This document shows positions 1 through 64,000 of a stretch of 64,000 nucleotides of DNA, one piece after another. The position numbers were made by a program, and so were the translations under genes. Position 1 is the stretch's first letter. Each line of letters opens with the position of its first letter. Under the pieces are notes generated by a model. It ran no database searches and had not been told where the DNA came from. It saw only the letters and a list, made by a program, of their open reading frames with translations. The stretch is from Petrimonas sp. (GTDB lineage: Bacteria > Bacteroidota > Bacteroidia > Bacteroidales > Dysgonomonadaceae), in the NCBI GenBank assembly GCA_012839475.1, contig DUNG01000023.1, forward strand, positions 186,001 to 250,000, in the 5' to 3' direction.

Positions 1-207
1 CTCGAGGAGTTTACAAAGGAGTTGGGCATCAAGGTGGGAGAGACCACGCCCGACGGACGCTTTTCGATTAACTGCTTGCGCTGCGTGGGGGCCTGCGGGT
101 TAGCCCCCGTGGTGCTGGTGGGCGAAAAAGTGTACGGACGCGTTTCGCCAGATGGGGTAAAGCAGATTATTGATGAGTACAAAAAGGCGGATGGTGGAAG
201 CTGTTAA
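1..207 (+). CDS. C-terminal fragment of a thioredoxin-like [2Fe-2S] subunit (NuoE/HydC-like, probable hydrogenase or NADH dehydrogenase 24-kDa type)
   Basis: Frame open from base 1 (LEEFTKELGIKVGETTPDGRFSINCLRCVGACGLAPVVLVGEKVYGRVSPDGVKQIIDEYK); CxxxCGLAP and VYGRVSP motifs; 5' truncated by window edge. Confidence 0.8.
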   Translation, partial: LEEFTKELGIKVGETTPDGRFSINCLRCVGACGLAPVVLVGEKVYGRVSPDGVKQIIDEYKKADGGSC

Positions 208-280
208 AATGTTTCTATGCACTTTAACCTGCCTTTCCGGCAGCCTTTTAAGTTGTTTCAGCACATGTTTTTTCAGCAGG

Positions 281-1372
281 TTAAATCCGGGTGTTCGCTC
301 CTGCTTGAATTCTCTTTTCATACCGGGCAGAGTTTCCCTGTTGAAAATAAGCGATAACGTGATTCAGACCACGTAGCCGCCGTTCTAGTGATTTAAGTTC
401 CCCTTCCCCATCGTCATTGGCGATGGGGAGGGGTTTGTTTTCATATAGCAGGTATTCGGGTCGGTAGCTGGTAGGCGTGATGTTGGGCATAACCACGTTG
501 GCGCCTATCGTGATGGCTTTTTCCCGTGCGTTGCTGTCAATCGCCTCCAGTGCGGTGGTCGCTGCTATATTGATGTCCTTCATCAGGAGGCGCAGCAGGG
601 CTACCATCTTCCAGCTCAGTTGCAGCCGATCCTCAAGGGAGAGTAGCTTTTCCCTGTGGGCGTAGAGCGGGGTATCTGGGTGCTCGATGTAGGGCCCCAT
701 ACCGCACATATCGATATCGATCCGTTTCATGAAGAGGAGATCGTCTGCCAGCTGATCGATCGTCTGGAAGGGGAGGCCGATCATTACCCCGGTTCCCACC
801 TGGTATCCTGTTTCCCGCAACGCTTCCAGTGCCTTCAGCCGTTCATGATAGGTGTGGGCGTTATCATTGGGATGCAGCTTTCGGTACAGCGCTTCCGAGG
901 AGGTCTCCACGCGAAGAAGGTAACGATCTGCACCGCTCTCGAACCAGCGTCGGTAGGTCTCTTTTCGCTGCTCTCCACAGGAAAGGGTGATGCCGAGTGC
1001 CCCGTTAGTAGCCTGCTTCGCCTCCCTCACGATGCGGTCGATCCATGCGATAAATTCCGGTGAGTTCCATTCGCCCGACTGGATGGTGACTGACCCGTAC
1101 CCCCCCTCGTAGGCCCTCATCACGGCTTCCATCGTTTCTTCGTGGCTTAGCATGTAGCGGTGCAGTGAGCGGTTCGAACGACGGATGCCGCAGTAGAAGC
1201 AATCTTTCTGGCAGCGGTTGGATAGCTCGATCAATCCCCGTAAGTATACTTTGTTTCCCACGTGCTGCTTTTTGACGAGGGCAGCGCGCTCAAACAGCCT
1301 CTGCTCCTCCTCTCCTTTGGTTGACAGGAGCGAGATAAGATTCTCCTTTGACAGTTTTTCCTTCATCGTCAT
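281..1372 (-). CDS. hydE: [FeFe] hydrogenase H-cluster radical SAM maturase HydE
   Basis: Radical SAM CxxxCxxC (CQKDCFYCGIR); size 363 aa; next to hydF and hydG. Confidence 0.93.
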   Translation of the reverse strand: MTMKEKLSKENLISLLSTKGEEEQRLFERAALVKKQHVGNKVYLRGLIELSNRCQKDCFYCGIRRSNRSLHRYMLSHEETMEAVMRAYEGGYGSVTIQSGEWNSPEFIAWIDRIVREAKQATNGALGITLSCGEQRKETYRRWFESGADRYLLRVETSSEALYRKLHPNDNAHTYHERLKALEALRETGYQVGTGVMIGLPFQTIDQLADDLLFMKRIDIDMCGMGPYIEHPDTPLYAHREKLLSLEDRLQLSWKMVALLRLLMKDINIAATTALEAIDSNAREKAITIGANVVMPNITPTSYRPEYLLYENKPLPIANDDGEGELKSLERRLRGLNHVIAYFQQGNSARYEKRIQAGANTRI

Positions 1373-1548
1373 TTGGTTTGTTCCATGGGGCGTTTACGGC
1401 GTATGAGGCAGTTTTACCTTGTTGGTGTTATCCTTGCTCCCGTTCTCGATGGGATACTTTTCTTATAGGTCGTTTCATCTGGGACACCGGGATGCGAGGC
1501 GTGTCCAACGGTTTCCTGTTCTTCTTCAGATGGGTGTTTAGGCTGGAG

Positions 1549-2778
1549 TCAAAAATCCGGAAAAAGTTGCGGCTCAATGCTTTTTTTATTGAATACCCGT
1601 GTTGCCCTGTTGAAGATGCCGTGCAGGTAGGCCAGTGCCATCCCGTAGTTGGTGACCGGGACACCTGCTTCGATAAAGGGGCGGAGTCGGTTTTGCAGCT
1701 GCTTGCGGGTAATCATACAGCCACCGCACTGAATCACGAGTGCAAACTCGCGGGGGTCAGCAGGCAGCTCGGTGAGGCCTGATACAACGGTAAAACGTAA
1801 TTTCTTACCTGTAACCTTTTGAAGCAGAGCCGGTATCTTTACCCTCCCTATATCGTCGCAACTAACCTGGTGGGTGCAGCTCTCCAGTATCAGCACGTGG
1901 TCGCCCTCTTCCAGTTGAGAGATACTCGGCGTCCCCGCCAGGTAAGCTTCGAAATCGCCCTTGAGACGGGCAAATAGGATGCTGAAGCTGGTCAGCGGGA
2001 CATCCTGGGGGAGTCGTCTCGCCACGACCCCGAACACCGAGCTGTCGGTGATGGCCAAGGCAGGTCGTATCCGGAGCTTAGAGAAATCTGCCAGCTCGGT
2101 CTCTTTAATCACGATGACCACGCAATGGTTATCGAGGGCATCGCGCAGGGTTTGGTTTTGCGGGAGGATAAGCCGCCCCTCAGGTGCCGCTTCGTCGATG
2201 GGCGTGATGAGCAGTACCACGTCCTTTGGCTTGACCAGGTCACCAATCAGCGAGCTTTTCAAGAAAGCGGTTTCCGGTACGATTCGTTTTAGCGCACTTA
2301 TCAACCGCTCCTTATCGGCCGGTAGGGTCGTGCTAAAGTCGATGATCTCCGCGTTGGAGTATTGCTTGATGGCAGTTTTGGTGATCGCCGCGATTTTGTC
2401 GATATCGCTTTTGTTGTGCGCGATAAGGTACGGCACCTCATTCTTGTTGAACTGCTCGATCAAGCGTACCTCGTAGTCGCCAAACTGGTTCCCGGAAATT
2501 AGTAGTATTGCGCAGTCGACCCTCCGGATAACCTCTTTGGAGCGCTGTATCTTCATCGAGCCGATTTCACCCAAGTCGTCCATGCCGGCCGTATCGATCA
2601 GGATTGCCGGGCCGATATCGGTAATCTCCACCGATTTTTTCACGGGGTCAGTCGTCGTTCCTGGGAAATGCGATACAAGGGATATCTCTTGTCCGGTGAT
2701 CATGTTGATCAGCGAACTTTTCCCGGTGTTCACGCGACCAAATATGCCAATATGAAGCCTGTTCACACTCATGTGCAA
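1549..2778 (-). CDS. hydF: [FeFe] hydrogenase H-cluster maturation GTPase HydF
   Basis: N-terminal GTPase (GRVNTGKSSLIN, DTAGMDD, NKSD) plus C-terminal Cys motif (IQCGGCMITRKQL); neighbours hydE/hydG. Confidence 0.93.
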   Translation of the reverse strand: MHMSVNRLHIGIFGRVNTGKSSLINMITGQEISLVSHFPGTTTDPVKKSVEITDIGPAILIDTAGMDDLGEIGSMKIQRSKEVIRRVDCAILLISGNQFGDYEVRLIEQFNKNEVPYLIAHNKSDIDKIAAITKTAIKQYSNAEIIDFSTTLPADKERLISALKRIVPETAFLKSSLIGDLVKPKDVVLLITPIDEAAPEGRLILPQNQTLRDALDNHCVVIVIKETELADFSKLRIRPALAITDSSVFGVVARRLPQDVPLTSFSILFARLKGDFEAYLAGTPSISQLEEGDHVLILESCTHQVSCDDIGRVKIPALLQKVTGKKLRFTVVSGLTELPADPREFALVIQCGGCMITRKQLQNRLRPFIEAGVPVTNYGMALAYLHGIFNRATRVFNKKSIEPQLFPDF

Positions 2779-2801
2779 TAATTACGTTTTGGGAACGCGT
2801 G

Positions 2802-4223
2802 TTAAAAATAGATGTCTCGCTCTCCCCTTTTCACCCGTTCGATTTTTTCCCGAATATCGCGCTGCATCTTTTCGTTCATCCTTTCCATATTTTTCTCGAT
2901 CACAGCCCATCCTCTATTCGAGGTTTCCGGTGGGGCGTAATCCACCAGGTACTCGGCCAGCGTGAGCATGGCATTGGGCGTGCAGAACCTTTTGATGAAG
3001 CCGGGTACGGAGAACTCCATGAAGTGTTCCCCGGTCCGGCCGAGCCGGTAGCAGGCAGTGCAGAACGAGGGGAGCATCCCCTGCTGTAGCAGCTCGTCTA
3101 CCACCTCGTTCAAGGTGCGGTCATCACCGATATGGAACTGCCCGCGGTTCAGGTCGTGATTCCTTTCCGCTCGGGAGTAGCTCCCCAACTCTATTTTGGT
3201 GCCGCCGTCTATCTGAGACACCCCGTATTGTATCAGCTCGTTACGCAGTGGTGCCGGCTCGCGTGCGGTTAAGATTAGTCCGGTATAGGGGACTGCCAGT
3301 CGGAGAATAGCTACTAGCCGGGCGAACTCCTCATCCGACACGAAATGGCGATCTCCTACTTCGAGCATGGATGCATCTTTTATCCTGGGGAAGGAGATGG
3401 TGTGGGGACCCACGTTGTAGCATGCTTCCAGGTGATTGGTATGTCGCACCAACCCCATCACCTCGAAGCGCCAATCGTACAGGCCCAGCAGCGCGCCGAT
3501 GCCCACGTCATCGAGACCTGCTTCTTGCGCCCGGTCGAGCGAGGTAAGCCGGTACTCGTAGTTTGCCTTCTTGCCTCGAACGTGGTACCTCTTGTAAGCC
3601 TCTGGGTGGTATGTCTCCTGGAATACCTGGTAGGTACCTATCCCCGCCTCTTTCACGGTGCGAAACCCCTCGATGTCCAGCGGTGCCGCGTTGATGTTTA
3701 CCCGTCGTATTTCGCCAGTTCCCTTTTTCACGCGGTAGGCGGTTCGGGCCGCCTCCGCGATGAATTCGGGGCTATACTCGGTATGCTCCCCGAAAACCAA
3801 GATCAACCGTTTCTGTCCCTCATCCTCCAGGGCTTCGATCTCTCTCTCCAGCTCTTTGCCAGTAAGGGTTACGCGCACCTGTTCCCGGTTGGAAGATCTG
3901 AACCCGCAGTAGGTACAGTCGTTCGAGCACTTGTTGCCAACGTAGAGAGGGGCGAATAGCACGATACGGTCACCGTAAACCTTTGTCTTCAGTGCCTTGG
4001 CTCCCTCTTTAATACAATGAATCGACTCACTGTCGGTCCCGTTAATCAGGACCGCCACCTCTTTCAGGTTGAGTCTCTTTTTTTCCAACGACTTCGCCAC
4101 CACCTGCTGTACGCTCTCAAGGGTAGAGGGAGTTTGGTTTAGGTAGTTCCATATCTCATCAGCATCGATAAACGGTTGCATCGGGACATCGGGGATACGG
4201 TATTGTTCCGGGATAAACTGCAT
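2802..4223 (-). CDS. hydG: [FeFe] hydrogenase H-cluster radical SAM maturase HydG
   Basis: ThiH-like radical SAM (CSNDCTYCGFR), C-terminal CTACYRLGRTGEHFMEF, 473 aa. Confidence 0.93.
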   Translation of the reverse strand: MQFIPEQYRIPDVPMQPFIDADEIWNYLNQTPSTLESVQQVVAKSLEKKRLNLKEVAVLINGTDSESIHCIKEGAKALKTKVYGDRIVLFAPLYVGNKCSNDCTYCGFRSSNREQVRVTLTGKELEREIEALEDEGQKRLILVFGEHTEYSPEFIAEAARTAYRVKKGTGEIRRVNINAAPLDIEGFRTVKEAGIGTYQVFQETYHPEAYKRYHVRGKKANYEYRLTSLDRAQEAGLDDVGIGALLGLYDWRFEVMGLVRHTNHLEACYNVGPHTISFPRIKDASMLEVGDRHFVSDEEFARLVAILRLAVPYTGLILTAREPAPLRNELIQYGVSQIDGGTKIELGSYSRAERNHDLNRGQFHIGDDRTLNEVVDELLQQGMLPSFCTACYRLGRTGEHFMEFSVPGFIKRFCTPNAMLTLAEYLVDYAPPETSNRGWAVIEKNMERMNEKMQRDIREKIERVKRGERDIYF

Positions 4224-4537
4224 ATATATAACTTAGTGCCTATGCGCGAAGATAACAATATCGACCCAATTTCATGCTATCACCACTCAATAATTTCATA
4301 CAACTTTCGTGTATATAAGTTCAACCATTGCATTCATGTCAGTTTTTACTTTCATGATTGAAAGAAAAAATAGCTCGATAAAAACATGCGATAGTCGTAG
4401 ATTTTTTTAACTTTGTCGGTAGTTGCCGCGCTACAGGAAAAATATATCTCTTCGTGCTAAAGGGAAAAGGGGAGATTAATCGGTGGAAGGAGCAAAGTGG
4501 CAGGAATAGGAATAAACAGAAAAGCAAAAAGGGGTTT

Positions 4538-5431
4538 ATGAAAAGAGTTGATTTAACAGGTTTGGGGGTGGCGTTAATCACCCCGTTTAAAGAGGACGGT
4601 TCCATAGATTTTGATGCCCTCCCGCTGTTGGTGGATTACCAGTTGGAGAATGGGACCGATTATATCGTGGCCCTGGGCACTACGGCTGAAACGCCCACGC
4701 TTTTCAGGCAGGAGAAAAAGGAGGTGGTTCGTTGCATCGTTGAACGGGTCAATGGGAGGGTTCCAGTGGTGATGGGAGTGGGGGGAAACAATACGGCCGC
4801 CCTGGTGGAGGAGTTACAGACCTCCGATTTCACGGGTGTGAGCGCGATCCTATCGGTGACTCCCTATTATAACAAACCGTCTCAAGAGGGCCTTTTCCAG
4901 CATTATAGAACGTTATCGAACTACTCGCCGCTGCCCATCGTGTTGTACAACGTGCCGGGTCGGACGGGCGTGAATATGACGGCCGAGACAGCCCTTCGTA
5001 TTGCTCACCACTGTCCCAACGTGATCGCGACTAAAGAGGCGTCAGGTAACCTACAACAGATAAAAGCGATTGCCGAGGGTGCACCCGAGGGGTTTCACGT
5101 GATTTCTGGTGATGATGCTGTTACCACTGCCGTGATTGAATTGGGTGGTATAGGCGTGATTTCGGTCTTCGCCAACGCGTTCCCTAAAGAGATGTCTTGG
5201 CTCGTGCAGAGTGGGCTTGGTGGTGACCTTGTGAATGCGCGAAGCGAGATGGAGGCTAATTACAGCGAGCTTTTTCACCTGATGTTCGTAGAGGGTAACC
5301 CGGCCGGTGTGAAGTGTATGCTCCATGAAAAGGGGATGATTCTTAACTGCCTACGCTTGCCTTTGGTCCCGGTGAGCGAGGAGACCCATGCGAAAATCAA
5401 GAAAGCGTTGGCTAACTTCATTCAAGGATGA
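4538..5431 (+). CDS. dapA: 4-hydroxy-tetrahydrodipicolinate synthase
   Basis: GLGVALITPFKEDGSIDFDAL, ALGTTAETPTL, YNVPGRTGVNM, ATKEASGN motifs; start taken at internal ATG 4538 rather than ORF-track 4454. Confidence 0.94.
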   Translation: MKRVDLTGLGVALITPFKEDGSIDFDALPLLVDYQLENGTDYIVALGTTAETPTLFRQEKKEVVRCIVERVNGRVPVVMGVGGNNTAALVEELQTSDFTGVSAILSVTPYYNKPSQEGLFQHYRTLSNYSPLPIVLYNVPGRTGVNMTAETALRIAHHCPNVIATKEASGNLQQIKAIAEGAPEGFHVISGDDAVTTAVIELGGIGVISVFANAFPKEMSWLVQSGLGGDLVNARSEMEANYSELFHLMFVEGNPAGVKCMLHEKGMILNCLRLPLVPVSEETHAKIKKALANFIQG

Positions 5432-5515
5432 GGATAGTGAGCATGGTTTAACAACACAAAGAGAATCCAATTAAAAAAGGTTGTCAAAAGGTTTCCATGA
5501 AAAGGGATTTATTGA

Positions 5516-5549
5516 AAAAGAGGCCCCCTTGATTGAGAAGGCCTCTTTT
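5516..5549 (+). terminator. Rho-independent terminator-like hairpin downstream of dapA
   Basis: aaaagaggcc ... ggcctctttt stem followed by T-rich tail. Confidence 0.7.
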
Positions 5550-5788
5550 ATAATGGTTAACGTGATATCAGGTTTAAGGCAAAAAAGATTGTTTTAGGTT
5601 ATCGTTTACAAAGATAAGACCCATTTTTGAACTGGCAAAATAAAAAAACATATTATAAAACATAGTTATAGAATATGTTTTTGGATCGATTGGGCTGCGT
5701 TAGAATTTTAACCTGCTTTAATTCAGTGTGAAGTGACTTCTGCAGGGAGGTCTCTTCTTTTAGGGGCTACTTCTCTTGGTGAAACATT

Positions 5789-5821
5789 AAAAAAGGCAGG
5801 TCATTATGACCTGCCTTTTTT
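5789..5821 (-). terminator. Rho-independent terminator for rpsO (bidirectional sequence)
   Basis: aaaaaggcaggtca-tta-tgacctgccttttt perfect hairpin flanked by A/T tracts. Confidence 0.85.
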
Positions 5822-5835
5822 CCATTTTTCGAGAA

Positions 5836-6105
5836 TTATTTCCGGATGCCCAGCTCCTTGATAATGGAGCGATACCGTTCGATATCCTTTTCGATCAGGT
5901 AATCGAGTAAACGACGACGCTTACCCACTAAAATTCTCAATGCCCTTTCCGTGTTATAATCCTTCTTGTGTGACTTCAAATGTTGAGTCAAGTGCGAAAT
6001 ACGGTAGGAAAACAATGCTATCTGCGCTTCAGGTGAGCCAGTATCAGTGTTAGACTTCCCGTACTTGGCGAAGATTTCCTTCTTTTTTTCAGAATCTAAA
6101 TACAT
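5836..6105 (-). CDS. rpsO: 30S ribosomal protein S15
   Basis: 89 aa; [49 protein letters not shown]. Confidence 0.97.
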
Positions 6106-6216
6106 GCTTTGTAGTAACTATTGCGTTTAAAAACTTTTCGGACGGCAAAGATACGTTTAAAAAATTACATTACAAACGGATTGGTTGATTATTTTACCTT
6201 TGGTACCGCCACTGAG

Positions 6217-7506
6217 CTACTGGCGTCGTTTTAATTTCCCGCTAAGGCGGCGAATAGCGTCGGTTATCGCCTGATCCGGTTCAATCACGTTATATTCGCC
6301 CCAAAAGTCGGGATCGAGAAAATGTTCAACTTTTTCCGCGATCACGTCTGTCGACCGGATTCGCTCATTACGTGGAAACCTCACCACGTTTTCGTTATAC
6401 CGGTCCGTGATGGCCATCTCGGAACCGATAGTGTAGTTGGTCGCGAACAGCCCGAAGAGCCGGTTACTCCATCGTACGCGGAACTCCACATCAGTTGAGC
6501 TGTAGTTAAAGAACCACTTGCCCTCATTCTCGCTGAAATCTACCACGTAGCGGGCACGGTTCACCTCTACTTTCATTTTGGGTGGCTTGCGGCGAATGAA
6601 GATCTGGGATGCGTCTTTCCTACCTTCCACGTTCATGTTAAACTCCATGCGTGCAAAAGCGAGAGAGTGAGCCTCCAAATAGATCGTTCCCCGGAATAAG
6701 ATATCTCGAATACTTTCCAGTGGGGCAAACGAGATGGCGTAATGTGGCCTGTTGTTGTAATTGATTAGTCCATCAATATGGAATGAGTAGTCTGCTCCGT
6801 TTATGCCAAAAACGATCTCCGGGTTTTTCGCGATATCAAGCATCAGGGCATCGCTAATCCCACCTTGAAACTTCAATAACACGGTGTCTCTCGGGGAGAT
6901 GTCAGTTGCTTTTCTTCCAATGTAAATCCGGGCTTGGTCACTGTTGATTGACGAGTAAGAGGATTTATAAATGTCCAGAACCGCTTCCACGAGGGATATG
7001 TAGCGAGATCCTTTCTTTACCGATTCACGGTAGAATGAGACCATCATGTTGGGCTTGTCCGAGTAGTTTTGAGGAATTCGGCGCAACGCTTCCCGCACCA
7101 ACAAGGTGCCATCACCGGAGACTACCTCTATCTCACTTAACGTGAAGGGTGATGGCTTGAGATTGATATGGTTGTTGGGGGTGTCGATTAACGTGATGAC
7201 CGGGATATGCCCGTTCTCGTACCCTAGGTGACGAATCACGAGGTGCGAATTGCGGGAAGATGCGGGTAGCCTTATGGAGAAGTAGCCTTCTTGGTTGGTG
7301 ACACTTGATATATGGCTACCGTACACCGTGATGCTCGCGTTTACAAGCGGTTCATTGGTGTCACCGCCCAGTACCCTTCCCCTTAGCACGTGGATTGAAT
7401 CCGTACGTTGATCTATCTCTATGGCCTCCACCGATTCCTCTGTTGACCACGCGTTAACGGAGAGGATACAACAAAAAAGAAAGGATAGGACTACCAGGCG
7501 TTTCAT
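6217..7506 (-). CDS. Exported carboxypeptidase-like regulatory domain protein (CarboxypepD_reg-like/DUF5686-like)
   Basis: Signal peptide; N-terminal RGRVLGGDTNEPLVNASITVYGS...TNQEGYFSIRLP beta-sandwich motif. Confidence 0.7.
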   Translation of the reverse strand: MKRLVVLSFLFCCILSVNAWSTEESVEAIEIDQRTDSIHVLRGRVLGGDTNEPLVNASITVYGSHISSVTNQEGYFSIRLPASSRNSHLVIRHLGYENGHIPVITLIDTPNNHINLKPSPFTLSEIEVVSGDGTLLVREALRRIPQNYSDKPNMMVSFYRESVKKGSRYISLVEAVLDIYKSSYSSINSDQARIYIGRKATDISPRDTVLLKFQGGISDALMLDIAKNPEIVFGINGADYSFHIDGLINYNNRPHYAISFAPLESIRDILFRGTIYLEAHSLAFARMEFNMNVEGRKDASQIFIRRKPPKMKVEVNRARYVVDFSENEGKWFFNYSSTDVEFRVRWSNRLFGLFATNYTIGSEMAITDRYNENVVRFPRNERIRSTDVIAEKVEHFLDPDFWGEYNVIEPDQAITDAIRRLSGKLKRRQ

Positions 7507-7697
7507 GTGTTGGGAATTATCAGTGGTTTAACGTGGACTGCGCAATTTAACTGTCATACAAAGTAAACATTTAGAAGTCAGAAATCCAACAAAGTGACAC
7601 TTTTTAACTATTAAAAGTTACAGGAAAAAATTTGTTTCATGAATATGGGGTAAAATCGGTTTGTTAAAGTTAAATTTGCACAGTAAACGCGGCGAAA

Positions 7698-9278
7698 ATG
7701 ACTTACAAATACGATTTTTTAGTAATCGGTTCCGGTATCGCGGGGATGAGCTTCGCGCTTAAGGTGGCACCGCACGGCAGGGTGGCACTTGTGGCCAAGA
7801 CCCTGCTGGAAGAAGGTAACACCTTTTACGCCCAAGGTGGTATTGCCTCGGTGACCCATCCCTGGGATCACTTCGAGAACCATATTGCCGACACGTTAAA
7901 TGCCGGCGCCGGGCTGTGTGCCCCCGAGGTGGTAGAGAAGGTGGTGCGTGAAGCGCCCGGGCAGATCCGGGAACTGATAGGATGGGGAGTGGACTTCGAC
8001 AAAGATGAACAGGGCAATTTCGACCTGCATAGAGAGGGGGGGCATTCTGATTTTCGCATCCTGCACCACAAGGATAAAACGGGGGCAGAGATACAGATGA
8101 GCCTTGTGGAAGCGGTTAGGGCTCATCCCAATATCGATGTGTTTGAGCGTCATTTCACTATTGAGGTGCTTACGCAGCATCACTTGGGACAGATCGTAAC
8201 CCGCCATACGCCGGATATCGAATGCTATGGCGCGTATATTCTTAACGAAGAGACCGGATCGATTGATGTCTTCTTGTCGAGAGTGACTATGATGGCCACG
8301 GGTGGCATCGGCGCAGTCTATCAAACCACTACCAACCCCAGCGTGGCCACGGGTGATGGCATCGCCATGGTTTCAAGGGCGAAAGGGGAGGTAAAGGGGA
8401 TGGAGTTCGTGCAGTTTCATCCCACGGCGCTCTACCACCCTGGAGCGAGGCCCTCTTTCTTGATTACCGAAGCGATGAGAGGGTACGGCGCCATTTTAAA
8501 AACGTTGGATGGTAAGGAGTTCATGCACAAGTATGACGAGCGAGGTTCCCTGGCTCCACGCGATATCGTGGCCCGCGCTATCGATACCGAGATGAAGGAG
8601 CGGGGAGAGGAGCACGTTTTCCTGGATGTGACGCGACAGGATGCGGCAGAGACGCGGCGTCAATTTCCCACGATATACGAGAAATGCCTCGCGTTCGGGA
8701 TCGATATCACGAAAGAGATGATTCCTGTTGCCCCGGCGGCGCATTACCTCTGTGGAGGGATCTGGGTGGATCTAAACGGTGCCACCTCTATTCATCGCCT
8801 CTACGCCAACGGTGAGTGTGCTTGTACCGGGTTGCATGGGGCGAACCGCTTGGCCTCCAACTCGTTGATAGAGGCAGTGGTGTTTGCCGATGCAGCAGCG
8901 AAACATACAATACCCCGCTTCAAGCAGTACCCGTTTCAGGAGGATGTACCTCCCTGGAATGACGAAGGAACCACCTCGCCCGAGGAGATGGTGTTAATCA
9001 CGCAGAGCTACCGGGAGGTGGGGCAGATTATGTCATCCTACGTGGGTATCGTTCGTTCCGACCTGCGTTTGAACCGGGCGATGAGCCGTCTCAACATCCT
9101 CTTTCGGGAGACGGAGAGTCTTTTCCAACGGTCGGTGGTCTCCCGCGAAATTTGCGAGCTGAGGAATATCATCAAGGTGAGTTACCTGGTTATCAAACAG
9201 GCTATGGCGCGTAAGGAGAGCCGTGGACTGCATTACACCATCGACTATCCGGACAAAGATCCCAACTCGATATTGTGA
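7698..9278 (+). CDS. nadB: L-aspartate oxidase
   Basis: FAD motif LVIGSGIAGMSFALKVA; ATGGIGAVYQTTTNP; GLHGANRLASNSLIEAVVF. Confidence 0.95.
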   Translation: MTYKYDFLVIGSGIAGMSFALKVAPHGRVALVAKTLLEEGNTFYAQGGIASVTHPWDHFENHIADTLNAGAGLCAPEVVEKVVREAPGQIRELIGWGVDFDKDEQGNFDLHREGGHSDFRILHHKDKTGAEIQMSLVEAVRAHPNIDVFERHFTIEVLTQHHLGQIVTRHTPDIECYGAYILNEETGSIDVFLSRVTMMATGGIGAVYQTTTNPSVATGDGIAMVSRAKGEVKGMEFVQFHPTALYHPGARPSFLITEAMRGYGAILKTLDGKEFMHKYDERGSLAPRDIVARAIDTEMKERGEEHVFLDVTRQDAAETRRQFPTIYEKCLAFGIDITKEMIPVAPAAHYLCGGIWVDLNGATSIHRLYANGECACTGLHGANRLASNSLIEAVVFADAAAKHTIPRFKQYPFQEDVPPWNDEGTTSPEEMVLITQSYREVGQIMSSYVGIVRSDLRLNRAMSRLNILFRETESLFQRSVVSREICELRNIIKVSYLVIKQAMARKESRGLHYTIDYPDKDPNSIL

Positions 9279-9450
9279 CCCGGTGCCCTGTGCTTTGGGG
9301 TGTTGTTTTGGCTTTTAACGCGAAACTCTTACCGAAGCTTGAAAATAAAACGGATCATATACCGAGAGATAAATAGACTCGGATACAAATTCATCGAGGC
9401 ACAAATATGTCGGGATGCGAATACATGGGATGTAAAGAATTCAGAAGGCA

Positions 9451-10368
9451 GTGAAGTGGGGAGTTAGTAAAAATAATGGATATAGCTGTATGCGAAGTGA
9501 CGAGAAAGTGAAAACGATTAATTTGAACGGTGAATTAATGGACCTCTCCGAACCGAGGGTGATGGGGATACTAAATGTAACCCCCGACTCGTTCTTCCCT
9601 GGTAGCCGGAAGCAGTCGGAACGGGATATTGTGGAGCGGTGCGGCCAAATCCTTCGCGAAGGGGGCACGTTTATCGATGTAGGTGCGCAATCCACCATGC
9701 CCATCTCTCGTCTTTTGGATGCCAAGGAGGAGGCGGGGCGGTTGATGCCCGCCTTGAGGCTGATTAGGAGGGAGTTTCCGCGGGCGCTGCTGTCGGTTGA
9801 CACCTTTTACGCCGACGTGGCGAAGGAGGCGGTTGAAGAGCACGGGGTGAATCTGATCAACGACATTTCGGGGGGGCAAATCGATGAGCGCATGTTTCCC
9901 ACGGTGGCCAAGCTGAAGGTGCCCTACATCCTGATGCATATGCGGGGGACGCCCCAGACGATGCAGCAGTTGACTGATTACGATCACTTCGTGCAGGAGG
10001 TACTCCTTTACTTTTCGGAAAAGATCGCGCAGCTGAATCAGCTGGGGGTGAATGACGTGATCCTTGACCCTGGCTTCGGCTTCAGCAAAACGGTCTCCCA
10101 AAATTACGAATTGATGGCTTATCTGAAATATTTTCATATCTTTGAGGAGCCGCTCCTGGTGGGTATATCGCGAAAGTCGATGATATACAAGCTCCTTGGC
10201 TCTACGCCGGAGCAGAGCCTCAACGGGACCTCCGTGTTGAATACGGTCGCGCTGCTCTCGGGTGCCCACATCCTGAGGGTGCACGACGTGAAAGAGGCGG
10301 CGGAGTGTGTCAAGATCGTGCAGGAGTTGAATCATAAATCAAGGGTATGTTCGCGCATTTCGGTTTAA
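9451..10368 (+). CDS. folP: Dihydropteroate synthase (true start may be ATG 9490)
   Basis: VMGILNVTPDSF, INDISGG, DPGFGFSKT, GISRKSMIYKLLG. Confidence 0.94.
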   Translation: MKWGVSKNNGYSCMRSDEKVKTINLNGELMDLSEPRVMGILNVTPDSFFPGSRKQSERDIVERCGQILREGGTFIDVGAQSTMPISRLLDAKEEAGRLMPALRLIRREFPRALLSVDTFYADVAKEAVEEHGVNLINDISGGQIDERMFPTVAKLKVPYILMHMRGTPQTMQQLTDYDHFVQEVLLYFSEKIAQLNQLGVNDVILDPGFGFSKTVSQNYELMAYLKYFHIFEEPLLVGISRKSMIYKLLGSTPEQSLNGTSVLNTVALLSGAHILRVHDVKEAAECVKIVQELNHKSRVCSRISV

Positions 10369-11111
10369 AGGATTTCATCGATGTAGTGCTGGTCGCCCTG
10401 CTCCTTTACTATCTTTTCCGTCTGGTCAAGATATCGGGGCTACGGCCACTGCTGATTGGTATCCTGGTGTTCATGGTAATCTGGATCCTTGTATCGAGGG
10501 TGTTCAACATGGTGCTGTTGGGCTCAATCCTCGATCAGTTCGTGAGCGTGGGGCTTTTGCTGCTGGTGATTCTTTTCCAAGATGAGATTCGCCGTTTCTT
10601 GATGTCGCTCGGCTCTAAAAAGGGGTGGAACTTCATCGCCAAGCTGATCTTCCCGGGCGAAAACAACAAGAAAGACAACTCGCACCTTACGGCAGTGGTA
10701 CTCGCGTGTATGAACATGTCGAAGGCTAAAACGGGTGCTTTGATTGCCATACAGGGCGACATACAAATGGGGCTGTACGAGCAGACGGGGGAAATCGTGA
10801 ACGCGGATATCTCCTCGCGGCTAATCGAGAACATCTTCTTTAAAAACAGCCCCCTACACGATGGGGCGATGATTATCGTGGGGAAGAAGATTAAGGCGGC
10901 CGGCTGTATCCTGCCCATCTCGCAGAACCCTAACATACCGGCGCATTTGGGGTTGAGGCACCGGGCCGGACTGGGTATCTCTCAGGAGACTGATGCCAAG
11001 GTGATCATCGTCTCGGAAGAGCGGGGCAAAATCGCCTTCGCCTCGGAGGGACGGCTAAAGATGAACATCTCCCCCGAGGATCTGCAGCGGCTCCTGATGA
11101 GTGACGATTAA
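10347..11111 (+). CDS. cdaA: Diadenylate cyclase CdaA (c-di-AMP synthase)
   Basis: TM N-terminus plus DAC domain motifs SPLHDGAMII and LGLRHRAGLGISQETDA. Confidence 0.92.
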   Translation: MFAHFGLKDFIDVVLVALLLYYLFRLVKISGLRPLLIGILVFMVIWILVSRVFNMVLLGSILDQFVSVGLLLLVILFQDEIRRFLMSLGSKKGWNFIAKLIFPGENNKKDNSHLTAVVLACMNMSKAKTGALIAIQGDIQMGLYEQTGEIVNADISSRLIENIFFKNSPLHDGAMIIVGKKIKAAGCILPISQNPNIPAHLGLRHRAGLGISQETDAKVIIVSEERGKIAFASEGRLKMNISPEDLQRLLMSDD

Positions 11112-11116
11112 CCGGT

Positions 11117-12223
11117 ATGATTTTAGAAGAGCTGTCCATACTGAACTACAAGAATATCGAGCAGGCGGAACTCCGTCTCTCCCCGCGTATTAACTGCTTT
11201 GTGGGGAATAACGGGATGGGGAAAACCAACCTGCTTGATGCCATTTATTACCTCTCCTTTTGCCGGAGCTACACCAACCCGGTGGACTCGCAGGTCATCC
11301 GGCATGATGCCGATGTCTGCATGATTCAAGGCAAGTACGTTACCGATGATGATACCCGTATCGAGATTTACAGCGGGCTCCGCCGGCGGCAGAAGAAGCA
11401 GTTCAAGCGGGATAAGAAGGCGTACGAAAAACTGACCGACCACTACGGATTGATTCCTCTTGTGATGATCTCGCCCGCGGATAACGAATTGATCGTGGGG
11501 ACAAGCGAGGAGAGGCGGAAGTTCATGGATATGGCTATATCGCAATATGACAAGGAGTACCTGCGGGCGCTGGTGCAGTATAACAAGGCATTGCAGCAGC
11601 GAAACGTGTTGCTCAAGAGCGAGGAAGGGAATCTCGACGTGGACCTGCTTGAGCTCTGGGACGAACAGTTGGTCGCGAGTGGGAATCTTATCCACCAAAA
11701 ACGTAAGGCTTTCGTGGAGGAGCTTGTCCCTATCTTCAACGAGTTCTACAGTCGCGTGAGTCGCTCTAACGAGAGCGTGTCGCTTGCTTATAGCTCTCAA
11801 CTCTCCAGCGCAGATTTCGGGAAGAGGCTAATACAAAACAGGCAGCGCGATATATTGCTGGGTCACACCACCGTGGGGATTCACCGCGACGAGCTGGAGA
11901 TGTTGTTAGAGGGATATCCCATGAAGAAAGTGGGGTCCCAGGGGCAAAACAAGACCTTTTTTGTCTCCCTTAAGCTGGCTCTGTTTCAATTTCTTTTGAA
12001 GCGGGGGCACGCCGTACCCATCCTGCTGCTGGATGATATCTTCGATAGGCTCGATGCCCACCGGGTGGGGGAGATCGTGAAGCTGGTCTCGGGACCCTCG
12101 TTCGGGCAGATCTTTATCTCGGATACCAACCGGGAATCCTTCGATAAGCTTTTGGAACGATATCACGATAATTACCGCGTTTACTCGGTGGTGGAGGGTG
12201 CGGTTACACAGATGAGCGAATAG
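11117..12223 (+). CDS. recF: DNA replication/repair protein RecF
   Basis: Walker A GNNGMGKTNLLDAIYYLSF; LLDDIFDRLDAHR; HTTVGIHRDEL. Confidence 0.94.
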   Translation: MILEELSILNYKNIEQAELRLSPRINCFVGNNGMGKTNLLDAIYYLSFCRSYTNPVDSQVIRHDADVCMIQGKYVTDDDTRIEIYSGLRRRQKKQFKRDKKAYEKLTDHYGLIPLVMISPADNELIVGTSEERRKFMDMAISQYDKEYLRALVQYNKALQQRNVLLKSEEGNLDVDLLELWDEQLVASGNLIHQKRKAFVEELVPIFNEFYSRVSRSNESVSLAYSSQLSSADFGKRLIQNRQRDILLGHTTVGIHRDELEMLLEGYPMKKVGSQGQNKTFFVSLKLALFQFLLKRGHAVPILLLDDIFDRLDAHRVGEIVKLVSGPSFGQIFISDTNRESFDKLLERYHDNYRVYSVVEGAVTQMSE

Positions 12224-12227
12224 GACC

Positions 12228-12521
12228 ATGAAAAAAAAAGAGGCACAACCCCTTTCAGATTTACTGTCTGATTTCCTGGAGAGCCGTGACGATATACGGC
12301 GGCAACTGGGCGAACGCCGCATGGTGAAAGGGTGGCATGAGTTGCTGGGCGAAGGGGTCTCCAGCTACACCCGCTCCATCTACTTCAAGCATGGCGTGCT
12401 TTACGTTCAGCTCGCTTCATCGGTCCTGCGCGCTGAACTGCAAATGAACAAGGAGGGCTTGATTAAGAGGCTGAACGAGCATGCCGGCGTTCCACTCCTT
12501 CGCGATATCGTACTACGATAA
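12228..12521 (+). CDS. DUF721 (DciA-like) domain protein
   Basis: WHELLGEGVSSYTRSIYFKHGVLYVQLASSVLRAELQMNKEGLIKRLN; immediately follows recF. Confidence 0.85.
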   Translation: MKKKEAQPLSDLLSDFLESRDDIRRQLGERRMVKGWHELLGEGVSSYTRSIYFKHGVLYVQLASSVLRAELQMNKEGLIKRLNEHAGVPLLRDIVLR

Positions 12522-12627
12522 TCCCTACAGGTATTATTTACCGGAATGCAAATGATGGTACCGCGGGGGTCTATTCCGCATCCGCGGGTGTTCCTTTCCA
12601 GGTTGTTGGAACGGGGATATATGTGAT

Positions 12628-12698
12628 GTTTCGCGAGTTTCTACTCCGTGGGAAGCACGCTTTTGTTACGTTTCGCGAGTTTCTATTCCGCGGGAAGC
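12628..12698. repeat. 42-bp-period direct repeat of the secG 3' end (two 29-bp near-identical copies, 27/29)
   Basis: gtttcgcgagtttctactccgtgggaagc (12628) and gtttcgcgagtttctattccgcgggaagc (12670). Confidence 0.85.
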
Positions 12699-13045
12699 TC
12701 TTCTCCGGGTGAGGGAACGGGAGCTGAGGGAATGGGAAGACCTGGGGTAACATCGGGAGCGGTGCTTGGACTAAGCGGTGCAGGCTGCTGTACCTCGATC
12801 TCCGATTGGCGGACATCACCACGCGAGGCCGTGTACTTAGCCGTGAGGATGCTGAGCACGATGACCACGGCCGCGAGCGTCCAGGTAAACTTCTCCAGGA
12901 AGTCGGTCGTCTTCCGCACGCCCATGATCTGGTTGGACGAAGCGAAGCCGCTGGCCAATCCACCGCCCTTAGACTTCTGGATTAGCACGACGAAGATCAT
13001 CAGAAGGGACGCTAAAAGGATAAGAATGGTAATGAATATATACAT
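12683..13045 (-). CDS. secG: Preprotein translocase subunit SecG
   Basis: Two TMs, LIQKSKGGGLASGF...FLEKFTWTLAAVVIVLSI. Confidence 0.93.
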   Translation of the reverse strand: MYIFITILILLASLLMIFVVLIQKSKGGGLASGFASSNQIMGVRKTTDFLEKFTWTLAAVVIVLSILTAKYTASRGDVRQSEIEVQQPAPLSPSTAPDVTPGLPIPSAPVPSPGEELPAE

Positions 13046-13060
13046 GACTTCTGTCTGTTT

Positions 13061-13813
13061 TTATTTTTTATTCTTCTCGTTAATGATCAAATATTCCAAA
13101 AAACGAATTTGGTCGGCAAAGTAAGCACTTTTTTTTGGAAAATTCAAGCTTAACCGCTTAATAATCGCGAGTGCCTGTTCATATTTTTGCTGCTTCATGT
13201 AAATTTTCGCGAGTGTTTCAGTCAGGAACTCGCCTTCGCCACCATCCGGTTCTCCTTTGCTGTTTTCACTTCGTTCGGCAGAGAGGGAGGGGCGGATGTC
13301 ATCGTTATTGGCCTTTTCGATAAAGGCATCGATGATGTCCTGGTGCTGAAGCCGATGCTGCTCGCGCCCTTCCAGGGACACCCCTTCGCCCATCGCCTCC
13401 AGGTAAGCGAAGTAGTCGATCGAGGCAACGTGCTCCTCGCCTATAATAGCGGATGGCATTTCACCGGGTTTTCCCTTTTCTTCGAATGACTGGAGATAGG
13501 AGTCCAGTAGGATTTCAGTTCGATCTTTCTCCGATAACGTGTCGCCTCCTGGGAGATTCAATAACCGCTTGTACCTCTCCGCGTGGATCAGGTAGAAAAG
13601 CTTTGAACGGTCTGCGCAAAAAATCGCGGCTTTTCCTAGTTCGTTCATGTATCGCGTATCTCCAATCGCGTGAAGTTTTTGGGTGTATAGCAGCCGCACC
13701 GTTTGAAAGAAGGGGAACTCCTCTATCACCCGACCGAGCTCATCCACCGTGACCCCGCTCAGTGATTCCGGTTGCTTCAGACACTTATACAGTTGTTCCT
13801 TTTCCATGTGCAT
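13061..13813 (-). CDS. Hypothetical protein with TPR-like C-terminus
   Basis: TETLAKIYMKQQKYEQALAIIKRLSLNFPKKSAYFADQIRFLE; between secG and lptE-like genes. Confidence 0.7.
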   Translation of the reverse strand: MHMEKEQLYKCLKQPESLSGVTVDELGRVIEEFPFFQTVRLLYTQKLHAIGDTRYMNELGKAAIFCADRSKLFYLIHAERYKRLLNLPGGDTLSEKDRTEILLDSYLQSFEEKGKPGEMPSAIIGEEHVASIDYFAYLEAMGEGVSLEGREQHRLQHQDIIDAFIEKANNDDIRPSLSAERSENSKGEPDGGEGEFLTETLAKIYMKQQKYEQALAIIKRLSLNFPKKSAYFADQIRFLEYLIINEKNKK

Positions 13814-13830
13814 TCATGTAGGGTGGTTCA

Positions 13831-14334
13831 TTACCAATTGGACATCGTGGCATTGAAAATCTGGTCCACGATCTCGTCAATGAGCTCCTCTATAAGTTGG
13901 TCCTGGACGCTGTCAAACATGGTGTTGCTGGAGAAGGTCCGGTTGGCTGAGATCCTTTCCTCCAATTCCGGTTCGTCGGTTTTGTTGTTACGAAACCGCA
14001 TCCGCACGGTCATGGTCAGCTTCGTCTCAGAGGCGAACGCGTCCTCCTGCACAGCGAGTGGGGTGAGCTCGTACCCCACGATCTCTCCCTCTATATCCAT
14101 ATCACCGTTCTGGTTGACCAATTGCAACCGGGTGTTTCGGGTGAAGTAGTCTTTCATCTCCTCGTTAAAGCGCTGTTCTAACGGGGGGTAGACCAGGGGT
14201 GCCTGGTTCACGAAGTGCCCGATATAGAGTGTTTTCGTGAGGTTGTAGTCGATGGATGCCGATCGGAATGAGTAGGATATCCGGCATGAGCTCGTCACGA
14301 ACAACAACAACAGAAGGAGGATATTTTTTTTCAT
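13831..14334 (-). CDS. LptE-family LPS assembly lipoprotein
   Basis: 167 aa lipoprotein, CRISYSFRSASIDYNLTKTLYIGHFVN...RMRFRNNK; position after sigma54 regulator. Confidence 0.8.
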   Translation of the reverse strand: MKKNILLLLLLFVTSSCRISYSFRSASIDYNLTKTLYIGHFVNQAPLVYPPLEQRFNEEMKDYFTRNTRLQLVNQNGDMDIEGEIVGYELTPLAVQEDAFASETKLTMTVRMRFRNNKTDEPELEERISANRTFSSNTMFDSVQDQLIEELIDEIVDQIFNATMSNW

Positions 14335-14369
14335 CGCGGCAATTTTTTAGGTCAAGAACCCCTTAACGA

Positions 14370-15659
14370 TTATAGGCCGTACTCTTTAATTTTTCTATAC
14401 AACGTTCGTTCAGAAATCCCCAAGTCGCTCGCGGCCGACTTCCGTTTACCGTTATGGCGTGCCAACGCTTTGGCTATCATCTCTTTTTCCACTTCGCTGA
14501 TGGACATCGCGCTCTCTTCATATTCGGTGGCATCCTGTATGTCGTGCACTTTGTTGTCACCAATCGTGATGGTTTGCGGGAACTCCTCGTACTTTGTCGG
14601 GACGGATACCCGTGCATGCTCACCCGAAATAATGGTCGGGGTTGACGAATGGGCAGCCGAGTGGTCGCCAGGGGCGACTGTAGGATGTACGGAGGCGTGG
14701 GTAGGCGCTCCCTCTATGATGTTTTTCACCACCTGCTTGAGGTCGGAGATATCTTTTTTCATATCGAAGAGAACCTGGTAGAGGATCTCCCGTTCGTTCG
14801 CGAACGACCTGTAGTCGGCCTCTTTCAGCTTCGACACCGAAACGGGGAGCATACGTCCCTCGTTGTAGGGGATGTACTTTTGAAGGATCTCGGGGGTGAT
14901 GGTTCGCTCCCTCTCGATGACCGATATCTGCTCGGTGATATTTTTGAGTTGGCGTACGTTGCCCGGCCAATGGTAGCTCACGAGCATTGCCCGGGCGTCA
15001 TCGGTGAGCGTGATAGGCGGCATCATGTACTTTTCGGCGCAATCGCTGGCGAACTTTCGGAAAAGGAGGGGGATATCCTCCTGTCTGTCCCGGAGCGGGG
15101 GTACCCGGATGGGTACGGTATTCAGCCGGTAGTAGAGGTCCTCCCTAAACTTCCCCTTCTCGATGGCTTGCACCATGTTGAGGTTGGTAGCCGCCACTAC
15201 CCTAACGTCGCTTTTTTCGACCTTCGATGAGCCCACCTTGATGAATTCACCAGTCTCTAGCACGCGCAACAGCCTAGCCTGCGTGGAGAGGGGTAGTTCG
15301 CCTACCTCATCGAGGAACAGCGTGCCTCCGTCGGCCACTTCGAAGTACCCTTTCCGTGCCCCGGTGGCGCCGGTGAACGATCCCTTTTCATGGCCAAACA
15401 GCTCGGAGTCAATCGTCCCCTCGGGAATGGAGCCACAATTGATCGCGAAGTAGGGCCCATGTTTTCTCCTGCTGTATTGATGGATAATCTGGGGGAAGCT
15501 CTCCTTCCCGGCACCGCTCTCCCCGGTAATCAACACAGAGAGATCGGTAGGGGCTACCTGCAAGGCAACATCAATGGCTCGATCCAGCTCTGGTGCTGAA
15601 CCGATGATTCCAAAACGTTGTTTAATTTGCTGTATCGATTGCTTTGCCATAGGTGTCAA
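14370..15659 (-). CDS. Sigma-54-dependent Fis-family transcriptional regulator (no receiver domain)
   Basis: TGESGAGKESFPQIIHQ, GSFTGATGARKGYFEVADGGTLFLDEVGELP, C-terminal Fis HTH (NGKRKSAASDLGISERTLYRKIKEYGL). Confidence 0.94.
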   Translation of the reverse strand: MTPMAKQSIQQIKQRFGIIGSAPELDRAIDVALQVAPTDLSVLITGESGAGKESFPQIIHQYSRRKHGPYFAINCGSIPEGTIDSELFGHEKGSFTGATGARKGYFEVADGGTLFLDEVGELPLSTQARLLRVLETGEFIKVGSSKVEKSDVRVVAATNLNMVQAIEKGKFREDLYYRLNTVPIRVPPLRDRQEDIPLLFRKFASDCAEKYMMPPITLTDDARAMLVSYHWPGNVRQLKNITEQISVIERERTITPEILQKYIPYNEGRMLPVSVSKLKEADYRSFANEREILYQVLFDMKKDISDLKQVVKNIIEGAPTHASVHPTVAPGDHSAAHSSTPTIISGEHARVSVPTKYEEFPQTITIGDNKVHDIQDATEYEESAMSISEVEKEMIAKALARHNGKRKSAASDLGISERTLYRKIKEYGL

Positions 15660-15673
15660 AGGTAATCATTTAT

Positions 15674-16504
15674 TTACATTTCTCCTAAAGCGTACGTGGT
15701 GCGCCGTAGGTAATCCCCTAGTCGGTTGGTATCTTTTCCGAACGCTTTAACCTGTTGTGGCGTGATCGGGTCGCCAAAGGTCAGCACCATCTCCTTGCCC
15801 CACTTGTTATGTAGCTCGTGGCATAGTCTCATCGTGCGAACCTGCCATCCCAAGGCGCGGGAGAGGTAGAAAGAGAGGCTATTGTACCCCGATATATGAA
15901 TCGGGATAACGGGCACATTGGCTTTTCGGATGATTTTGAGGATAGCCTCCTGCCAAGGTCGATCCTCGATGATGCACCTCCCTTTCCGGAAGTACAGGTT
16001 TGATACTGCCCCGGAGGGGAAGAATCCCATGGGGTTGCCCGACCTCAGGTGGGCGATACATTCCCGAAACCCGGCCGTGGTGGTGCTGCTTTTCTCTTTG
16101 CCTTTCGTAGGGTCGACCGTGATGAAGTTCTCCGCCATCGTGTCGATTAAGCCCAAGATGAAGTTAACCATCACCTTGAAGTAGGGCATGCGCTCACCTA
16201 CCTGCTCGATTAGTGCGATCCCATCGATATGGCCGTACGGGTGGTTGGATATGGTGATAAAAGGCTCGCCTCTGAGTTGTTCGAGTACCTCCACGTTACG
16301 CGGCACACGGATAACACCCAGCTTGTCAAGCACATCCTTGCAAAAGGAAGGGCCGGTTAAGTGCTTCGACCTGTCGTACACCGCGTTCGCATGGTGCAAC
16401 CCGGCCAACTTCATCCCTATATCGATGATTTTATCACCGCGTTTACCTTCGAGCAGGGGGTGCAGCCCTTTGAAGTCTGCGCGGCTTACCAACTTCTCCT
16501 TCAT
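15674..16504 (-). CDS. Lysophospholipid acyltransferase-family protein
   Basis: SNHPYGHIDG, FFPSGAVSNLYF; PlsC-like layout. Confidence 0.8.
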   Translation of the reverse strand: MKEKLVSRADFKGLHPLLEGKRGDKIIDIGMKLAGLHHANAVYDRSKHLTGPSFCKDVLDKLGVIRVPRNVEVLEQLRGEPFITISNHPYGHIDGIALIEQVGERMPYFKVMVNFILGLIDTMAENFITVDPTKGKEKSSTTTAGFRECIAHLRSGNPMGFFPSGAVSNLYFRKGRCIIEDRPWQEAILKIIRKANVPVIPIHISGYNSLSFYLSRALGWQVRTMRLCHELHNKWGKEMVLTFGDPITPQQVKAFGKDTNRLGDYLRRTTYALGEM

Positions 16505-16514
16505 TGATTCCTGC

Positions 16515-17924
16515 TTAACGGCTTATCCCGATGTCGCCTTGATGGGACGGGCTGGTTACAAGGTGGATGATTTGCTTACCAATTTCATCGGCCTCCAGCG
16601 CCGTTCCCGCTTCAGAGTATACGCGGATGATGGGTTCGGTGTTCGATTTGCGGAGATGCACCCACTTATCAGTGAAGTCGATTTTGACACCGTCTATATC
16701 GGTTACCTCTTGATCGCTGAACCGCTCTTTCATTGCTTGCAGTATTGCATCGGTATCCATACCCGGTTCAAGCTCCACTTTCTGTTTCGACATGAAGTAG
16801 GAGGGGTAAGATTTTCTTAGCTCCAACGGGCTTTTTCCTGAGCGGGCCAGGTAAGAGAGGAAGAGTGCGATACCCACGAGGGCATCTCGTCCGTAGTGTG
16901 CCGCGGGGTAGATAACACCCCCGTTCCCTTCTCCGCCAATCACGGCGTTTACCTTCTTCATCTTGGTCACCACGTTTACCTCTCCCACCGCGGCCGCGTA
17001 GTACTTGCCCCCTCGTTGGCGGGTGACATCCCTAAGCGCACGGGTAGAGCTCAGGTTGGAGACCGTGTTGCCAGGCGTGTGTTGCAACACGTAGTCGGCT
17101 ACCGCCACCAACGTGTACTCCTCGCCGAATGGTGTTCCATCTTCGTTATATATGGCCAGTCGGTCTACGTCGGGATCCACGGCGAAACCAACGGTGGCCC
17201 GTGAGTCCCGGGTGAGTGAGGCTAATTCGGTGAGATTTTGGGGGAGGGGTTCCGGGTTATGCGAAAAGTTCCCGTGAGGGGCACAGTGAAGCTTGAACAC
17301 CTTTTTAATACCCAGGGCATAGAGCAGTTCCGGAACGGCTATCCCTCCTACGGAGTTTATACAGTCGATCGCCACTTGGAAGTTGGCCGCCTTGATCGCT
17401 TCCACGTCCACCAGGTCGAGTGACAGGATACTCTGTATGTGCTCTTGTAGGTAGTTTTTCGTGGTGATCGTGCCCAACCCGTCAATGGGTGAGAAGAGAA
17501 AAGCTTCCTCTTCTGCTAGGGCGAGTATGCGTGCCCCCTCCTCGGCGTTAAGAAACTCTCCCTCGTGGTTTAACAGTTTCAGCGCGTTCCACTGCTTCGG
17601 GTTGTGGCTGGCTGTTATGACGATACCTCCTTGCGCATTGTCCTTAACCACGGCAATTTCGGTAGTGGGGGTGGTGGCCATGCCAATATCGGTCACGTCA
17701 CACCCCATACCTATCAGGCAGCCGGTTAGTATACGGTGCACCATATCCCCTGAGAGGCGTGCATCTCGACCCACGACGATTTTAGGACGTTCCACTTGGG
17801 AAGTCTCCTTGATAAACGTGGCATAGGCAGCGGTGAACTTCACGATGTCGAGCGGTGTGAGGTTTTCTCCCACATTACCCCCTATGGTACCTCTTATTCC
17901 GGAAATGGATTTGATTAATGTCAT
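16515..17924 (-). CDS. glmM: Phosphoglucosamine mutase / phosphohexomutase
   Basis: ISGIRGTIGG, VITASHNPKQWNALK, DPDVDRLAIYNEDG, GEGNGGVIYP, RKSNTEPIIRVYSEA. Confidence 0.85.
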   Translation of the reverse strand: MTLIKSISGIRGTIGGNVGENLTPLDIVKFTAAYATFIKETSQVERPKIVVGRDARLSGDMVHRILTGCLIGMGCDVTDIGMATTPTTEIAVVKDNAQGGIVITASHNPKQWNALKLLNHEGEFLNAEEGARILALAEEEAFLFSPIDGLGTITTKNYLQEHIQSILSLDLVDVEAIKAANFQVAIDCINSVGGIAVPELLYALGIKKVFKLHCAPHGNFSHNPEPLPQNLTELASLTRDSRATVGFAVDPDVDRLAIYNEDGTPFGEEYTLVAVADYVLQHTPGNTVSNLSSTRALRDVTRQRGGKYYAAAVGEVNVVTKMKKVNAVIGGEGNGGVIYPAAHYGRDALVGIALFLSYLARSGKSPLELRKSYPSYFMSKQKVELEPGMDTDAILQAMKERFSDQEVTDIDGVKIDFTDKWVHLRKSNTEPIIRVYSEAGTALEADEIGKQIIHLVTSPSHQGDIGISR

Positions 17925-17936
17925 AACTTCTTCTTA

Positions 17937-18506
17937 TCAGTAAAAACCTTCAAAGCGGTACTCCACGTGGTCGTAGTAGGTGGGTTGATAGTTGGATTGA
18001 TCATATGATGACCCCATCTCGAAGGGTACGATTAGCTTGACCACCCCCTTATGCCCGATAAGTGGGACAGGTACCATCCATCCTGGTGTAGAATAGTGGC
18101 TTTTGGTGTTGCTGTTGACCTGTCCACGGTATAGCAGTGTTTGTGGGTGGGGACTCTGGATGGGGTCCAGATTGTCGTACCGGACGGTGTCATCGGTCAT
18201 AAAGTAGTTTAACCCTTTGAAACGGATATACACCTCGTCGCCCAGCGAGGCCTTTTGCTCTTTGTTTCCATAATCCACGATGTTGTAATAGACGCCAGTC
18301 GAAGCATCCTTGTAAAATTGGTTGCTTTTGAACTCGCCGCCTGACGGCAATGTCTCCAGTATTTCGATCCCATTTTTCTTGATAAACAGGTCGATGGCAC
18401 GGGCCTCTTCTTTCAGGTAGTCAGCGTACGTTTTTTTGTCTTTACAAGCAGTGAAAAGTATCAACAGCACGGTGATTAGGATGGGCGTGGCGCGTGAAAT
18501 TCTCAT
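17937..18506 (-). CDS. DUF4827-like lipoprotein (FKBP-like)
   Basis: Lipobox LILFTACKDKKTYADYLKEEARAIDLFIKKNGIEIL. Confidence 0.75.
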   Translation of the reverse strand: MRISRATPILITVLLILFTACKDKKTYADYLKEEARAIDLFIKKNGIEILETLPSGGEFKSNQFYKDASTGVYYNIVDYGNKEQKASLGDEVYIRFKGLNYFMTDDTVRYDNLDPIQSPHPQTLLYRGQVNSNTKSHYSTPGWMVPVPLIGHKGVVKLIVPFEMGSSYDQSNYQPTYYDHVEYRFEGFY

Positions 18507-18607
18507 ATCTTATGTTTACAGTTTACAATCAGCTCAGTTGAGCTGCAAAAATACACAATTCGCGTTAAATAATTGGTGGTTCAGTTGAAATAAACCGCCT
18601 ACATTCT

Positions 18608-19666
18608 TTAAAATGGGTTAAATGCTTTTTTTATCTTCTTCTCGTATTGTTTGAGTCCTTTTGCGTATATCTCTAGCGCCTCTTCAAAGGGGCCGTGAAA
18701 CTCTCCTCCTGCCGCGTTCAGATGCCCTCCGCCGTTGAAGAATTCGGCGGCGAACTCGTTGCACGGGAACGATTGTCGCGAGCGGAAGGAGAGCTTGACC
18801 AGGCCATCCTCCTCCCGTATAAACGTGGAGAAGATGATATCCTTTATGCTGAGCGGAAAGTTTGCGAACCCTTCGGTATCACCCTTGTTAAACTCGAATT
18901 GGGCCTGGTCTTCCATAGACAGGTAGAGGAGCGCCGAGTGTAGCTCCGGGTAAACCTCCATTCGTTGGGAGAGCATGAAACCGAGTAGTCGGAAGCGTGA
19001 TTCGGAGTAGTTGTGGAACACGTTAGCGTAGATCTCATCCTTATCGATCCCCTTCCTTAAGAGCAGGCTGACAACCTCGTAAATCTCGGGATCGCTCGAG
19101 TTGAAGGTGAACCCTCCGGTATCGGTCATCATCCCACAGTAGATGCACTCCGCCTCCGCTTTCGTTAGATCGGGGTAGGCTCCTGCCTGTTTTAGGAAGC
19201 GGAACAGGAGCTCGCAAGTAGAGGCTATTTCCGGGTGGGAGATGGTGATGTCGAAACCCTCCCCTGGGAACGGGTGGTGGTCGATCAATACCTTCTTGGC
19301 GGGCGACTCTTCAAGGGGAAGGGCCATCGGTTCCACCCGCTTAAAGAGGTTGAAATCCAGGCAGAAAATCAGGTCAGCCGAGGTGAGGATGCGTTGTCCC
19401 GCCGTAGGGTTGTACTCGTACACCTCTACCTCGTTGGATCCCTCCATCCATCTTAGGAAGTGAGGAAAAGGGTTCGGGACAATTACCCGTACCTGCTTGC
19501 CCTGTCGTTTCAGAAAGTGGTACAGCGCGAGCGACGCACCCAGGGCGTCACCGTCCGGCGAGCGGTGCGTGGTAATCACGATCTCTTGGGAGACATGAAT
19601 AGCCTCCAATACCTGATCAACTTTTCGTTGCTGAATGATGGGTGTAATCAATGGGATATAGTGCAT
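18608..19666 (-). CDS. nrnA: DHH-family bifunctional oligoribonuclease/PAP phosphatase (NrnA-like)
   Basis: THRSPDGDALGASLAL, LIDHHPFP, GGGHLNAAGGEF. Confidence 0.9.
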   Translation of the reverse strand: MHYIPLITPIIQQRKVDQVLEAIHVSQEIVITTHRSPDGDALGASLALYHFLKRQGKQVRVIVPNPFPHFLRWMEGSNEVEVYEYNPTAGQRILTSADLIFCLDFNLFKRVEPMALPLEESPAKKVLIDHHPFPGEGFDITISHPEIASTCELLFRFLKQAGAYPDLTKAEAECIYCGMMTDTGGFTFNSSDPEIYEVVSLLLRKGIDKDEIYANVFHNYSESRFRLLGFMLSQRMEVYPELHSALLYLSMEDQAQFEFNKGDTEGFANFPLSIKDIIFSTFIREEDGLVKLSFRSRQSFPCNEFAAEFFNGGGHLNAAGGEFHGPFEEALEIYAKGLKQYEKKIKKAFNPF

Positions 19667-19681
19667 TTTCTTGCAAAAATA

Positions 19682-21652
19682 CTAATAAAAAATGGAATAG
19701 GCGCCATCGACGGTTACATCGTGTACCGCGACGCCTCGCTCGTTGCACTCTGCTTGTAGTTGACGGGCCGCGTAGCGAGGGATTGAGCTATCCAGGACAA
19801 TTACCTCAGGCAGGAACAGGCTAAGGAGGCGATCAACGTTGAAGTACCGGTATTCCGAAAGAATGAGGGTGTATAGCGGTAATGGTTCTTCGGCATGAAA
19901 CCGCTCTAACTCACCATTGGACAGCCTGAGAACACCCTTCGCGGGATGTGGCAGAAGCCCGTTTGTCGGGATCTCCACGTAGTGTCGCCTCTTTTTATAG
20001 AAAATGGCAATCTCGCTGCTTGAAGGCGCGTTAAAGACGACCAGTCGTGGTGGCTCACTGGTAATACGCTCGTGGATGCCAATGGCGAAGAAAAGCAGCA
20101 GGGAGCTTAGGGCGACCAACAGGGGACGGGAACGACGGCTCATGAGATGTTGCGCAAACAGGTAGATGAAAAAAAGGAGGAAGAAGAGCTGTGTGAGGGA
20201 AAGATGTTGGTCGGTCACCTGCGCGAAAGGGAGCGCCTCGGTGAACTGTACCACCCCCAACACGATGTTGATCAGTGTTTTTAATACCCATCGGAATAGC
20301 GCTTCCAACCATGAAAGCAGGGGCGACTGTAGGAACGAGAAGAGTGAAACGGCGACCAGGGGGACGGTTGCGTAGATAACGAGCGATATCAGCGGTACGA
20401 TCAATAGGTTCGCGATGAAGAAATAGGTGGGAAAAGAACCGAAAAAGTAAAGAACCAAGGGGAATACGCCTATTTGCGCGGATAGAGAGATGGTAGACAA
20501 GTCCCCAAAAAACTTGCTCACCCGGTTACGTGGGGTGTATAACTGGCGTAGCTTTGGTTGAAAAAAGAGAATCGCGAAGACTGCCATGAAGCTCATTAAG
20601 AAGCTGACGTCAAACAGGCTAAAAGGCTTGAACAGGAGGATGATAAAGGCGGCTGCGGCCAAGGTGTTATAGGTAAATCCGGAGCGCTTCAGGATCCGTC
20701 CCACGCAGTAGACGGTTAGCATGAATGAGGCCCGGGTGATGGGAGCCGACATCCCGGCGATCAGGGCATACGCCCATAGGGTGAGAATGACCAGGAGTTG
20801 TCGTACCACGAATGGCCGCCCCCGCTTGCCTAAAAACGAAAAGAGGAGGTTGATGACCGCGTAGATAATGCCGACGTGCAGCCCGCTGACAGCCAGCACG
20901 TGAGCGGTCCCGGAGGCTCGGAAGGCCTCTTGCAGGTCATCCGACAGGTAGGCTTTGTATCCTAAGGTGATTGCCGATATAAACGCCAGCGCATCTGGGT
21001 CGAGTTGAAAGGAGTGGTAAAATGTCAACACCTTAGCCCGACAGCGTTGTGACAGGATGGGTAGCGTAAGTCGTTGCCTCCCTGTTTTTTGCCAGTTCGA
21101 TGTCGGTACGTAGGCTGATCCGGCTACCCCCTTGATTTTCATGAAGCGTGGGTAGTTGAAGTCGTCCGGGTTGCCAAAGTTCTGGAAGGGTTGCAACCTA
21201 GCCCGGAACACCAGTTCTTCGCCAGGCATGAGCATTCGTGCCTGGTCACACTGCTGCAAGTAGAGGATGACCTTCTTATTCACGGGGTAATCGGTTTTCA
21301 CATGGCAGGCTATGGAGCGTGGCTTTGCTTCAGGGATGTCAACGAGTGTGCCGATATAATAGGCCTCATTACTTATGAAGTTGGGTTCTGCCCTCTTTTC
21401 ATGTTCTTGATATTGCAGGAGAGCTAAGGAGAAAAGGAAAAAAAAGACACCCGCCCCGAACAGCCAACGCAACGGGTACTGCCACTCACCCTTAAGGAAA
21501 AAAGAGACCAGCATAAGAAGTAGGCCAACGAGTGCCAGGAGGAGGATAACGCGTTGGATAACGGGGATATAGGCTGCCACCGCGATACCCGCGATAACAG
21601 GAAGAATAAGGCGTAAAAAAGGTGTCTTCCCAAATATGGTAAGTGTAGGCAT
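19682..21652 (-). CDS. ComEC/Rec2 family competence protein
   Basis: Multi-TM; AFRASGTAHVLAVSGLHVGIIYAVI; GMSAPITRASFML. Confidence 0.92.
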   Translation of the reverse strand: MPTLTIFGKTPFLRLILPVIAGIAVAAYIPVIQRVILLLALVGLLLMLVSFFLKGEWQYPLRWLFGAGVFFFLFSLALLQYQEHEKRAEPNFISNEAYYIGTLVDIPEAKPRSIACHVKTDYPVNKKVILYLQQCDQARMLMPGEELVFRARLQPFQNFGNPDDFNYPRFMKIKGVAGSAYVPTSNWQKTGRQRLTLPILSQRCRAKVLTFYHSFQLDPDALAFISAITLGYKAYLSDDLQEAFRASGTAHVLAVSGLHVGIIYAVINLLFSFLGKRGRPFVVRQLLVILTLWAYALIAGMSAPITRASFMLTVYCVGRILKRSGFTYNTLAAAAFIILLFKPFSLFDVSFLMSFMAVFAILFFQPKLRQLYTPRNRVSKFFGDLSTISLSAQIGVFPLVLYFFGSFPTYFFIANLLIVPLISLVIYATVPLVAVSLFSFLQSPLLSWLEALFRWVLKTLINIVLGVVQFTEALPFAQVTDQHLSLTQLFFLLFFIYLFAQHLMSRRSRPLLVALSSLLLFFAIGIHERITSEPPRLVVFNAPSSSEIAIFYKKRRHYVEIPTNGLLPHPAKGVLRLSNGELERFHAEEPLPLYTLILSEYRYFNVDRLLSLFLPEVIVLDSSIPRYAARQLQAECNERGVAVHDVTVDGAYSIFY

Positions 21653-21659
21653 TATCGTG

Positions 21660-22310
21660 TTACAACATCTTCAACGCTTGAATGGTCCTGATGGGGTCGT
21701 CTGCGTTGAAGACGTAACTGCCTGCGACCAGCGCGTCTGCCCCGGCTTCAACCAGTTTTTTTCCTGTTTCAAGATTGACACCACCGTCCACTTCGATGAG
21801 CGTAGAAAGATTTCGACGAACGATCATCTCCTTGAGGCGAGCCACTTTTTCCACGGAACTCTCGATGAACTGTTGTCCCCCAAATCCCGGGTTTACCGAC
21901 ATGAGCAACACCATGTCCAGTTCAGGGAGAATCTCTTCCAATACAGATAGGGGCGTGTGGGGGTTTAGCGTGACCGCTGGCCTCATCCCCCTCTCTCGAA
22001 TTTGCTGTACCACCCGATGTAGGTGCGAGCACGCCTCGTAATGTACGTTCATGAACGTGGAGCCGGTGGCCGCCACTTCATCGATGAACTTTTCCGGCTG
22101 CACGATCATCAGGTGGGTATCCAGGGGTTTTCGGGTAATCTTTTTGAGAAGGTCGGTCACAGCGAATCCGAACGAGATGTTGGGCACGAAAACACCATCC
22201 ATTATATCCAAATGAATCCAGTCTGCCTTGCTTCGGTTCAACATATCGATCTCTTTCTCGAGGTTTAAAAAGTCGGCCGCCAAGAGGGACGGTGCCACGA
22301 TGGTACTCAT
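21660..22310 (-). CDS. rpe: Ribulose-phosphate 3-epimerase
   Basis: APSLLAADFLNLEKEI, WIHLDIMDGVFVPNISFG, MSVNPGFGGQQFI. Confidence 0.96.
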   Translation of the reverse strand: MSTIVAPSLLAADFLNLEKEIDMLNRSKADWIHLDIMDGVFVPNISFGFAVTDLLKKITRKPLDTHLMIVQPEKFIDEVAATGSTFMNVHYEACSHLHRVVQQIRERGMRPAVTLNPHTPLSVLEEILPELDMVLLMSVNPGFGGQQFIESSVEKVARLKEMIVRRNLSTLIEVDGGVNLETGKKLVEAGADALVAGSYVFNADDPIRTIQALKML

Positions 22311-22579
22311 GCTTCGTTGTCGTTTGAATTCTTAAAACAGTAATGCCCGAACAGATGCGGTTATTCACTTTGCCGCCTATGCCCTGGGGAATTGTACCCA
22401 AAGGTATTAAAAATCTTTCTATACCGAAAATGAAAAATGATTTCTAAAGCGGGATATCCGTGCAACCGGTTAAATGAGTGCTCCTGGAAAATAATCGCAT
22501 CACCTGTCAATGCAGTTTTCGCTGGACTACATGACCTTTTTTTAGCCTTTGGATTAGTTAGAGGGAGGTGGTGAGTTGT

Positions 22580-22747
22580 CTAATTAATGATAAACGTTTT
22601 GTCGGGTAAGGGGAAGTCCCTTCTCGTGTAGTTACATCGGGCGAACTGCTTGATCACTTCCAACGTCATTTGCGTCGGTTTCGCTTTCAGCTGATTCGCG
22701 GGGTTGGGCATATGTCTGTTTTGGGGTTTAGGGTCGCTCATCTGCAT
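22580..22747 (-). CDS. Candidate small protein, 55 aa (below ORF-track cutoff)
   Basis: MQMSDPKPQNRHMPNPANQLKAKPTQMTLEVIKQFARCNYTRRDFPLPDKTFIIN*; protein-like composition in a 566-bp gap between divergent genes. Confidence 0.5.
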   Translation of the reverse strand: MQMSDPKPQNRHMPNPANQLKAKPTQMTLEVIKQFARCNYTRRDFPLPDKTFIIN

Positions 22748-22876
22748 GCGTTTTTGTAGATGTAAAACGGCGGAGAACTGGTTTTATTGCCATTGATGCA
22801 AAAAAAGGTGAAAAGTCGCGGTAACATGCTCAATTTGCCTATCTTCGCGTAGATTTAACGTTAAAAATTAAATGAT

Positions 22877-23989
22877 ATGAGAAAAGTGTTCAATTTGATC
22901 ATACTGGGCGTTTTGTTGATCTCCTGTCAGACTAACAGCCGGTATACAATTCAAGGTACCGTTGCCCATGAGGTGTACGAGGGCGCCAATGTTTTTATGC
23001 AAGTGATGACGGCCGATGCGATGGAGAACATCGATACGGCAATCGTGATTGATGGCTCTTTTACCTTCACTGGACAGGTAGATTCCGCGGTCTTGCGTTT
23101 TATCACATTAGATGAAACGGTACAAGCGAGGTTGGGAGCTAGGGTGCCAGTACTGCTCGAACCGGGAACCCTGACGATAGCGATTGATTCTGTCGTTACG
23201 GTAACTGGTTCCAAGGTGAACGAAGCCTACACCGTGTTAAGGGAAAAGCAGCGAGAAACCCATTATGCCCTTCTTAATATCACAACAAGTTACGCTCAAG
23301 CAAAACGGGACGGTACGCTAACCGAAGCCATGGAAGAGCAACTAACTAACGATTACGACCGTATTAACAGCGAATTGATAGAGTCAACCTTTGAATTCAC
23401 AAAGGATAACATGGGGAACGAGCTGGGAGGATACATGTTCATCACCTCTCATTCCATGTTCGAGCCAGATAGGCAGCAGGAGTTGCTTGACTTGGCCAAC
23501 GATGCGTTCAAAGCTCGCGAGGATGTGAGTCGCGTAATTAAGCGATTGGAAAATCTGGCAAATGTAGCTATCGGGAAATCGTTCGTAGATATCACCTCGA
23601 AGGATCCGAAAGGAAACGAGGTGTCGCTATCCGATTACGCGGGTAAGGGTAAGTACGTGCTGGTAGATTTCTGGGCAGCCTGGTGTGGACCTTGCCGTAA
23701 CGAGATGCCTAACGTTGTAGAGGCGTACAAGAAGTACAAGGAGAAGGGGCTGGAGATAGTCGGTGTATCCCTGGACCGTACCCACGAAGAGTGGACGAAG
23801 GGTATCAGCGAACTGGAGATGACCTGGCCGCAGATGTCCGACCTGAGCTTCTGGCAAAGCCCTGTGGTGGAAGCGTACGCTATCAGGGGGATTCCTCATA
23901 CCGTGCTTCTTGACCCGGATGGGGTGATTATCGCGAAAGACCTTAGGGGTGAGCAGTTGGAGGCGAAGTTGGCTGAACTGATGCCTTAA
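22877..23989 (+). CDS. TlpA-like thiol-disulfide oxidoreductase with DUF4369-like N-terminal domain
   Basis: Lipobox LLISCQTN; FWAAWCGPCRNEMPNV; GIPHTVLLDPDG. Confidence 0.9.
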   Translation: MRKVFNLIILGVLLISCQTNSRYTIQGTVAHEVYEGANVFMQVMTADAMENIDTAIVIDGSFTFTGQVDSAVLRFITLDETVQARLGARVPVLLEPGTLTIAIDSVVTVTGSKVNEAYTVLREKQRETHYALLNITTSYAQAKRDGTLTEAMEEQLTNDYDRINSELIESTFEFTKDNMGNELGGYMFITSHSMFEPDRQQELLDLANDAFKAREDVSRVIKRLENLANVAIGKSFVDITSKDPKGNEVSLSDYAGKGKYVLVDFWAAWCGPCRNEMPNVVEAYKKYKEKGLEIVGVSLDRTHEEWTKGISELEMTWPQMSDLSFWQSPVVEAYAIRGIPHTVLLDPDGVIIAKDLRGEQLEAKLAELMP

Positions 23990-24087
23990 TTGTTGCTTGA
24001 AAGTACATCAATTTCAAGTAGCCGGTACTACGTTTGAGGAGCGGTCGAGTCAACCGGTGGAAATTACTGTTGTGATGTTTTAAAACG

Positions 24088-25239
24088 ATGAACGTACGTA
24101 AAGAGTCCAATAAGAATAGACGATTAGAGCGAGTGAGCAGGAGGTCTCCCCGAGGAGGCCTCTTGCTGCTTTGTTGTCTCCTCCTCTCTTCGCTTCTTTT
24201 CACGGGAACGCTTTGGGCTCAAGAACGGCCGTTCACGGTGATTATCGATCCCGGTCACGGGGGCAAAGACCCGGGGGCGGTGGGCGCCACCTCTAAGGAG
24301 AAGGAGATCGTCTTGTCGGTGGCTCTTAAGCTGGGACGGATGATCGAGAAGGGGCATCCCGATGTGAAGGTGCTGTACACGCGCAACGAGGATCGCTTCG
24401 TGGAATTGAACAAGCGGGCCGAGATAGCCAATAAGGCGAAGGGCGACCTCTTTATCTCCATCCACTGTAACGCGGTGGACAGGCGACGCACCTCTCCCCG
24501 GGGAGTGGAGACGTTTGTCCTGGGGTTGCACCGTAGCAAGGACAACCTGGATGTGGCGAAAGCTGAGAACGCGGTCATCATGTACGAGGAGGACTACTCG
24601 GTGAAGTACGAGGGGTTTAATCCCAATGAGCCGGAATCGTACATCATCTTCGAGTTCATGGCCAACGAGTTTCTCGACCAGAGCGTGCGTTTTGCAACGA
24701 TGGTTCAGAATCAGCTGGTATCGAACTCTAAGCGGGAGAACAGGGACGTACGGCAAGCCGGTTTTTTGGTGCTAAGGGAGGTTGCTATGCCGAGCGTCCT
24801 CATCGAGCTGGGCTATATCAGTCATCGCCAGGAGGAGGGTTACCTGAAAAGCGAGAGCGGACAAACGTCGCTCGCGACCTCAATCTACAATGCTTTCCAC
24901 CAGTACAAGAGGGAGCACGACAAGAAGAGCCACGTCTTTGGTACTACGGGTAACAACACTTCTTCGCCAGCAGGGAGCGCCGCATCGAGCCAGGGTGTTG
25001 CTCCCGGTGTGAAGGAGTACCGGGTGCAGTTCTTGACCTCTTCCAGGGAATACGAGAGCGGAGCCTCCGTGTTCAAAGGGCTGCATCCGGTTAGTGTTTA
25101 CAAAGAGGGTGCAACCTATAAGTACACGTTCGGTAGCACCAGGAGCCATGAGGAGAGCCAAAGGACCCTCCGGGAGGTACGGAAAAAATTCAAGGATGCT
25201 TTTATCGTTGAATTTGTCGACGGGAAACGGGTGAAGTAG
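24088..25239 (+). CDS. N-acetylmuramoyl-L-alanine amidase (Amidase_3) with C-terminal SPOR-like region
   Basis: VIIDPGHGGKDPGAVG, FISIHCNAV, VLIELGYISH; C-terminal EYRVQFLTSSREYE... Confidence 0.92.
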   Translation: MNVRKESNKNRRLERVSRRSPRGGLLLLCCLLLSSLLFTGTLWAQERPFTVIIDPGHGGKDPGAVGATSKEKEIVLSVALKLGRMIEKGHPDVKVLYTRNEDRFVELNKRAEIANKAKGDLFISIHCNAVDRRRTSPRGVETFVLGLHRSKDNLDVAKAENAVIMYEEDYSVKYEGFNPNEPESYIIFEFMANEFLDQSVRFATMVQNQLVSNSKRENRDVRQAGFLVLREVAMPSVLIELGYISHRQEEGYLKSESGQTSLATSIYNAFHQYKREHDKKSHVFGTTGNNTSSPAGSAASSQGVAPGVKEYRVQFLTSSREYESGASVFKGLHPVSVYKEGATYKYTFGSTRSHEESQRTLREVRKKFKDAFIVEFVDGKRVK

Positions 25240-25791
25240 GGGGCATGGGAGGATATTTCTTCATGGGTAGAGCCGTGTATAGGGGGAAGTTTAGGGGCGC
25301 ACAAAATAGAATTATTCTAAATAGCGGTTTTCTCGTGATTCTCCTTGAAACGCATTGCGTAAGTGGCTTTAACAACAAGAAAACGGGTTGCGCCGTTTTT
25401 TTCAGGTCGTAAATAGTCGGCTTATATTCGCTTGTTAATCAGTTCTATCTGCAAATCGTGCATGGATTATGCGCTTGAAAATGAGCGCTGTGTCTCTATG
25501 CGGTTGATAGATAGGGTGATTTGGAAAATGGGAGGTCAATTAATGGCGGGTGCATTTTTTTTTCTCATTTTTTTTTTGAATATTTGTACTCCCGTTTTTG
25601 AAAAACATTCAAGAGAGAAGGTCAATGTGCAGGTGTTAAGTAAGGGGATTGAATAGAGCTTTCGCTCCCCGAACAAATAACCCAAATAAGTGCTACATGA
25701 GGCCCTCTCGTTTTCTTGAATAGCTAACTAAAATGAATGAGAGCAAAATAGAAGGGAATTAACCAGAAAGGAGCAAAAGATATAGGACTAC

Positions 25792-27195
25792 ATGAAAAAG
25801 AACTGTCAAGTTTTATGGAACAACTGTTTGGAGGTCATTCGGGACAATATCCCCGAGATGGCGTTCAACACGTGGTTTGCCCCCATTGTTCCATTAAAAT
25901 ACAAGGACCGCGTATTAACCATACAGGTTCCCAGTCAGTTCTTCTACGAGTACCTGGAAGATAAATACCTCGATTTAATTCAACAGACGCTTTACCGGGA
26001 GATCGGTCAAGGGACCATCTTGAACTACCGCATCCTGGTGGAGACCGAAAGCAATACCGCCGTGGAGATGCGTGGCGAGGTTAAGCCCTATACCCCGCAT
26101 GATAAGAGGGGCGAAAAGAAACCCCCGGTCAAGGTGCCCAGTCCCTTCGATCGCGTAGAGCCTGCCCAGTTCGATTCGCAGATTAACTCGAAATATACCT
26201 TCACCAACTTTTTCGAGGGTTCGAGCAACCGGTTGGCTCGCACTGCCGCCGAGGCGGTGTCGATGAGCCCGGCAAAGACAGCGTTCAACCCCCTGTTCAT
26301 TCATGGTCCCTCGGGTGTGGGCAAGACCCATCTCTGTCACGCCATCGGCTCGGGTGTCCTGGATCGTTACCCCGATAAGAAGGTGCTCTACCTGTCGGCC
26401 CACCTCTTTAAGGTGCAGTACACCGATGCGCGGCGTTTCAACACCATCAACGACTTCATCAACTTCTATCAGAGTATCGACGTGCTGATTATCGATGACA
26501 TTCAGGAGCTGTCGGGACTGGAGAAGACGCAGAACACCTTTTTCCATATCTTCAACCACCTGCATCAGAACAACAAGCAGTTGGTGATGACTTCCGACTG
26601 CGCCCCTATGGATATGCAAGGGGTGGAAGAGCGCTTGCTTACCCGTTTTCGCTGGGGATTGAGTACCATGCTGGAGCGGCCGGACAAGGAGCTTCGCAAG
26701 AAGATATTGCAAAACAAGGTGTTGTCCGATGGTCTCACTATCCCGGATAACGTGATCGATTACATCGCGGAAAACGTGACCGAAAACGTGCGTGATCTCG
26801 AGGGAATTATCGTCTCGCTGATGGCTCACTCCATCATCAATAATCGGGATATTGACATGAGTCTCGCGCGTAGGGTGATGGAGCAGAGTATCCGGTTTGA
26901 ACAGAAGCGGGTGACGGTTGAAAAGATACAGGATACCGTATCGGAGTACTACAACGTGAAGAAGGAGCTCATACAGTCGCCCTCCCGTAAACGGGAGATC
27001 GTGCAGGCACGGCAGGTAATCATGTATTTCATCAAGAAGCATACGGAGCTCTCCCTTTCGCAAATTGGGTCGCGGGTAGGCAACCGCAACCACGCCACGG
27101 TGTTGCACGCTTGCAATACTGTCAAGAACTACCTGGATGTCGACAAGGGTTTCCGGTCCAATCTCGAAGAGATTGAGCGGCTAATTACCTCTTAA
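25792..27195 (+). CDS. dnaA: Chromosomal replication initiator protein DnaA
   Basis: FIHGPSGVGKTHLCHAIG; LIIDDIQELSG; GNRNHATVLHACNTVKN. Confidence 0.97.
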   Translation: MKKNCQVLWNNCLEVIRDNIPEMAFNTWFAPIVPLKYKDRVLTIQVPSQFFYEYLEDKYLDLIQQTLYREIGQGTILNYRILVETESNTAVEMRGEVKPYTPHDKRGEKKPPVKVPSPFDRVEPAQFDSQINSKYTFTNFFEGSSNRLARTAAEAVSMSPAKTAFNPLFIHGPSGVGKTHLCHAIGSGVLDRYPDKKVLYLSAHLFKVQYTDARRFNTINDFINFYQSIDVLIIDDIQELSGLEKTQNTFFHIFNHLHQNNKQLVMTSDCAPMDMQGVEERLLTRFRWGLSTMLERPDKELRKKILQNKVLSDGLTIPDNVIDYIAENVTENVRDLEGIIVSLMAHSIINNRDIDMSLARRVMEQSIRFEQKRVTVEKIQDTVSEYYNVKKELIQSPSRKREIVQARQVIMYFIKKHTELSLSQIGSRVGNRNHATVLHACNTVKNYLDVDKGFRSNLEEIERLITS

Positions 27196-27338
27196 GCGTT
27201 TCACTGCCTCGCCATTTTGATGTCTGATTCTCGCACAGCTTCACTGTTGGGTCACTTAACTCTTTGCTTGACCGCGTTACCTTTTGCCATCGTAGTGATT
27301 CCCTCTTTTGAACCCTTGAACGGTTTTGTGTTTCTCTC

Positions 27339-27378
27339 TTTTGTTCTTTTGTTCTTTTGTTCTTTTGTTCTTTTGTTC
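27339..27378. repeat. Octanucleotide simple repeat, 5 x TTTTGTTC
   Basis: Five exact consecutive 8-bp units read directly in the dnaA-rnhB gap. Confidence 0.95.
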
Positions 27379-27471
27379 CTTTATGCTCTTAACGTTTAGC
27401 CCCTTGAATGTTGTCTCCTCTAAACGGTACTTGATGCTCACTTTCCGTTATTGACGGTTTTAATGAACTAA

Positions 27472-28089
27472 ATGAAACAGTTGCTCACACCTTTATTGAA
27501 CAGCATGATTCCCGGCCGTATCGAAGCCGGGTGCGATGAGGCGGGTCGTGGCTGTTTGGCGGGTCCCGTGTTTGCCGCGGCGGTGATCCTGCCGGAAGGG
27601 TTCCAATGCGAGGGGTTGACGGACTCCAAGCAGCTCACGGAGGGGCAGCGGCGTGCATTGCGGCCCGTTATTGAGGAAGAGGCGGTCTGTTATGCGGTGG
27701 GGAGCTGTAGTCCTGGGGAGATCGATGCGATGAATATCTTGTGGGCATCGGTGGAGGCGATGCATCGGGCGCTGGGTAGTCTGACCGTGATGCCGGAGCA
27801 TATTTTGGTGGATGGCAACCGGTTTCGCCCCTTCCGGGACATTCCGCATAGCTGCATGGTCAAAGGGGACGCTCATCTCCTCTCGATCGCGGCGGCCTCG
27901 GTGTTGGCAAAGACCTACCGGGATGAGTACATGGAGAAACTGCACGAGCAATTTCCCGTTTATGGATGGAAACGTAACAAAGGGTACCCCACCCGTGAAC
28001 ACCGCGAGGCTATTATGCGACATGGGGTAACCGTTCATCACCGGAAGTCGTTCCAATTGATGGATAAGCAATTAGAAATCGAATGGTAA
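27472..28089 (+). CDS. rnhB: Ribonuclease HII
   Basis: [44 protein letters not shown]. Confidence 0.96.
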
Positions 28090-28225
28090 TCGCGAGCTCA
28101 CTACGATGAATTACTGGTTGTAGTAAACTACTGTTGCGCACAAAACTACAGGTTATCAGAGGGTCTAAAGGTATACAAGAACCGAGCGGTAGATAGGGAA
28201 TCGAATGTTGTGTAATTCTAAAACC

Positions 28226-28903
28226 TTATTCAACCCGGATAAACCGCCGCCGCTTCCGGTCGTAATTGTAAATCTCTCCCTCTTCGATGTTGTAATACCA
28301 GCCCATCACGTTTAACTTTCCTTCCCTTACCCGTTTCCGGATATAGGGGTATTTCATCAAGTGCCTGAGCTGCTCTACCACGTTCATCTTTTCGGTGTAC
28401 TCGCTGCGCTCTTCAAGGGTAATCTTCTTTTTGGCGATTTTTTCCTCCACGATTTTTTTCACCGGTTCTGCCAGTTGAAGCCAAATTTTGGTGTGCGGGA
28501 GGTGTTTTAGTTCCTCCTCCTGGTACAGGGCTGCACAGCCCCCGCAGTTGGAGTGACCGCAAACCACGATGTTATCGACATTCAGTTGCAGAACCGCGTA
28601 CTCTATCACCGCGGAGGTGGCCAGGAAGGTCTCGGACTTTTTCAGGTAGTGGGGGACAAAGTTGCCTATATTCCTCACTACGAACAGTTCACCGGGGATG
28701 GTTTGGGTAACCACGTTGGGTATAACGCGCGAATCGGAACACCCGATGAAGAGGGTGTGCGGGTTCTGTTGATGCGCCAATGCCTCGAAAAACTCCTGGC
28801 GGGGAATGAGCTCGTTCGCTTTAAAATTCCGAATTCCTTCGAACAGATGGGCGTAATCGATAGATTCGGGAATGTTTTTTTCGTTTTTTGAAGATGATGA
28901 CAT
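28226..28903 (-). CDS. Beta-carbonic anhydrase
   Basis: IGCSDSRVIPN, VCGHSNCGGCAAL. Confidence 0.93.
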   Translation of the reverse strand: MSSSSKNEKNIPESIDYAHLFEGIRNFKANELIPRQEFFEALAHQQNPHTLFIGCSDSRVIPNVVTQTIPGELFVVRNIGNFVPHYLKKSETFLATSAVIEYAVLQLNVDNIVVCGHSNCGGCAALYQEEELKHLPHTKIWLQLAEPVKKIVEEKIAKKKITLEERSEYTEKMNVVEQLRHLMKYPYIRKRVREGKLNVMGWYYNIEEGEIYNYDRKRRRFIRVE

Positions 28904-29082
28904 GGGCTCTGTTGTTTAAGTGATCAAAATTGAAACAGATGAAACGCTATTTCGGTTCTTGAAAATGGGGGAAAAAACGTGTTTTTTCTTCTCCACAGGC
29001 TTTTTTAGCCGTTTTGTTCGGCGTTTTTTGGGGCTTTCTTACAGCTTTTGCGAAAATTGTTTGCGTGCCTTTTACCCACCTA

Positions 29083-31206
29083 TCACGCATCTTTCATACT
29101 TAGTTGAATTCTTTTTCGTTCTATATCGACCGACAACACTTTCACCTTCACGTGCTGGTGCAGCGATACCACCTCTGCCGGGTTCGACACGAACCGGTCT
29201 GCCAACTCCGAGATATGAACCAGCCCGTTCTCCTTGATGCCTACATCCACGAAGCAGCCGAAGTTGGTGATGTTGGTGACGACGCCGGGCAGCACCATCC
29301 CCTCTTTCAGGTCGCTAATCACCCGGATATTGGGATCGAACTCCAGCACCTTCGCCTCGCCGCGGGGATCCCGCCCTGGTTTCTCTAGCTCCTGCAGGAT
29401 GTCGGTGAGCGTCTCCGTGCCTACCGTCTCTGTCTTGTACCGGTTAATATCGATCGTGTCGATAAGTGGTTTGTTGTGCATCAGCTCTTGTACCGGCAGG
29501 TTTAGGTCGCCCGCCATCCGCTTCACTACCGGGTAGCTCTCCGGGTGCACCGCGGAGTTATCCAGCGGGTTCTCCGAGTGGGGCACGCGGAGGAAGCCGG
29601 CACACTGCTGGAAGGCTTTTTCGCCCAGTCGGGGCACCTTCTTCAGCTCGTTGCGCGAGCGAAACGGTCCATTCTCCGCACGGTATGTCACGATGTTTTG
29701 CGCCAGCGCGTCACCCAGTCCCGACACGTAGGTGAGGAGGTGTTTGCTCGCCGTGTTAAGGTTCACCCCCACCTGGTTCACGCAGCTCTCCACCGTCTGG
29801 TCGAGCGACCGCTTGAGCTTCGTCGGGTCCACGTCGTGCTGGTACTGTCCCACGCCGATCGATTTTGGGTCGATTTTCACCAGCTCTGCCAGCGGGTCGC
29901 TCAGTCGCCGCCCGATGGATACCGCTCCCCGCACCGTCACGTCGAACTCGGGAAACTCCTCCCGGGCTATTTTGGAGACGGAGTAGACCGAGGCACCACT
30001 CTCGCTCACGACGAATAGCTTCACCTCTCTGTCGTACCTCAGGTTGGCGATAAACCGTTCGGTCTCCCTGCTCGCGGTGCCGTTGCCGATGGCGATCGCC
30101 TCGATCCGGTAGGCGGACACCAGCTTCGTTACCTTGTTGGCCGCTTTGGCCACCTCGTTTTGTGGCGGGTGGGGGTAGATAGTCTCGTTGTGCAATAGGT
30201 TCCCCTGCTCGTCGAGGCAGACCACCTTGCAGCCGGTGCGGTAGCCGGGGTCAATAGCGAGGATCCGTTTCTGTCCCAGGGGTGGGGCTAACAGCAGTTG
30301 CCGCAGGTTTCCCGCGAAGACCGCGATCGCCTCGTCGTCCGCTTTCTCCTTCGAGAGGTTGGCGAACTCGGTCTCGATCGAGGGCCTCAACAACCGCTTA
30401 TAACCGTCCACCACCGCGTTTTCCACGTGGCCGGCCGCTTCGCTGTCGTTCTTCACGAAGCGGCGGGTCAGCCGGTCGATACACTTCTCCTCTTCCGGCG
30501 AGATGGAGACCCGCAGGAACCCCTCTGACTCACCCCGGCGGATGGCCAGGATTCGGTGCGACGGGCAACGGGAGAGCGGTGCGGTGAAGTCGAAGTAGTC
30601 GCGGTACTTCTCCCCCTCCTCCTCTTTCCCCTTCACCACCTTCGACGTGATGACCGCCTCTCGGGCAAAGATGTTTCGTACCGCTTGCCGTGCCGCGGCA
30701 TCCTCGTTCACCCACTCCGCGATGATGTCGCACGCCCCTTTCAGCGCTTCGTCGGCAGAGGGTACCTCCTCGCTCACGAACGTGGCGGCCTTGGCCTCCG
30801 GTGAGCCCCGGTGTTGCGCCATCAGCCAGCCGGCCAAAGGCTCTAACCCCTTCTCTCGCGCCATCTCGGCACGGGTCCTCCGTTTCGGCTTATAGGGGAG
30901 GTAGAGGTCCTCTAACTCGGTAGCGTCCCAGCACCCCTCGATGGCCTTCTCCAGTTCGGGGGTCAGCTTCTCCTGCTCCGCTATCGTTTTTAGTACGAAC
31001 TCTTTTCGTTTCACGAGCTCCATGTACTTCTCGTGAAGCGATTGTACCTGCCCCACCTGTACCTCGTCGAGTCCCCCGGTGGCCTCCTTCCGGTAACGGC
31101 TTATAAAGGGGATGGTGGCTCCCTCCTCCAGGAGCTGGACGCAGTTCTCAATGGACTTGATCGGGATAGAGAGCGACTGGGCAATAAGCTTGTGTATGAC
31201 TGACAT
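29083..31206 (-). CDS. tex: Tex-like RNA-binding transcriptional accessory protein (S1 domain)
   Basis: LAIDPGYRTGCKVVCLD; YQHDVDPTKLKRSLDQTVESCVNQVGVNLNTAS; C-terminal S1 domain; start set at internal ATG 31206. Confidence 0.93.
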   Translation of the reverse strand: MSVIHKLIAQSLSIPIKSIENCVQLLEEGATIPFISRYRKEATGGLDEVQVGQVQSLHEKYMELVKRKEFVLKTIAEQEKLTPELEKAIEGCWDATELEDLYLPYKPKRRTRAEMAREKGLEPLAGWLMAQHRGSPEAKAATFVSEEVPSADEALKGACDIIAEWVNEDAAARQAVRNIFAREAVITSKVVKGKEEEGEKYRDYFDFTAPLSRCPSHRILAIRRGESEGFLRVSISPEEEKCIDRLTRRFVKNDSEAAGHVENAVVDGYKRLLRPSIETEFANLSKEKADDEAIAVFAGNLRQLLLAPPLGQKRILAIDPGYRTGCKVVCLDEQGNLLHNETIYPHPPQNEVAKAANKVTKLVSAYRIEAIAIGNGTASRETERFIANLRYDREVKLFVVSESGASVYSVSKIAREEFPEFDVTVRGAVSIGRRLSDPLAELVKIDPKSIGVGQYQHDVDPTKLKRSLDQTVESCVNQVGVNLNTASKHLLTYVSGLGDALAQNIVTYRAENGPFRSRNELKKVPRLGEKAFQQCAGFLRVPHSENPLDNSAVHPESYPVVKRMAGDLNLPVQELMHNKPLIDTIDINRYKTETVGTETLTDILQELEKPGRDPRGEAKVLEFDPNIRVISDLKEGMVLPGVVTNITNFGCFVDVGIKENGLVHISELADRFVSNPAEVVSLHQHVKVKVLSVDIERKRIQLSMKDA

Positions 31207-31319
31207 TGTAACCGGTTTTAGTTGTAGTTGCAAACATACAAGAAATTTTTGTACCTTTACTCTATTAAAAGGATCCGCTTGATTTTTTTCAACGATTTTC
31301 ACCCCTATACCAACAACGG

Positions 31320-32687
31320 ATGGCAAAGTTAAAAACGGTCTATTTTTGCAGTCAGTGCGGGCACGAGTCGCCCAAGTGGATGGGTCGCTGTCCCTCTTGC
31401 GGTGAGTGGTCCACCTTCGTGGAGGAGGTGGTGCGCAAGGATGCCGCTTCCAAGCCGGAAGATACCCGCTCCTTCACTAATCAAAAAAGCGAGCCGCTCA
31501 CGTTGCGGGATATCCGGGCGGAAGAGGAACCGCGGATCGATACGCGGGATGCCGAGTTGAACCGGGTGTTGGGTGGTGGGCTGGTGCCCGCTTCGGTGGT
31601 ACTCATTGGTGGTGAGCCCGGTATTGGCAAGTCGACCCTTGTCTTGCAGACCGCCCTCAAGCTCAAGGGGCTCCCCATCCTTTACGTATCCGGCGAGGAG
31701 AGCGCCCGGCAGCTGAAGCTCAGGGCCGAGCGCATCGGGCTGGAGAATGACGACTGCTGGATCGTCTGCGAGACCGACCTCGACGAGATCTTTCGGCACG
31801 TGAAGAGCCTGTCGCCCCGGCTGTTGATTATCGACTCCATACAGACGGTTTATAGTGATGCGCTGGATTCCGCCCCGGGCAGCCTCTCGCAGGTGCGCGA
31901 GTGTGCATCGTTGTTACTCAAGTTCGCCAAGCAGTCGGGTACGCCGGTAGTACTAATCGGTCACATCACCAAGGAGGGGAGCATCGCGGGGCCTAAGGTG
32001 CTGGAACATATCGTGGATGCGGTGCTGCAGTTCGAGGGTGACCAGCACTACATGTACCGGGTGTTGCGGGCCATTAAGAACCGGTTCGGGAGTACCGCCG
32101 AACTGGGTATTTACGAGATGAACCAATCGGGCTTACGGGAGGTGAGCAACCCTTCCGAGCTGTTGCTTACCCAAAACCACGAGGGGCTGAGCGGTGTCGC
32201 CATCGCCGCCGCGATCGAGGGCATCCGTCCCTTCTTGATCGAAACCCAGGCGCTGGTCAGCAGCGCCGCGTACGGCACCCCCCAGCGGTCGGCCACCGGC
32301 TTCGATATCCGCCGGATGAACATGCTGCTGGCCGTGCTGGAGAAGCGTGCGGGCTTCAAGCTTACCCAGAAGGATGTCTTCTTGAATATCGCCGGCGGGT
32401 TGCGGGTAAGCGATCCCGGGATGGACCTGTCGGTAATCACGGCGGTATTGTCGTCGAGCCTCGACATGACGGTAGATCCCGATACCTGCCTCTGCGGGGA
32501 AGTGGGCCTCTCGGGTGAGATTCGCCCGGTTCACCGCGTGGAGCAGCGTGTGCAGGAGGCCGAGAAGTTGGGTTTCTCCCGTATTTTGATCCCCTCCAGC
32601 AACCTTAAGGGATATCATAAGAGGGGGCCTATCAAGATCGTGGAGGTACGCAAGGTGAGCGATGCCTTCCGGCTGCTCTTTTCGTAA
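31320..32687 (+). CDS. radA: DNA repair protein RadA
   Basis: Zinc finger CSQCGHESPKWMGRCPSCGEW; Walker A GGEPGIGKSTL; KNRFG. Confidence 0.96.
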   Translation: MAKLKTVYFCSQCGHESPKWMGRCPSCGEWSTFVEEVVRKDAASKPEDTRSFTNQKSEPLTLRDIRAEEEPRIDTRDAELNRVLGGGLVPASVVLIGGEPGIGKSTLVLQTALKLKGLPILYVSGEESARQLKLRAERIGLENDDCWIVCETDLDEIFRHVKSLSPRLLIIDSIQTVYSDALDSAPGSLSQVRECASLLLKFAKQSGTPVVLIGHITKEGSIAGPKVLEHIVDAVLQFEGDQHYMYRVLRAIKNRFGSTAELGIYEMNQSGLREVSNPSELLLTQNHEGLSGVAIAAAIEGIRPFLIETQALVSSAAYGTPQRSATGFDIRRMNMLLAVLEKRAGFKLTQKDVFLNIAGGLRVSDPGMDLSVITAVLSSSLDMTVDPDTCLCGEVGLSGEIRPVHRVEQRVQEAEKLGFSRILIPSSNLKGYHKRGPIKIVEVRKVSDAFRLLFS

Positions 32688-32703
32688 AGAAAGGAGCAAA
32701 TCC

Positions 32704-32734
32704 TTTGCAACTAGAGGAAAATAACGTATCTTCG
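32704..32734 (+). promoter_or_regulatory. Bacteroidetes-type promoter for tRNA-Cys (TTTG-N19-TATCTTCG)
   Basis: TTTG at 32704-32707, TATCTTCG at 32727-32734; fits -33 TTTG / -7 TAnnTTTG consensus with one change. Confidence 0.6.
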
Positions 32735-32755
32735 CGTTCGCTTTAACACCTACCA

Positions 32756-32826
32756 GGTACCTTGACCGAGTGGCTAGGTAGCGGTCTGCAAAACCGTTTA
32801 CGGCGGTTCGAATCCGCCAGGTACCT
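32756..32826 (+). tRNA. tRNA-Cys (anticodon GCA)
   Basis: Acceptor GGTACCT/AGGTACC, anticodon arm GCGGT-CTGCAAA-ACCGT, T arm GGCGG-TTCGAAT-CCGCC, discriminator T. Confidence 0.93.
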
Positions 32827-32827
32827 C

Positions 32828-32874
32828 AACACGAGCCCCCCGATACCAGTAAGCGGTATCGGGGGGCTCGTGTT
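32828..32874 (+). terminator. Perfect 20-bp-stem hairpin immediately 3' of tRNA-Cys, probable terminator
   Basis: aacacgagccccccgatacc-agtaagc-ggtatcggggggctcgtgtt. Confidence 0.7.
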
Positions 32875-33105
32875 GTTCTTTTCCTTTCCATGTAAATCAT
32901 TACTTTTGAACATTAGAATGATTTTCAAGATAAAAATCATTACTTTTGACTATTACACCTCATTTTCATATTTAGGGACAAAAGAAGATGTGAATATGGA
33001 GCTGGCCAAGAAATCTTTATCTCTTTTTAAACATTACACGCGGAAAACAAAAACGTTTGACTTCGGAATGGTTGAGAAAATAAATCAATAAACACGTTTA
33101 TTACA

Positions 33106-33273
33106 TCATGAATAAAAAACTCGTTTTAATTTATATGCTACTTCGTAACCGTTTACCCAAGTCGGCAAGGATTTCCCGCTTTCTATATATCCTTCTTTTG
33201 AAAATTCCAACGATTCGATAATGGCTTTTTTCACGCCATCGAACGTGCGATGAGTGGCTACTACTGCCTCTGT
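33106..33273 (-). pseudogene. Truncated HicB-like antitoxin remnant
   Basis: EAVVATHRTFDGVKKAIIESLEFSKEGYIESGKSLPTWVNGYEVAYKLKRVFYS resembles the HicB core (ATGxTxxEVKxxIxEALEFxxEG...LPxxxxGxYEVxYK); lacks both ends. Confidence 0.5.
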
Positions 33274-33293
33274 TGTTTGTAAAATTATTGGGG

Positions 33294-33319
33294 AAAAGTA
33301 AACGAATTTGTTTACTTTT
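33294..33319. promoter_or_regulatory. Putative operator palindrome for the HTH/AbiEii TA operon
   Basis: AAAAGTAAAC-GAATTT-GTTTACTTTT, 10-bp perfect arms; immediately upstream of TATCTTTG (33322-33329) and ATG 33350. Confidence 0.7.
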
Positions 33320-33349
33320 ATTATCTTTGTCGAAAATAGATATGGAACA

Positions 33350-33790
33350 ATGAATAATCGCATCGAAATACTTAAAGGCATTCATCCGGGCAGGTTAATT
33401 GAGCGTGATTTAAAAAAACGATCCGTGACTCAACGTTCTTTGGCTGGGAAAACGAATATTCACTACCAAACGATTAACGCGATTATTGGCGGCAAAAGGG
33501 ATTTAACAATAGAGCAAGCCATCGAAATAGAAAAAGCGATGGGCTACGAATACGGTTTCCTGTCGCTTTTGCAAACCCATTATGCCCTGCGAAATTATCG
33601 AGACAAAGAGCTTTCCGCTCTTTTTTCAGGTACGCCTAATATTCGGAAATCTCTATTTTGGGATGCCGATTTCGATAAAATAAATTGGGCGGAACATAAA
33701 AAAGCGGTTATCAACCGAGTTATGGAGCGAGGTAACAAAGCTGAAATAAAAGAAATCAGACGATTTTATAAATTAGTTCCACATGAATAA
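33350..33790 (+). CDS. HTH-type antitoxin with DUF6922-like C-terminal region
   Basis: HigA/XRE-like HPGRLIERDLKKRSVTQRSLAGKTNIHYQTINAIIGGKRDLTIEQAIEIEKAMG; C-term IRKSLFWDADFDKINWAEHKKAVINRVMERGNKAEIKEIRRFY. Confidence 0.82.
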   Translation: MNNRIEILKGIHPGRLIERDLKKRSVTQRSLAGKTNIHYQTINAIIGGKRDLTIEQAIEIEKAMGYEYGFLSLLQTHYALRNYRDKELSALFSGTPNIRKSLFWDADFDKINWAEHKKAVINRVMERGNKAEIKEIRRFYKLVPHE

Positions 33791-34469
33791 AAAAACGGAT
33801 AAATATCTTTATTATGAAACTGTTACTCGGCAATTGAAAGAGATGCTCCAAACATTGATGCAGGAGCCGTTATTTAAACCATTCTGTTTAGTGGGAGGAA
33901 CATCACTCAGTTTGCGATTAGGACATAGGAGGTCAGTAGATATAGACCTTTTCACCAACGTCTCCTATGGCAGTTTGGATTTTTCACTTTTCGAGAATTA
34001 CTTTGAGCGAAACTTTCCTTATTGCTCTTGTATCGACAGTACAGACATCGTGGGATTCGGTCGATCGTACTTTATCGGGCGTTCTAAAGCGGATGCTGTT
34101 AAAGTTGATTTGTACTATCGCAATGAGATATCGGATTCCCTTGAGGTAATCGACGGGATACGTATGGCCAGTATTCCCGACATAATCGCCATGAAAGTGG
34201 ATGTAATATCCCGAGGAGGACGAAAAAAAGATTTTTGGGATATACATGAATTACTGAACAGATATTCTGTACAGGAAATGTTTCAAATTCATCAACAACG
34301 ATATAAGTATACCCACGATAGAGAAGAAGTGATTACTGCTTTTGTCGATTTTTCTACTGCAGATGAAGACTTCAACCCTATTTGTTTAAAGAATAAGGCT
34401 TGGGAACTCGTAAAATTGGATATCGTGGAGGCGATTGATGAAATGGCGAAACAGAAGGCACCCAAATGA
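33783..34469 (+). CDS. AbiEii/AbiGii-type nucleotidyltransferase toxin
   Basis: LVGGTSLSLRLGHRRSVDIDLFTN nucleotidyltransferase motif; 8-nt overlap with upstream antitoxin gene. Confidence 0.87.
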   Translation: MNKKTDKYLYYETVTRQLKEMLQTLMQEPLFKPFCLVGGTSLSLRLGHRRSVDIDLFTNVSYGSLDFSLFENYFERNFPYCSCIDSTDIVGFGRSYFIGRSKADAVKVDLYYRNEISDSLEVIDGIRMASIPDIIAMKVDVISRGGRKKDFWDIHELLNRYSVQEMFQIHQQRYKYTHDREEVITAFVDFSTADEDFNPICLKNKAWELVKLDIVEAIDEMAKQKAPK

Positions 34470-34625
34470 ATCAGGAGAAATAAATTACTTTGCCTTTCAA
34501 CGAGACAACCGCGGTTCCAACTGCCCCGCCCGTCCACAATACTCTTTATTGTCAGGTAGATTGGAGTCTGTAGATAATGAATTTAGACTCAAAGGATATC
34601 ACGTGGTGTCTCTATAATAGGGCGA

Positions 34626-34970
34626 TCAAGCGTCTTTTGGCTCTGTCGGCTCTTTGGGTTCTTTTGGCTCCTTTTCACGGAACGCGTCGGCCACTTTCCG
34701 GTAGTTCTCTTTCCACGCTTCGGCTACCGATCCGAAGAAGCTGCCCGCGCTCTCCCGGATCACGCTCCACCTCCCTTCGGTCATGCGTTCGTACTCCTTT
34801 AGCTTCGATGCCAGCTTGTCCCTCGTCTCCTTCAGCTTGTCCAGTTGCTCCCGGTACTCCTCTTTCTTGTCGTCCGCTATCTCGTTGGCTTTCTCCTCGA
34901 GTTTGTTAATCCTGTCGGCCAAATCATTTACAATTTGGTACGTTTTCTCTTTGAAGTCATCTTTTTTCAT
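34626..34970 (-). CDS. Hypothetical coiled-coil protein with EPK-repeat tail
   Basis: 114 aa, heptad-rich LADRINKLEEKANEIADDKKEEYREQLDKLKETRDKLASKLKEYERM..., tail EKEPKEPKEPTEPKDA. Confidence 0.7.
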   Translation of the reverse strand: MKKDDFKEKTYQIVNDLADRINKLEEKANEIADDKKEEYREQLDKLKETRDKLASKLKEYERMTEGRWSVIRESAGSFFGSVAEAWKENYRKVADAFREKEPKEPKEPTEPKDA

Positions 34971-35185
34971 CGTAACTTGTGTTGATTTTGATTTCAGTAG
35001 GTAAACATTTCTGAAGGGGTTTGGTTCAAGGGCATCTTTTTCACCTTACGAATTTACCCTGCGAATAGATAGAGTGGACGCGATCCTTTGGAATGAAGAA
35101 AAAAGGGTCGAAATCGGCAATAAGCTTGAGGTAAAGCAAGCAAAATAGGGAGAATAGCGTATCTTTGTAACTTATTTTACCATTT

Positions 35186-35767
35186 ATGTTGAACATTATA
35201 CTATTCGGTGCCCCAGGTTCAGGAAAAGGGACACAAAGTGAGAAGCTGATAGAGAGATATGAGCTAAAGCACATATCTACCGGGGAGTTGTGCAGGGAAG
35301 AGATCAGGGAGGGAACCGCGTTGGGTGCGGTGGCTGACTCCTACATATCCAAAGGGCACCTGGTACCCGATGACATCGTTATTGGACTGTTGGAAGATCA
35401 GCTGAAGCGATGCTGCACCAAGCCCGGTTTAATTTTTGATGGCTTCCCCCGTACGTTGGTGCAAGGTGAGGCGCTCGACCAGATGTTGGCCAAGTACAAC
35501 GAGCGGGTATCGATCGTACTCAGTTTAGAGGTTGATGAGGATGAGTTGATTCAACGCTTGCTCAAGCGTGGCGAAATGTCGGGTCGTTCTGATGATAACT
35601 TAGAGGTTATCGAATCGCGGCTGCGGGTATATCATGAGCTCTCGGCCCCGCTTAAGGAGTTTTACCGTAACCAGGGTAAACTCGTGGAGATAGAGGGTGT
35701 TGGTTCGGTAGACGATATTTTTGCCTCCATGGCGTCAGCGGTAGACCAACTGTTTGTAAAGGCATGA
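35186..35767 (+). CDS. adk: Adenylate kinase
   Basis: [28 protein letters not shown]. Confidence 0.96.
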
Positions 35768-36765
35768 CGGGAAGCAATTTCGTTGACCATGTGAAGATTT
35801 TTTGTCGTTCCGGGAGGGGGGGGGCCGGTTCTGCCCATCTCCGGCGGGAGAAGTTTGTTCCCAAGGGCGGTCCCGATGGTGGCGATGGCGGTGATGGCGG
35901 TGACATCATTTTGCGGGGCAACCGGAATTTTTGGACGTTGCTCCACCTTCGCTACCAGCGTCATATCTTTGCAGGGGACGGTGAGAGCGGTTCCAAGGCC
36001 AACCGGACCGGGAAGTCGGGAGAGTCGAAGGTCATCGAGGTACCATGTGGCACCTTGGCGTACGATGCCGAAACCGGGGAACACCTCTGTGACATCACCG
36101 ATCATGATCAGGAGGCGGTGGTCGTCAAAGGGGGACGAGGGGGCTTGGGTAACGTGAACTTTAAAACGTCCACCAACCAAACGCCGCGATATGCCCAGCC
36201 GGGTGAGCCCAGCGAGGAGCGGTGGGTGACCTTGGAGCTCAAGCTGTTGGCCGATGTGGGACTGGTGGGGTTCCCGAATGCCGGGAAATCGACCCTCCTC
36301 TCCGTGGTGTCGGCCGCGAAGCCTAAGATCGCCGACTACCCGTTTACTACCCTTGAGCCCAACTTGGGCATCGTCAGCTACCGCGACATGCAGTCGTTCG
36401 TGATGGCCGATATTCCCGGTATCATTGAAGGCGCTAGCGAGGGGAGGGGACTCGGGTTGCGCTTCCTGCGGCATATAGAACGCAACTCGCTGTTGCTCTT
36501 CCTGATCCCCGCCGATAGCGCCGATATCCGGGAGGAGTACGCTATTTTATATAACGAGCTGGAACAGTATAATCCAGACCTGCTCGACAAGAAGCACCTG
36601 CTGGCTATCTCGAAATCGGACCTGCTGGACGATGAGTTGATGCGGGAACTTCGCTTGCACCTGCCTGAAGGTATCCCCCACGTCTTTATCTCCTCCGTCA
36701 CGGGTTACGGCATCACGGAATTGAAAGACCTGCTGTGGCGGGAGCTTAACTCGGATGTTTTATGA
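35764..36765 (+). CDS. obgE: GTPase ObgE/CgtA
   Basis: Obg Gly-rich N-term ([16 protein letters not shown]), [35 protein letters not shown]. Confidence 0.97.
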
Positions 36766-37586
36766 AACTGCACCCCGAACATAGTAATCTGCTTCTTTTT
36801 GACCTGTTGGATCAGGAAGGGGGCATCGTTCACTTCAGCACCACCCGCGAGGGGGGCGTGAGTCGCGGCGCCTTCGCATCGCTGAACACGGGTAATTTCT
36901 CGGACGATAGCCCGTTGAACATTCATGAGAACCGGCAACGTATCGCCCGGATGTTGTACACCCCGGTAGAGAACTTTATCATTCCCCACCAGACGCATAG
37001 CAACAGGGTGTTGACTGTCGATTCCGACTTCTTGAGCTTGAGTCGAACGGAGGCTGTTGAGGCGCTGTACGGGGTGGATGCCCTGGTAACGAACCAGCCA
37101 GGGGTGTTCTTATGTGTCACGACGGCAGACTGTGTTCCCATATTGCTGTACGATAAGGGGAGTGGGGCGATTGCTGCCATTCATGCAGGCTGGAAGGGGA
37201 CCTTGGGGCGTATCGTGGAGAACAGTTTTCGCGAGATGGAGCGGAACTATGGAACTTCTGCACGGGATCTGATCGTAGGGATGGGACCCGCGATTAGCCA
37301 GCAACACTACGAGGTGGGGGATGAGCTGGTCGAGGCGTTCCGGGAGGAGGGGTTTGACCTCTCCGATAGGGCGGTCAGTTACCGGGAGCCCAGTTCAGGC
37401 AAGTGCCACATTGACTTGACGGAGATCAACCGCCGGGAACTCATCAGGCTGGGTGTCCCCGAAGGCCAGGTAGGAATAAGTGGTCTTTGTACCTTTGAAA
37501 GGGAGGACCTCTTCTTCTCGGCACGCCGGCAAACCATCCACTCGGGAAGGATGCTCACCGGCATTAAATTGGAGGTTAGAGGTTAA
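36762..37586 (+). CDS. pgeF: Peptidoglycan editing factor PgeF / polyphenol oxidase (YfiH family)
   Basis: [38 protein letters not shown] overlaps obgE stop. Confidence 0.93.
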
Positions 37587-37689
37587 ATGACGGAGTGGGT
37601 TTTCGTGAAATACTTTTTAATCCGGAAGATTTGAAGGGATAGATGACATAAATGGGTAGAGATAAATAAATCGGGTGAAGGAAAAACAA

Positions 37690-37719
37690 GGGGGCGAAAC
37701 CGTTACAAGTTTCGCCCCC
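37690..37719 (-). terminator. Rho-independent terminator of the superoxide dismutase gene
   Basis: gggggcgaaac-cgttacaa-gtttcgccccc, with T-rich tail on the minus strand. Confidence 0.8.
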
Positions 37720-37752
37720 GATGTATGTTAGTCGTCAATCAACGTTCGCGCG

Positions 37753-38343
37753 TTAGGCGTACCTCTTACCTATGGCTTCCCAGTCGATGATGCTCCAGAG
37801 CTCCTTCAGGTGGTCTCCCCGCCTGTTTTGGTAGTCCAGGTAGTAGGCGTGTTCCCACACGTCGAAGCCCAAGATGGGGATTAACCCCCTGGTGATCGGG
37901 TTCCCGGCGCCGCCCTCCTTCTCGATGGAGAGTTTGCCGTCAGCGTCTTTCGCCAGCCATACCCATCCGGAGCCGAACAGGGCAACGCCGGCCGCGTTGA
38001 ACTGCTCTTTGAACTGCTCGAAAGAACCAAACTGCTCATTGATCGCTTTGGCTAAAGCACCGGTCGGTTCTCCCCCGCCACCCTTTTTAAAGGAGGTAAA
38101 GAAGAGGTCGTGGTTGTATACCTGTCCGGCGTTGTTAAAAATGGCACCATCGCTCTCCTTGACCACCGTGATAAGGTCGGCGTTCTCGAACTTCGTCCCC
38201 ACCGTTAACCGGTTCAAGTTATCCACGTAGGCTTGGTGGTGTTTACCGTAGTGAAACTCAATGGTTCGTTTGCTCATGACCGGCTCCAGGGCATCGGTCG
38301 CGTAGGGCAACGCTACTTTTTCAAATCTACTCTTCATACTCAT
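37753..38343 (-). CDS. sodB: Superoxide dismutase (Fe/Mn)
   Basis: EFHYGKHHQAYVDNLN; GSGWVWLA; DVWEHAYYLDYQNRRGDHL. Confidence 0.95.
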   Translation of the reverse strand: MSMKSRFEKVALPYATDALEPVMSKRTIEFHYGKHHQAYVDNLNRLTVGTKFENADLITVVKESDGAIFNNAGQVYNHDLFFTSFKKGGGGEPTGALAKAINEQFGSFEQFKEQFNAAGVALFGSGWVWLAKDADGKLSIEKEGGAGNPITRGLIPILGFDVWEHAYYLDYQNRRGDHLKELWSIIDWEAIGKRYA

Positions 38344-38409
38344 TTTATTGTTAAGTTTTTGTAATCACACAACGAATCTCCCCGTTGTTTTTATTGGAGG
38401 ATGCGGGCT

Positions 38410-40437
38410 TTATTGAGCAATCTCCTCCGTTGTAAAGGGAATTTCCGGCTTTGAGGCCTCATCTGTTTTATCACTTGACTCCTGATTGCTATCGAGGATC
38501 TCCTGCGCCCGCGATATCCATTGGCGTTTACCGAAGACATGTTCCAGGTCTTCGGCGTAGATGATCTCTTTCTCCAGCAATATTTGGGACAGTTGTTTGT
38601 GTCCTTCCGTTTTGTCACTCAATATCTGCTTCGCCCGTTCGTATTGCTCGGCGATCATTGCCTTCACCTCTGAGTCGATTAGCTCAGCAGTATCCTCGCT
38701 GTAGGGTTTTGAGAAGGCGAATTCCTGCCCGGATGAGTCGTAATAGCTCAGGTTAGGGAGCTTGTCGCTCATCCCCATGTAGGTGACCATCGCGTAAGCC
38801 TGTTTCGTTACCCGTTCCAGGTCGTTCATCGCGCCCGATGAAATTTGTCCCACGAATAGCTCTTCGGCAGCCCGTCCCCCCAGGAGGGCACACATCTCAT
38901 CGAGCATCTGCTCCTTGGTGGTGATTTGTCGCTCCTCCGGCAGGTACCAGGCGGCTCCCAGCGCTTTACCGCGCGGCACAATGGTGACCTTTACCAGAGG
39001 GTTGGCATGCTCCAGGAACCAGCTAAGGGTAGCGTGTCCTGCCTCGTGTATCGCGATGGTTTTCTTCTCTTCTTGCGTGATGATCTTGTTCTTTTTCTCC
39101 AGTCCTCCCACGATACGGTCTACCGCACTCATAAAATCCTCTTTCTGCACGAACTTCTTCTTGTTTCGTGCCGCGATGAGCGCCGCTTCGTTGCATACAT
39201 TGGCGATATCGGCACCCGAGAAACCCGGGGTTTGGCGCGACAGGAAATCCACGTCCACCGACTCGTCGATCTTGATAGGGCGCAGGTGCACTTTAAAGAT
39301 CTCCTTTCGCTCGTTCAGGTCAGGCAACTCCACGTAGATCTGTCGGTCGAATCGCCCGGCGCGCAGCAATGCCTTGTCCAGCACGTCGGCCCGGTTGGTC
39401 GCCGCGAGGATGATGACACCACTGTTGGAGCCAAAACCGTCCATCTCGGTCAGGAGCTGGTTGAGGGTGTTCTCCCGCTCGTCGTTCGAACTGAACCCCG
39501 TGTTTTTGCCGCGCGCCCTTCCCACGGCATCGATCTCGTCGATAAAGACGATGCAGGGCGCTTTCTCTTTCGCCTGGCGGAAGAGATCCCGCACCCGCGA
39601 TGCGCCTACCCCCACGAACATCTCCACGAAGTCGGACCCGGAGATGGAAAAGAAGGGCACGTTGGCTTCACCGGCTACCGCTTTGGCCAACAGGGTCTTA
39701 CCTGTCCCCGGAGGACCTACCAGGAGGGCGCCCTTTGGAATTTTACCGCCCAACTTGGTATAGGTGCCCGGGTTTTTCAGGAACTCCACGATCTCCTGTA
39801 CCTCCTCCTTCGCTTCGGAGAGACCCGCCACGTCTTGAAACGTCACCTTCTGGCTGGAGTCCTTATCAAACAGTTGTGCCTTGGATTTCCCCACGCTAAA
39901 GACGCCTCCGCTACCGGCACCGCCCCCTTGCATCCTGCGTAACATCCATACCCAGACGATGATCAGCAGGAGGAACGGTGCAAAGGTGAGCAGTATGCCC
40001 CATATCTCCGACGTGGTGTCGAAGCTCATTTCGATGTCGTACTTCTGCTCGCTCTTCACCTCTTCAATGAACTTGGAGATGGCATCGGCCGAAGCCCCTT
40101 TTACCTGGATAACCGGCGTTCTTCCCACGCGGTCGGCATCATCCCCGAACACGTGGTGGATGGACTCTTCCCTCACGATGGCTTGTGCGGTGCCCTTGTT
40201 GTTGTATACCACCAAGCTTTTGATGCGGTTGTCCCTCACGTACTCTTGGAAATCCGACCATTTGACCTCCTTCATCGTGGTATCTTGCCCAAAGAAGAAC
40301 ATCCCCATCAGCACCAGGAAGATGATGCCGTACACCCAGTAGGGGTTGAACGGTCTCTTGGCATTGGGGTTTCCCCCCAGGTTGGGACGTAGGGTAGGTT
40401 GTTTATCCTGTTTTTTATCTTTATTGCTGTTGCTCAT
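38410..40437 (-). CDS. ftsH: ATP-dependent zinc metalloprotease FtsH
   Basis: [28 protein letters not shown]; two N-term TMs. Confidence 0.97.
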
Positions 40438-40665
40438 TGCTTTTGCTCTCTTCCTTTTCTAAAAAATGATAACATAGGGCGTTGACTTTATCTCACCTCG
40501 GCTATTGGTTTTGCTTTAACAAGAAGCGATAATACCATTTCACCATGACTATTGGATTTGACTATAACTGCTGGTGTTTCAGCGTAATCGTTGATTTTAT
40601 TTCATCATGGCCGAAAAAAACAGTTCAACGCTGTAAGGATGTAACAATTTTTCAAGGAATATGTT

Positions 40666-41040
40666 TTAATCGGCGGAAGGAATTCGCACGGCCCGTGCAT
40701 CCTGCCAAAGGAGGTCGATGTTGTAGAAGCTTCTCAGTTCAGGTAGGAATATATGCACGATCACGTTCCCGTAATCCATACCTATCCATTCTGCGTTCTG
40801 TTTGCCGTGCACGCGCAATGGGCGTTCACCCATGTTTTCCCAGACCATTTTTTCTACCGATTCGGCCAGTGCCGACACCTGCGTGGGGGTATTCCCCTCA
40901 CAGATCACGAAATAGTCACACACTGCCCCCGATATGCCTATCAATTCGATCGTGTTGATGTTCTTCCCCTTCTTCTCGTGAATTCCCTCAACAATATGCT
41001 TTAAAAGCTTGTTTTTAAAAAGTTCTTTTTTTTCTATCAT
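40666..41040 (-). CDS. rsfS: Ribosome silencing factor RsfS
   Basis: CDYFVICEGNTPTQVSALAESVE; EWIGMDYGNVIVHIFLPELRSFYNIDLLW. Confidence 0.94.
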   Translation of the reverse strand: MIEKKELFKNKLLKHIVEGIHEKKGKNINTIELIGISGAVCDYFVICEGNTPTQVSALAESVEKMVWENMGERPLRVHGKQNAEWIGMDYGNVIVHIFLPELRSFYNIDLLWQDARAVRIPSAD

Positions 41041-41114
41041 GCTTCTTTTTAAGATGGTTACTACTCATGCAGCGATACTTGCTTGTAAATGGGAGTAGTG
41101 CGCCCACGTAAAAA

Positions 41115-41139
41115 TACCCTGCCACTCGTGGGCAGGGTA
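41115..41139 (-). terminator. Rho-independent terminator downstream of the DUF1080 gene
   Basis: taccctgcc-actcgtg-ggcagggta, followed by TTTTT on minus strand. Confidence 0.75.
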
Positions 41140-41172
41140 CTATAGTGAATTCACTATCCCACGGGGGGAATA

Positions 41173-42441
41173 TTAAAGGGTTTGCAGCTTCAGGTTTCTC
41201 CAGAGTACCCGGATGCCTCCCCCGTCATGTATTTGCAGCGCGATGCGCCCTTGTGCCTTCCCAATCTTCTCATCCGTCAGGTCCACCATCTCTTCGCCGT
41301 TCAGCCACGTCTTCACGTTATCGCCTTCCACGCGAATCCGCATGGTGTTCCACTCGCCCTCTTTCAGGATGTCCTCTTTCTCGTCGGGAATCTGTACCAG
41401 CCACCCGCGCCCGTAAGATTCGTAGATGCCACCAGTATCGTGTCCTTTGGGTGCCACCTCTACCTGCCAACCGTTTACGATAACGCCTGGCTCGATAAAC
41501 GAGCGGAAGAACAGGCCCGAGTTGCCATCGGCCTCTTGCTTGAATTCCACCGTCAAGTCAAAGTTGTCGTAATATTCCCGGGTCGCGAGGTAGCCGTACT
41601 GCTTGTCCGGTCCACTTTCGCATATGAGCAGTCCATCTTCAACGTACCATTTCTCCGTGCCGTACGTTTCCCACCCGTGTAGGTTTTCCCCGTTAAAGAG
41701 GACAACCTCCTTGTTCACGCGGGGTAATTCTTTGATCTTAATGTTGCGGAACCAGGCTGCAGAACCATGGTCTTGTAGACAGATCACCCCTTTACGGGCG
41801 AGCCCATATTCGGGTGCATCTTCCCACTTACCACTGTTCTTGCGTTCAAACCAGTCTTCAGTCCAGGCTTCGAACTCGATTACCTTTTCGCCGTTCAGCC
41901 AGTGTTCTACATGGCCGTTATCGAAAACGATTTTGGAGTTGTTCCACTCGCCTGCCGGCTTGATAACGGTCTTTGCTGGGTCGGTCGTATACATCGCGTA
42001 GTCTGCCGCCGTTTTCTGCCAATCTTCCAGTGGCTCGGGAAACCCGAGGTCATCGATCAATTGGTATTCAGGTCCTGTCACGTAAGGAACTGCAAATTTC
42101 GGGTTCTCTACAACGTGGTACAGTACACCGCTATTTCCCCCGTCGGCGATTCTCCACTCCCAGGTCAATTCGAAGTTCTCGTACAGCTTTTCGGTTACGA
42201 TATAACCATGCTCATCGGCGCCTTCACCCTTGGCTTGGATCATGCCATCCTCCACGAACCAGGGGGCGGTGAGCTCTGTGCCGTTGTAATCGCGCCAACC
42301 GTTTAGCGTCTCCCCGTCGAACAGGAGTTCCCAACCCTCTGCTATTTCCTGCTGGGTGAGGGTATTATGTTTCCCACCAGTACAAGCAGTTACTAAAACC
42401 ATCATACTTGTAACAAATAATAAAAGAATTCTAGATTTCAT
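41173..42441 (-). CDS. Lipoprotein with two tandem DUF1080 (3-keto-disaccharide hydrolase-like) domains
   Basis: Lipobox VLVTACTGG; repeats GWELLFDGETLNGWRDY...GGNSGVLYHV and KEVVLFNGENLHGWETY...DGNSGLFFRS. Confidence 0.9.
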   Translation of the reverse strand: MKSRILLLFVTSMMVLVTACTGGKHNTLTQQEIAEGWELLFDGETLNGWRDYNGTELTAPWFVEDGMIQAKGEGADEHGYIVTEKLYENFELTWEWRIADGGNSGVLYHVVENPKFAVPYVTGPEYQLIDDLGFPEPLEDWQKTAADYAMYTTDPAKTVIKPAGEWNNSKIVFDNGHVEHWLNGEKVIEFEAWTEDWFERKNSGKWEDAPEYGLARKGVICLQDHGSAAWFRNIKIKELPRVNKEVVLFNGENLHGWETYGTEKWYVEDGLLICESGPDKQYGYLATREYYDNFDLTVEFKQEADGNSGLFFRSFIEPGVIVNGWQVEVAPKGHDTGGIYESYGRGWLVQIPDEKEDILKEGEWNTMRIRVEGDNVKTWLNGEEMVDLTDEKIGKAQGRIALQIHDGGGIRVLWRNLKLQTL

Positions 42442-42583
42442 CGTCTTTTCTTAAAAAGGATTGTTTTATACTGTAAGTCAATTACAAAACACAAAGATAT
42501 TAAAAGTAGATGAAAATGGCTAACTTTGCCCTGCGATAGTTTGTTAATTTCGCGGTTTTCAGGACTGGTTTAACTGTTTTGCT

Positions 42584-43606
42584 TTGAAAATTATCGATTT
42601 AGCGAAGGAATGGCGAGAGACTACCCCGGTTTTCGTGACGAGGGGAGAGGCGTTTTTTCCAGATGGTCAGGATTGGTTATCGATAGGACATACTTCCGTG
42701 GCCACGGTTGGTTTCTTTGACGGGGTACACGTGGGGCATCGCCACCTTATCGAGCAGGTGAAAGAGGAGGCACGACGCAGGGAACTTCCCTCCGTGGTGA
42801 TTACTTTCCCGGTGCATCCGCGGGAGGTGTTACAGTCGGATTATCGCCCCTTACTACTCAATGAGTTTGAGGAGAAGGTGTCGCTGTTGGCATCCACTGG
42901 CATTGATTACTGTATCAACCTGCCTTTTACCGAGGCTTTATCCCGGCTTTCGGCCGAGGAATTCATGCGTCGTGTGCTTAAACAGACCCTTCAGGTAGAT
43001 ACCCTTTTCGTAGGGTACGATCACCGGTTTGGGCGCGATCGGGAGGAGGGGTACGAGCAGTATGCCCGCCACGGCCAGGTGATGGGCATGAAGGTAGTGT
43101 TGGCTACCCGGTTCCCGCTGGATGAGGAGCGCAATGTCAGTTCATCTCTGATTAGAAGCTTGCTGCAAAGCGGGAACATCCAAGATGCCAACCGGTTGCT
43201 TTCGTATCGTTACACCCTCTCCGGGACGATTGTTCCGGGCAACCGAGTGGGGCGCACCATCGGTTTTCCCACCGCGAATATTCAGTTACGGGAACTTAAT
43301 AAGGTGGTACCTGCCAAGGGCGTTTACGCCGTTCGGGTTCAGTTGAAGGGTGATGAGGTCTTCCCGGGTATGCTATACATTGGAACCCGCCCCACGTTCA
43401 ACCAGGAGAGCGTGATTAGCGTGGAGGTGAACCTGTTCAACTTCGATGGTGACCTGTACGGCCAGTCGCTAAGCGTAGAGTTTGTCGATTTCGTACGTGG
43501 CGAAGTGAAATTCAATTCGAAGGAGGAGTTGGTCGCCCGCCTTCACCGCGATAAGGAGGAGGTAATGAAAATGGTGAGTGACTGTCTCCCGGCCTCTTTG
43601 CTCTAA
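42584..43606 (+). CDS. ribF: Bifunctional riboflavin kinase/FAD synthetase (start codon uncertain)
   Basis: GFFDGVHVGHRHLIEQV; GRTIGFPTANI; GTRPTFNQ. Confidence 0.94.
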   Translation: MKIIDLAKEWRETTPVFVTRGEAFFPDGQDWLSIGHTSVATVGFFDGVHVGHRHLIEQVKEEARRRELPSVVITFPVHPREVLQSDYRPLLLNEFEEKVSLLASTGIDYCINLPFTEALSRLSAEEFMRRVLKQTLQVDTLFVGYDHRFGRDREEGYEQYARHGQVMGMKVVLATRFPLDEERNVSSSLIRSLLQSGNIQDANRLLSYRYTLSGTIVPGNRVGRTIGFPTANIQLRELNKVVPAKGVYAVRVQLKGDEVFPGMLYIGTRPTFNQESVISVEVNLFNFDGDLYGQSLSVEFVDFVRGEVKFNSKEELVARLHRDKEEVMKMVSDCLPASLL

Positions 43607-43744
43607 AACCCCCCTTTCGCGCAATACCCTTTTTAAAAGGGCGGGTAATGATGAAGTTTGGTTACCCCCGTTTTGAGCCTTTAACTACAAATCGTCCAAC
43701 ATTTATAAAAGGTTAGACGATGATGAAGGCGTGGTTTTTTTACT

Positions 43745-44836
43745 TCAATAAATTCCCCTTTCGTTTAATGCCCTCTGGTAGGCCGCCGCGTTGCGCGCAT
43801 GTTCCGCGTGCGTGGTGGCGAAGTTATGCCGCCCCGACAGATCCTCCTTCGCGCACATGAAAAGGTAGTTGTGTTCTTCCGGGTTCAGCACGCCGTCGAT
43901 TGCCTTGATGGAGGGTACGCGGATGGGTCCCGGGGGCAGTCCCCCGTGCTTGTAGGTGTTGTAGGGCGATTCCACTTCCAGGTGACGGAAAAGCACCCGC
44001 CGCAAAGTGAAGTCACCAACAGCGAACTTCACTGTCGGGTCCGCTTCCAGGCGCATCCCTCGCTTTAACCGGTTGAGGTACAGCCCGGCTACCGTGGGGT
44101 ACTCGTCACTGTAGGTTGCCTCCTCCTCCACGATCGACGCGAGGATGGAGATCTCTACCGGGGAGAGTCCCTGCCTTTTCGCTTTCTCCTTTCTCGTCTC
44201 GTTCCAGAACCGGTCGTACTCCCGTTTCATGCGAGCCAGCAGGTCATCGATGCTCGTGTTCCAGTATACCTCGTAGCTGTTGGGAATGAACATGGCCGGG
44301 AAGGTCTCCGGGTTGAAGCCGAATTTTTCGGCTTGCCGGCTATCCCGGAAGCTTTGGAGTAGCGATAGGCTATCTACCATCAGCTGTTGTGAGAGGCGGC
44401 CTGCCAGGTTCTCGAAGACACGGATGTTGTTGAACGTCAGGTTCACGGGGGCTTGGTTCCCAGAGCGCAGCCGTCGGATTACCTCCGGCATCGTCATTCC
44501 CCCTTCAATGGCGTATCTCCCCGATTTAACGGTATTGGGGTAGTTCATCCGCTCGGCCAGGAGGTGAAAGATCTCTTCCGAGGGGATCGCCCCCTTCTTT
44601 TTCAACTGCTCGACCACCTGTTTATAATCGTTTCCCGGCTTAATGTAGACGTAGGTCGTCTCTTCCAGCGAGATGGGCTGGAATACCAATCGGTAGATAT
44701 AGATCCCGGTCAGTGCGGTAAACAGGAAAAGGGAGGCGATAACCCAAAGCACCCATCGCTTGCCCCGCTTTTTCGTTTTCTCGGTTCCCACTTTCTCGTT
44801 GTTCCCCGTTTTTTCCTTGTCTCCTATTTCCCCCAT
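43745..44836 (-). CDS. mltG: Endolytic transglycosylase MltG (YceG-like)
   Basis: IPNSYEVYWNTS; SILASIVEEEATYSDEYPTVAGLYLNRLKRGMRLEADPTV; PYNTYKHGGLPPGPI. Confidence 0.95.
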   Translation of the reverse strand: MGEIGDKEKTGNNEKVGTEKTKKRGKRWVLWVIASLFLFTALTGIYIYRLVFQPISLEETTYVYIKPGNDYKQVVEQLKKKGAIPSEEIFHLLAERMNYPNTVKSGRYAIEGGMTMPEVIRRLRSGNQAPVNLTFNNIRVFENLAGRLSQQLMVDSLSLLQSFRDSRQAEKFGFNPETFPAMFIPNSYEVYWNTSIDDLLARMKREYDRFWNETRKEKAKRQGLSPVEISILASIVEEEATYSDEYPTVAGLYLNRLKRGMRLEADPTVKFAVGDFTLRRVLFRHLEVESPYNTYKHGGLPPGPIRVPSIKAIDGVLNPEEHNYLFMCAKEDLSGRHNFATTHAEHARNAAAYQRALNERGIY

Positions 44837-45029
44837 ATTCCCTTTTGTTACTTGTTTCCTGTCTCTCCCTTGTTTACCCTTTCCTCCATGCTTTTCCCTT
44901 TTTCCCTTGTTTTCTATCCCTACGTAGCTTCTCGGTTGACAAAAATAGCGTTTAATTTCGCATTATCAAGGAAAACAGGGGAGGCAAAAGCTGATGAACT
45001 GAAATATTCGGTTCAAATCTTCTTTTTTC

Positions 45030-45061
45030 TTTGAGAAGTTGAAAACAAACTCGTATATTTG
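45030..45061 (+). promoter_or_regulatory. Bacteroidetes-type promoter upstream of tRNA-Ser (TTTG-N20-TATATTTG)
   Basis: TTTG 45030-45033 and TATATTTG 45054-45061, 20-nt spacer. Confidence 0.7.
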
Positions 45062-45163
45062 CATCCGCCTAAAGGAACGGTTGATTCGCAAGTCGGTTCT
45101 ATTTTGTTTCGGTAGTCGTTTCAAAAGTCGGTTCAATCTTTCATTAGGCGATCAGTTAGCTTT

Positions 45164-45250
45164 GGAAGTGTGGGTGAGTGGCTGAAACCAGCAGTTTGCT
45201 AAACTGCCGTACGGGTGACTGTACCGGGGGTTCGAATCCCCCCGCTTCCG
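45164..45250 (+). tRNA. tRNA-Ser (anticodon GCT)
   Basis: Acceptor GGAAGTG/CGCTTCC, anticodon loop in CAGTTTGCTAAACTG, long variable arm, T arm GGGGG-TTCGAAT-CCCCC, discriminator G. Confidence 0.94.
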
Positions 45251-45258
45251 CTAGAGAG

Positions 45259-45304
45259 TACAAAAAAAGGGCTGTCTTGAAAGAAAAGGCGGTCCTTTTT
45301 TGTA
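45259..45304 (+). terminator. Terminator downstream of tRNA-Ser
   Basis: tacaaaaaaagggctgtc ... ggcggtccttttttgta stem (with wobble pairs). Confidence 0.7.
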
Positions 45305-45358
45305 TGTTGCCCCATAAAAGTTTAGGCATATCCTAGCCCGATATCTGTTAACTCTCTG

Positions 45359-46183
45359 TTATTTCCCATATTTGTCAAGTATCGCTCTGACTGAGCCGGC
45401 TTCAAGCAGTTGGGCTTGTGCATCGTCCTGTTCCAGCCCCAACTCCTCAACAAGCATCTTGGCACCTCGCTCAATCAGTTTTTTATTACTGAGTTGCATA
45501 TTCACCATCTTGTTTCCTTCAACGCGCCCCATCTTTATCATCAGGGCAGTGGAAATCATATTTAGCACCATCTTTTGTGCCGTCCCTGATTTCATGCGTG
45601 AACTGCCTGTTACATATTCCGGTCCTACCACTGTTTCGATGGAGTATTCGGCTACCTGAGAAACAGGACTGTTGGGATTGGAGGTGATGCAGGCTGTCAG
45701 GATACCCTCTTCGCGCACCTTTTTAAGTGCTGCCACAACATAGGGGGTTGTACCGCTGGCAGCTATACCTATCACGGTATCTTTTTGACAAATATTATGC
45801 TCTTGAAGATTTTTCCAGGCCAGCTCTTCAGTATCCTCCGCATTTTCTACCGGGTGTCGCAGAGCGTAATCGCCGCCCGCGATAAGTCCAATAAAAAGGG
45901 TGGGAGGCATCCCAAAGGTAGGCGGAATTTCGGAGGCATCGAGCACTCCGAGTCTGCCGCTTGTACCCGCGCCTATATAAAAAACTCTTCCGCCACGCTC
46001 CATCCTTGGTACAATCTGCTCAATCAGCTTTTCGATTACGGGAATGGTTTTTTTGACCGCCGGCGCCACTTTATGATCCTCTACATTTATATCATTCAAA
46101 ATCTCAACTATTGACTTTTTCTCAAGATCGTTATAAAGTGAGGGCTGTTCTGTTATTTTTTCAAATGAAGTTGATATGTTCAT
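45359..46183 (-). CDS. murQ: N-acetylmuramic acid 6-phosphate etherase
   Basis: GRVFYIGAGTSGRLGVLDASEIPPTFG; GIAASGTTPYVVAAL; GSSRMKSGTAQKMVLNMIST. Confidence 0.96.
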   Translation of the reverse strand: MNISTSFEKITEQPSLYNDLEKKSIVEILNDINVEDHKVAPAVKKTIPVIEKLIEQIVPRMERGGRVFYIGAGTSGRLGVLDASEIPPTFGMPPTLFIGLIAGGDYALRHPVENAEDTEELAWKNLQEHNICQKDTVIGIAASGTTPYVVAALKKVREEGILTACITSNPNSPVSQVAEYSIETVVGPEYVTGSSRMKSGTAQKMVLNMISTALMIKMGRVEGNKMVNMQLSNKKLIERGAKMLVEELGLEQDDAQAQLLEAGSVRAILDKYGK

Positions 46184-46282
46184 TAAATCTTGCTTATTGA
46201 CAACTGTGATATTTAATTAAGCTCTTCATAGGCTCTTTTATTATGCGTCCAAAAGTAACATGCTTTTTTCCATATTGTTACA

Positions 46283-46471
46283 TTAGTTGTTCGGGAAATA
46301 GGGTGTCACCCTATTAAAATTCATGAAATGAAAAAACATCTCAAACGGATGGTGTCGCTGTCGGTCACGCAACACCTCTATCCCCGTTTTGACAATAGGC
46401 TGCGAGAAGAGAGGGATCGTGCTGACAGCCCATAAAGCTGTTATAAAAAACAATATCTCTTTTTTTCTCAT
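46283..46471 (-). pseudogene. N-terminal remnant of a NamZ-like (DUF1343) exo-N-acetylmuramidase
   Basis: MRKKEILFFITALWAVSTIPLFSQPIVKTGIEVLRDRQ: signal peptide plus the VKTGIEVL start typical of DUF1343; then unrelated sequence and a stop. Confidence 0.55.
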
Positions 46472-46694
46472 ACTTTTATTGAGTTATTTAACTTTTCGCA
46501 TTTTTTTACTGTTCTTGCTTTCAGGGCGAAGACCTCATAATCTTTTACGGGGACACATCCTGCGAAAATTGCGTTAAAAAAGAAAAGCTGTTTGAGCGTA
46601 AGCGAGTTTTTTTCTTTTAGCAAGCAAGCAGCAGATGGGTCGGAAAAGTTATGCCAGTCGAGCCTGAAAGTAAAAAACAATTAGGCGTTAAAAA

Positions 46695-47990
46695 TCACTC
46701 TCCGTTTTTCTTCGCAACACCATACATGGGATCAACCTTAATCAGGGCAGTCCCGATGACGGTGGCGAGACAGCATGCCATTACAAACCAGAAGAAGTTA
46801 ATGTAACCCAACGCTTCCTGAATATAACCGGCTACCATACCCGGCAGCATCATGCTTAGGGCCATAAAACCCGTGCATAGGGCGTAGTGCGCGGTTTGAC
46901 TTTGCCCTTGCGCGAAATAGATCATAAACAGCATATAGGCGGTGAAGCCAAAACCGTAACCAAACTGGTCGATAACGATGCAGCTGCTGATAACGGCCAT
47001 GCTGGTGGGTTGGGCGATGGCCAGGTAGAGATAGAGTGCGCAAGGCACCATGATGCTGAAAGCCATGGGCCATAGCCATTTTTTCAGTCCCCCTTTCGAG
47101 GCGGTAAAGCCCCCGATAATACCTCCTAAAGTAAGACCTATAATTCCATACGTTCCGTATGCCAGTCCCACCTGTTGCGTTGACAGTCCCAGTCCGCCCA
47201 CCTCTATGGGATCCAGTAGAAAGGGATTAAGCATTTTTATTACAAACGCCTCCGGTAAACGGAAGGTGAGCATGAAAATAATAGCCGGTATTACCTGTTT
47301 CTTTTTGAAAAAGGTGATGAATGTTCCAAAAAACTCCTTCATAATCTCACCGAAGGTGCGTTGCTCGCTTCGATCCATATCTTTCGCGGCGTGAGGCAAC
47401 ATTCGTTTATGGTAAATGGTTAGAAGCAGGAAGAGCATGGCGAGAAGTATAAAGGTAATGCTCCAGGAACGCTCGATGCTTCCGGTAGATTTTTCGATGG
47501 AACCGGCTATAATAACCAAAACCCCCTGTCCAAATATGGTGGCGGCACGGTAGAAGGTGCTTCGTATGCCTACAAATTTTGCCTGGTCCACCTCATCCAA
47601 CCCCAGCATATAGAAGCCGTCGGCCGCAATATCGTGCGTGGCGGAAGAGAAGGCCAGCAGCCAGAAGAATGCCAGCGTCAGCTGAAAGAAGTAGGGTGCA
47701 GGTATGGTAAATGCCACTCCCGCGAAAGCTACCGCTATGATGCTCTGCATGGTTATAATCCACCATCGCTTGGTTTTAAAGATATCCACGATGGGGCTCC
47801 AGAACGGTTTTATAACCCATGGCAGGTAGAGCCAACTGGTGTATAGCGCGATTTCGGCATTGCCTATCCCCAGCTTTTTATACATGATTACCGATACGGT
47901 CATGACGGCCACGTAGGGTATCCCCTCTGCAAAATAGAGGGTGGGTACCCATGCCCACGGGGAACGTTTTTTTTGCTTATTGTTCATCAT
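46695..47990 (-). CDS. MFS transporter, AmpG/MurT-like muropeptide or MurNAc permease
   Basis: YFAEGIPYVAVMTVSVIMYKKLGIGNAEIALYTSWLYLPWVIKPFWSPIVD; adjacent to murQ. Confidence 0.88.
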   Translation of the reverse strand: MMNNKQKKRSPWAWVPTLYFAEGIPYVAVMTVSVIMYKKLGIGNAEIALYTSWLYLPWVIKPFWSPIVDIFKTKRWWIITMQSIIAVAFAGVAFTIPAPYFFQLTLAFFWLLAFSSATHDIAADGFYMLGLDEVDQAKFVGIRSTFYRAATIFGQGVLVIIAGSIEKSTGSIERSWSITFILLAMLFLLLTIYHKRMLPHAAKDMDRSEQRTFGEIMKEFFGTFITFFKKKQVIPAIIFMLTFRLPEAFVIKMLNPFLLDPIEVGGLGLSTQQVGLAYGTYGIIGLTLGGIIGGFTASKGGLKKWLWPMAFSIMVPCALYLYLAIAQPTSMAVISSCIVIDQFGYGFGFTAYMLFMIYFAQGQSQTAHYALCTGFMALSMMLPGMVAGYIQEALGYINFFWFVMACCLATVIGTALIKVDPMYGVAKKNGE

Positions 47991-49347
47991 GCTGATAAAG
48001 TTTTGTTAAGTCAGTACCCGGGTAGTAGTGCGAAAGAATCTCCCGGTAGCTATATCCTTTTTCCCCCATTACCGCCGCTCCCATCTGGCAAAGTCCCACG
48101 CCATGCCCCCATCCCGCACCATGTAGCGTGAAGCGCTCGGGCTTCTCTTTTGCCCCTTCCGTGTGCACGGTAAATGCCGAGGAGTAGAGGTGACTCTCCG
48201 ACAGGGCCCGGCGTATTTCCAGCTCCTTGCCAATCACCACTTCGCCCTTCGTGCCCACGATAAGCAACCGAGATATCCTGGAGGAGGGGCCGCGTGTAAG
48301 CGGTTCGAGGGCTGTGATTTGCCCGAGATCCTTACCCAGCTTCTTTCTCACCAATTCGGAGAGCTCTTCTGCTGAATAGCTTACCTGCCATCGGTAAAAG
48401 TCGGTCGTGGTGCGGTCGTAGAAGTTGAGGACCTGATCCAGGATGTCCGGGTCTTGGGTGTCGCAAAAACTCGCCGGGTGGCCTTCGATAAAGGCTGTCG
48501 CATCCTCCTCGTTAGAGTAGTCGGCAGTCTTATAGTGTTCGCTTGTCTGAGCGTGTTCGCCTGTCTTAGAGCATTCAGCTGTTCCGGAAAAGTCAGCCGT
48601 ACCATCGTTTTCCGTGTCGCGTACCGATAGCAGGTAGGGGTAGTGCTTGTCTTCCCAGCAGGTGGCAAACCGTTCGAGTACCCCCCCGCAACATTTATGG
48701 AAACGGGTGTCGGCCAACTTGCCCTCGTAGGTAAGTACCTCACCGAGCGTTTCCGTTATCGCTATTTGGGCTTTTTCGGTTATCTCCCGCGAGATACCCT
48801 GATACCGCTGGCAATGGTCGTCGGCACAGACGTTAAATTGCGTATGATCATCCTTGTCGTACCACTTGATCATATCCCCCTCTTCGGCCAATGTGGCGAC
48901 TGCCGTTCCGGGCAGTTGGTTGAAGCCTTCAAGCTGTGCCAACACCCAGCTGCGTGAAATAACGGCATGCGCCTTCAGGAGAGGTATGTTGGCCGTGCTC
49001 TTCATTTCAGATGAGATAACGCTTAACAGGTAGGACTCCACATCTATCATGTTGATCACATGCAACAGTTGAGGTTCTCTGTCTGAAACGACCAACTTTA
49101 ACGACCCGTTAAAAGTTTGGTGCTCTTTCTGCTCCCAGTGAAAATGTACGCCGATGGTTACATCGTGTATGGTGAAGCTGTCGTGGGGCAAAACGGGATG
49201 AAACTCCAAGGCTCCTTCCGTCAGTTCCGTCGCTTTAAACCGATGCTTGCCGGTAATGGTCGTACCGTCAGGTCCCTTGAAATCACCGTGAAAGTCAATG
49301 GTGACCTCCGGTGCCGTGAGTATGCCTACCGATAGGGTTGGAATCAT
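47977..49347 (-). CDS. SpoIID/LytB domain protein
   Basis: VESYLLSVISSEMKSTANIPLLKAHAVISRSWVLAQL; GAGWGHGVGLCQMGAAVMGEKGYSYREILSHYYPGTDL. Confidence 0.92.
   Translation of the reverse strand: MIPTLSVGILTAPEVTIDFHGDFKGPDGTTITGKHRFKATELTEGALEFHPVLPHDSFTIHDVTIGVHFHWEQKEHQTFNGSLKLVVSDREPQLLHVINMIDVESYLLSVISSEMKSTANIPLLKAHAVISRSWVLAQLEGFNQLPGTAVATLAEEGDMIKWYDKDDHTQFNVCADDHCQRYQGISREITEKAQIAITETLGEVLTYEGKLADTRFHKCCGGVLERFATCWEDKHYPYLLSVRDTENDGTADFSGTAECSKTGEHAQTSEHYKTADYSNEEDATAFIEGHPASFCDTQDPDILDQVLNFYDRTTTDFYRWQVSYSAEELSELVRKKLGKDLGQITALEPLTRGPSSRISRLLIVGTKGEVVIGKELEIRRALSESHLYSSAFTVHTEGAKEKPERFTLHGAGWGHGVGLCQMGAAVMGEKGYSYREILSHYYPGTDLTKLYQHDEQ
48514..48603 (-). repeat. Degenerate 18-bp (6-aa) tandem repeat x5 inside the SpoIID gene
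   Basis: GTADFS-GTAECS-KTGEHA-QTSEHY-KTADYS. Confidence 0.85.
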
Positions 49348-49357
49348 AGGGTTGATT

Positions 49358-50530
49358 TTATCTTTTAAGTAATTCTATAAGCCGATGGAACTTGTCGGCA
49401 GGAAGAGAGACCTCCTCCATAAGTTGCATCCAGATAGTGCCCGTTATCCGGGAATAGTCCTCAGGACGGGGCAGTACGGCAATACCCGACATGTCGATCA
49501 CCCCGGGTGAGCAGAGGAACTGCTCATCGCCTTCCCGAAAATAGCACTCCGGGCGGTGCTTACTCCTTAGAATGACCCAGAGCTGCCACTTTTTCGCTTC
49601 GGTATGCCTGAGTACCAGGTTTAGCTGGTCGTCGCTCACTTCAATCTCCTTCAGGCCCTCTGTCAACAGCGACCATAGTGAGCAGAGTGCGCTGATTGAA
49701 TTCGCCTGCAGCAACAGTATGGTGCGGGGCTGTTCCTCCATCAGCCTAATCGAACCGCCGTCTCGCTCTATGATGGGAGCCTTCGGGTGCTGCTCCATTA
49801 GCGGTAGCGCACCCTGTGGCCCGGCTTGAAAGTGGAAGTGATCGGGAGCCGAGGCGCCACAGGTAGCCCCATTGAAGTAGATATCCAGCAGTTCCGAAAA
49901 CAGCTCTGCCAGGCGAGCCATATCTTCAATGCTGTTGCCAATTAATATTTGATGGTCGTTCTCGTTTTCGTTCTCTTCCCCATTCTGCCTGCTGTTTTGT
50001 CTTCTGCTCTGCTTGCCACAATTCAATATTTGAGAACTGTTCTGCCCTCCGTTTTGTTCCCTTTTCGCCCCGTTGTCCTTTTCATCACCCATTAATCGTT
50101 GGGGTATATGGTCGATACTTGGGATGACAAAATGCCTCTCGACAATGGGGAACGGGTTTGTTAAGACGATATACCGGCCCAAGAGGAGCAACCCCTTCTG
50201 CTCCGCGGGCAGGTTGTGCCTGCATAAAAAGCAGGGGCGGGCGGCAATGCTTTCGCGGTCGGTCTTGGCAGTCGAAGAGACGATACGTGCCGGGTTGTGT
50301 TGCGCTTTGAAAGGGATATGGTTTACAGAGATGTCTTTGGTGAGCAGTTGCTGCAAATCGGCGTATCCCTTTTTCATCAGTGGCCAGTTGGTCGTCTGTT
50401 CACGCCAGAGGGCATCCATCAACTCCTTGATGCTGTTTCGCGAACCCTTTATACCAGTTTCTAGGTTGCCCCTGCTGTTTGGCAATTCTTTTCCGCTATT
50501 TTTCTTCTTTTTTCCCCTGTCCTCATCCAT
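49358..50530 (-). CDS. DUF4922 protein (HIT/GalT/GDP-hexose-phosphorylase-like fold)
   Basis: RPCFLCRHNLPAEQKGLLL...VLTNPFPIVERHFVIPSIDHIPQ; CGASAPDHFHFQAG; start set at ATG 50530 to avoid overlap. Confidence 0.82.
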   Translation of the reverse strand: MDEDRGKKKKNSGKELPNSRGNLETGIKGSRNSIKELMDALWREQTTNWPLMKKGYADLQQLLTKDISVNHIPFKAQHNPARIVSSTAKTDRESIAARPCFLCRHNLPAEQKGLLLLGRYIVLTNPFPIVERHFVIPSIDHIPQRLMGDEKDNGAKREQNGGQNSSQILNCGKQSRRQNSRQNGEENENENDHQILIGNSIEDMARLAELFSELLDIYFNGATCGASAPDHFHFQAGPQGALPLMEQHPKAPIIERDGGSIRLMEEQPRTILLLQANSISALCSLWSLLTEGLKEIEVSDDQLNLVLRHTEAKKWQLWVILRSKHRPECYFREGDEQFLCSPGVIDMSGIAVLPRPEDYSRITGTIWMQLMEEVSLPADKFHRLIELLKR

Positions 50531-50535
50531 GGCTC

Positions 50536-51942
50536 TTAGCTGTTCTTCTTCAGTCGTGCCTGCAGTTCCCAAGTCCTCAGGCTATCTTTATAGAAGTTGT
50601 TGGCATTTACTTTGTTGATGTCGAGGTCGGCATCAGAGTTGTCCTCCCAACGGCGACAGAGGTAGACGACATCGTAGATGCGACCGATTTTGTAGTCGCG
50701 TGTAAATGCCAGTCCCACCGCGTAGTCTTCACCGTAGCTGGTGTTGGGAAGCTGTATTTCGCGGAGCAAGGGGGTGTAGAACGCCCGCGGGGCACCCAGC
50801 CCGTTGATGCGGAGCGCGTTGTTTCTGCCGTTATCGGGTGTCCACTCCTTATGGTCGATAATACCGGGAGGGATCTCCTCCAGGTTGAAGTTAGTCATCC
50901 TGTAGGTTCCGACTACCATCGCGCACCTCTCCTGGTGGAATAGACGTACGACTTTCTCCAGCGTGTCGGTGCCGCTATAGAGATCGTCCGAGTCGAGCTG
51001 TACAGCAAAACGTCCGCAATGCTGGCTCATCACGGCATAGTTCCAGCATCCGCCGATACCCAGGTCGTAACGGTCGGGTCGTAGCACGATCAAGTTCTCG
51101 TATTCACCGCTTAACCGCTTCAGCTCCTCGTATGTTCCATCGGTGGAGTGGTTATCGGTCACGATAACGTTAAAGGGGAACGAGGTTTCCTGTTTCACTG
51201 CCGACAGCACCGCGTCAGTAATGGTTTTGATCCGGTTTCTTACCGGGATAATCACGCTGGCTTCTACCGGGAAATCGTGGTCCGCAACGAGGTCGATCGT
51301 TTGAGGCTCATCCGTTAGCAGGGCACCTACGCGTTTGAGGTGAGCAGTACATGCCTGTTCCATTTCAATCTGCACCGCCCTGTTTTTGGGATCTACGTAG
51401 TCGAACAGCTTTTTGCCGCTCGCCCTCAGATCTGTTTCTGCCTCCGTGTACAGATGTTCATTGATGCGTACTATTTGTCCAAGCTCCGATAGATGCAGGC
51501 GCAGGTCGTAGATAGCAGCATACCGGTATTCAGGCTCCATCAGGCCTACAGCCTGTTTGAAGTTGTCTGTGGGCATGAGGACCAGCGCGCCAAAGTCGAA
51601 ATCATCCCTCAATGCACCCTGTTGGTAGTTGATGGTGGGGTGTGACTTTAGCTGATTATCTATCTTTTTGTACCTGTCAGCATAGAGCAGCGTGGCAGAC
51701 GTTTGCCTGGCCACGCCCATCCAGCGCTCCAAAGCGAGGTAGCCAAGCTCCACGTCACAGTTTTTAATCTGAAGCAGCAGGTAGGGCGAAGCCACCTTTT
51801 CCGCCACCTTTTTCATCGCTTCGGTGGAGTAGGGAGCGCCCTCCATCTCTACTATATTTGCAAATCCTGGTTTGGTGTGTGTCACCTTGGTACTGTCTTT
51901 CACCACGAAAATATCTACAATCGATTTCTGTAAGTGGGTCAT
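50536..51942 (-). CDS. Family 2 glycosyltransferase with about 220-aa N-terminal extension
   Basis: [58 protein letters not shown]; start at internal ATG 51942. Confidence 0.9.
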
Positions 51943-52607
51943 TGTATTGCTTTGTTTAAAAACGCATTGAACGGGTATTGCACCTTGAACAGCTCCATTA
52001 GGCGCTCGATCACGTTCTCTTGCATGAAAAAATCGTCGTCCAACGGGAGATAAGTGATAAAGTGCTTGTTTTTTATCAGCTCGATCTCTTTGCACTCTTT
52101 CGTGTATCCCCGTGGCGGATTTTTGAGTTTATCCTCTTCTGATAGTTCCGGGAATAATTTTTTGAACGGCTTGTTATCTAAGATTGCCCGAATTTCATCG
52201 GGATGATAGTAGATATAATTTCGTATGGACTCCAGCGTGGCGGCGTCGGGCGAGTAAATACCCCCTGAAATAAACGATTCGTCCGGTTTCAGGTGAATGT
52301 AATATCCCGCTTGTCGGGTCTTTCGCCCCCCGTTGGCGATAAATGCCCCCATGTGTGTTTTATAGGGTGTTTTATCGGGTGAGAAGCGAATATCCCGGTA
52401 AATCCGAAACATGCATTCCGAGGCGGTCACCATGCCTATGCTTTCATCCAGCTCTATGAGTGGCGGGATAAGCGCATCGATCAATGTGGTAAACGTTTCC
52501 CGTGCCCGCTCGTACTCCCCTTTGTGTTCGTTAAACCAGTAGCGCTCGTTGTATATCTGCAAATGCGCCAGAAAGTTGAATAGTTGTTCGAAGTCCATTT
52601 CATTCAC
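51939..52607 (-). CDS. DUF2461 domain protein
   Basis: [54 protein letters not shown]. Confidence 0.92.
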
Positions 52608-52692
52608 GTTTTATTACCCAGGTGTACGTTGTAGCCCAAATTACGTTATTATCCGAATGTATGTTGCTGTCCAAAAGTACGCGTAATTACCC
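52605..52692. repeat. Degenerate ~18-bp tandem repeat (about 5 units) between DUF2461 and acyltransferase genes
   Basis: tacgttgtagcccaaat / tacgttattatccgaatg / tatgttgctgtccaaaag / tacgcgtaattaccc. Confidence 0.65.
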
Positions 52693-53829
52693 ATTCTTAT
52701 GCAGAAACCGCTTTGCCAGTAGTCGGCGAACAGGCTCGTCATAGACTTTTAGCAGGAGGTAAGCCAGCACGATATTCCCGACGAACAGTCCAACTGCCAC
52801 CATCCACGTTTGCCCGAAGGTGAACCCGTTTTTCCATATCCAAGCGTAAAACAGGTACATAAGGGGGTAGTGTACCATGTACAGCGGGTAGGAGATATCG
52901 CCCAAAAATCGGCAAAGTTGTTCCGGTGCCTTACTGCTTGTCTTTCCCGATGCCCCTAAGTAAACCAAGGCGGGGAATATCGCGATGGTACACACCGCGT
53001 CGTACAGCCCGTTCATCCAAAGGGAATCAGGACCCCCGATATAGGGAGCCGAAAGGAGGCCGATAATGGTCAAGCTGCAGATCAGGAAGGCACCCCTGAT
53101 TTTCACGGGCTTAAAATCACGCGACATCAACAGTCCTATCGAAAAGGCGAACAACAACCGCAGCATGCCGCCTAAAAAGTTCTTGTCGAGCAGCGTCCAC
53201 CCCACGCCCAAATGGCCGAAGCCAGAAAGGTTGAACAGGGAGAACGATGCCAGTCCCGCACCCGACAGGATGACGACCACCCGTAACGCTTTGGTGGAGA
53301 GCTTGCGCAACCAGAGTGCATACAAGATGTTGCCGATATACTCGAAGAAAAGCGACCAGGTGGGGCCGTTGAGGGGGAACATCTCGTTGTTGCCCCGCAC
53401 ATCCGCGCCCGTTCCCGGTATGGCGGGTAGTAGGAAGAGGTGCAGAAGCATGGCCAGCATCACGAACGAGAGCGACACCTTGGTGCCGTTCCACTGCACG
53501 CTGCCCTGGATTAGGAAGGTGATAACCCCCAGCACCGTTCCCATGATGATCATGGGGTGCAGGCGGATTAAGCGGCGTTTGAAAAAATCCTTTTTGCTCA
53601 TCTTGCCCCATCGATCGTCGTAGGCGTACCCGATGACGAAACCCGATAAAACAAAGAAGAAGTCGACCGCCAAATAGCCGTGATTGAATCGCTGGTCGAA
53701 GGGACTCGTGGCAAACGCCTCGAAAACGTGGTACCAGATGACCATGAGTGCCGCCACGCCGCGCAACCCGTTAAGGATTTTATAGTGTGGCTTGCTGTCG
53801 GCGAATGCCGAGGATGAACGTCGTTTCAT
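52687..53829 (-). CDS. Acyltransferase family 3 (OafA-like membrane acyltransferase)
   Basis: LNGLRGVAALMVIWYHVFEAF; DFFFVLSGFVIGYAYD; RRLIRLHPMIIMG. Confidence 0.93.
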   Translation of the reverse strand: MKRRSSSAFADSKPHYKILNGLRGVAALMVIWYHVFEAFATSPFDQRFNHGYLAVDFFFVLSGFVIGYAYDDRWGKMSKKDFFKRRLIRLHPMIIMGTVLGVITFLIQGSVQWNGTKVSLSFVMLAMLLHLFLLPAIPGTGADVRGNNEMFPLNGPTWSLFFEYIGNILYALWLRKLSTKALRVVVILSGAGLASFSLFNLSGFGHLGVGWTLLDKNFLGGMLRLLFAFSIGLLMSRDFKPVKIRGAFLICSLTIIGLLSAPYIGGPDSLWMNGLYDAVCTIAIFPALVYLGASGKTSSKAPEQLCRFLGDISYPLYMVHYPLMYLFYAWIWKNGFTFGQTWMVAVGLFVGNIVLAYLLLKVYDEPVRRLLAKRFLHKNG

Positions 53830-54012
53830 TATCTAGCGGTGAAGTCTGTTGGTTTGTCGCTCCGTGAATTCAGTGTGTTAAAACCTATTTGGCTTAACGA
53901 TTCAGCAGCAAATGTATGAAGTGTTAAACAAACTTGATTGCAGTAAGAGGGAAAGAGTATATAGTTGTTTTGCAAACTTGTTGTTGAATGGCAAGGTCAA
54001 TGAATATGTCAC

Positions 54013-55560
54013 TTAGCGCCTTGTCAACGTGTAGATATCTTTCCTTCTGTCTCGCAAATTTCTCACGCTTCCAAACTGGTTTAGCTCGTTCAGCAGATCC
54101 AAGTCCACGTCGGCAATCAGTATCATTTCCGTGTTGGGCGTGGCTTCGGCTTTTACCCCGTTGGTTGGGAACGCGAAGTCACACGGGGTGAAGACCATAG
54201 CCTGTCCATACTGTATGTCCATGTTGTGCACTTTCGGCAAGTTGCCCACGCATCCGGCGATGGCGACGTAGCACTCGTTCTCGATGGCCCGTGCTTGCGC
54301 GCAGTGTCTTACCCGCGAGTAGCCGTTTTGCGTGTCGGTAAGGAAGGGGACGAAAAGAATTTGCATCCCTTCATCGGCAAGCAGGCGCGGAAGTTCCGGG
54401 AACTCCACATCGTAGCAGATGAGGACGCCAATTTTCCCGCAGTCCGTATCGAACGTTTTCACCACGTCACCACCCTGCATTCCCCATACGCGGGCCTCGT
54501 CGGGTGTAACGTGGAGCTTTTCGTATTTCTCCCGCGAGCCGTCACGGCGACAAAGATATCCCACGTTGTAGAGGTGGTTGTCGCGCATTTCGGGCATACT
54601 GCCGGTCAAGATGTTGATGTTGTATGAAATAGCCAACTCCGACATGTTGTTGACTATTTCTTCGGTGTACTTGGCCAGTTCACGGATGGCATTGGGTTCA
54701 GAAAGGTGGTTGTACTGGGCCATCAGCGGGGCGTTAAAAAACTCGGGGAACAGTGCGAAGTCACAACGATACCCGGAAACGGCATCAATAAAAAACTCCG
54801 CCTGCTGCATCATATCATCTAAGTTTTGGTATGACCGCATCTGCCACTGGATAAGCCCGAGACGGACAATCTTCTTGGCGATGGTGGCCTCCTCGGTCGG
54901 CTCCTCGTAATAGATATTGTCCCAGCGCATCAGCACGGCATACTCGTTGCTCTCCTCATCGCCTTGCAAATATCCACGAAGCACCCGAACAGGTTGGAAG
55001 TTATTTGATATTTGGAAGTTGAGCACCGGGTCGTCCATCTCTTTAAGGCGCACGCTCCTGATATATTCGCGGGGAGAAAGCTTGTCGGCATACAGGTGAT
55101 AGTTGGGCATCCGTCCGCCAAAGATGATCGATTTCAGGTTAAGTCGTTCGCAAAGGTCTTTGCGGTAGTCATAAAGTCGCCTTCCCAGTCGGAGCCCGCG
55201 AAACTCTTCACTAACAAATACCTCTATGCCGTACAGCACGTCGCCTTTCTGGGTGTGTGTGCTGAAATTATCCCTAGTAATCTGTTTATAGGTGTGTTTA
55301 TCGCCCAGCTTCTTGTAATCCACGATAATGGAAAGCGCGCAGGCGGCTAGCTTTCCGTTTACCTTGATCACTACCTGTCCCTCGGGAAAAATATTGATGA
55401 GTTTTTGAATCTGCTCTTTTCTCCAGTATCCACCGGGCTTATCGGAGTAGATTTCAATCATGATCTGCTTTAACTCTTCGTAGTCGTCAATGCTCAGGTA
55501 ACTTAATTCAATGTTTTCAATGTTGCTTACATCCATACTTGTCTGTTTTTTTAGAGACAC
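54013..55560 (-). CDS. Bifunctional GNAT acetyltransferase / carbon-nitrogen hydrolase (start may be 55536)
   Basis: GNAT EEFRGLRLGRRLYDYRKDLCERLN; nitrilase-type CN hydrolase DFALFPEFFNAP, EKLHVTPDEARVWG, GVLICYDVEFPELPRLLADEG. Confidence 0.92.
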   Translation of the reverse strand: MSLKKQTSMDVSNIENIELSYLSIDDYEELKQIMIEIYSDKPGGYWRKEQIQKLINIFPEGQVVIKVNGKLAACALSIIVDYKKLGDKHTYKQITRDNFSTHTQKGDVLYGIEVFVSEEFRGLRLGRRLYDYRKDLCERLNLKSIIFGGRMPNYHLYADKLSPREYIRSVRLKEMDDPVLNFQISNNFQPVRVLRGYLQGDEESNEYAVLMRWDNIYYEEPTEEATIAKKIVRLGLIQWQMRSYQNLDDMMQQAEFFIDAVSGYRCDFALFPEFFNAPLMAQYNHLSEPNAIRELAKYTEEIVNNMSELAISYNINILTGSMPEMRDNHLYNVGYLCRRDGSREKYEKLHVTPDEARVWGMQGGDVVKTFDTDCGKIGVLICYDVEFPELPRLLADEGMQILFVPFLTDTQNGYSRVRHCAQARAIENECYVAIAGCVGNLPKVHNMDIQYGQAMVFTPCDFAFPTNGVKAEATPNTEMILIADVDLDLLNELNQFGSVRNLRDRRKDIYTLTRR

Positions 55561-55872
55561 AAAGTTACTAAAAATTCATCAAAACTATGGAGCGGTGTTG
55601 TAACTAAGAGGTGTAACACTATTTCAGAACAATACAAGTTTGAGAATTATTAGTTTGCATACACAAAACTAGAAACAGCAAGCAGTACAAGACATGAATT
55701 TGGAACTATTTATGAAGAAAACGGACGACTATATTTCAAATTAAACTTACAAATACGATTTTTATAGGAAGAACAATAGGATGCAAGACTTTAAAAAGGG
55801 TTGGGCAAGAATGGTTGAAGTGTTTTGCATGATTTTTCCCGTAACAACTCCATAAGTAGGTATGTATAAAGT

Positions 55873-55907
55873 AGAGGGTTCTACTTTACTTTAAAGTAAA
55901 ACCCTCT
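55873..55907 (-). terminator. Terminator-like hairpin downstream of the TIM-barrel isomerase gene
   Basis: agagggtt-c-tacttta-ctt-taaagta-a-aaccctct (15 bp, one mismatch). Confidence 0.6.
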
Positions 55908-55939
55908 CTGTGAGAATAGTCATAAAAAGGAGTACCCCA

Positions 55940-56770
55940 TTATTTTTTCGTGGTTGCTATCACCCCACGGAAATACCCTATGGATTCGGCGATCCCCATG
56001 AATGGGTCGTCCATGTTCCGCTCGTGTTCCAGGCTGCAGACCCCATCGTAGCCGACCTCTCTCAGCATCTCCACGAACGCGGGGATGTCCAAGATGCCGC
56101 GTCCTATCTCCACCGAGTAACCTTGCTTGGTAGCCCCGGTAACGTCTTTAATATGAATGTCAAATACCCGTTCGTGATATTTCTTTAAATCTTTTACCGG
56201 ATCTTTCCCGTTTCGTCGGTCATGGCCGATATCGAGGCACATGCCGATACGAGGGTCCAACTCTTTGACATTCTCCCACACGTCGTCCGCATCCGGGAAT
56301 AGCGGCATATCGGGTCCATGCAGGTGGATGGCGTATTTAAAACCGTACTCCTTTACTTTCTGTTCCACGTATGGTAACAGCTCGTATTGGGGGACACCCA
56401 CGATGAGGTTCACGCCTACCCGACGTGCGTACTCGAACGCTCTGTCTGTTTCCTCTTCCGATCTCATGTAGATTGGCCCAACAGCGTAACCAGTAATGCC
56501 CTTACTTTCTAGTTTCTCTTTGAATGCGGCGATTTGCTCGTCACTGCTATCCAGCGGCAGATGAAAATCTTTGATACAGAGGTAGCGTACGTCGCACCTT
56601 TGCATGGTTTCCAACGTTTTGTCGATGTCGAAATTCACGAACGTATAGCCCGCCATGCCCACTTTGAATTTTTCTGACGTTTCAGGTGCGGGTTGCGGCT
56701 CGGGACGTTGCTGCGCGTAGGCAAAACATGAAATCCAAGTTACCAGGAGAATTAATACTGCTCTCTTCAT
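55940..56770 (-). CDS. Exported sugar phosphate isomerase/epimerase (xylose isomerase-like TIM barrel)
   Basis: Signal peptide; HLHGPDMPLFPDADDVWENV; GMCLDIGHDRRNGKDPV; FDIHIKDV; YDGVCSLEHE. Confidence 0.88.
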   Translation of the reverse strand: MKRAVLILLVTWISCFAYAQQRPEPQPAPETSEKFKVGMAGYTFVNFDIDKTLETMQRCDVRYLCIKDFHLPLDSSDEQIAAFKEKLESKGITGYAVGPIYMRSEEETDRAFEYARRVGVNLIVGVPQYELLPYVEQKVKEYGFKYAIHLHGPDMPLFPDADDVWENVKELDPRIGMCLDIGHDRRNGKDPVKDLKKYHERVFDIHIKDVTGATKQGYSVEIGRGILDIPAFVEMLREVGYDGVCSLEHERNMDDPFMGIAESIGYFRGVIATTKK

Positions 56771-56783
56771 AATTGTTTATTGT

Positions 56784-59141
56784 TTAATTAATGATAATGG
56801 AATGGTTCAAGATATCTATGATTTGCTCTTTCGTGTGTCCGGTTACCTTCAGGTAGCGGCAACTGTTGAGCGGGATCGTGACCTCCGCTTGGGATGTGGA
56901 CTGGAAGGGTGTAGATGGAACGTTAGACATCAAGAGTTCAGGTGGGACCGTGGCGTCTGTTTGGGATGTTGACAGGAATGGCTCCGGTTTTCCCAGTTGC
57001 TTGAATAGTGTTGCATGCGATGGGGCGATTGGGAGTTGCAGTTTTTTATCGCCCTCGATATGCCAATAGAGTAGGTACCAATCCCCCTCCCTGTAGAAGA
57101 GGAAGGCGCGTAGCTCCCGGCTACCCGCCGCGGCGGTGGGGATATGTTCATACTCCACCAGCTCGTATTCCCCCTGCTCGTTGATGAGCAGGTGATACTC
57201 ACGGCTGCCCTCTTTCAATGCTTCTTTGTCTGCTTCCGTGAGCCAGTCGGTCGCCCTCACCTCCTCCCACCGGCGAATCACCTCCAGGTTATCGGCCGTG
57301 CGGGGGTGTTCTTCAAACCTTTTCAGGTTTGACTGCAGGGAGATGGGGCAGTCCCACGAAGCCGCTTTTGAGGTCACGAACTCCAGCATATCGGGTTGTG
57401 TACCCACGGTGGTCTCATCGGGTAAAAAGTAGCCCAACCATCCAAAGTTAAGCCGGGTGAAATCTTGCCTCATCCGGGGGGCCTCTTCAAGGGGCCATCG
57501 GCATGTCTGCTGTTTGATCTCCTCGGGGGAGAAGACGTCGAAGGCGTTTCCTCCGCTCAGCATATGCCAGCTGAAGTGACTTTTCGCTGCCCCTTCAGCG
57601 AAGAGCGGGGCCGGGTCCAGTCGCTTGAACACCCTGTATTGTCCCAGTCCCACGTTGATACCGAATGGTGGGTTCACCCCTTCCGCCCCATCAAAGTAGA
57701 AAAATTGAAATCCTAAGTTGTAGATGGCCGCGATTTTTTCCGCCACTTCGTCCTGCAGGCTCGTTCTCTGGTCTATGTAGACGCTGGTCGCGCCAAATTC
57801 GCTTACGTCCAGTATGCCTATGGAGTACCCTTTTGAAAGACCGTTCACGGTGGTGTTATCGATTCCCCTTCGGCATCCAGTGAATTTATAGGGTGTTTCT
57901 GTGGTATAACCCTCGTACGAGATCAGCTCCGTGCCTGCTTTCAGCACGCGGCAACCATCGGCCATCGTGCTTCCCTGCGGGTTTTGCTCCACGTACACCT
58001 CGCTGTCTGTGAGTCCCAGGTCTTTGGCCAGTGAGAAGGTTTTCACGAGGTTGAGCCGGTAATCGGGCACGGGTGTGATGTACTGGCTGCCGCGCCCAAT
58101 ATGTGAGTGTAGGAAGTGTGCTCCCGGCGTGATGCCCGCGGCCTTTATCCGGTTCACTACTTGCTTCAGGTCCTCCACCCCATTCGGGTACCGATCCGTG
58201 TCGATCTCGAAATTCCCGATGTGTCGATACCCCTCCGTCTTTTCGAAACAGGTGTAATAGAGGTTCATGGTGCGGAAGCCGCCCATCTTGGCGTAGTGGA
58301 GATGCTGCTCTACATTTTCCGGACAGAGGTCGCCCGTCCAGTAATAGGAGGCGTTTATCAGTTCGTTGCGCCTGCTCTCCACCCCTTTGGGTAGTCCGTA
58401 ATCTTCTTCCAGTCGTGCAATGTTATCCAGCAACTCCCCGGGTGTTGAAACGATCAGTGCAGTGGTTGTACCCTCCCATTTGATCTCTTTCAGGGCGCTT
58501 GCTTTCAGTATCTTATACCCGTTTCGCCGTTCGAAGTCGATGTACGCGAACGGGTCGGTTGCTAGTACGTTTACCGCAACATTATTGTCCCAGCTTACGT
58601 TCAGCCATTCGCCAAAATATTTCTGATCCTTCACGGGCAGTTGTAGCAGGGTGAATTCCGTCGCGGGCGGGGGCGTTATCTTCAGGTAGCTTGGGTAGAT
58701 ATTATCCGTGAGGAAACCCTCCAGGGTGAACGTGATGTAGGAGGGTGTCACGTTTACCCCTATTACTGCTCGGTAGGGAATCAGCTCGAACCCAACGATC
58801 AGTCGATCCCCTTCCATGTGGAGGTTGTTTGCCTGGAAGGTGGTGCGCTTGTTGGGGTGACCCAGCTTAATCTCGTTGTGGTAGGGACGTTCTTGCGTTA
58901 CGCTGAAGAGCGCGATTGGCTCTCCCGGCATCAGGCACTCTTCGCCTGTCGCTTTAAGTACCAGGCTCTTGGTGATGGCGTTGCTACCTGTCACGAGTCG
59001 GAATTGCCCATTTTCAATCACGATGTCGTCCGTCTCTGGGATGACGACCCCGTTGCTTTTCGCGTTCAGCAGAGAGCATACGGCGAACAGGAGTGGCAGG
59101 GTTAAAAGGATAGGTAATCTTACAATTGTTCGTTGCATCAT
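56784..59141 (-). CDS. Large exported glycoside-hydrolase-like protein of uncertain family
   Basis: 785 aa, signal peptide; TIM-barrel-like FFYFDGAEGVNPPFG, PGAHFLHSHIG; beta-rich N-terminus. Confidence 0.55.
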   Translation of the reverse strand: MMQRTIVRLPILLTLPLLFAVCSLLNAKSNGVVIPETDDIVIENGQFRLVTGSNAITKSLVLKATGEECLMPGEPIALFSVTQERPYHNEIKLGHPNKRTTFQANNLHMEGDRLIVGFELIPYRAVIGVNVTPSYITFTLEGFLTDNIYPSYLKITPPPATEFTLLQLPVKDQKYFGEWLNVSWDNNVAVNVLATDPFAYIDFERRNGYKILKASALKEIKWEGTTTALIVSTPGELLDNIARLEEDYGLPKGVESRRNELINASYYWTGDLCPENVEQHLHYAKMGGFRTMNLYYTCFEKTEGYRHIGNFEIDTDRYPNGVEDLKQVVNRIKAAGITPGAHFLHSHIGRGSQYITPVPDYRLNLVKTFSLAKDLGLTDSEVYVEQNPQGSTMADGCRVLKAGTELISYEGYTTETPYKFTGCRRGIDNTTVNGLSKGYSIGILDVSEFGATSVYIDQRTSLQDEVAEKIAAIYNLGFQFFYFDGAEGVNPPFGINVGLGQYRVFKRLDPAPLFAEGAAKSHFSWHMLSGGNAFDVFSPEEIKQQTCRWPLEEAPRMRQDFTRLNFGWLGYFLPDETTVGTQPDMLEFVTSKAASWDCPISLQSNLKRFEEHPRTADNLEVIRRWEEVRATDWLTEADKEALKEGSREYHLLINEQGEYELVEYEHIPTAAAGSRELRAFLFYREGDWYLLYWHIEGDKKLQLPIAPSHATLFKQLGKPEPFLSTSQTDATVPPELLMSNVPSTPFQSTSQAEVTIPLNSCRYLKVTGHTKEQIIDILNHSIIIN
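56868..56981 (-). repeat. In-frame 72-bp (24-aa) near duplication near the C-terminus of the GH-like protein
   Basis: PFLSTSQTDATVPPELL... and PFQSTSQAEVTIPLNSC offset by exactly 24 aa. Confidence 0.75.
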
Positions 59142-59225
59142 TTTATATTACTTCTCTTATTAGACCTCTGCATTTATATAGGTTTTTGCTTAAAAGGCGA
59201 AGATCTTGGGGAACCTACAATGGGC

Positions 59226-59765
59226 CCTTACTCAACGTAACGGTGTTTCCTCAAGAAGTCATACGCCCGCGTATACCTCGGTGTTCTTATGGTGCCCATG
59301 CGGAGAGATCATCAGTGGATACTGTTCCCGCTCTTCTGTCGGGAACATGATGATAAACGGCAGCGGCACGTTGGGCTCCGTCCAGATCACCCACCGTTCT
59401 CTCCGTGCGTATCCCAGGTCTTCCGAGTCGATTTTTTCTGCTTTCGGTACAAATCCCTCCAACTGCCGGGCGATCGTGGTAAGACCCAATTTTTCCATCA
59501 GCTTGGGGCGGAACTCCTTTTGCCAGGCGGTGAACTCCTCTTTGTTGTCGCCCTTGAAGGAGTAGCGCATTTCCGCATTGTTATAAAGCTCGTTAAAGTA
59601 GTCGGGTGCATGAAATTCCGCCACCCGCTCCATCTTACGGCGGCTTCCCTTCCCTTCCGTGGTAGTATCTTCATTGCCCTGTTTGGCCTGGTTGCCGCAT
59701 CCACACGGCAGCACTGTAAGTGATATTAGAGATAATCCGGCAAGAAAATTGTTTATTCGTTTCAT
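59226..59765 (-). pseudogene. Truncated esterase (acetylxylan esterase/dienelactone hydrolase-like) with probable internal deletion and frameshift
   Basis: 168-aa lipoprotein N-terminus ending PLMISPHGHHKNTEVYAGV*; overlapping frame continues YDFLRKHRYVE*, a plausible hydrolase C-terminus. Confidence 0.55.
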
Positions 59766-60057
59766 TGTAGTGCTGTTTTATTTTTTTCGTTTACGACGTA
59801 CTTAAATCGTTAATGAGCGTTTAGCCATTGTCATGTTATTACCTACAAATATAAATCATTTCAAGTAACTGACCACCATGATGCTGATGGTATTATTTAT
59901 TCTTTTTGTCGTAAGGTTAAAAGGGTAAGGAAAGCTTAATATAAAGCGGTATCGGGCAGGTAAGCGTTTTTTTCATGGTAAAGTTAGCGCGGCATAAGAG
60001 TCTTTGTAGGAAGATACTGTTCAGATGTAGAGTGTAATGCTAAGCATATGTTCGCGG

Positions 60058-61875
60058 TTACTCTTCTGCCGAGAGCACATGCTTTTTTAATTTTTCTAAA
60101 TTATCTCTATACTCGGCAATCAGTTCGATCCCCTCTTTCTCTAGCGTGCGGATAAATTGCTGGAAGGTCCCATCTTCCCTCGACTTCACGGGTTCGCGTT
60201 TACATTTCAGGTAGAGTATGGGTAGCTCGGCCATGTTCACCCTTCGCAGTATCTCCTCGTTGTCCGCCACTTTTTTAGCCTTCGCGAAAAGGCGTACCGA
60301 CTTGTCCACCAGCTCATCGGTAAAGAGGGGGTCCCAAGCGTCCAGGCCAATTCCGAAGTGTGTCTCAGGGGTAACACTTTGTTGCAGTCGGTCGAAGTAA
60401 CGGCGGATGTACTGTCCAGACCGGCCGTAGTAGCCCAGCATGAAATCGTCGATCACCCGTTCGGCGTCGAGGTCAGGTTCCCACATTAGCTTGGCGATCA
60501 GGTAGGCTTTCAACTCCTGGAACTCGGCTCCCCGCTCTTGGTACGAACCTTGCTCCATGATGCCTATCGCCTTGTTGTCGATGAACGTTTTGATGTTGGG
60601 TTGCAGTACGGCGAAATTGGGGTAGGGCATGATGTACCGCTGGAAGTTCACGACGTAGTCCCAAATGTACAGCTGCGGGGAGATGGCGGACCAATCGCGC
60701 AGGTCGTCCATGAACGATTGGTTCTTCTCACAGCTTTCCAAAGGATGGGCCACGCATGCCTCGATCGGGCATAGGCGTACCACCACGTTGTGTCGGGGTT
60801 GGATGTTCTCGGGTGCAGAACGGGTGTACTGATAGGCAAGCGTACCGATCTGTTTATCGGGGAACTCTTTTTCCACCGCTTCTGCCACTTGATTCACGAA
60901 CCAGATAAGGATGCCCGACTCCTTACCCCCATATTTTTTCACCAGTGCTTGGCATTTCGTGCATTGGCAGGGATTCCCCCAGTCGTTTTGAGAAACGGAG
61001 TAGATCGCGTGTTCCGGGTGCTCGCGGATAAAGTCTTTCACCCGGCGGGTCATGAGTTTCAGGACGTTGGGGTTACTCAGGCAGAGTTGCGCCCGTTTGC
61101 CCCAGTCGGGGTTATCCGGGTCGGCCACACGCTTCCCGTCTATCAGGCTGAAGTACTCCGGGTGCTTGTCGTAAAACTCGGAGGGAGGCACGAACGTGTA
61201 GAACGTGTGTACACCCCAGTAGCTTTCACATCCTCCCGGCTGCTCCGCGGGGTTCGATGACATCCTCCCGTTGAGTTTGTTCCTGGCCATCCACACGGGA
61301 TCGAAGGCTGTATAGAAAAAATCGTTGCGCACTTTTAGTCCCGGTGCCTCCCGATGGTCAAGCTTCTCAAATCGGCTCTCGCTACGAGTCGGAATGCAAT
61401 CCGCGCCGGGAGCGTACCACCGGCAGCCAAACTCGTTTTCCAGGAATGAAAACACGCCGTACATGGTACCCCGCTCCTTGCCCCCGTAGATATAGATTTC
61501 CGGTCCGCGATTGAAGTAGCGGAACGATTCATCTTTCCACTTCGGTTCTTCTTCGCCTATTTTGGATTGCAAGGCGGGTGAGCATCCTACGTAAATACGC
61601 TGAGCCCGTTCCGGCAAGGTCTCTGTAGGTTGGTAGTAGTTTAAGGCAAACGTTGCCCCGCCAATCTCCTTAAGCCAGTGCTGCAACTCCTTGGCCGCCC
61701 ACACCTCCGATTTGGAGGCCTCCGAAGAGAGGTAGATGGAATAATCGGTTGCCTCGTCGGCGAACAGCACATGCGGTTGAGCCGCAGTGGGACCAGTGGT
61801 TACCAACATGGTTAACGCCACTGCCACGGCTAATAAAAAAGTACGACAAGAAAACATAGTTTCGTTGTTCATCAT
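60058..61875 (-). CDS. DUF4838 domain protein (alpha-glucuronidase/hexosaminidase-like secreted enzyme)
   Basis: Signal peptide; AAKELQHWLKEIGGATFAL; GTMYGVFSFLENEFGCRWYAPGAD; QNDWGNPCQCTKCQAL. Confidence 0.88.
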   Translation of the reverse strand: MMNNETMFSCRTFLLAVAVALTMLVTTGPTAAQPHVLFADEATDYSIYLSSEASKSEVWAAKELQHWLKEIGGATFALNYYQPTETLPERAQRIYVGCSPALQSKIGEEEPKWKDESFRYFNRGPEIYIYGGKERGTMYGVFSFLENEFGCRWYAPGADCIPTRSESRFEKLDHREAPGLKVRNDFFYTAFDPVWMARNKLNGRMSSNPAEQPGGCESYWGVHTFYTFVPPSEFYDKHPEYFSLIDGKRVADPDNPDWGKRAQLCLSNPNVLKLMTRRVKDFIREHPEHAIYSVSQNDWGNPCQCTKCQALVKKYGGKESGILIWFVNQVAEAVEKEFPDKQIGTLAYQYTRSAPENIQPRHNVVVRLCPIEACVAHPLESCEKNQSFMDDLRDWSAISPQLYIWDYVVNFQRYIMPYPNFAVLQPNIKTFIDNKAIGIMEQGSYQERGAEFQELKAYLIAKLMWEPDLDAERVIDDFMLGYYGRSGQYIRRYFDRLQQSVTPETHFGIGLDAWDPLFTDELVDKSVRLFAKAKKVADNEEILRRVNMAELPILYLKCKREPVKSREDGTFQQFIRTLEKEGIELIAEYRDNLEKLKKHVLSAEE

Positions 61876-61953
61876 TCCATGAAAAAACATTCGATGGCAG
61901 CTCTTCACGACCTCAGGTGTTGGACACGTGGCAAGTTGGATTAAGTCATGCCC

Positions 61954-62598
61954 TTAAAGTGACCCCTGTTCCACGAGGACGCAGACCCGCTCGGTGAGAC
62001 GGTCTTCCCCATATGGGTTATATCTTGCCTTGAGGCTGTTCCCGAAGATGCTGGCGAATAGGTTGTAGCTCCACGCTTTAAGGCTTCCCATGAATGCATC
62101 TATGATATGATAGGAGGAGGAGCTGGTCTCCCGGTCAACAAGCTTGATTAGTAGTTGACCTTGTGATCGGGTCAGTTTCTTCATCTTCGGGGTGTATGCC
62201 TCCAGAAGGTATTTCTCCATCTTGTTCAAGTGTCTCTGACGAGCCCTGTCATCGGGCAGGGTCTCCATGTACTCGTACGTTTCGGTGATGATATGCGCGA
62301 TCTCTTTCGCGTAGGGCAGGGTGCGTTTCACATCGCGAACCAACTTTGTGTAGGCCGCCCTCTCTTTAGCGTTACGAAATGTAAGGGGTGAGTACTTGAT
62401 GAAATCGGTGAACCACATGCAGGTGATGGTGTCACCATCTTCGGCAATAATGGCTGAGACGTTCGGTATAAGGTAAAACGTGGAGAAGGTACTGCCACTT
62501 CCCGGATTCACATTCGAGGCATAATACCCTTGAGCCTTTACCGAAATAGGTAAAAGAGCAATGAGAAGGGTAAGGATTATGTGAACACGTCTTTTCAT
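61954..62598 (-). CDS. DUF4294 domain protein
   Basis: Signal peptide; KYSPLTFRNAKERAAYTKLVRDVKRTLPYAKEIAHIITETYEYMETLPDDRARQRHLNKMEKYLLEAYTPKMKKLTRSQGQLLIKLVDRET. Confidence 0.85.
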   Translation of the reverse strand: MKRRVHIILTLLIALLPISVKAQGYYASNVNPGSGSTFSTFYLIPNVSAIIAEDGDTITCMWFTDFIKYSPLTFRNAKERAAYTKLVRDVKRTLPYAKEIAHIITETYEYMETLPDDRARQRHLNKMEKYLLEAYTPKMKKLTRSQGQLLIKLVDRETSSSSYHIIDAFMGSLKAWSYNLFASIFGNSLKARYNPYGEDRLTERVCVLVEQGSL

Positions 62599-62759
62599 AA
62601 CGATACAAAGATAATCGCTCGCTCTCAAAATGAAGCAGAAAATCTCGTTAAGTCTCGTTAATTAACTTCCCTGTTGATAGAATGTTAAGATAAAAAAACG
62701 GAAACGTGGGCCGATTGCCGGCAAATAAATGTAATTTCGCGATGTAAAATTGTGAAGCA

Positions 62760-64000
62760 ATGGCAAATTATCATTTGGGAGAACTCATTCACGAGCAGGC
62801 AAAAAAGTATGGTAGCCGGACGGCGTTGAAATACCAAGACGAACGAGGAGCGTGGGTGAATATGGCGTGGACCCTCTTCTCCGAACGGGTCATGAAAGCG
62901 GCACGGGCATTGGCCGAAATGGGGGTGAAGACGGGCGATAACGTGGGCGTATACTCCCAGAACATGGAACAGTACCTGGTAACCGACTTCGCGGCATTCG
63001 CGAACCGGGCGGTAGTGGTGCCGATGTATGCTACCTCTTCGCCTGAACAGGTTAACTACATCGTGAATGATGCCAGCATAAAAATCCTTTTTGTGGGGGA
63101 GCAGTTCCAGTATAATAACGCGTACAAGGTACAACAGGAGCGTGAGATACTGCAGAAGCTCATCGTGTTTGATCGGCAGGTGGTCTTCCAACCAGAGGAT
63201 ACCACCTCGGTTTACTTCGATGACTTTATCGCTACTGGTGAGAACTCGAGGTCGCTGGCCCTGGTGAATGCACGTCTCAAGCAGTTGAAAATGGACGACT
63301 TGGCGGCGATTATCTACACTTCGGGAACCACCGGGGAGCCCAAGGGGGTGATGCTCACGCACGCCAATTTCATCGCGGCCTTCAGGATTCATGACGTGCG
63401 ATTGACCTTTTTTTCTGAAAAGGACGTGTCGATGTGCTTCCTTCCGTTAACCCATATATTCGAGAAAGCGTGGACCTACTACTGCCTATACAAGGGGGCG
63501 CTGGTGGTCGTGAACAGGGATCCCAAAGAGATAAGGGAGACCATCAAACGGGTGCGGCCTACCGTGATGAGTAATGTGCCGCGGTTTTGGGAGAAGGTGT
63601 ACGAAGGTGTGAAGGAGACGATGGAGAGCGTATCGTGGCCTTTGAAGTGGTTGTTTCAGGATGCGGTCAAGACGGGGCGACGCCACAACCTGGATTATGT
63701 GAACCAGGGGAAACGAGCTCCCTTTGGTAACCGGTTGAAGTTCCTCTTGTACCGGCATACTCTGTTTTACCTGGTGAAGCGGGTGGTGGGTATTGAGCGG
63801 GGCAACTTCTTCCCAGTGGCGGGTGCTCCGCTGTCGGACACCATCAATGAGTTCATGCAGTCAATTGACGTTCCCATCATCTACGGTTACGGGCTTACCG
63901 AAACGACGGCCACGGTAAGCTGCTTTGTTGAGCCTGGATTCACCATCGGCACCGTGGGAACAGTGATGCCGGAGGTAGAGGTGAAGATTGGTGATAACAA
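62760..64000 (+). CDS. Long-chain fatty acid--CoA ligase (AMP-forming), 3' partial
   Basis: ATG at 62760: MANYHLGELIHEQAKKYGSRTALKYQDERGAWVNM...; IIYTSGTTGEPKGVMLTHANF; open to window end and absent from ORF track. Confidence 0.93.
   Translation, partial: MANYHLGELIHEQAKKYGSRTALKYQDERGAWVNMAWTLFSERVMKAARALAEMGVKTGDNVGVYSQNMEQYLVTDFAAFANRAVVVPMYATSSPEQVNYIVNDASIKILFVGEQFQYNNAYKVQQEREILQKLIVFDRQVVFQPEDTTSVYFDDFIATGENSRSLALVNARLKQLKMDDLAAIIYTSGTTGEPKGVMLTHANFIAAFRIHDVRLTFFSEKDVSMCFLPLTHIFEKAWTYYCLYKGALVVVNRDPKEIRETIKRVRPTVMSNVPRFWEKVYEGVKETMESVSWPLKWLFQDAVKTGRRHNLDYVNQGKRAPFGNRLKFLLYRHTLFYLVKRVVGIERGNFFPVAGAPLSDTINEFMQSIDVPIIYGYGLTETTATVSCFVEPGFTIGTVGTVMPEVEVKIGDN

What the first reader, a model, noticed from the sequence alone, without database searches (positions are those of the whole stretch)
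33350..34469. Variant AbiE-like system: HTH/DUF6922 antitoxin coupled to an AbiEii nucleotidyltransferase
The antitoxin position is not a classical AbiEi winged-helix protein. It is a HigA/XRE-type HTH fused to a C-terminal module (SLFWDADFDKINWAEHKKAVINRVMERGNKAEIKEIRRFY) that I recognise as DUF6922-like. The 8-nt overlap (ATGAATAA) implies translational coupling. Established: AbiEii/MenT toxins are nucleotidyltransferases, and MenT proteins can modify tRNA 3' ends. Inference: this is a phage-defence/TA architecture whose neutralisation mode (protein binding vs repression only) is not settled. It is the best candidate in the window for an under-described system.
Basis: partly seen in the sequence, partly recalled or inferred. 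Interest (0 to 1): 0.7.

Follow-up and report, generated by a model that had tools for sequence, protein, structure and literature searches.

The report
DUF6922 antitoxin paired with AbiEii/MenT-like toxin
Two overlapping bacterial genes look like a toxin-antitoxin pair in which a DNA-binding protein carrying a small, uncharacterised module (DUF6922) both shuts down its own operon through a conserved palindrome and probably restrains a tRNA-modifying-type toxin; the toxin is of a known kind, but this kind of antitoxin has not been described in the papers I could search.

Summary
In detail: a 146-aa HigA-fold HTH + DUF6922 protein (33350-33790) overlaps by 8 nt a 228-aa AbiEii/MenT-type nucleotidyltransferase with intact catalytic residues (33783-34469). 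The pair lies in an AT-rich insertion of about 1.7 kb behind tRNA-Cys that at least seven congeners lack. It is not classical AbiE: no AbiEi match; the genome's three other AbiEii genes sit behind different, AbiEi-like genes.

New evidence. (1) In 396 Bacteroidota genomes, 34 of 45 scorable DUF6922 loci adjoin such an NTase. DUF6922 occurs alone (clade B) or fused to an HTH (clade A), so DUF6922, not the HTH, is the constant partner. In that sample, orphan or broken pairs lose the NTase, never DUF6922. (2) The NTase tree separates the two architectures (100/100); one clade-A member lost its HTH. (3) All 21 HTH-DUF6922 loci carry a palindrome TAAnC-N6-GnTTA at the promoter; 0 of 28 HTH-less loci do. 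Its variable base tracks the recognition helix. (4) A tethered AlphaFold model places both proteins as one body (pTM 0.81).

Most likely: a TA module, antitoxin acting by binding and by autorepression; tRNA target and autophosphorylation are inferred. Phage defence is not supported by neighbourhood. New variant of a known kind.

The parts
33294..33319 (.). Palindromic operator AAAAGTAAACGAATTTGTTTACTTTT; 16-bp core TAAACGAATTTGTTTA at 33299-33314
   Evidence: inverted repeat, 12 of 13 pairs; same site class in front of 21 of 21 HTH-DUF6922 loci and 0 of 28 HTH-less DUF6922 loci; AGTAAAC-N6-GTTTACT with up to one mismatch occurs once in the 3.39-Mb genome
33322..33329 (+). TATCTTTG, match to the Bacteroidota -7 promoter element TAnnTTTG, 7 nt downstream of the operator core
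   Evidence: sequence; same kind of element close to the operator in relatives L026, L035, L037, L041; consensus from general knowledge, no start-site mapping
33350..33790 (+). Antitoxin gene: HigA-fold HTH + DUF6922, 146 aa
   Evidence: AlphaFold model pLDDT 87.5, HTH half matches HigA of Proteus vulgaris (Foldseek E 3.5e-4)
33404..33553 (+). HTH domain, residues 19-68
   Evidence: Pfam HTH_3 E 3.4e-7; NCBIfam HigA TIGR02607 E 8e-11 but below its cut-off
33641..33772 (+). DUF6922 module, residues 98-141, proposed toxin-neutralising part
   Evidence: Pfam PF21956 E 1.1e-20; constant partner of the NTase across loci
33783..34469 (+). Toxin gene: AbiEii/MenT-type nucleotidyltransferase, 228 aa, catalytic residues intact
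   Evidence: Pfam AbiEii E 1e-16; invariant GGT 38-40, GHR 47-49, S51, D53, D55, K138, K149, D150; profile matches JHP933 4o8s E 1.2e-6 and MenT1 8an4 E 0.064
32830..34640 (.). AT-rich inserted segment (about 38% G+C against 50-63% for most of the flanking genes) between tRNA-Cys and a conserved minus-strand ORF; both ends approximate
   Evidence: seven congeners have only about 65-140 nt there; no terminal repeat found
32756..32827 (+). tRNA-Cys (GCA), left neighbour of the insertion

Best explanation
It is a chromosomal toxin-antitoxin module. The second gene encodes a MenT/AbiEii-type nucleotidyltransferase toxin that probably adds nucleotides to tRNA 3' ends and stops translation (inferred from family). 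The first gene encodes its antitoxin. The C-terminal DUF6922 module binds the toxin and keeps it inactive, by covering the active site and possibly by promoting phosphorylation of the toxin's invariant Ser51 as in MenAT1/MenAT3 (inferred). The N-terminal HigA-like HTH binds, as a dimer, the single palindrome in the operon's promoter and represses it (strongly supported by sequence, not shown experimentally). The 8-nt gene overlap fits coupled translation of the two proteins.
For: DUF6922 is adjacent to an AbiEii-type NTase in 34 of 45 scorable loci (of 46) in 396 Bacteroidota genomes, with or without the HTH. Asymmetric decay in that sample: about 11 DUF6922 genes without NTase and 2 next to broken NTases (L005, L042), against no NTase of the subfamily at 95 bits or more without a DUF6922 or DUF6922-like partner. 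HTH-linked NTases form one clade at 100/100, with the HTH-less L020 inside it. Operator in 21/21 HTH loci, 0/28 HTH-less loci including L020, chance 0.005 per upstream region; variable half-site base A, G or C goes with recognition-helix Q-T-I/L, Q-T/S-F or Q-R-I in 20 of 21 loci and differs from A in both half-sites in 5 loci. Catalytic residues intact (PMC10435456). Tethered antitoxin-toxin model of the Pedobacter relative L041: pLDDT 89.9, pTM 0.81, toxin half matching JHP933, MenT3, MenT1, MenT4. Also on Bacteroidota plasmids.
Against: No toxicity, binding or repression was measured. The model was a single chain with the stop codon read as Gln, so the contact could be forced by the tether, and no coordinates or aligned-error matrix were available to inspect the interface. 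NTase distances follow the HTH (r 0.78) more closely than DUF6922 (r 0.51), which does not favour DUF6922 as the contact. Classical AbiEi and AbiEii do not bind each other (PMC3985639), and MenT2 is not detectably toxic on overexpression (PMC10435456).
Confidence: 0.72

Rival explanations
1. Type IV behaviour as in classical AbiE: the antitoxin does not bind the toxin; it represses the operon through the HTH, and the C-terminal module protects cells indirectly (for example by protecting or repairing the target).
For: AbiEi and AbiEii of Streptococcus agalactiae do not interact in co-IP or co-purification, and the AbiEi C-terminal domain alone suffices for protection (PMC3985639).
Against: DUF6922 has no match to the AbiEi C-terminal domain, is only 40-50 residues long, as small as the MenA1 pieces that neutralise MenT1 by binding (PMC10435456), and HTH-less DUF6922 partners are common. 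The tethered model puts the two proteins together.
Confidence: 0.15
2. Repression only: ORF1 is a plain autorepressor and the NTase is kept harmless by low expression; DUF6922 is just a dimerisation module of the repressor.
For: Clear conserved operator in all HTH-bearing loci.
Against: Clade B and L020 keep DUF6922 without any HTH and without the operator, so DUF6922 cannot be merely an accessory of the repressor; DUF6922 next to the NTase is conserved throughout.
Confidence: 0.07
3. The NTase is not a toxin but a modifying enzyme with a transcriptional regulator, for example a metabolic or antibiotic-modifying NTase.
For: AbiEii-type domains are diverse and MenT2 shows no detectable toxicity (PMC10435456).
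Against: Patchy distribution, insertion behind a tRNA, presence on plasmids, lone antitoxins and broken NTases beside intact DUF6922 but no lone NTases in the sample, and structural match to MenT toxins.
Confidence: 0.06

Closest known systems
AbiE (AbiEi/AbiEii), type IV toxin-antitoxin and phage abortive-infection system
   Same: AbiEii/DUF1814 nucleotidyltransferase as second gene of a two-gene operon; antitoxin first; promoter with inverted repeat; antitoxin with DNA-binding N-terminus and separate C-terminal module
   Different: Antitoxin is a HigA-fold HTH + DUF6922, not a winged-helix COG5340 AbiEi; one palindrome instead of two 23-bp repeats; no evidence of phage defence; interaction state unknown
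MenAT1 of Mycobacterium tuberculosis (Rv0078A/Rv0078B)
   Same: MenT-type NTase fold and catalytic residues; small helical antitoxin encoded upstream; DUF6922-only clade B has the same layout (short antitoxin without DNA-binding domain)
   Different: MenA1 and DUF6922 are not related by sequence at the sensitivity used; here an HTH is fused on, which MenA1 lacks
MenAT3/MenAT4 (COG5340-type antitoxins)
   Same: NTase fold; invariant Ser two residues before the first catalytic Asp (Ser51 here, Ser78 in MenT3)
   Different: MenA3/MenA4 have a winged HTH and a larger C-terminal domain; no match here
HigBA (HigA antitoxin)
   Same: HTH half has the HigA fold and sequence (4mct, 33% identity)
   Different: Toxin is an NTase, not a RelE-like RNase HigB; ORF1 lies below the NCBIfam HigA cut-off and has an extra C-terminal module

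Membership tests
AbiE (type IV TA) | AbiEii/DUF1814 NTase with conserved motifs | tested here: met
   Pfam AbiEii above cut-off; GGT...GHRxSxDxD, KxD, AMK and KDFWD motifs conserved
AbiE (type IV TA) | AbiEi (COG5340-type) winged-helix antitoxin with its C-terminal domain | tested here: not met
   ORF1 matches HTH_3 and DUF6922, no AbiEi family in Pfam, NCBIfam or PADLOC; the other three AbiEii of this genome lie behind other, AbiEi-like genes (read by eye)
AbiE (type IV TA) | Two-gene operon, antitoxin first | tested here: met
   8-nt overlap, same strand
AbiE (type IV TA) | Antitoxin autorepresses through inverted repeats in the promoter | tested here: inconclusive
   One conserved palindrome at the promoter, AbiEi uses two 23-bp repeats (PMC3985639); binding itself not measured
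AbiE (type IV TA) | Toxin and antitoxin do not interact | not testable with these tools
   Tethered model suggests contact but is not a test
MenAT nucleotidyltransferase TA systems | MenT fold and catalytic residues (T/S39, D41, K137, D152 of MenT1) | tested here: met
   S51, D53, K138, D153 by profile alignment; Foldseek on relative L041: MenT3, MenT1, MenT4
MenAT nucleotidyltransferase TA systems | tRNA 3'-end nucleotide transfer | not testable with these tools
   needs biochemistry
MenAT nucleotidyltransferase TA systems | Antitoxin of the MenA1, MenA3 or MenA4 type | tested here: not met
   No AbiEi-type match in Pfam; DUF6922 profile hits no MenA chain in the PDB at E up to 1 among the 60 shown
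HigBA | HigA-type HTH antitoxin | tested here: inconclusive
   TIGR02607 41.6 bits against a cut-off of 47.7; HigA fold by Foldseek
HigBA | RelE-like RNase toxin HigB | tested here: not met
   Partner gene is an AbiEii NTase
DUF6922 (PF21956) | Match above the Pfam gathering score | tested here: met
   73.3 bits against 27

The most novel reading that the evidence does not exclude
DUF6922 is a separate antitoxin class for AbiEii/MenT-type toxins, and it neutralises by making the toxin phosphorylate its own invariant Ser51, as MenA1 does to MenT1, while in clade A a fused HigA-type HTH turns the same protein into a sequence-specific autorepressor that could sense the toxin:antitoxin ratio. This would make antitoxin-triggered autophosphorylation a convergent principle across unrelated antitoxins.
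Probability: 0.25. Interest if true: 0.7.

Novelty: new variant of a known kind. Interest (0 to 1): 0.5.

Why it matters
AbiE/MenT-type toxins are very widespread, but their antitoxins are known mainly as COG5340-type winged-helix proteins and the short MenA1. The census assigns a likely role to an unnamed Pfam family (DUF6922) as the constant partner of such toxins in Bacteroidota, with natural variants (module alone, module plus HTH, HTH lost again) that separate neutralisation from transcriptional control. The palindrome that changes with the recognition helix gives ready-made DNA-binding tests, and the small module is a good test case for whether antitoxin-induced autophosphorylation is general.

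Tried and rejected
First fusion alignments (A4, A6) smeared the fragments and were replaced by A7. Generic palindrome scoring of upstream regions was too noisy and replaced by the explicit half-site pattern. Mirror-tree correlation gave no support for DUF6922 as the contact domain (HTH tracks the NTase better), possibly because the module is short; not used as support. PDB hits of the DUF6922 profile (Pumilio, casein kinase II) are weak matches judged spurious. Phage collection: no match to ORF1. tRNA-directed integration with a repeated tRNA end: no shared 12-mer at the two ends. Sigma-70 scan: no excess over shuffles, as expected for Bacteroidota promoters. PADLOC scan of neighbours: 3 models hit (PD-T4-9_C twice, PDC-M43B), one member each, so no defence-island signal. 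An internal copy of the half-site pattern at 33875-33890 inside the toxin gene is compatible with chance (3 matches in the window, 0.87 expected, 6 of 100 shuffles as many).

Full report
What is there. ORF1 (33350-33790, 146 aa) and ORF2 (33783-34469, 228 aa) overlap by ATGAATAA. ORF1 is HTH_3 plus DUF6922 (E 1.1e-20), ORF2 is AbiEii (E 1e-16). NCBIfam puts the HTH near HigA but below that family's cut-off, PADLOC finds AbiEii but no AbiEi, and PDB sequence hits of ORF1 are mostly HigA-type antitoxins.

Where it sits. The segment has about 38% G+C where most of the flanking genes have 50-63%, directly behind tRNA-Cys. In the congener G397 the order radA - tRNA-Cys - minus-strand 114-aa ORF - adk - obg is the same, but the pair is missing: about 140 nt separate the tRNA from the aligned start of the conserved block, against about 1.85 kb in the window. 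Six more congeners (L083, L084, L085, L090, L091, L092) have tRNA-Cys beside the same block without room for the pair. In the 24 congeners searched the best match covering most of the NTase is 36-38% identical, i.e. not an ortholog. So the pair was gained as an insertion of about 1.7 kb; no terminal repeat was found, and the mechanism is open.

Not classical AbiE. The same genome holds three other AbiEii genes, each preceded by a different gene that reads as an AbiEi-like winged-helix protein by eye (not scanned). ORF1 differs from these.

DUF6922 is the constant partner. In 396 Bacteroidota genomes DUF6922 occurs at 46 places in 38 genomes. I read all 46 loci: 34 have an AbiEii-type NTase directly adjacent on the same strand (two of these NTases are broken: L005 frameshifted, L042 with an internal stop; in two loci the NTase comes first), one is cut by a contig end, 11 have none. 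In most loci DUF6922 is a small protein without HTH but with a conserved C-terminal tail; in the others it is fused to the HTH. The reverse search with the NTase profile over the same genomes finds 34 matches at 95 bits or more; all but G264:C7 coincide with DUF6922 loci, and G264:C7, like the weaker matches read, has a small adjacent gene that resembles DUF6922 but is below detection. The profile was built from DUF6922-linked NTases, but the search would have found equally close NTases elsewhere. The skew (lone DUF6922 genes and broken NTases in that sample, no lone NTase) is what one expects if the NTase is the toxin and DUF6922 the antitoxin.

One HTH clade, one later loss. The NTase tree splits HTH-DUF6922-linked from DUF6922-only NTases with 100/100 support; L020, whose partner is an 85-aa DUF6922 protein without HTH, lies inside the HTH clade, so it most likely lost the HTH. 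It also lacks the operator.

Operator. In front of ORF1 lies AAAAGTAAACGAATTTGTTTACTTTT. Every one of 21 distinct HTH-DUF6922 loci, from chromosomes, plasmids and a viral contig, has TAAnC-N6-GnTTA in the region upstream of the HTH; none of 28 HTH-less DUF6922 loci has it; chance is 0.005 per upstream region. In the whole genome the site (up to one mismatch) is unique. The variable half-site base is A in 14 loci, G in both halves in 3, G in one half in 2, C in both halves in 2. It follows the residues at the start of the recognition helix: Q-T-I/L with A (14 of 15; L037 has G), Q-T/S-F with G (4 of 4, two of them in one half only), Q-R-I with C (2 of 2, both plasmid copies). These counts are not corrected for relatedness (L005 and L042 share a genome; L079 and L080 are close). 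Both half-sites differing together in L006, L012, L037, L079 and L080 argues for a symmetric dimer. A TAnnTTTG element, the Bacteroidota -7 box (general knowledge), lies 7 nt downstream of the core, so binding should block the promoter.

Toxin. Invariant in 32 relatives: GGT, GHR, S51, D53, D55, K138, K149, D150. By profile alignment with MenT1 S51, D53, K138 and D153 are the counterparts of T39, D41, K137 and D152, of which D41, K137 and D152 are needed for toxicity (PMC10435456). S51 is the position phosphorylated in MenT1 and MenT3 (PMC11375011). Solved relatives by sequence: JHP933 (4o8s, E 1.2e-6) and, weakly, MenT1 (8an4, E 0.064).

Structure. The antitoxin alone is confident (pLDDT 87.5) but its two domains are loosely placed (pTM 0.66); the HTH half matches HigA. 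A 383-residue chain made of the Pedobacter relative's antitoxin and toxin, with the intervening stop read as Gln and a disordered tether (residues 154-167), gives pLDDT 89.9 and pTM 0.81. The toxin half matches JHP933, MenT3, MenT1 and MenT4, the HTH half HigA; no listed match is to DUF6922.

Literature and naming. DUF6922 occurs in no open paper of the library. No described system of this architecture turned up in five further searches; subscription papers and preprints are not covered. In three plasmid records read, NCBI annotation calls the pair a helix-turn-helix protein and an AbiEii/AbiGii toxin family protein, so the toxin is recognised automatically and the antitoxin is not.

Function. 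A TA module is the best reading. Phage defence is possible by family but has no support here: of ten neighbours scanned in relative loci most are metabolic or regulatory genes, and defence models hit few of 37 neighbours. Presence on Bacteroides, Phocaeicola and Microscilla plasmids fits replicon maintenance at least as well.

Shown: architecture, conservation, operator pattern, catalytic residues, insertion. Inferred: toxicity, direct binding through DUF6922, autorepression, tRNA target, Ser51 phosphorylation.

Noticed in passing
window 33112-33290, minus strand: Fragment (about 55 aa) 66% identical to the middle of a 133-aa HicB-like protein with C-terminal HTH elsewhere in the genome (G000:C23); its N- and C-terminal parts are missing, so it looks like the remnant of another antitoxin gene beside this pair.
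   Followed up: partly
L036:1299-1430 and L036:1426-2233: In Seramator thermalis a second, near-identical copy of the HTH-DUF6922 operator and promoter lies about 110 nt in front of what reads as a minimal nucleotidyltransferase/HEPN gene pair, 3.2 kb upstream of its own HTH-DUF6922 gene: possible cross-regulation or a deletion scar.
   Followed up: no
L025:1450-2034: DUF6922 fused to a C-terminal segment that resembles UPF0175-type antitoxins (by eye), with no NTase next to it.
   Followed up: no
L044:852-1900 and L032:1387-2467: Reversed gene order: NTase first, DUF6922 second.
   Followed up: no
L069-L073 (genus g61 genomes): NTases with a 103-aa partner gene downstream that shows a DUF6922-like pattern below detection; DUF6922 may be part of a larger antitoxin superfamily.
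   Followed up: partly
L079:896-2113: The B. fragilis plasmid carries another AbiEii-type gene about 2 kb from the HTH-DUF6922 pair and tet(X) about 3 kb downstream.
   Followed up: no
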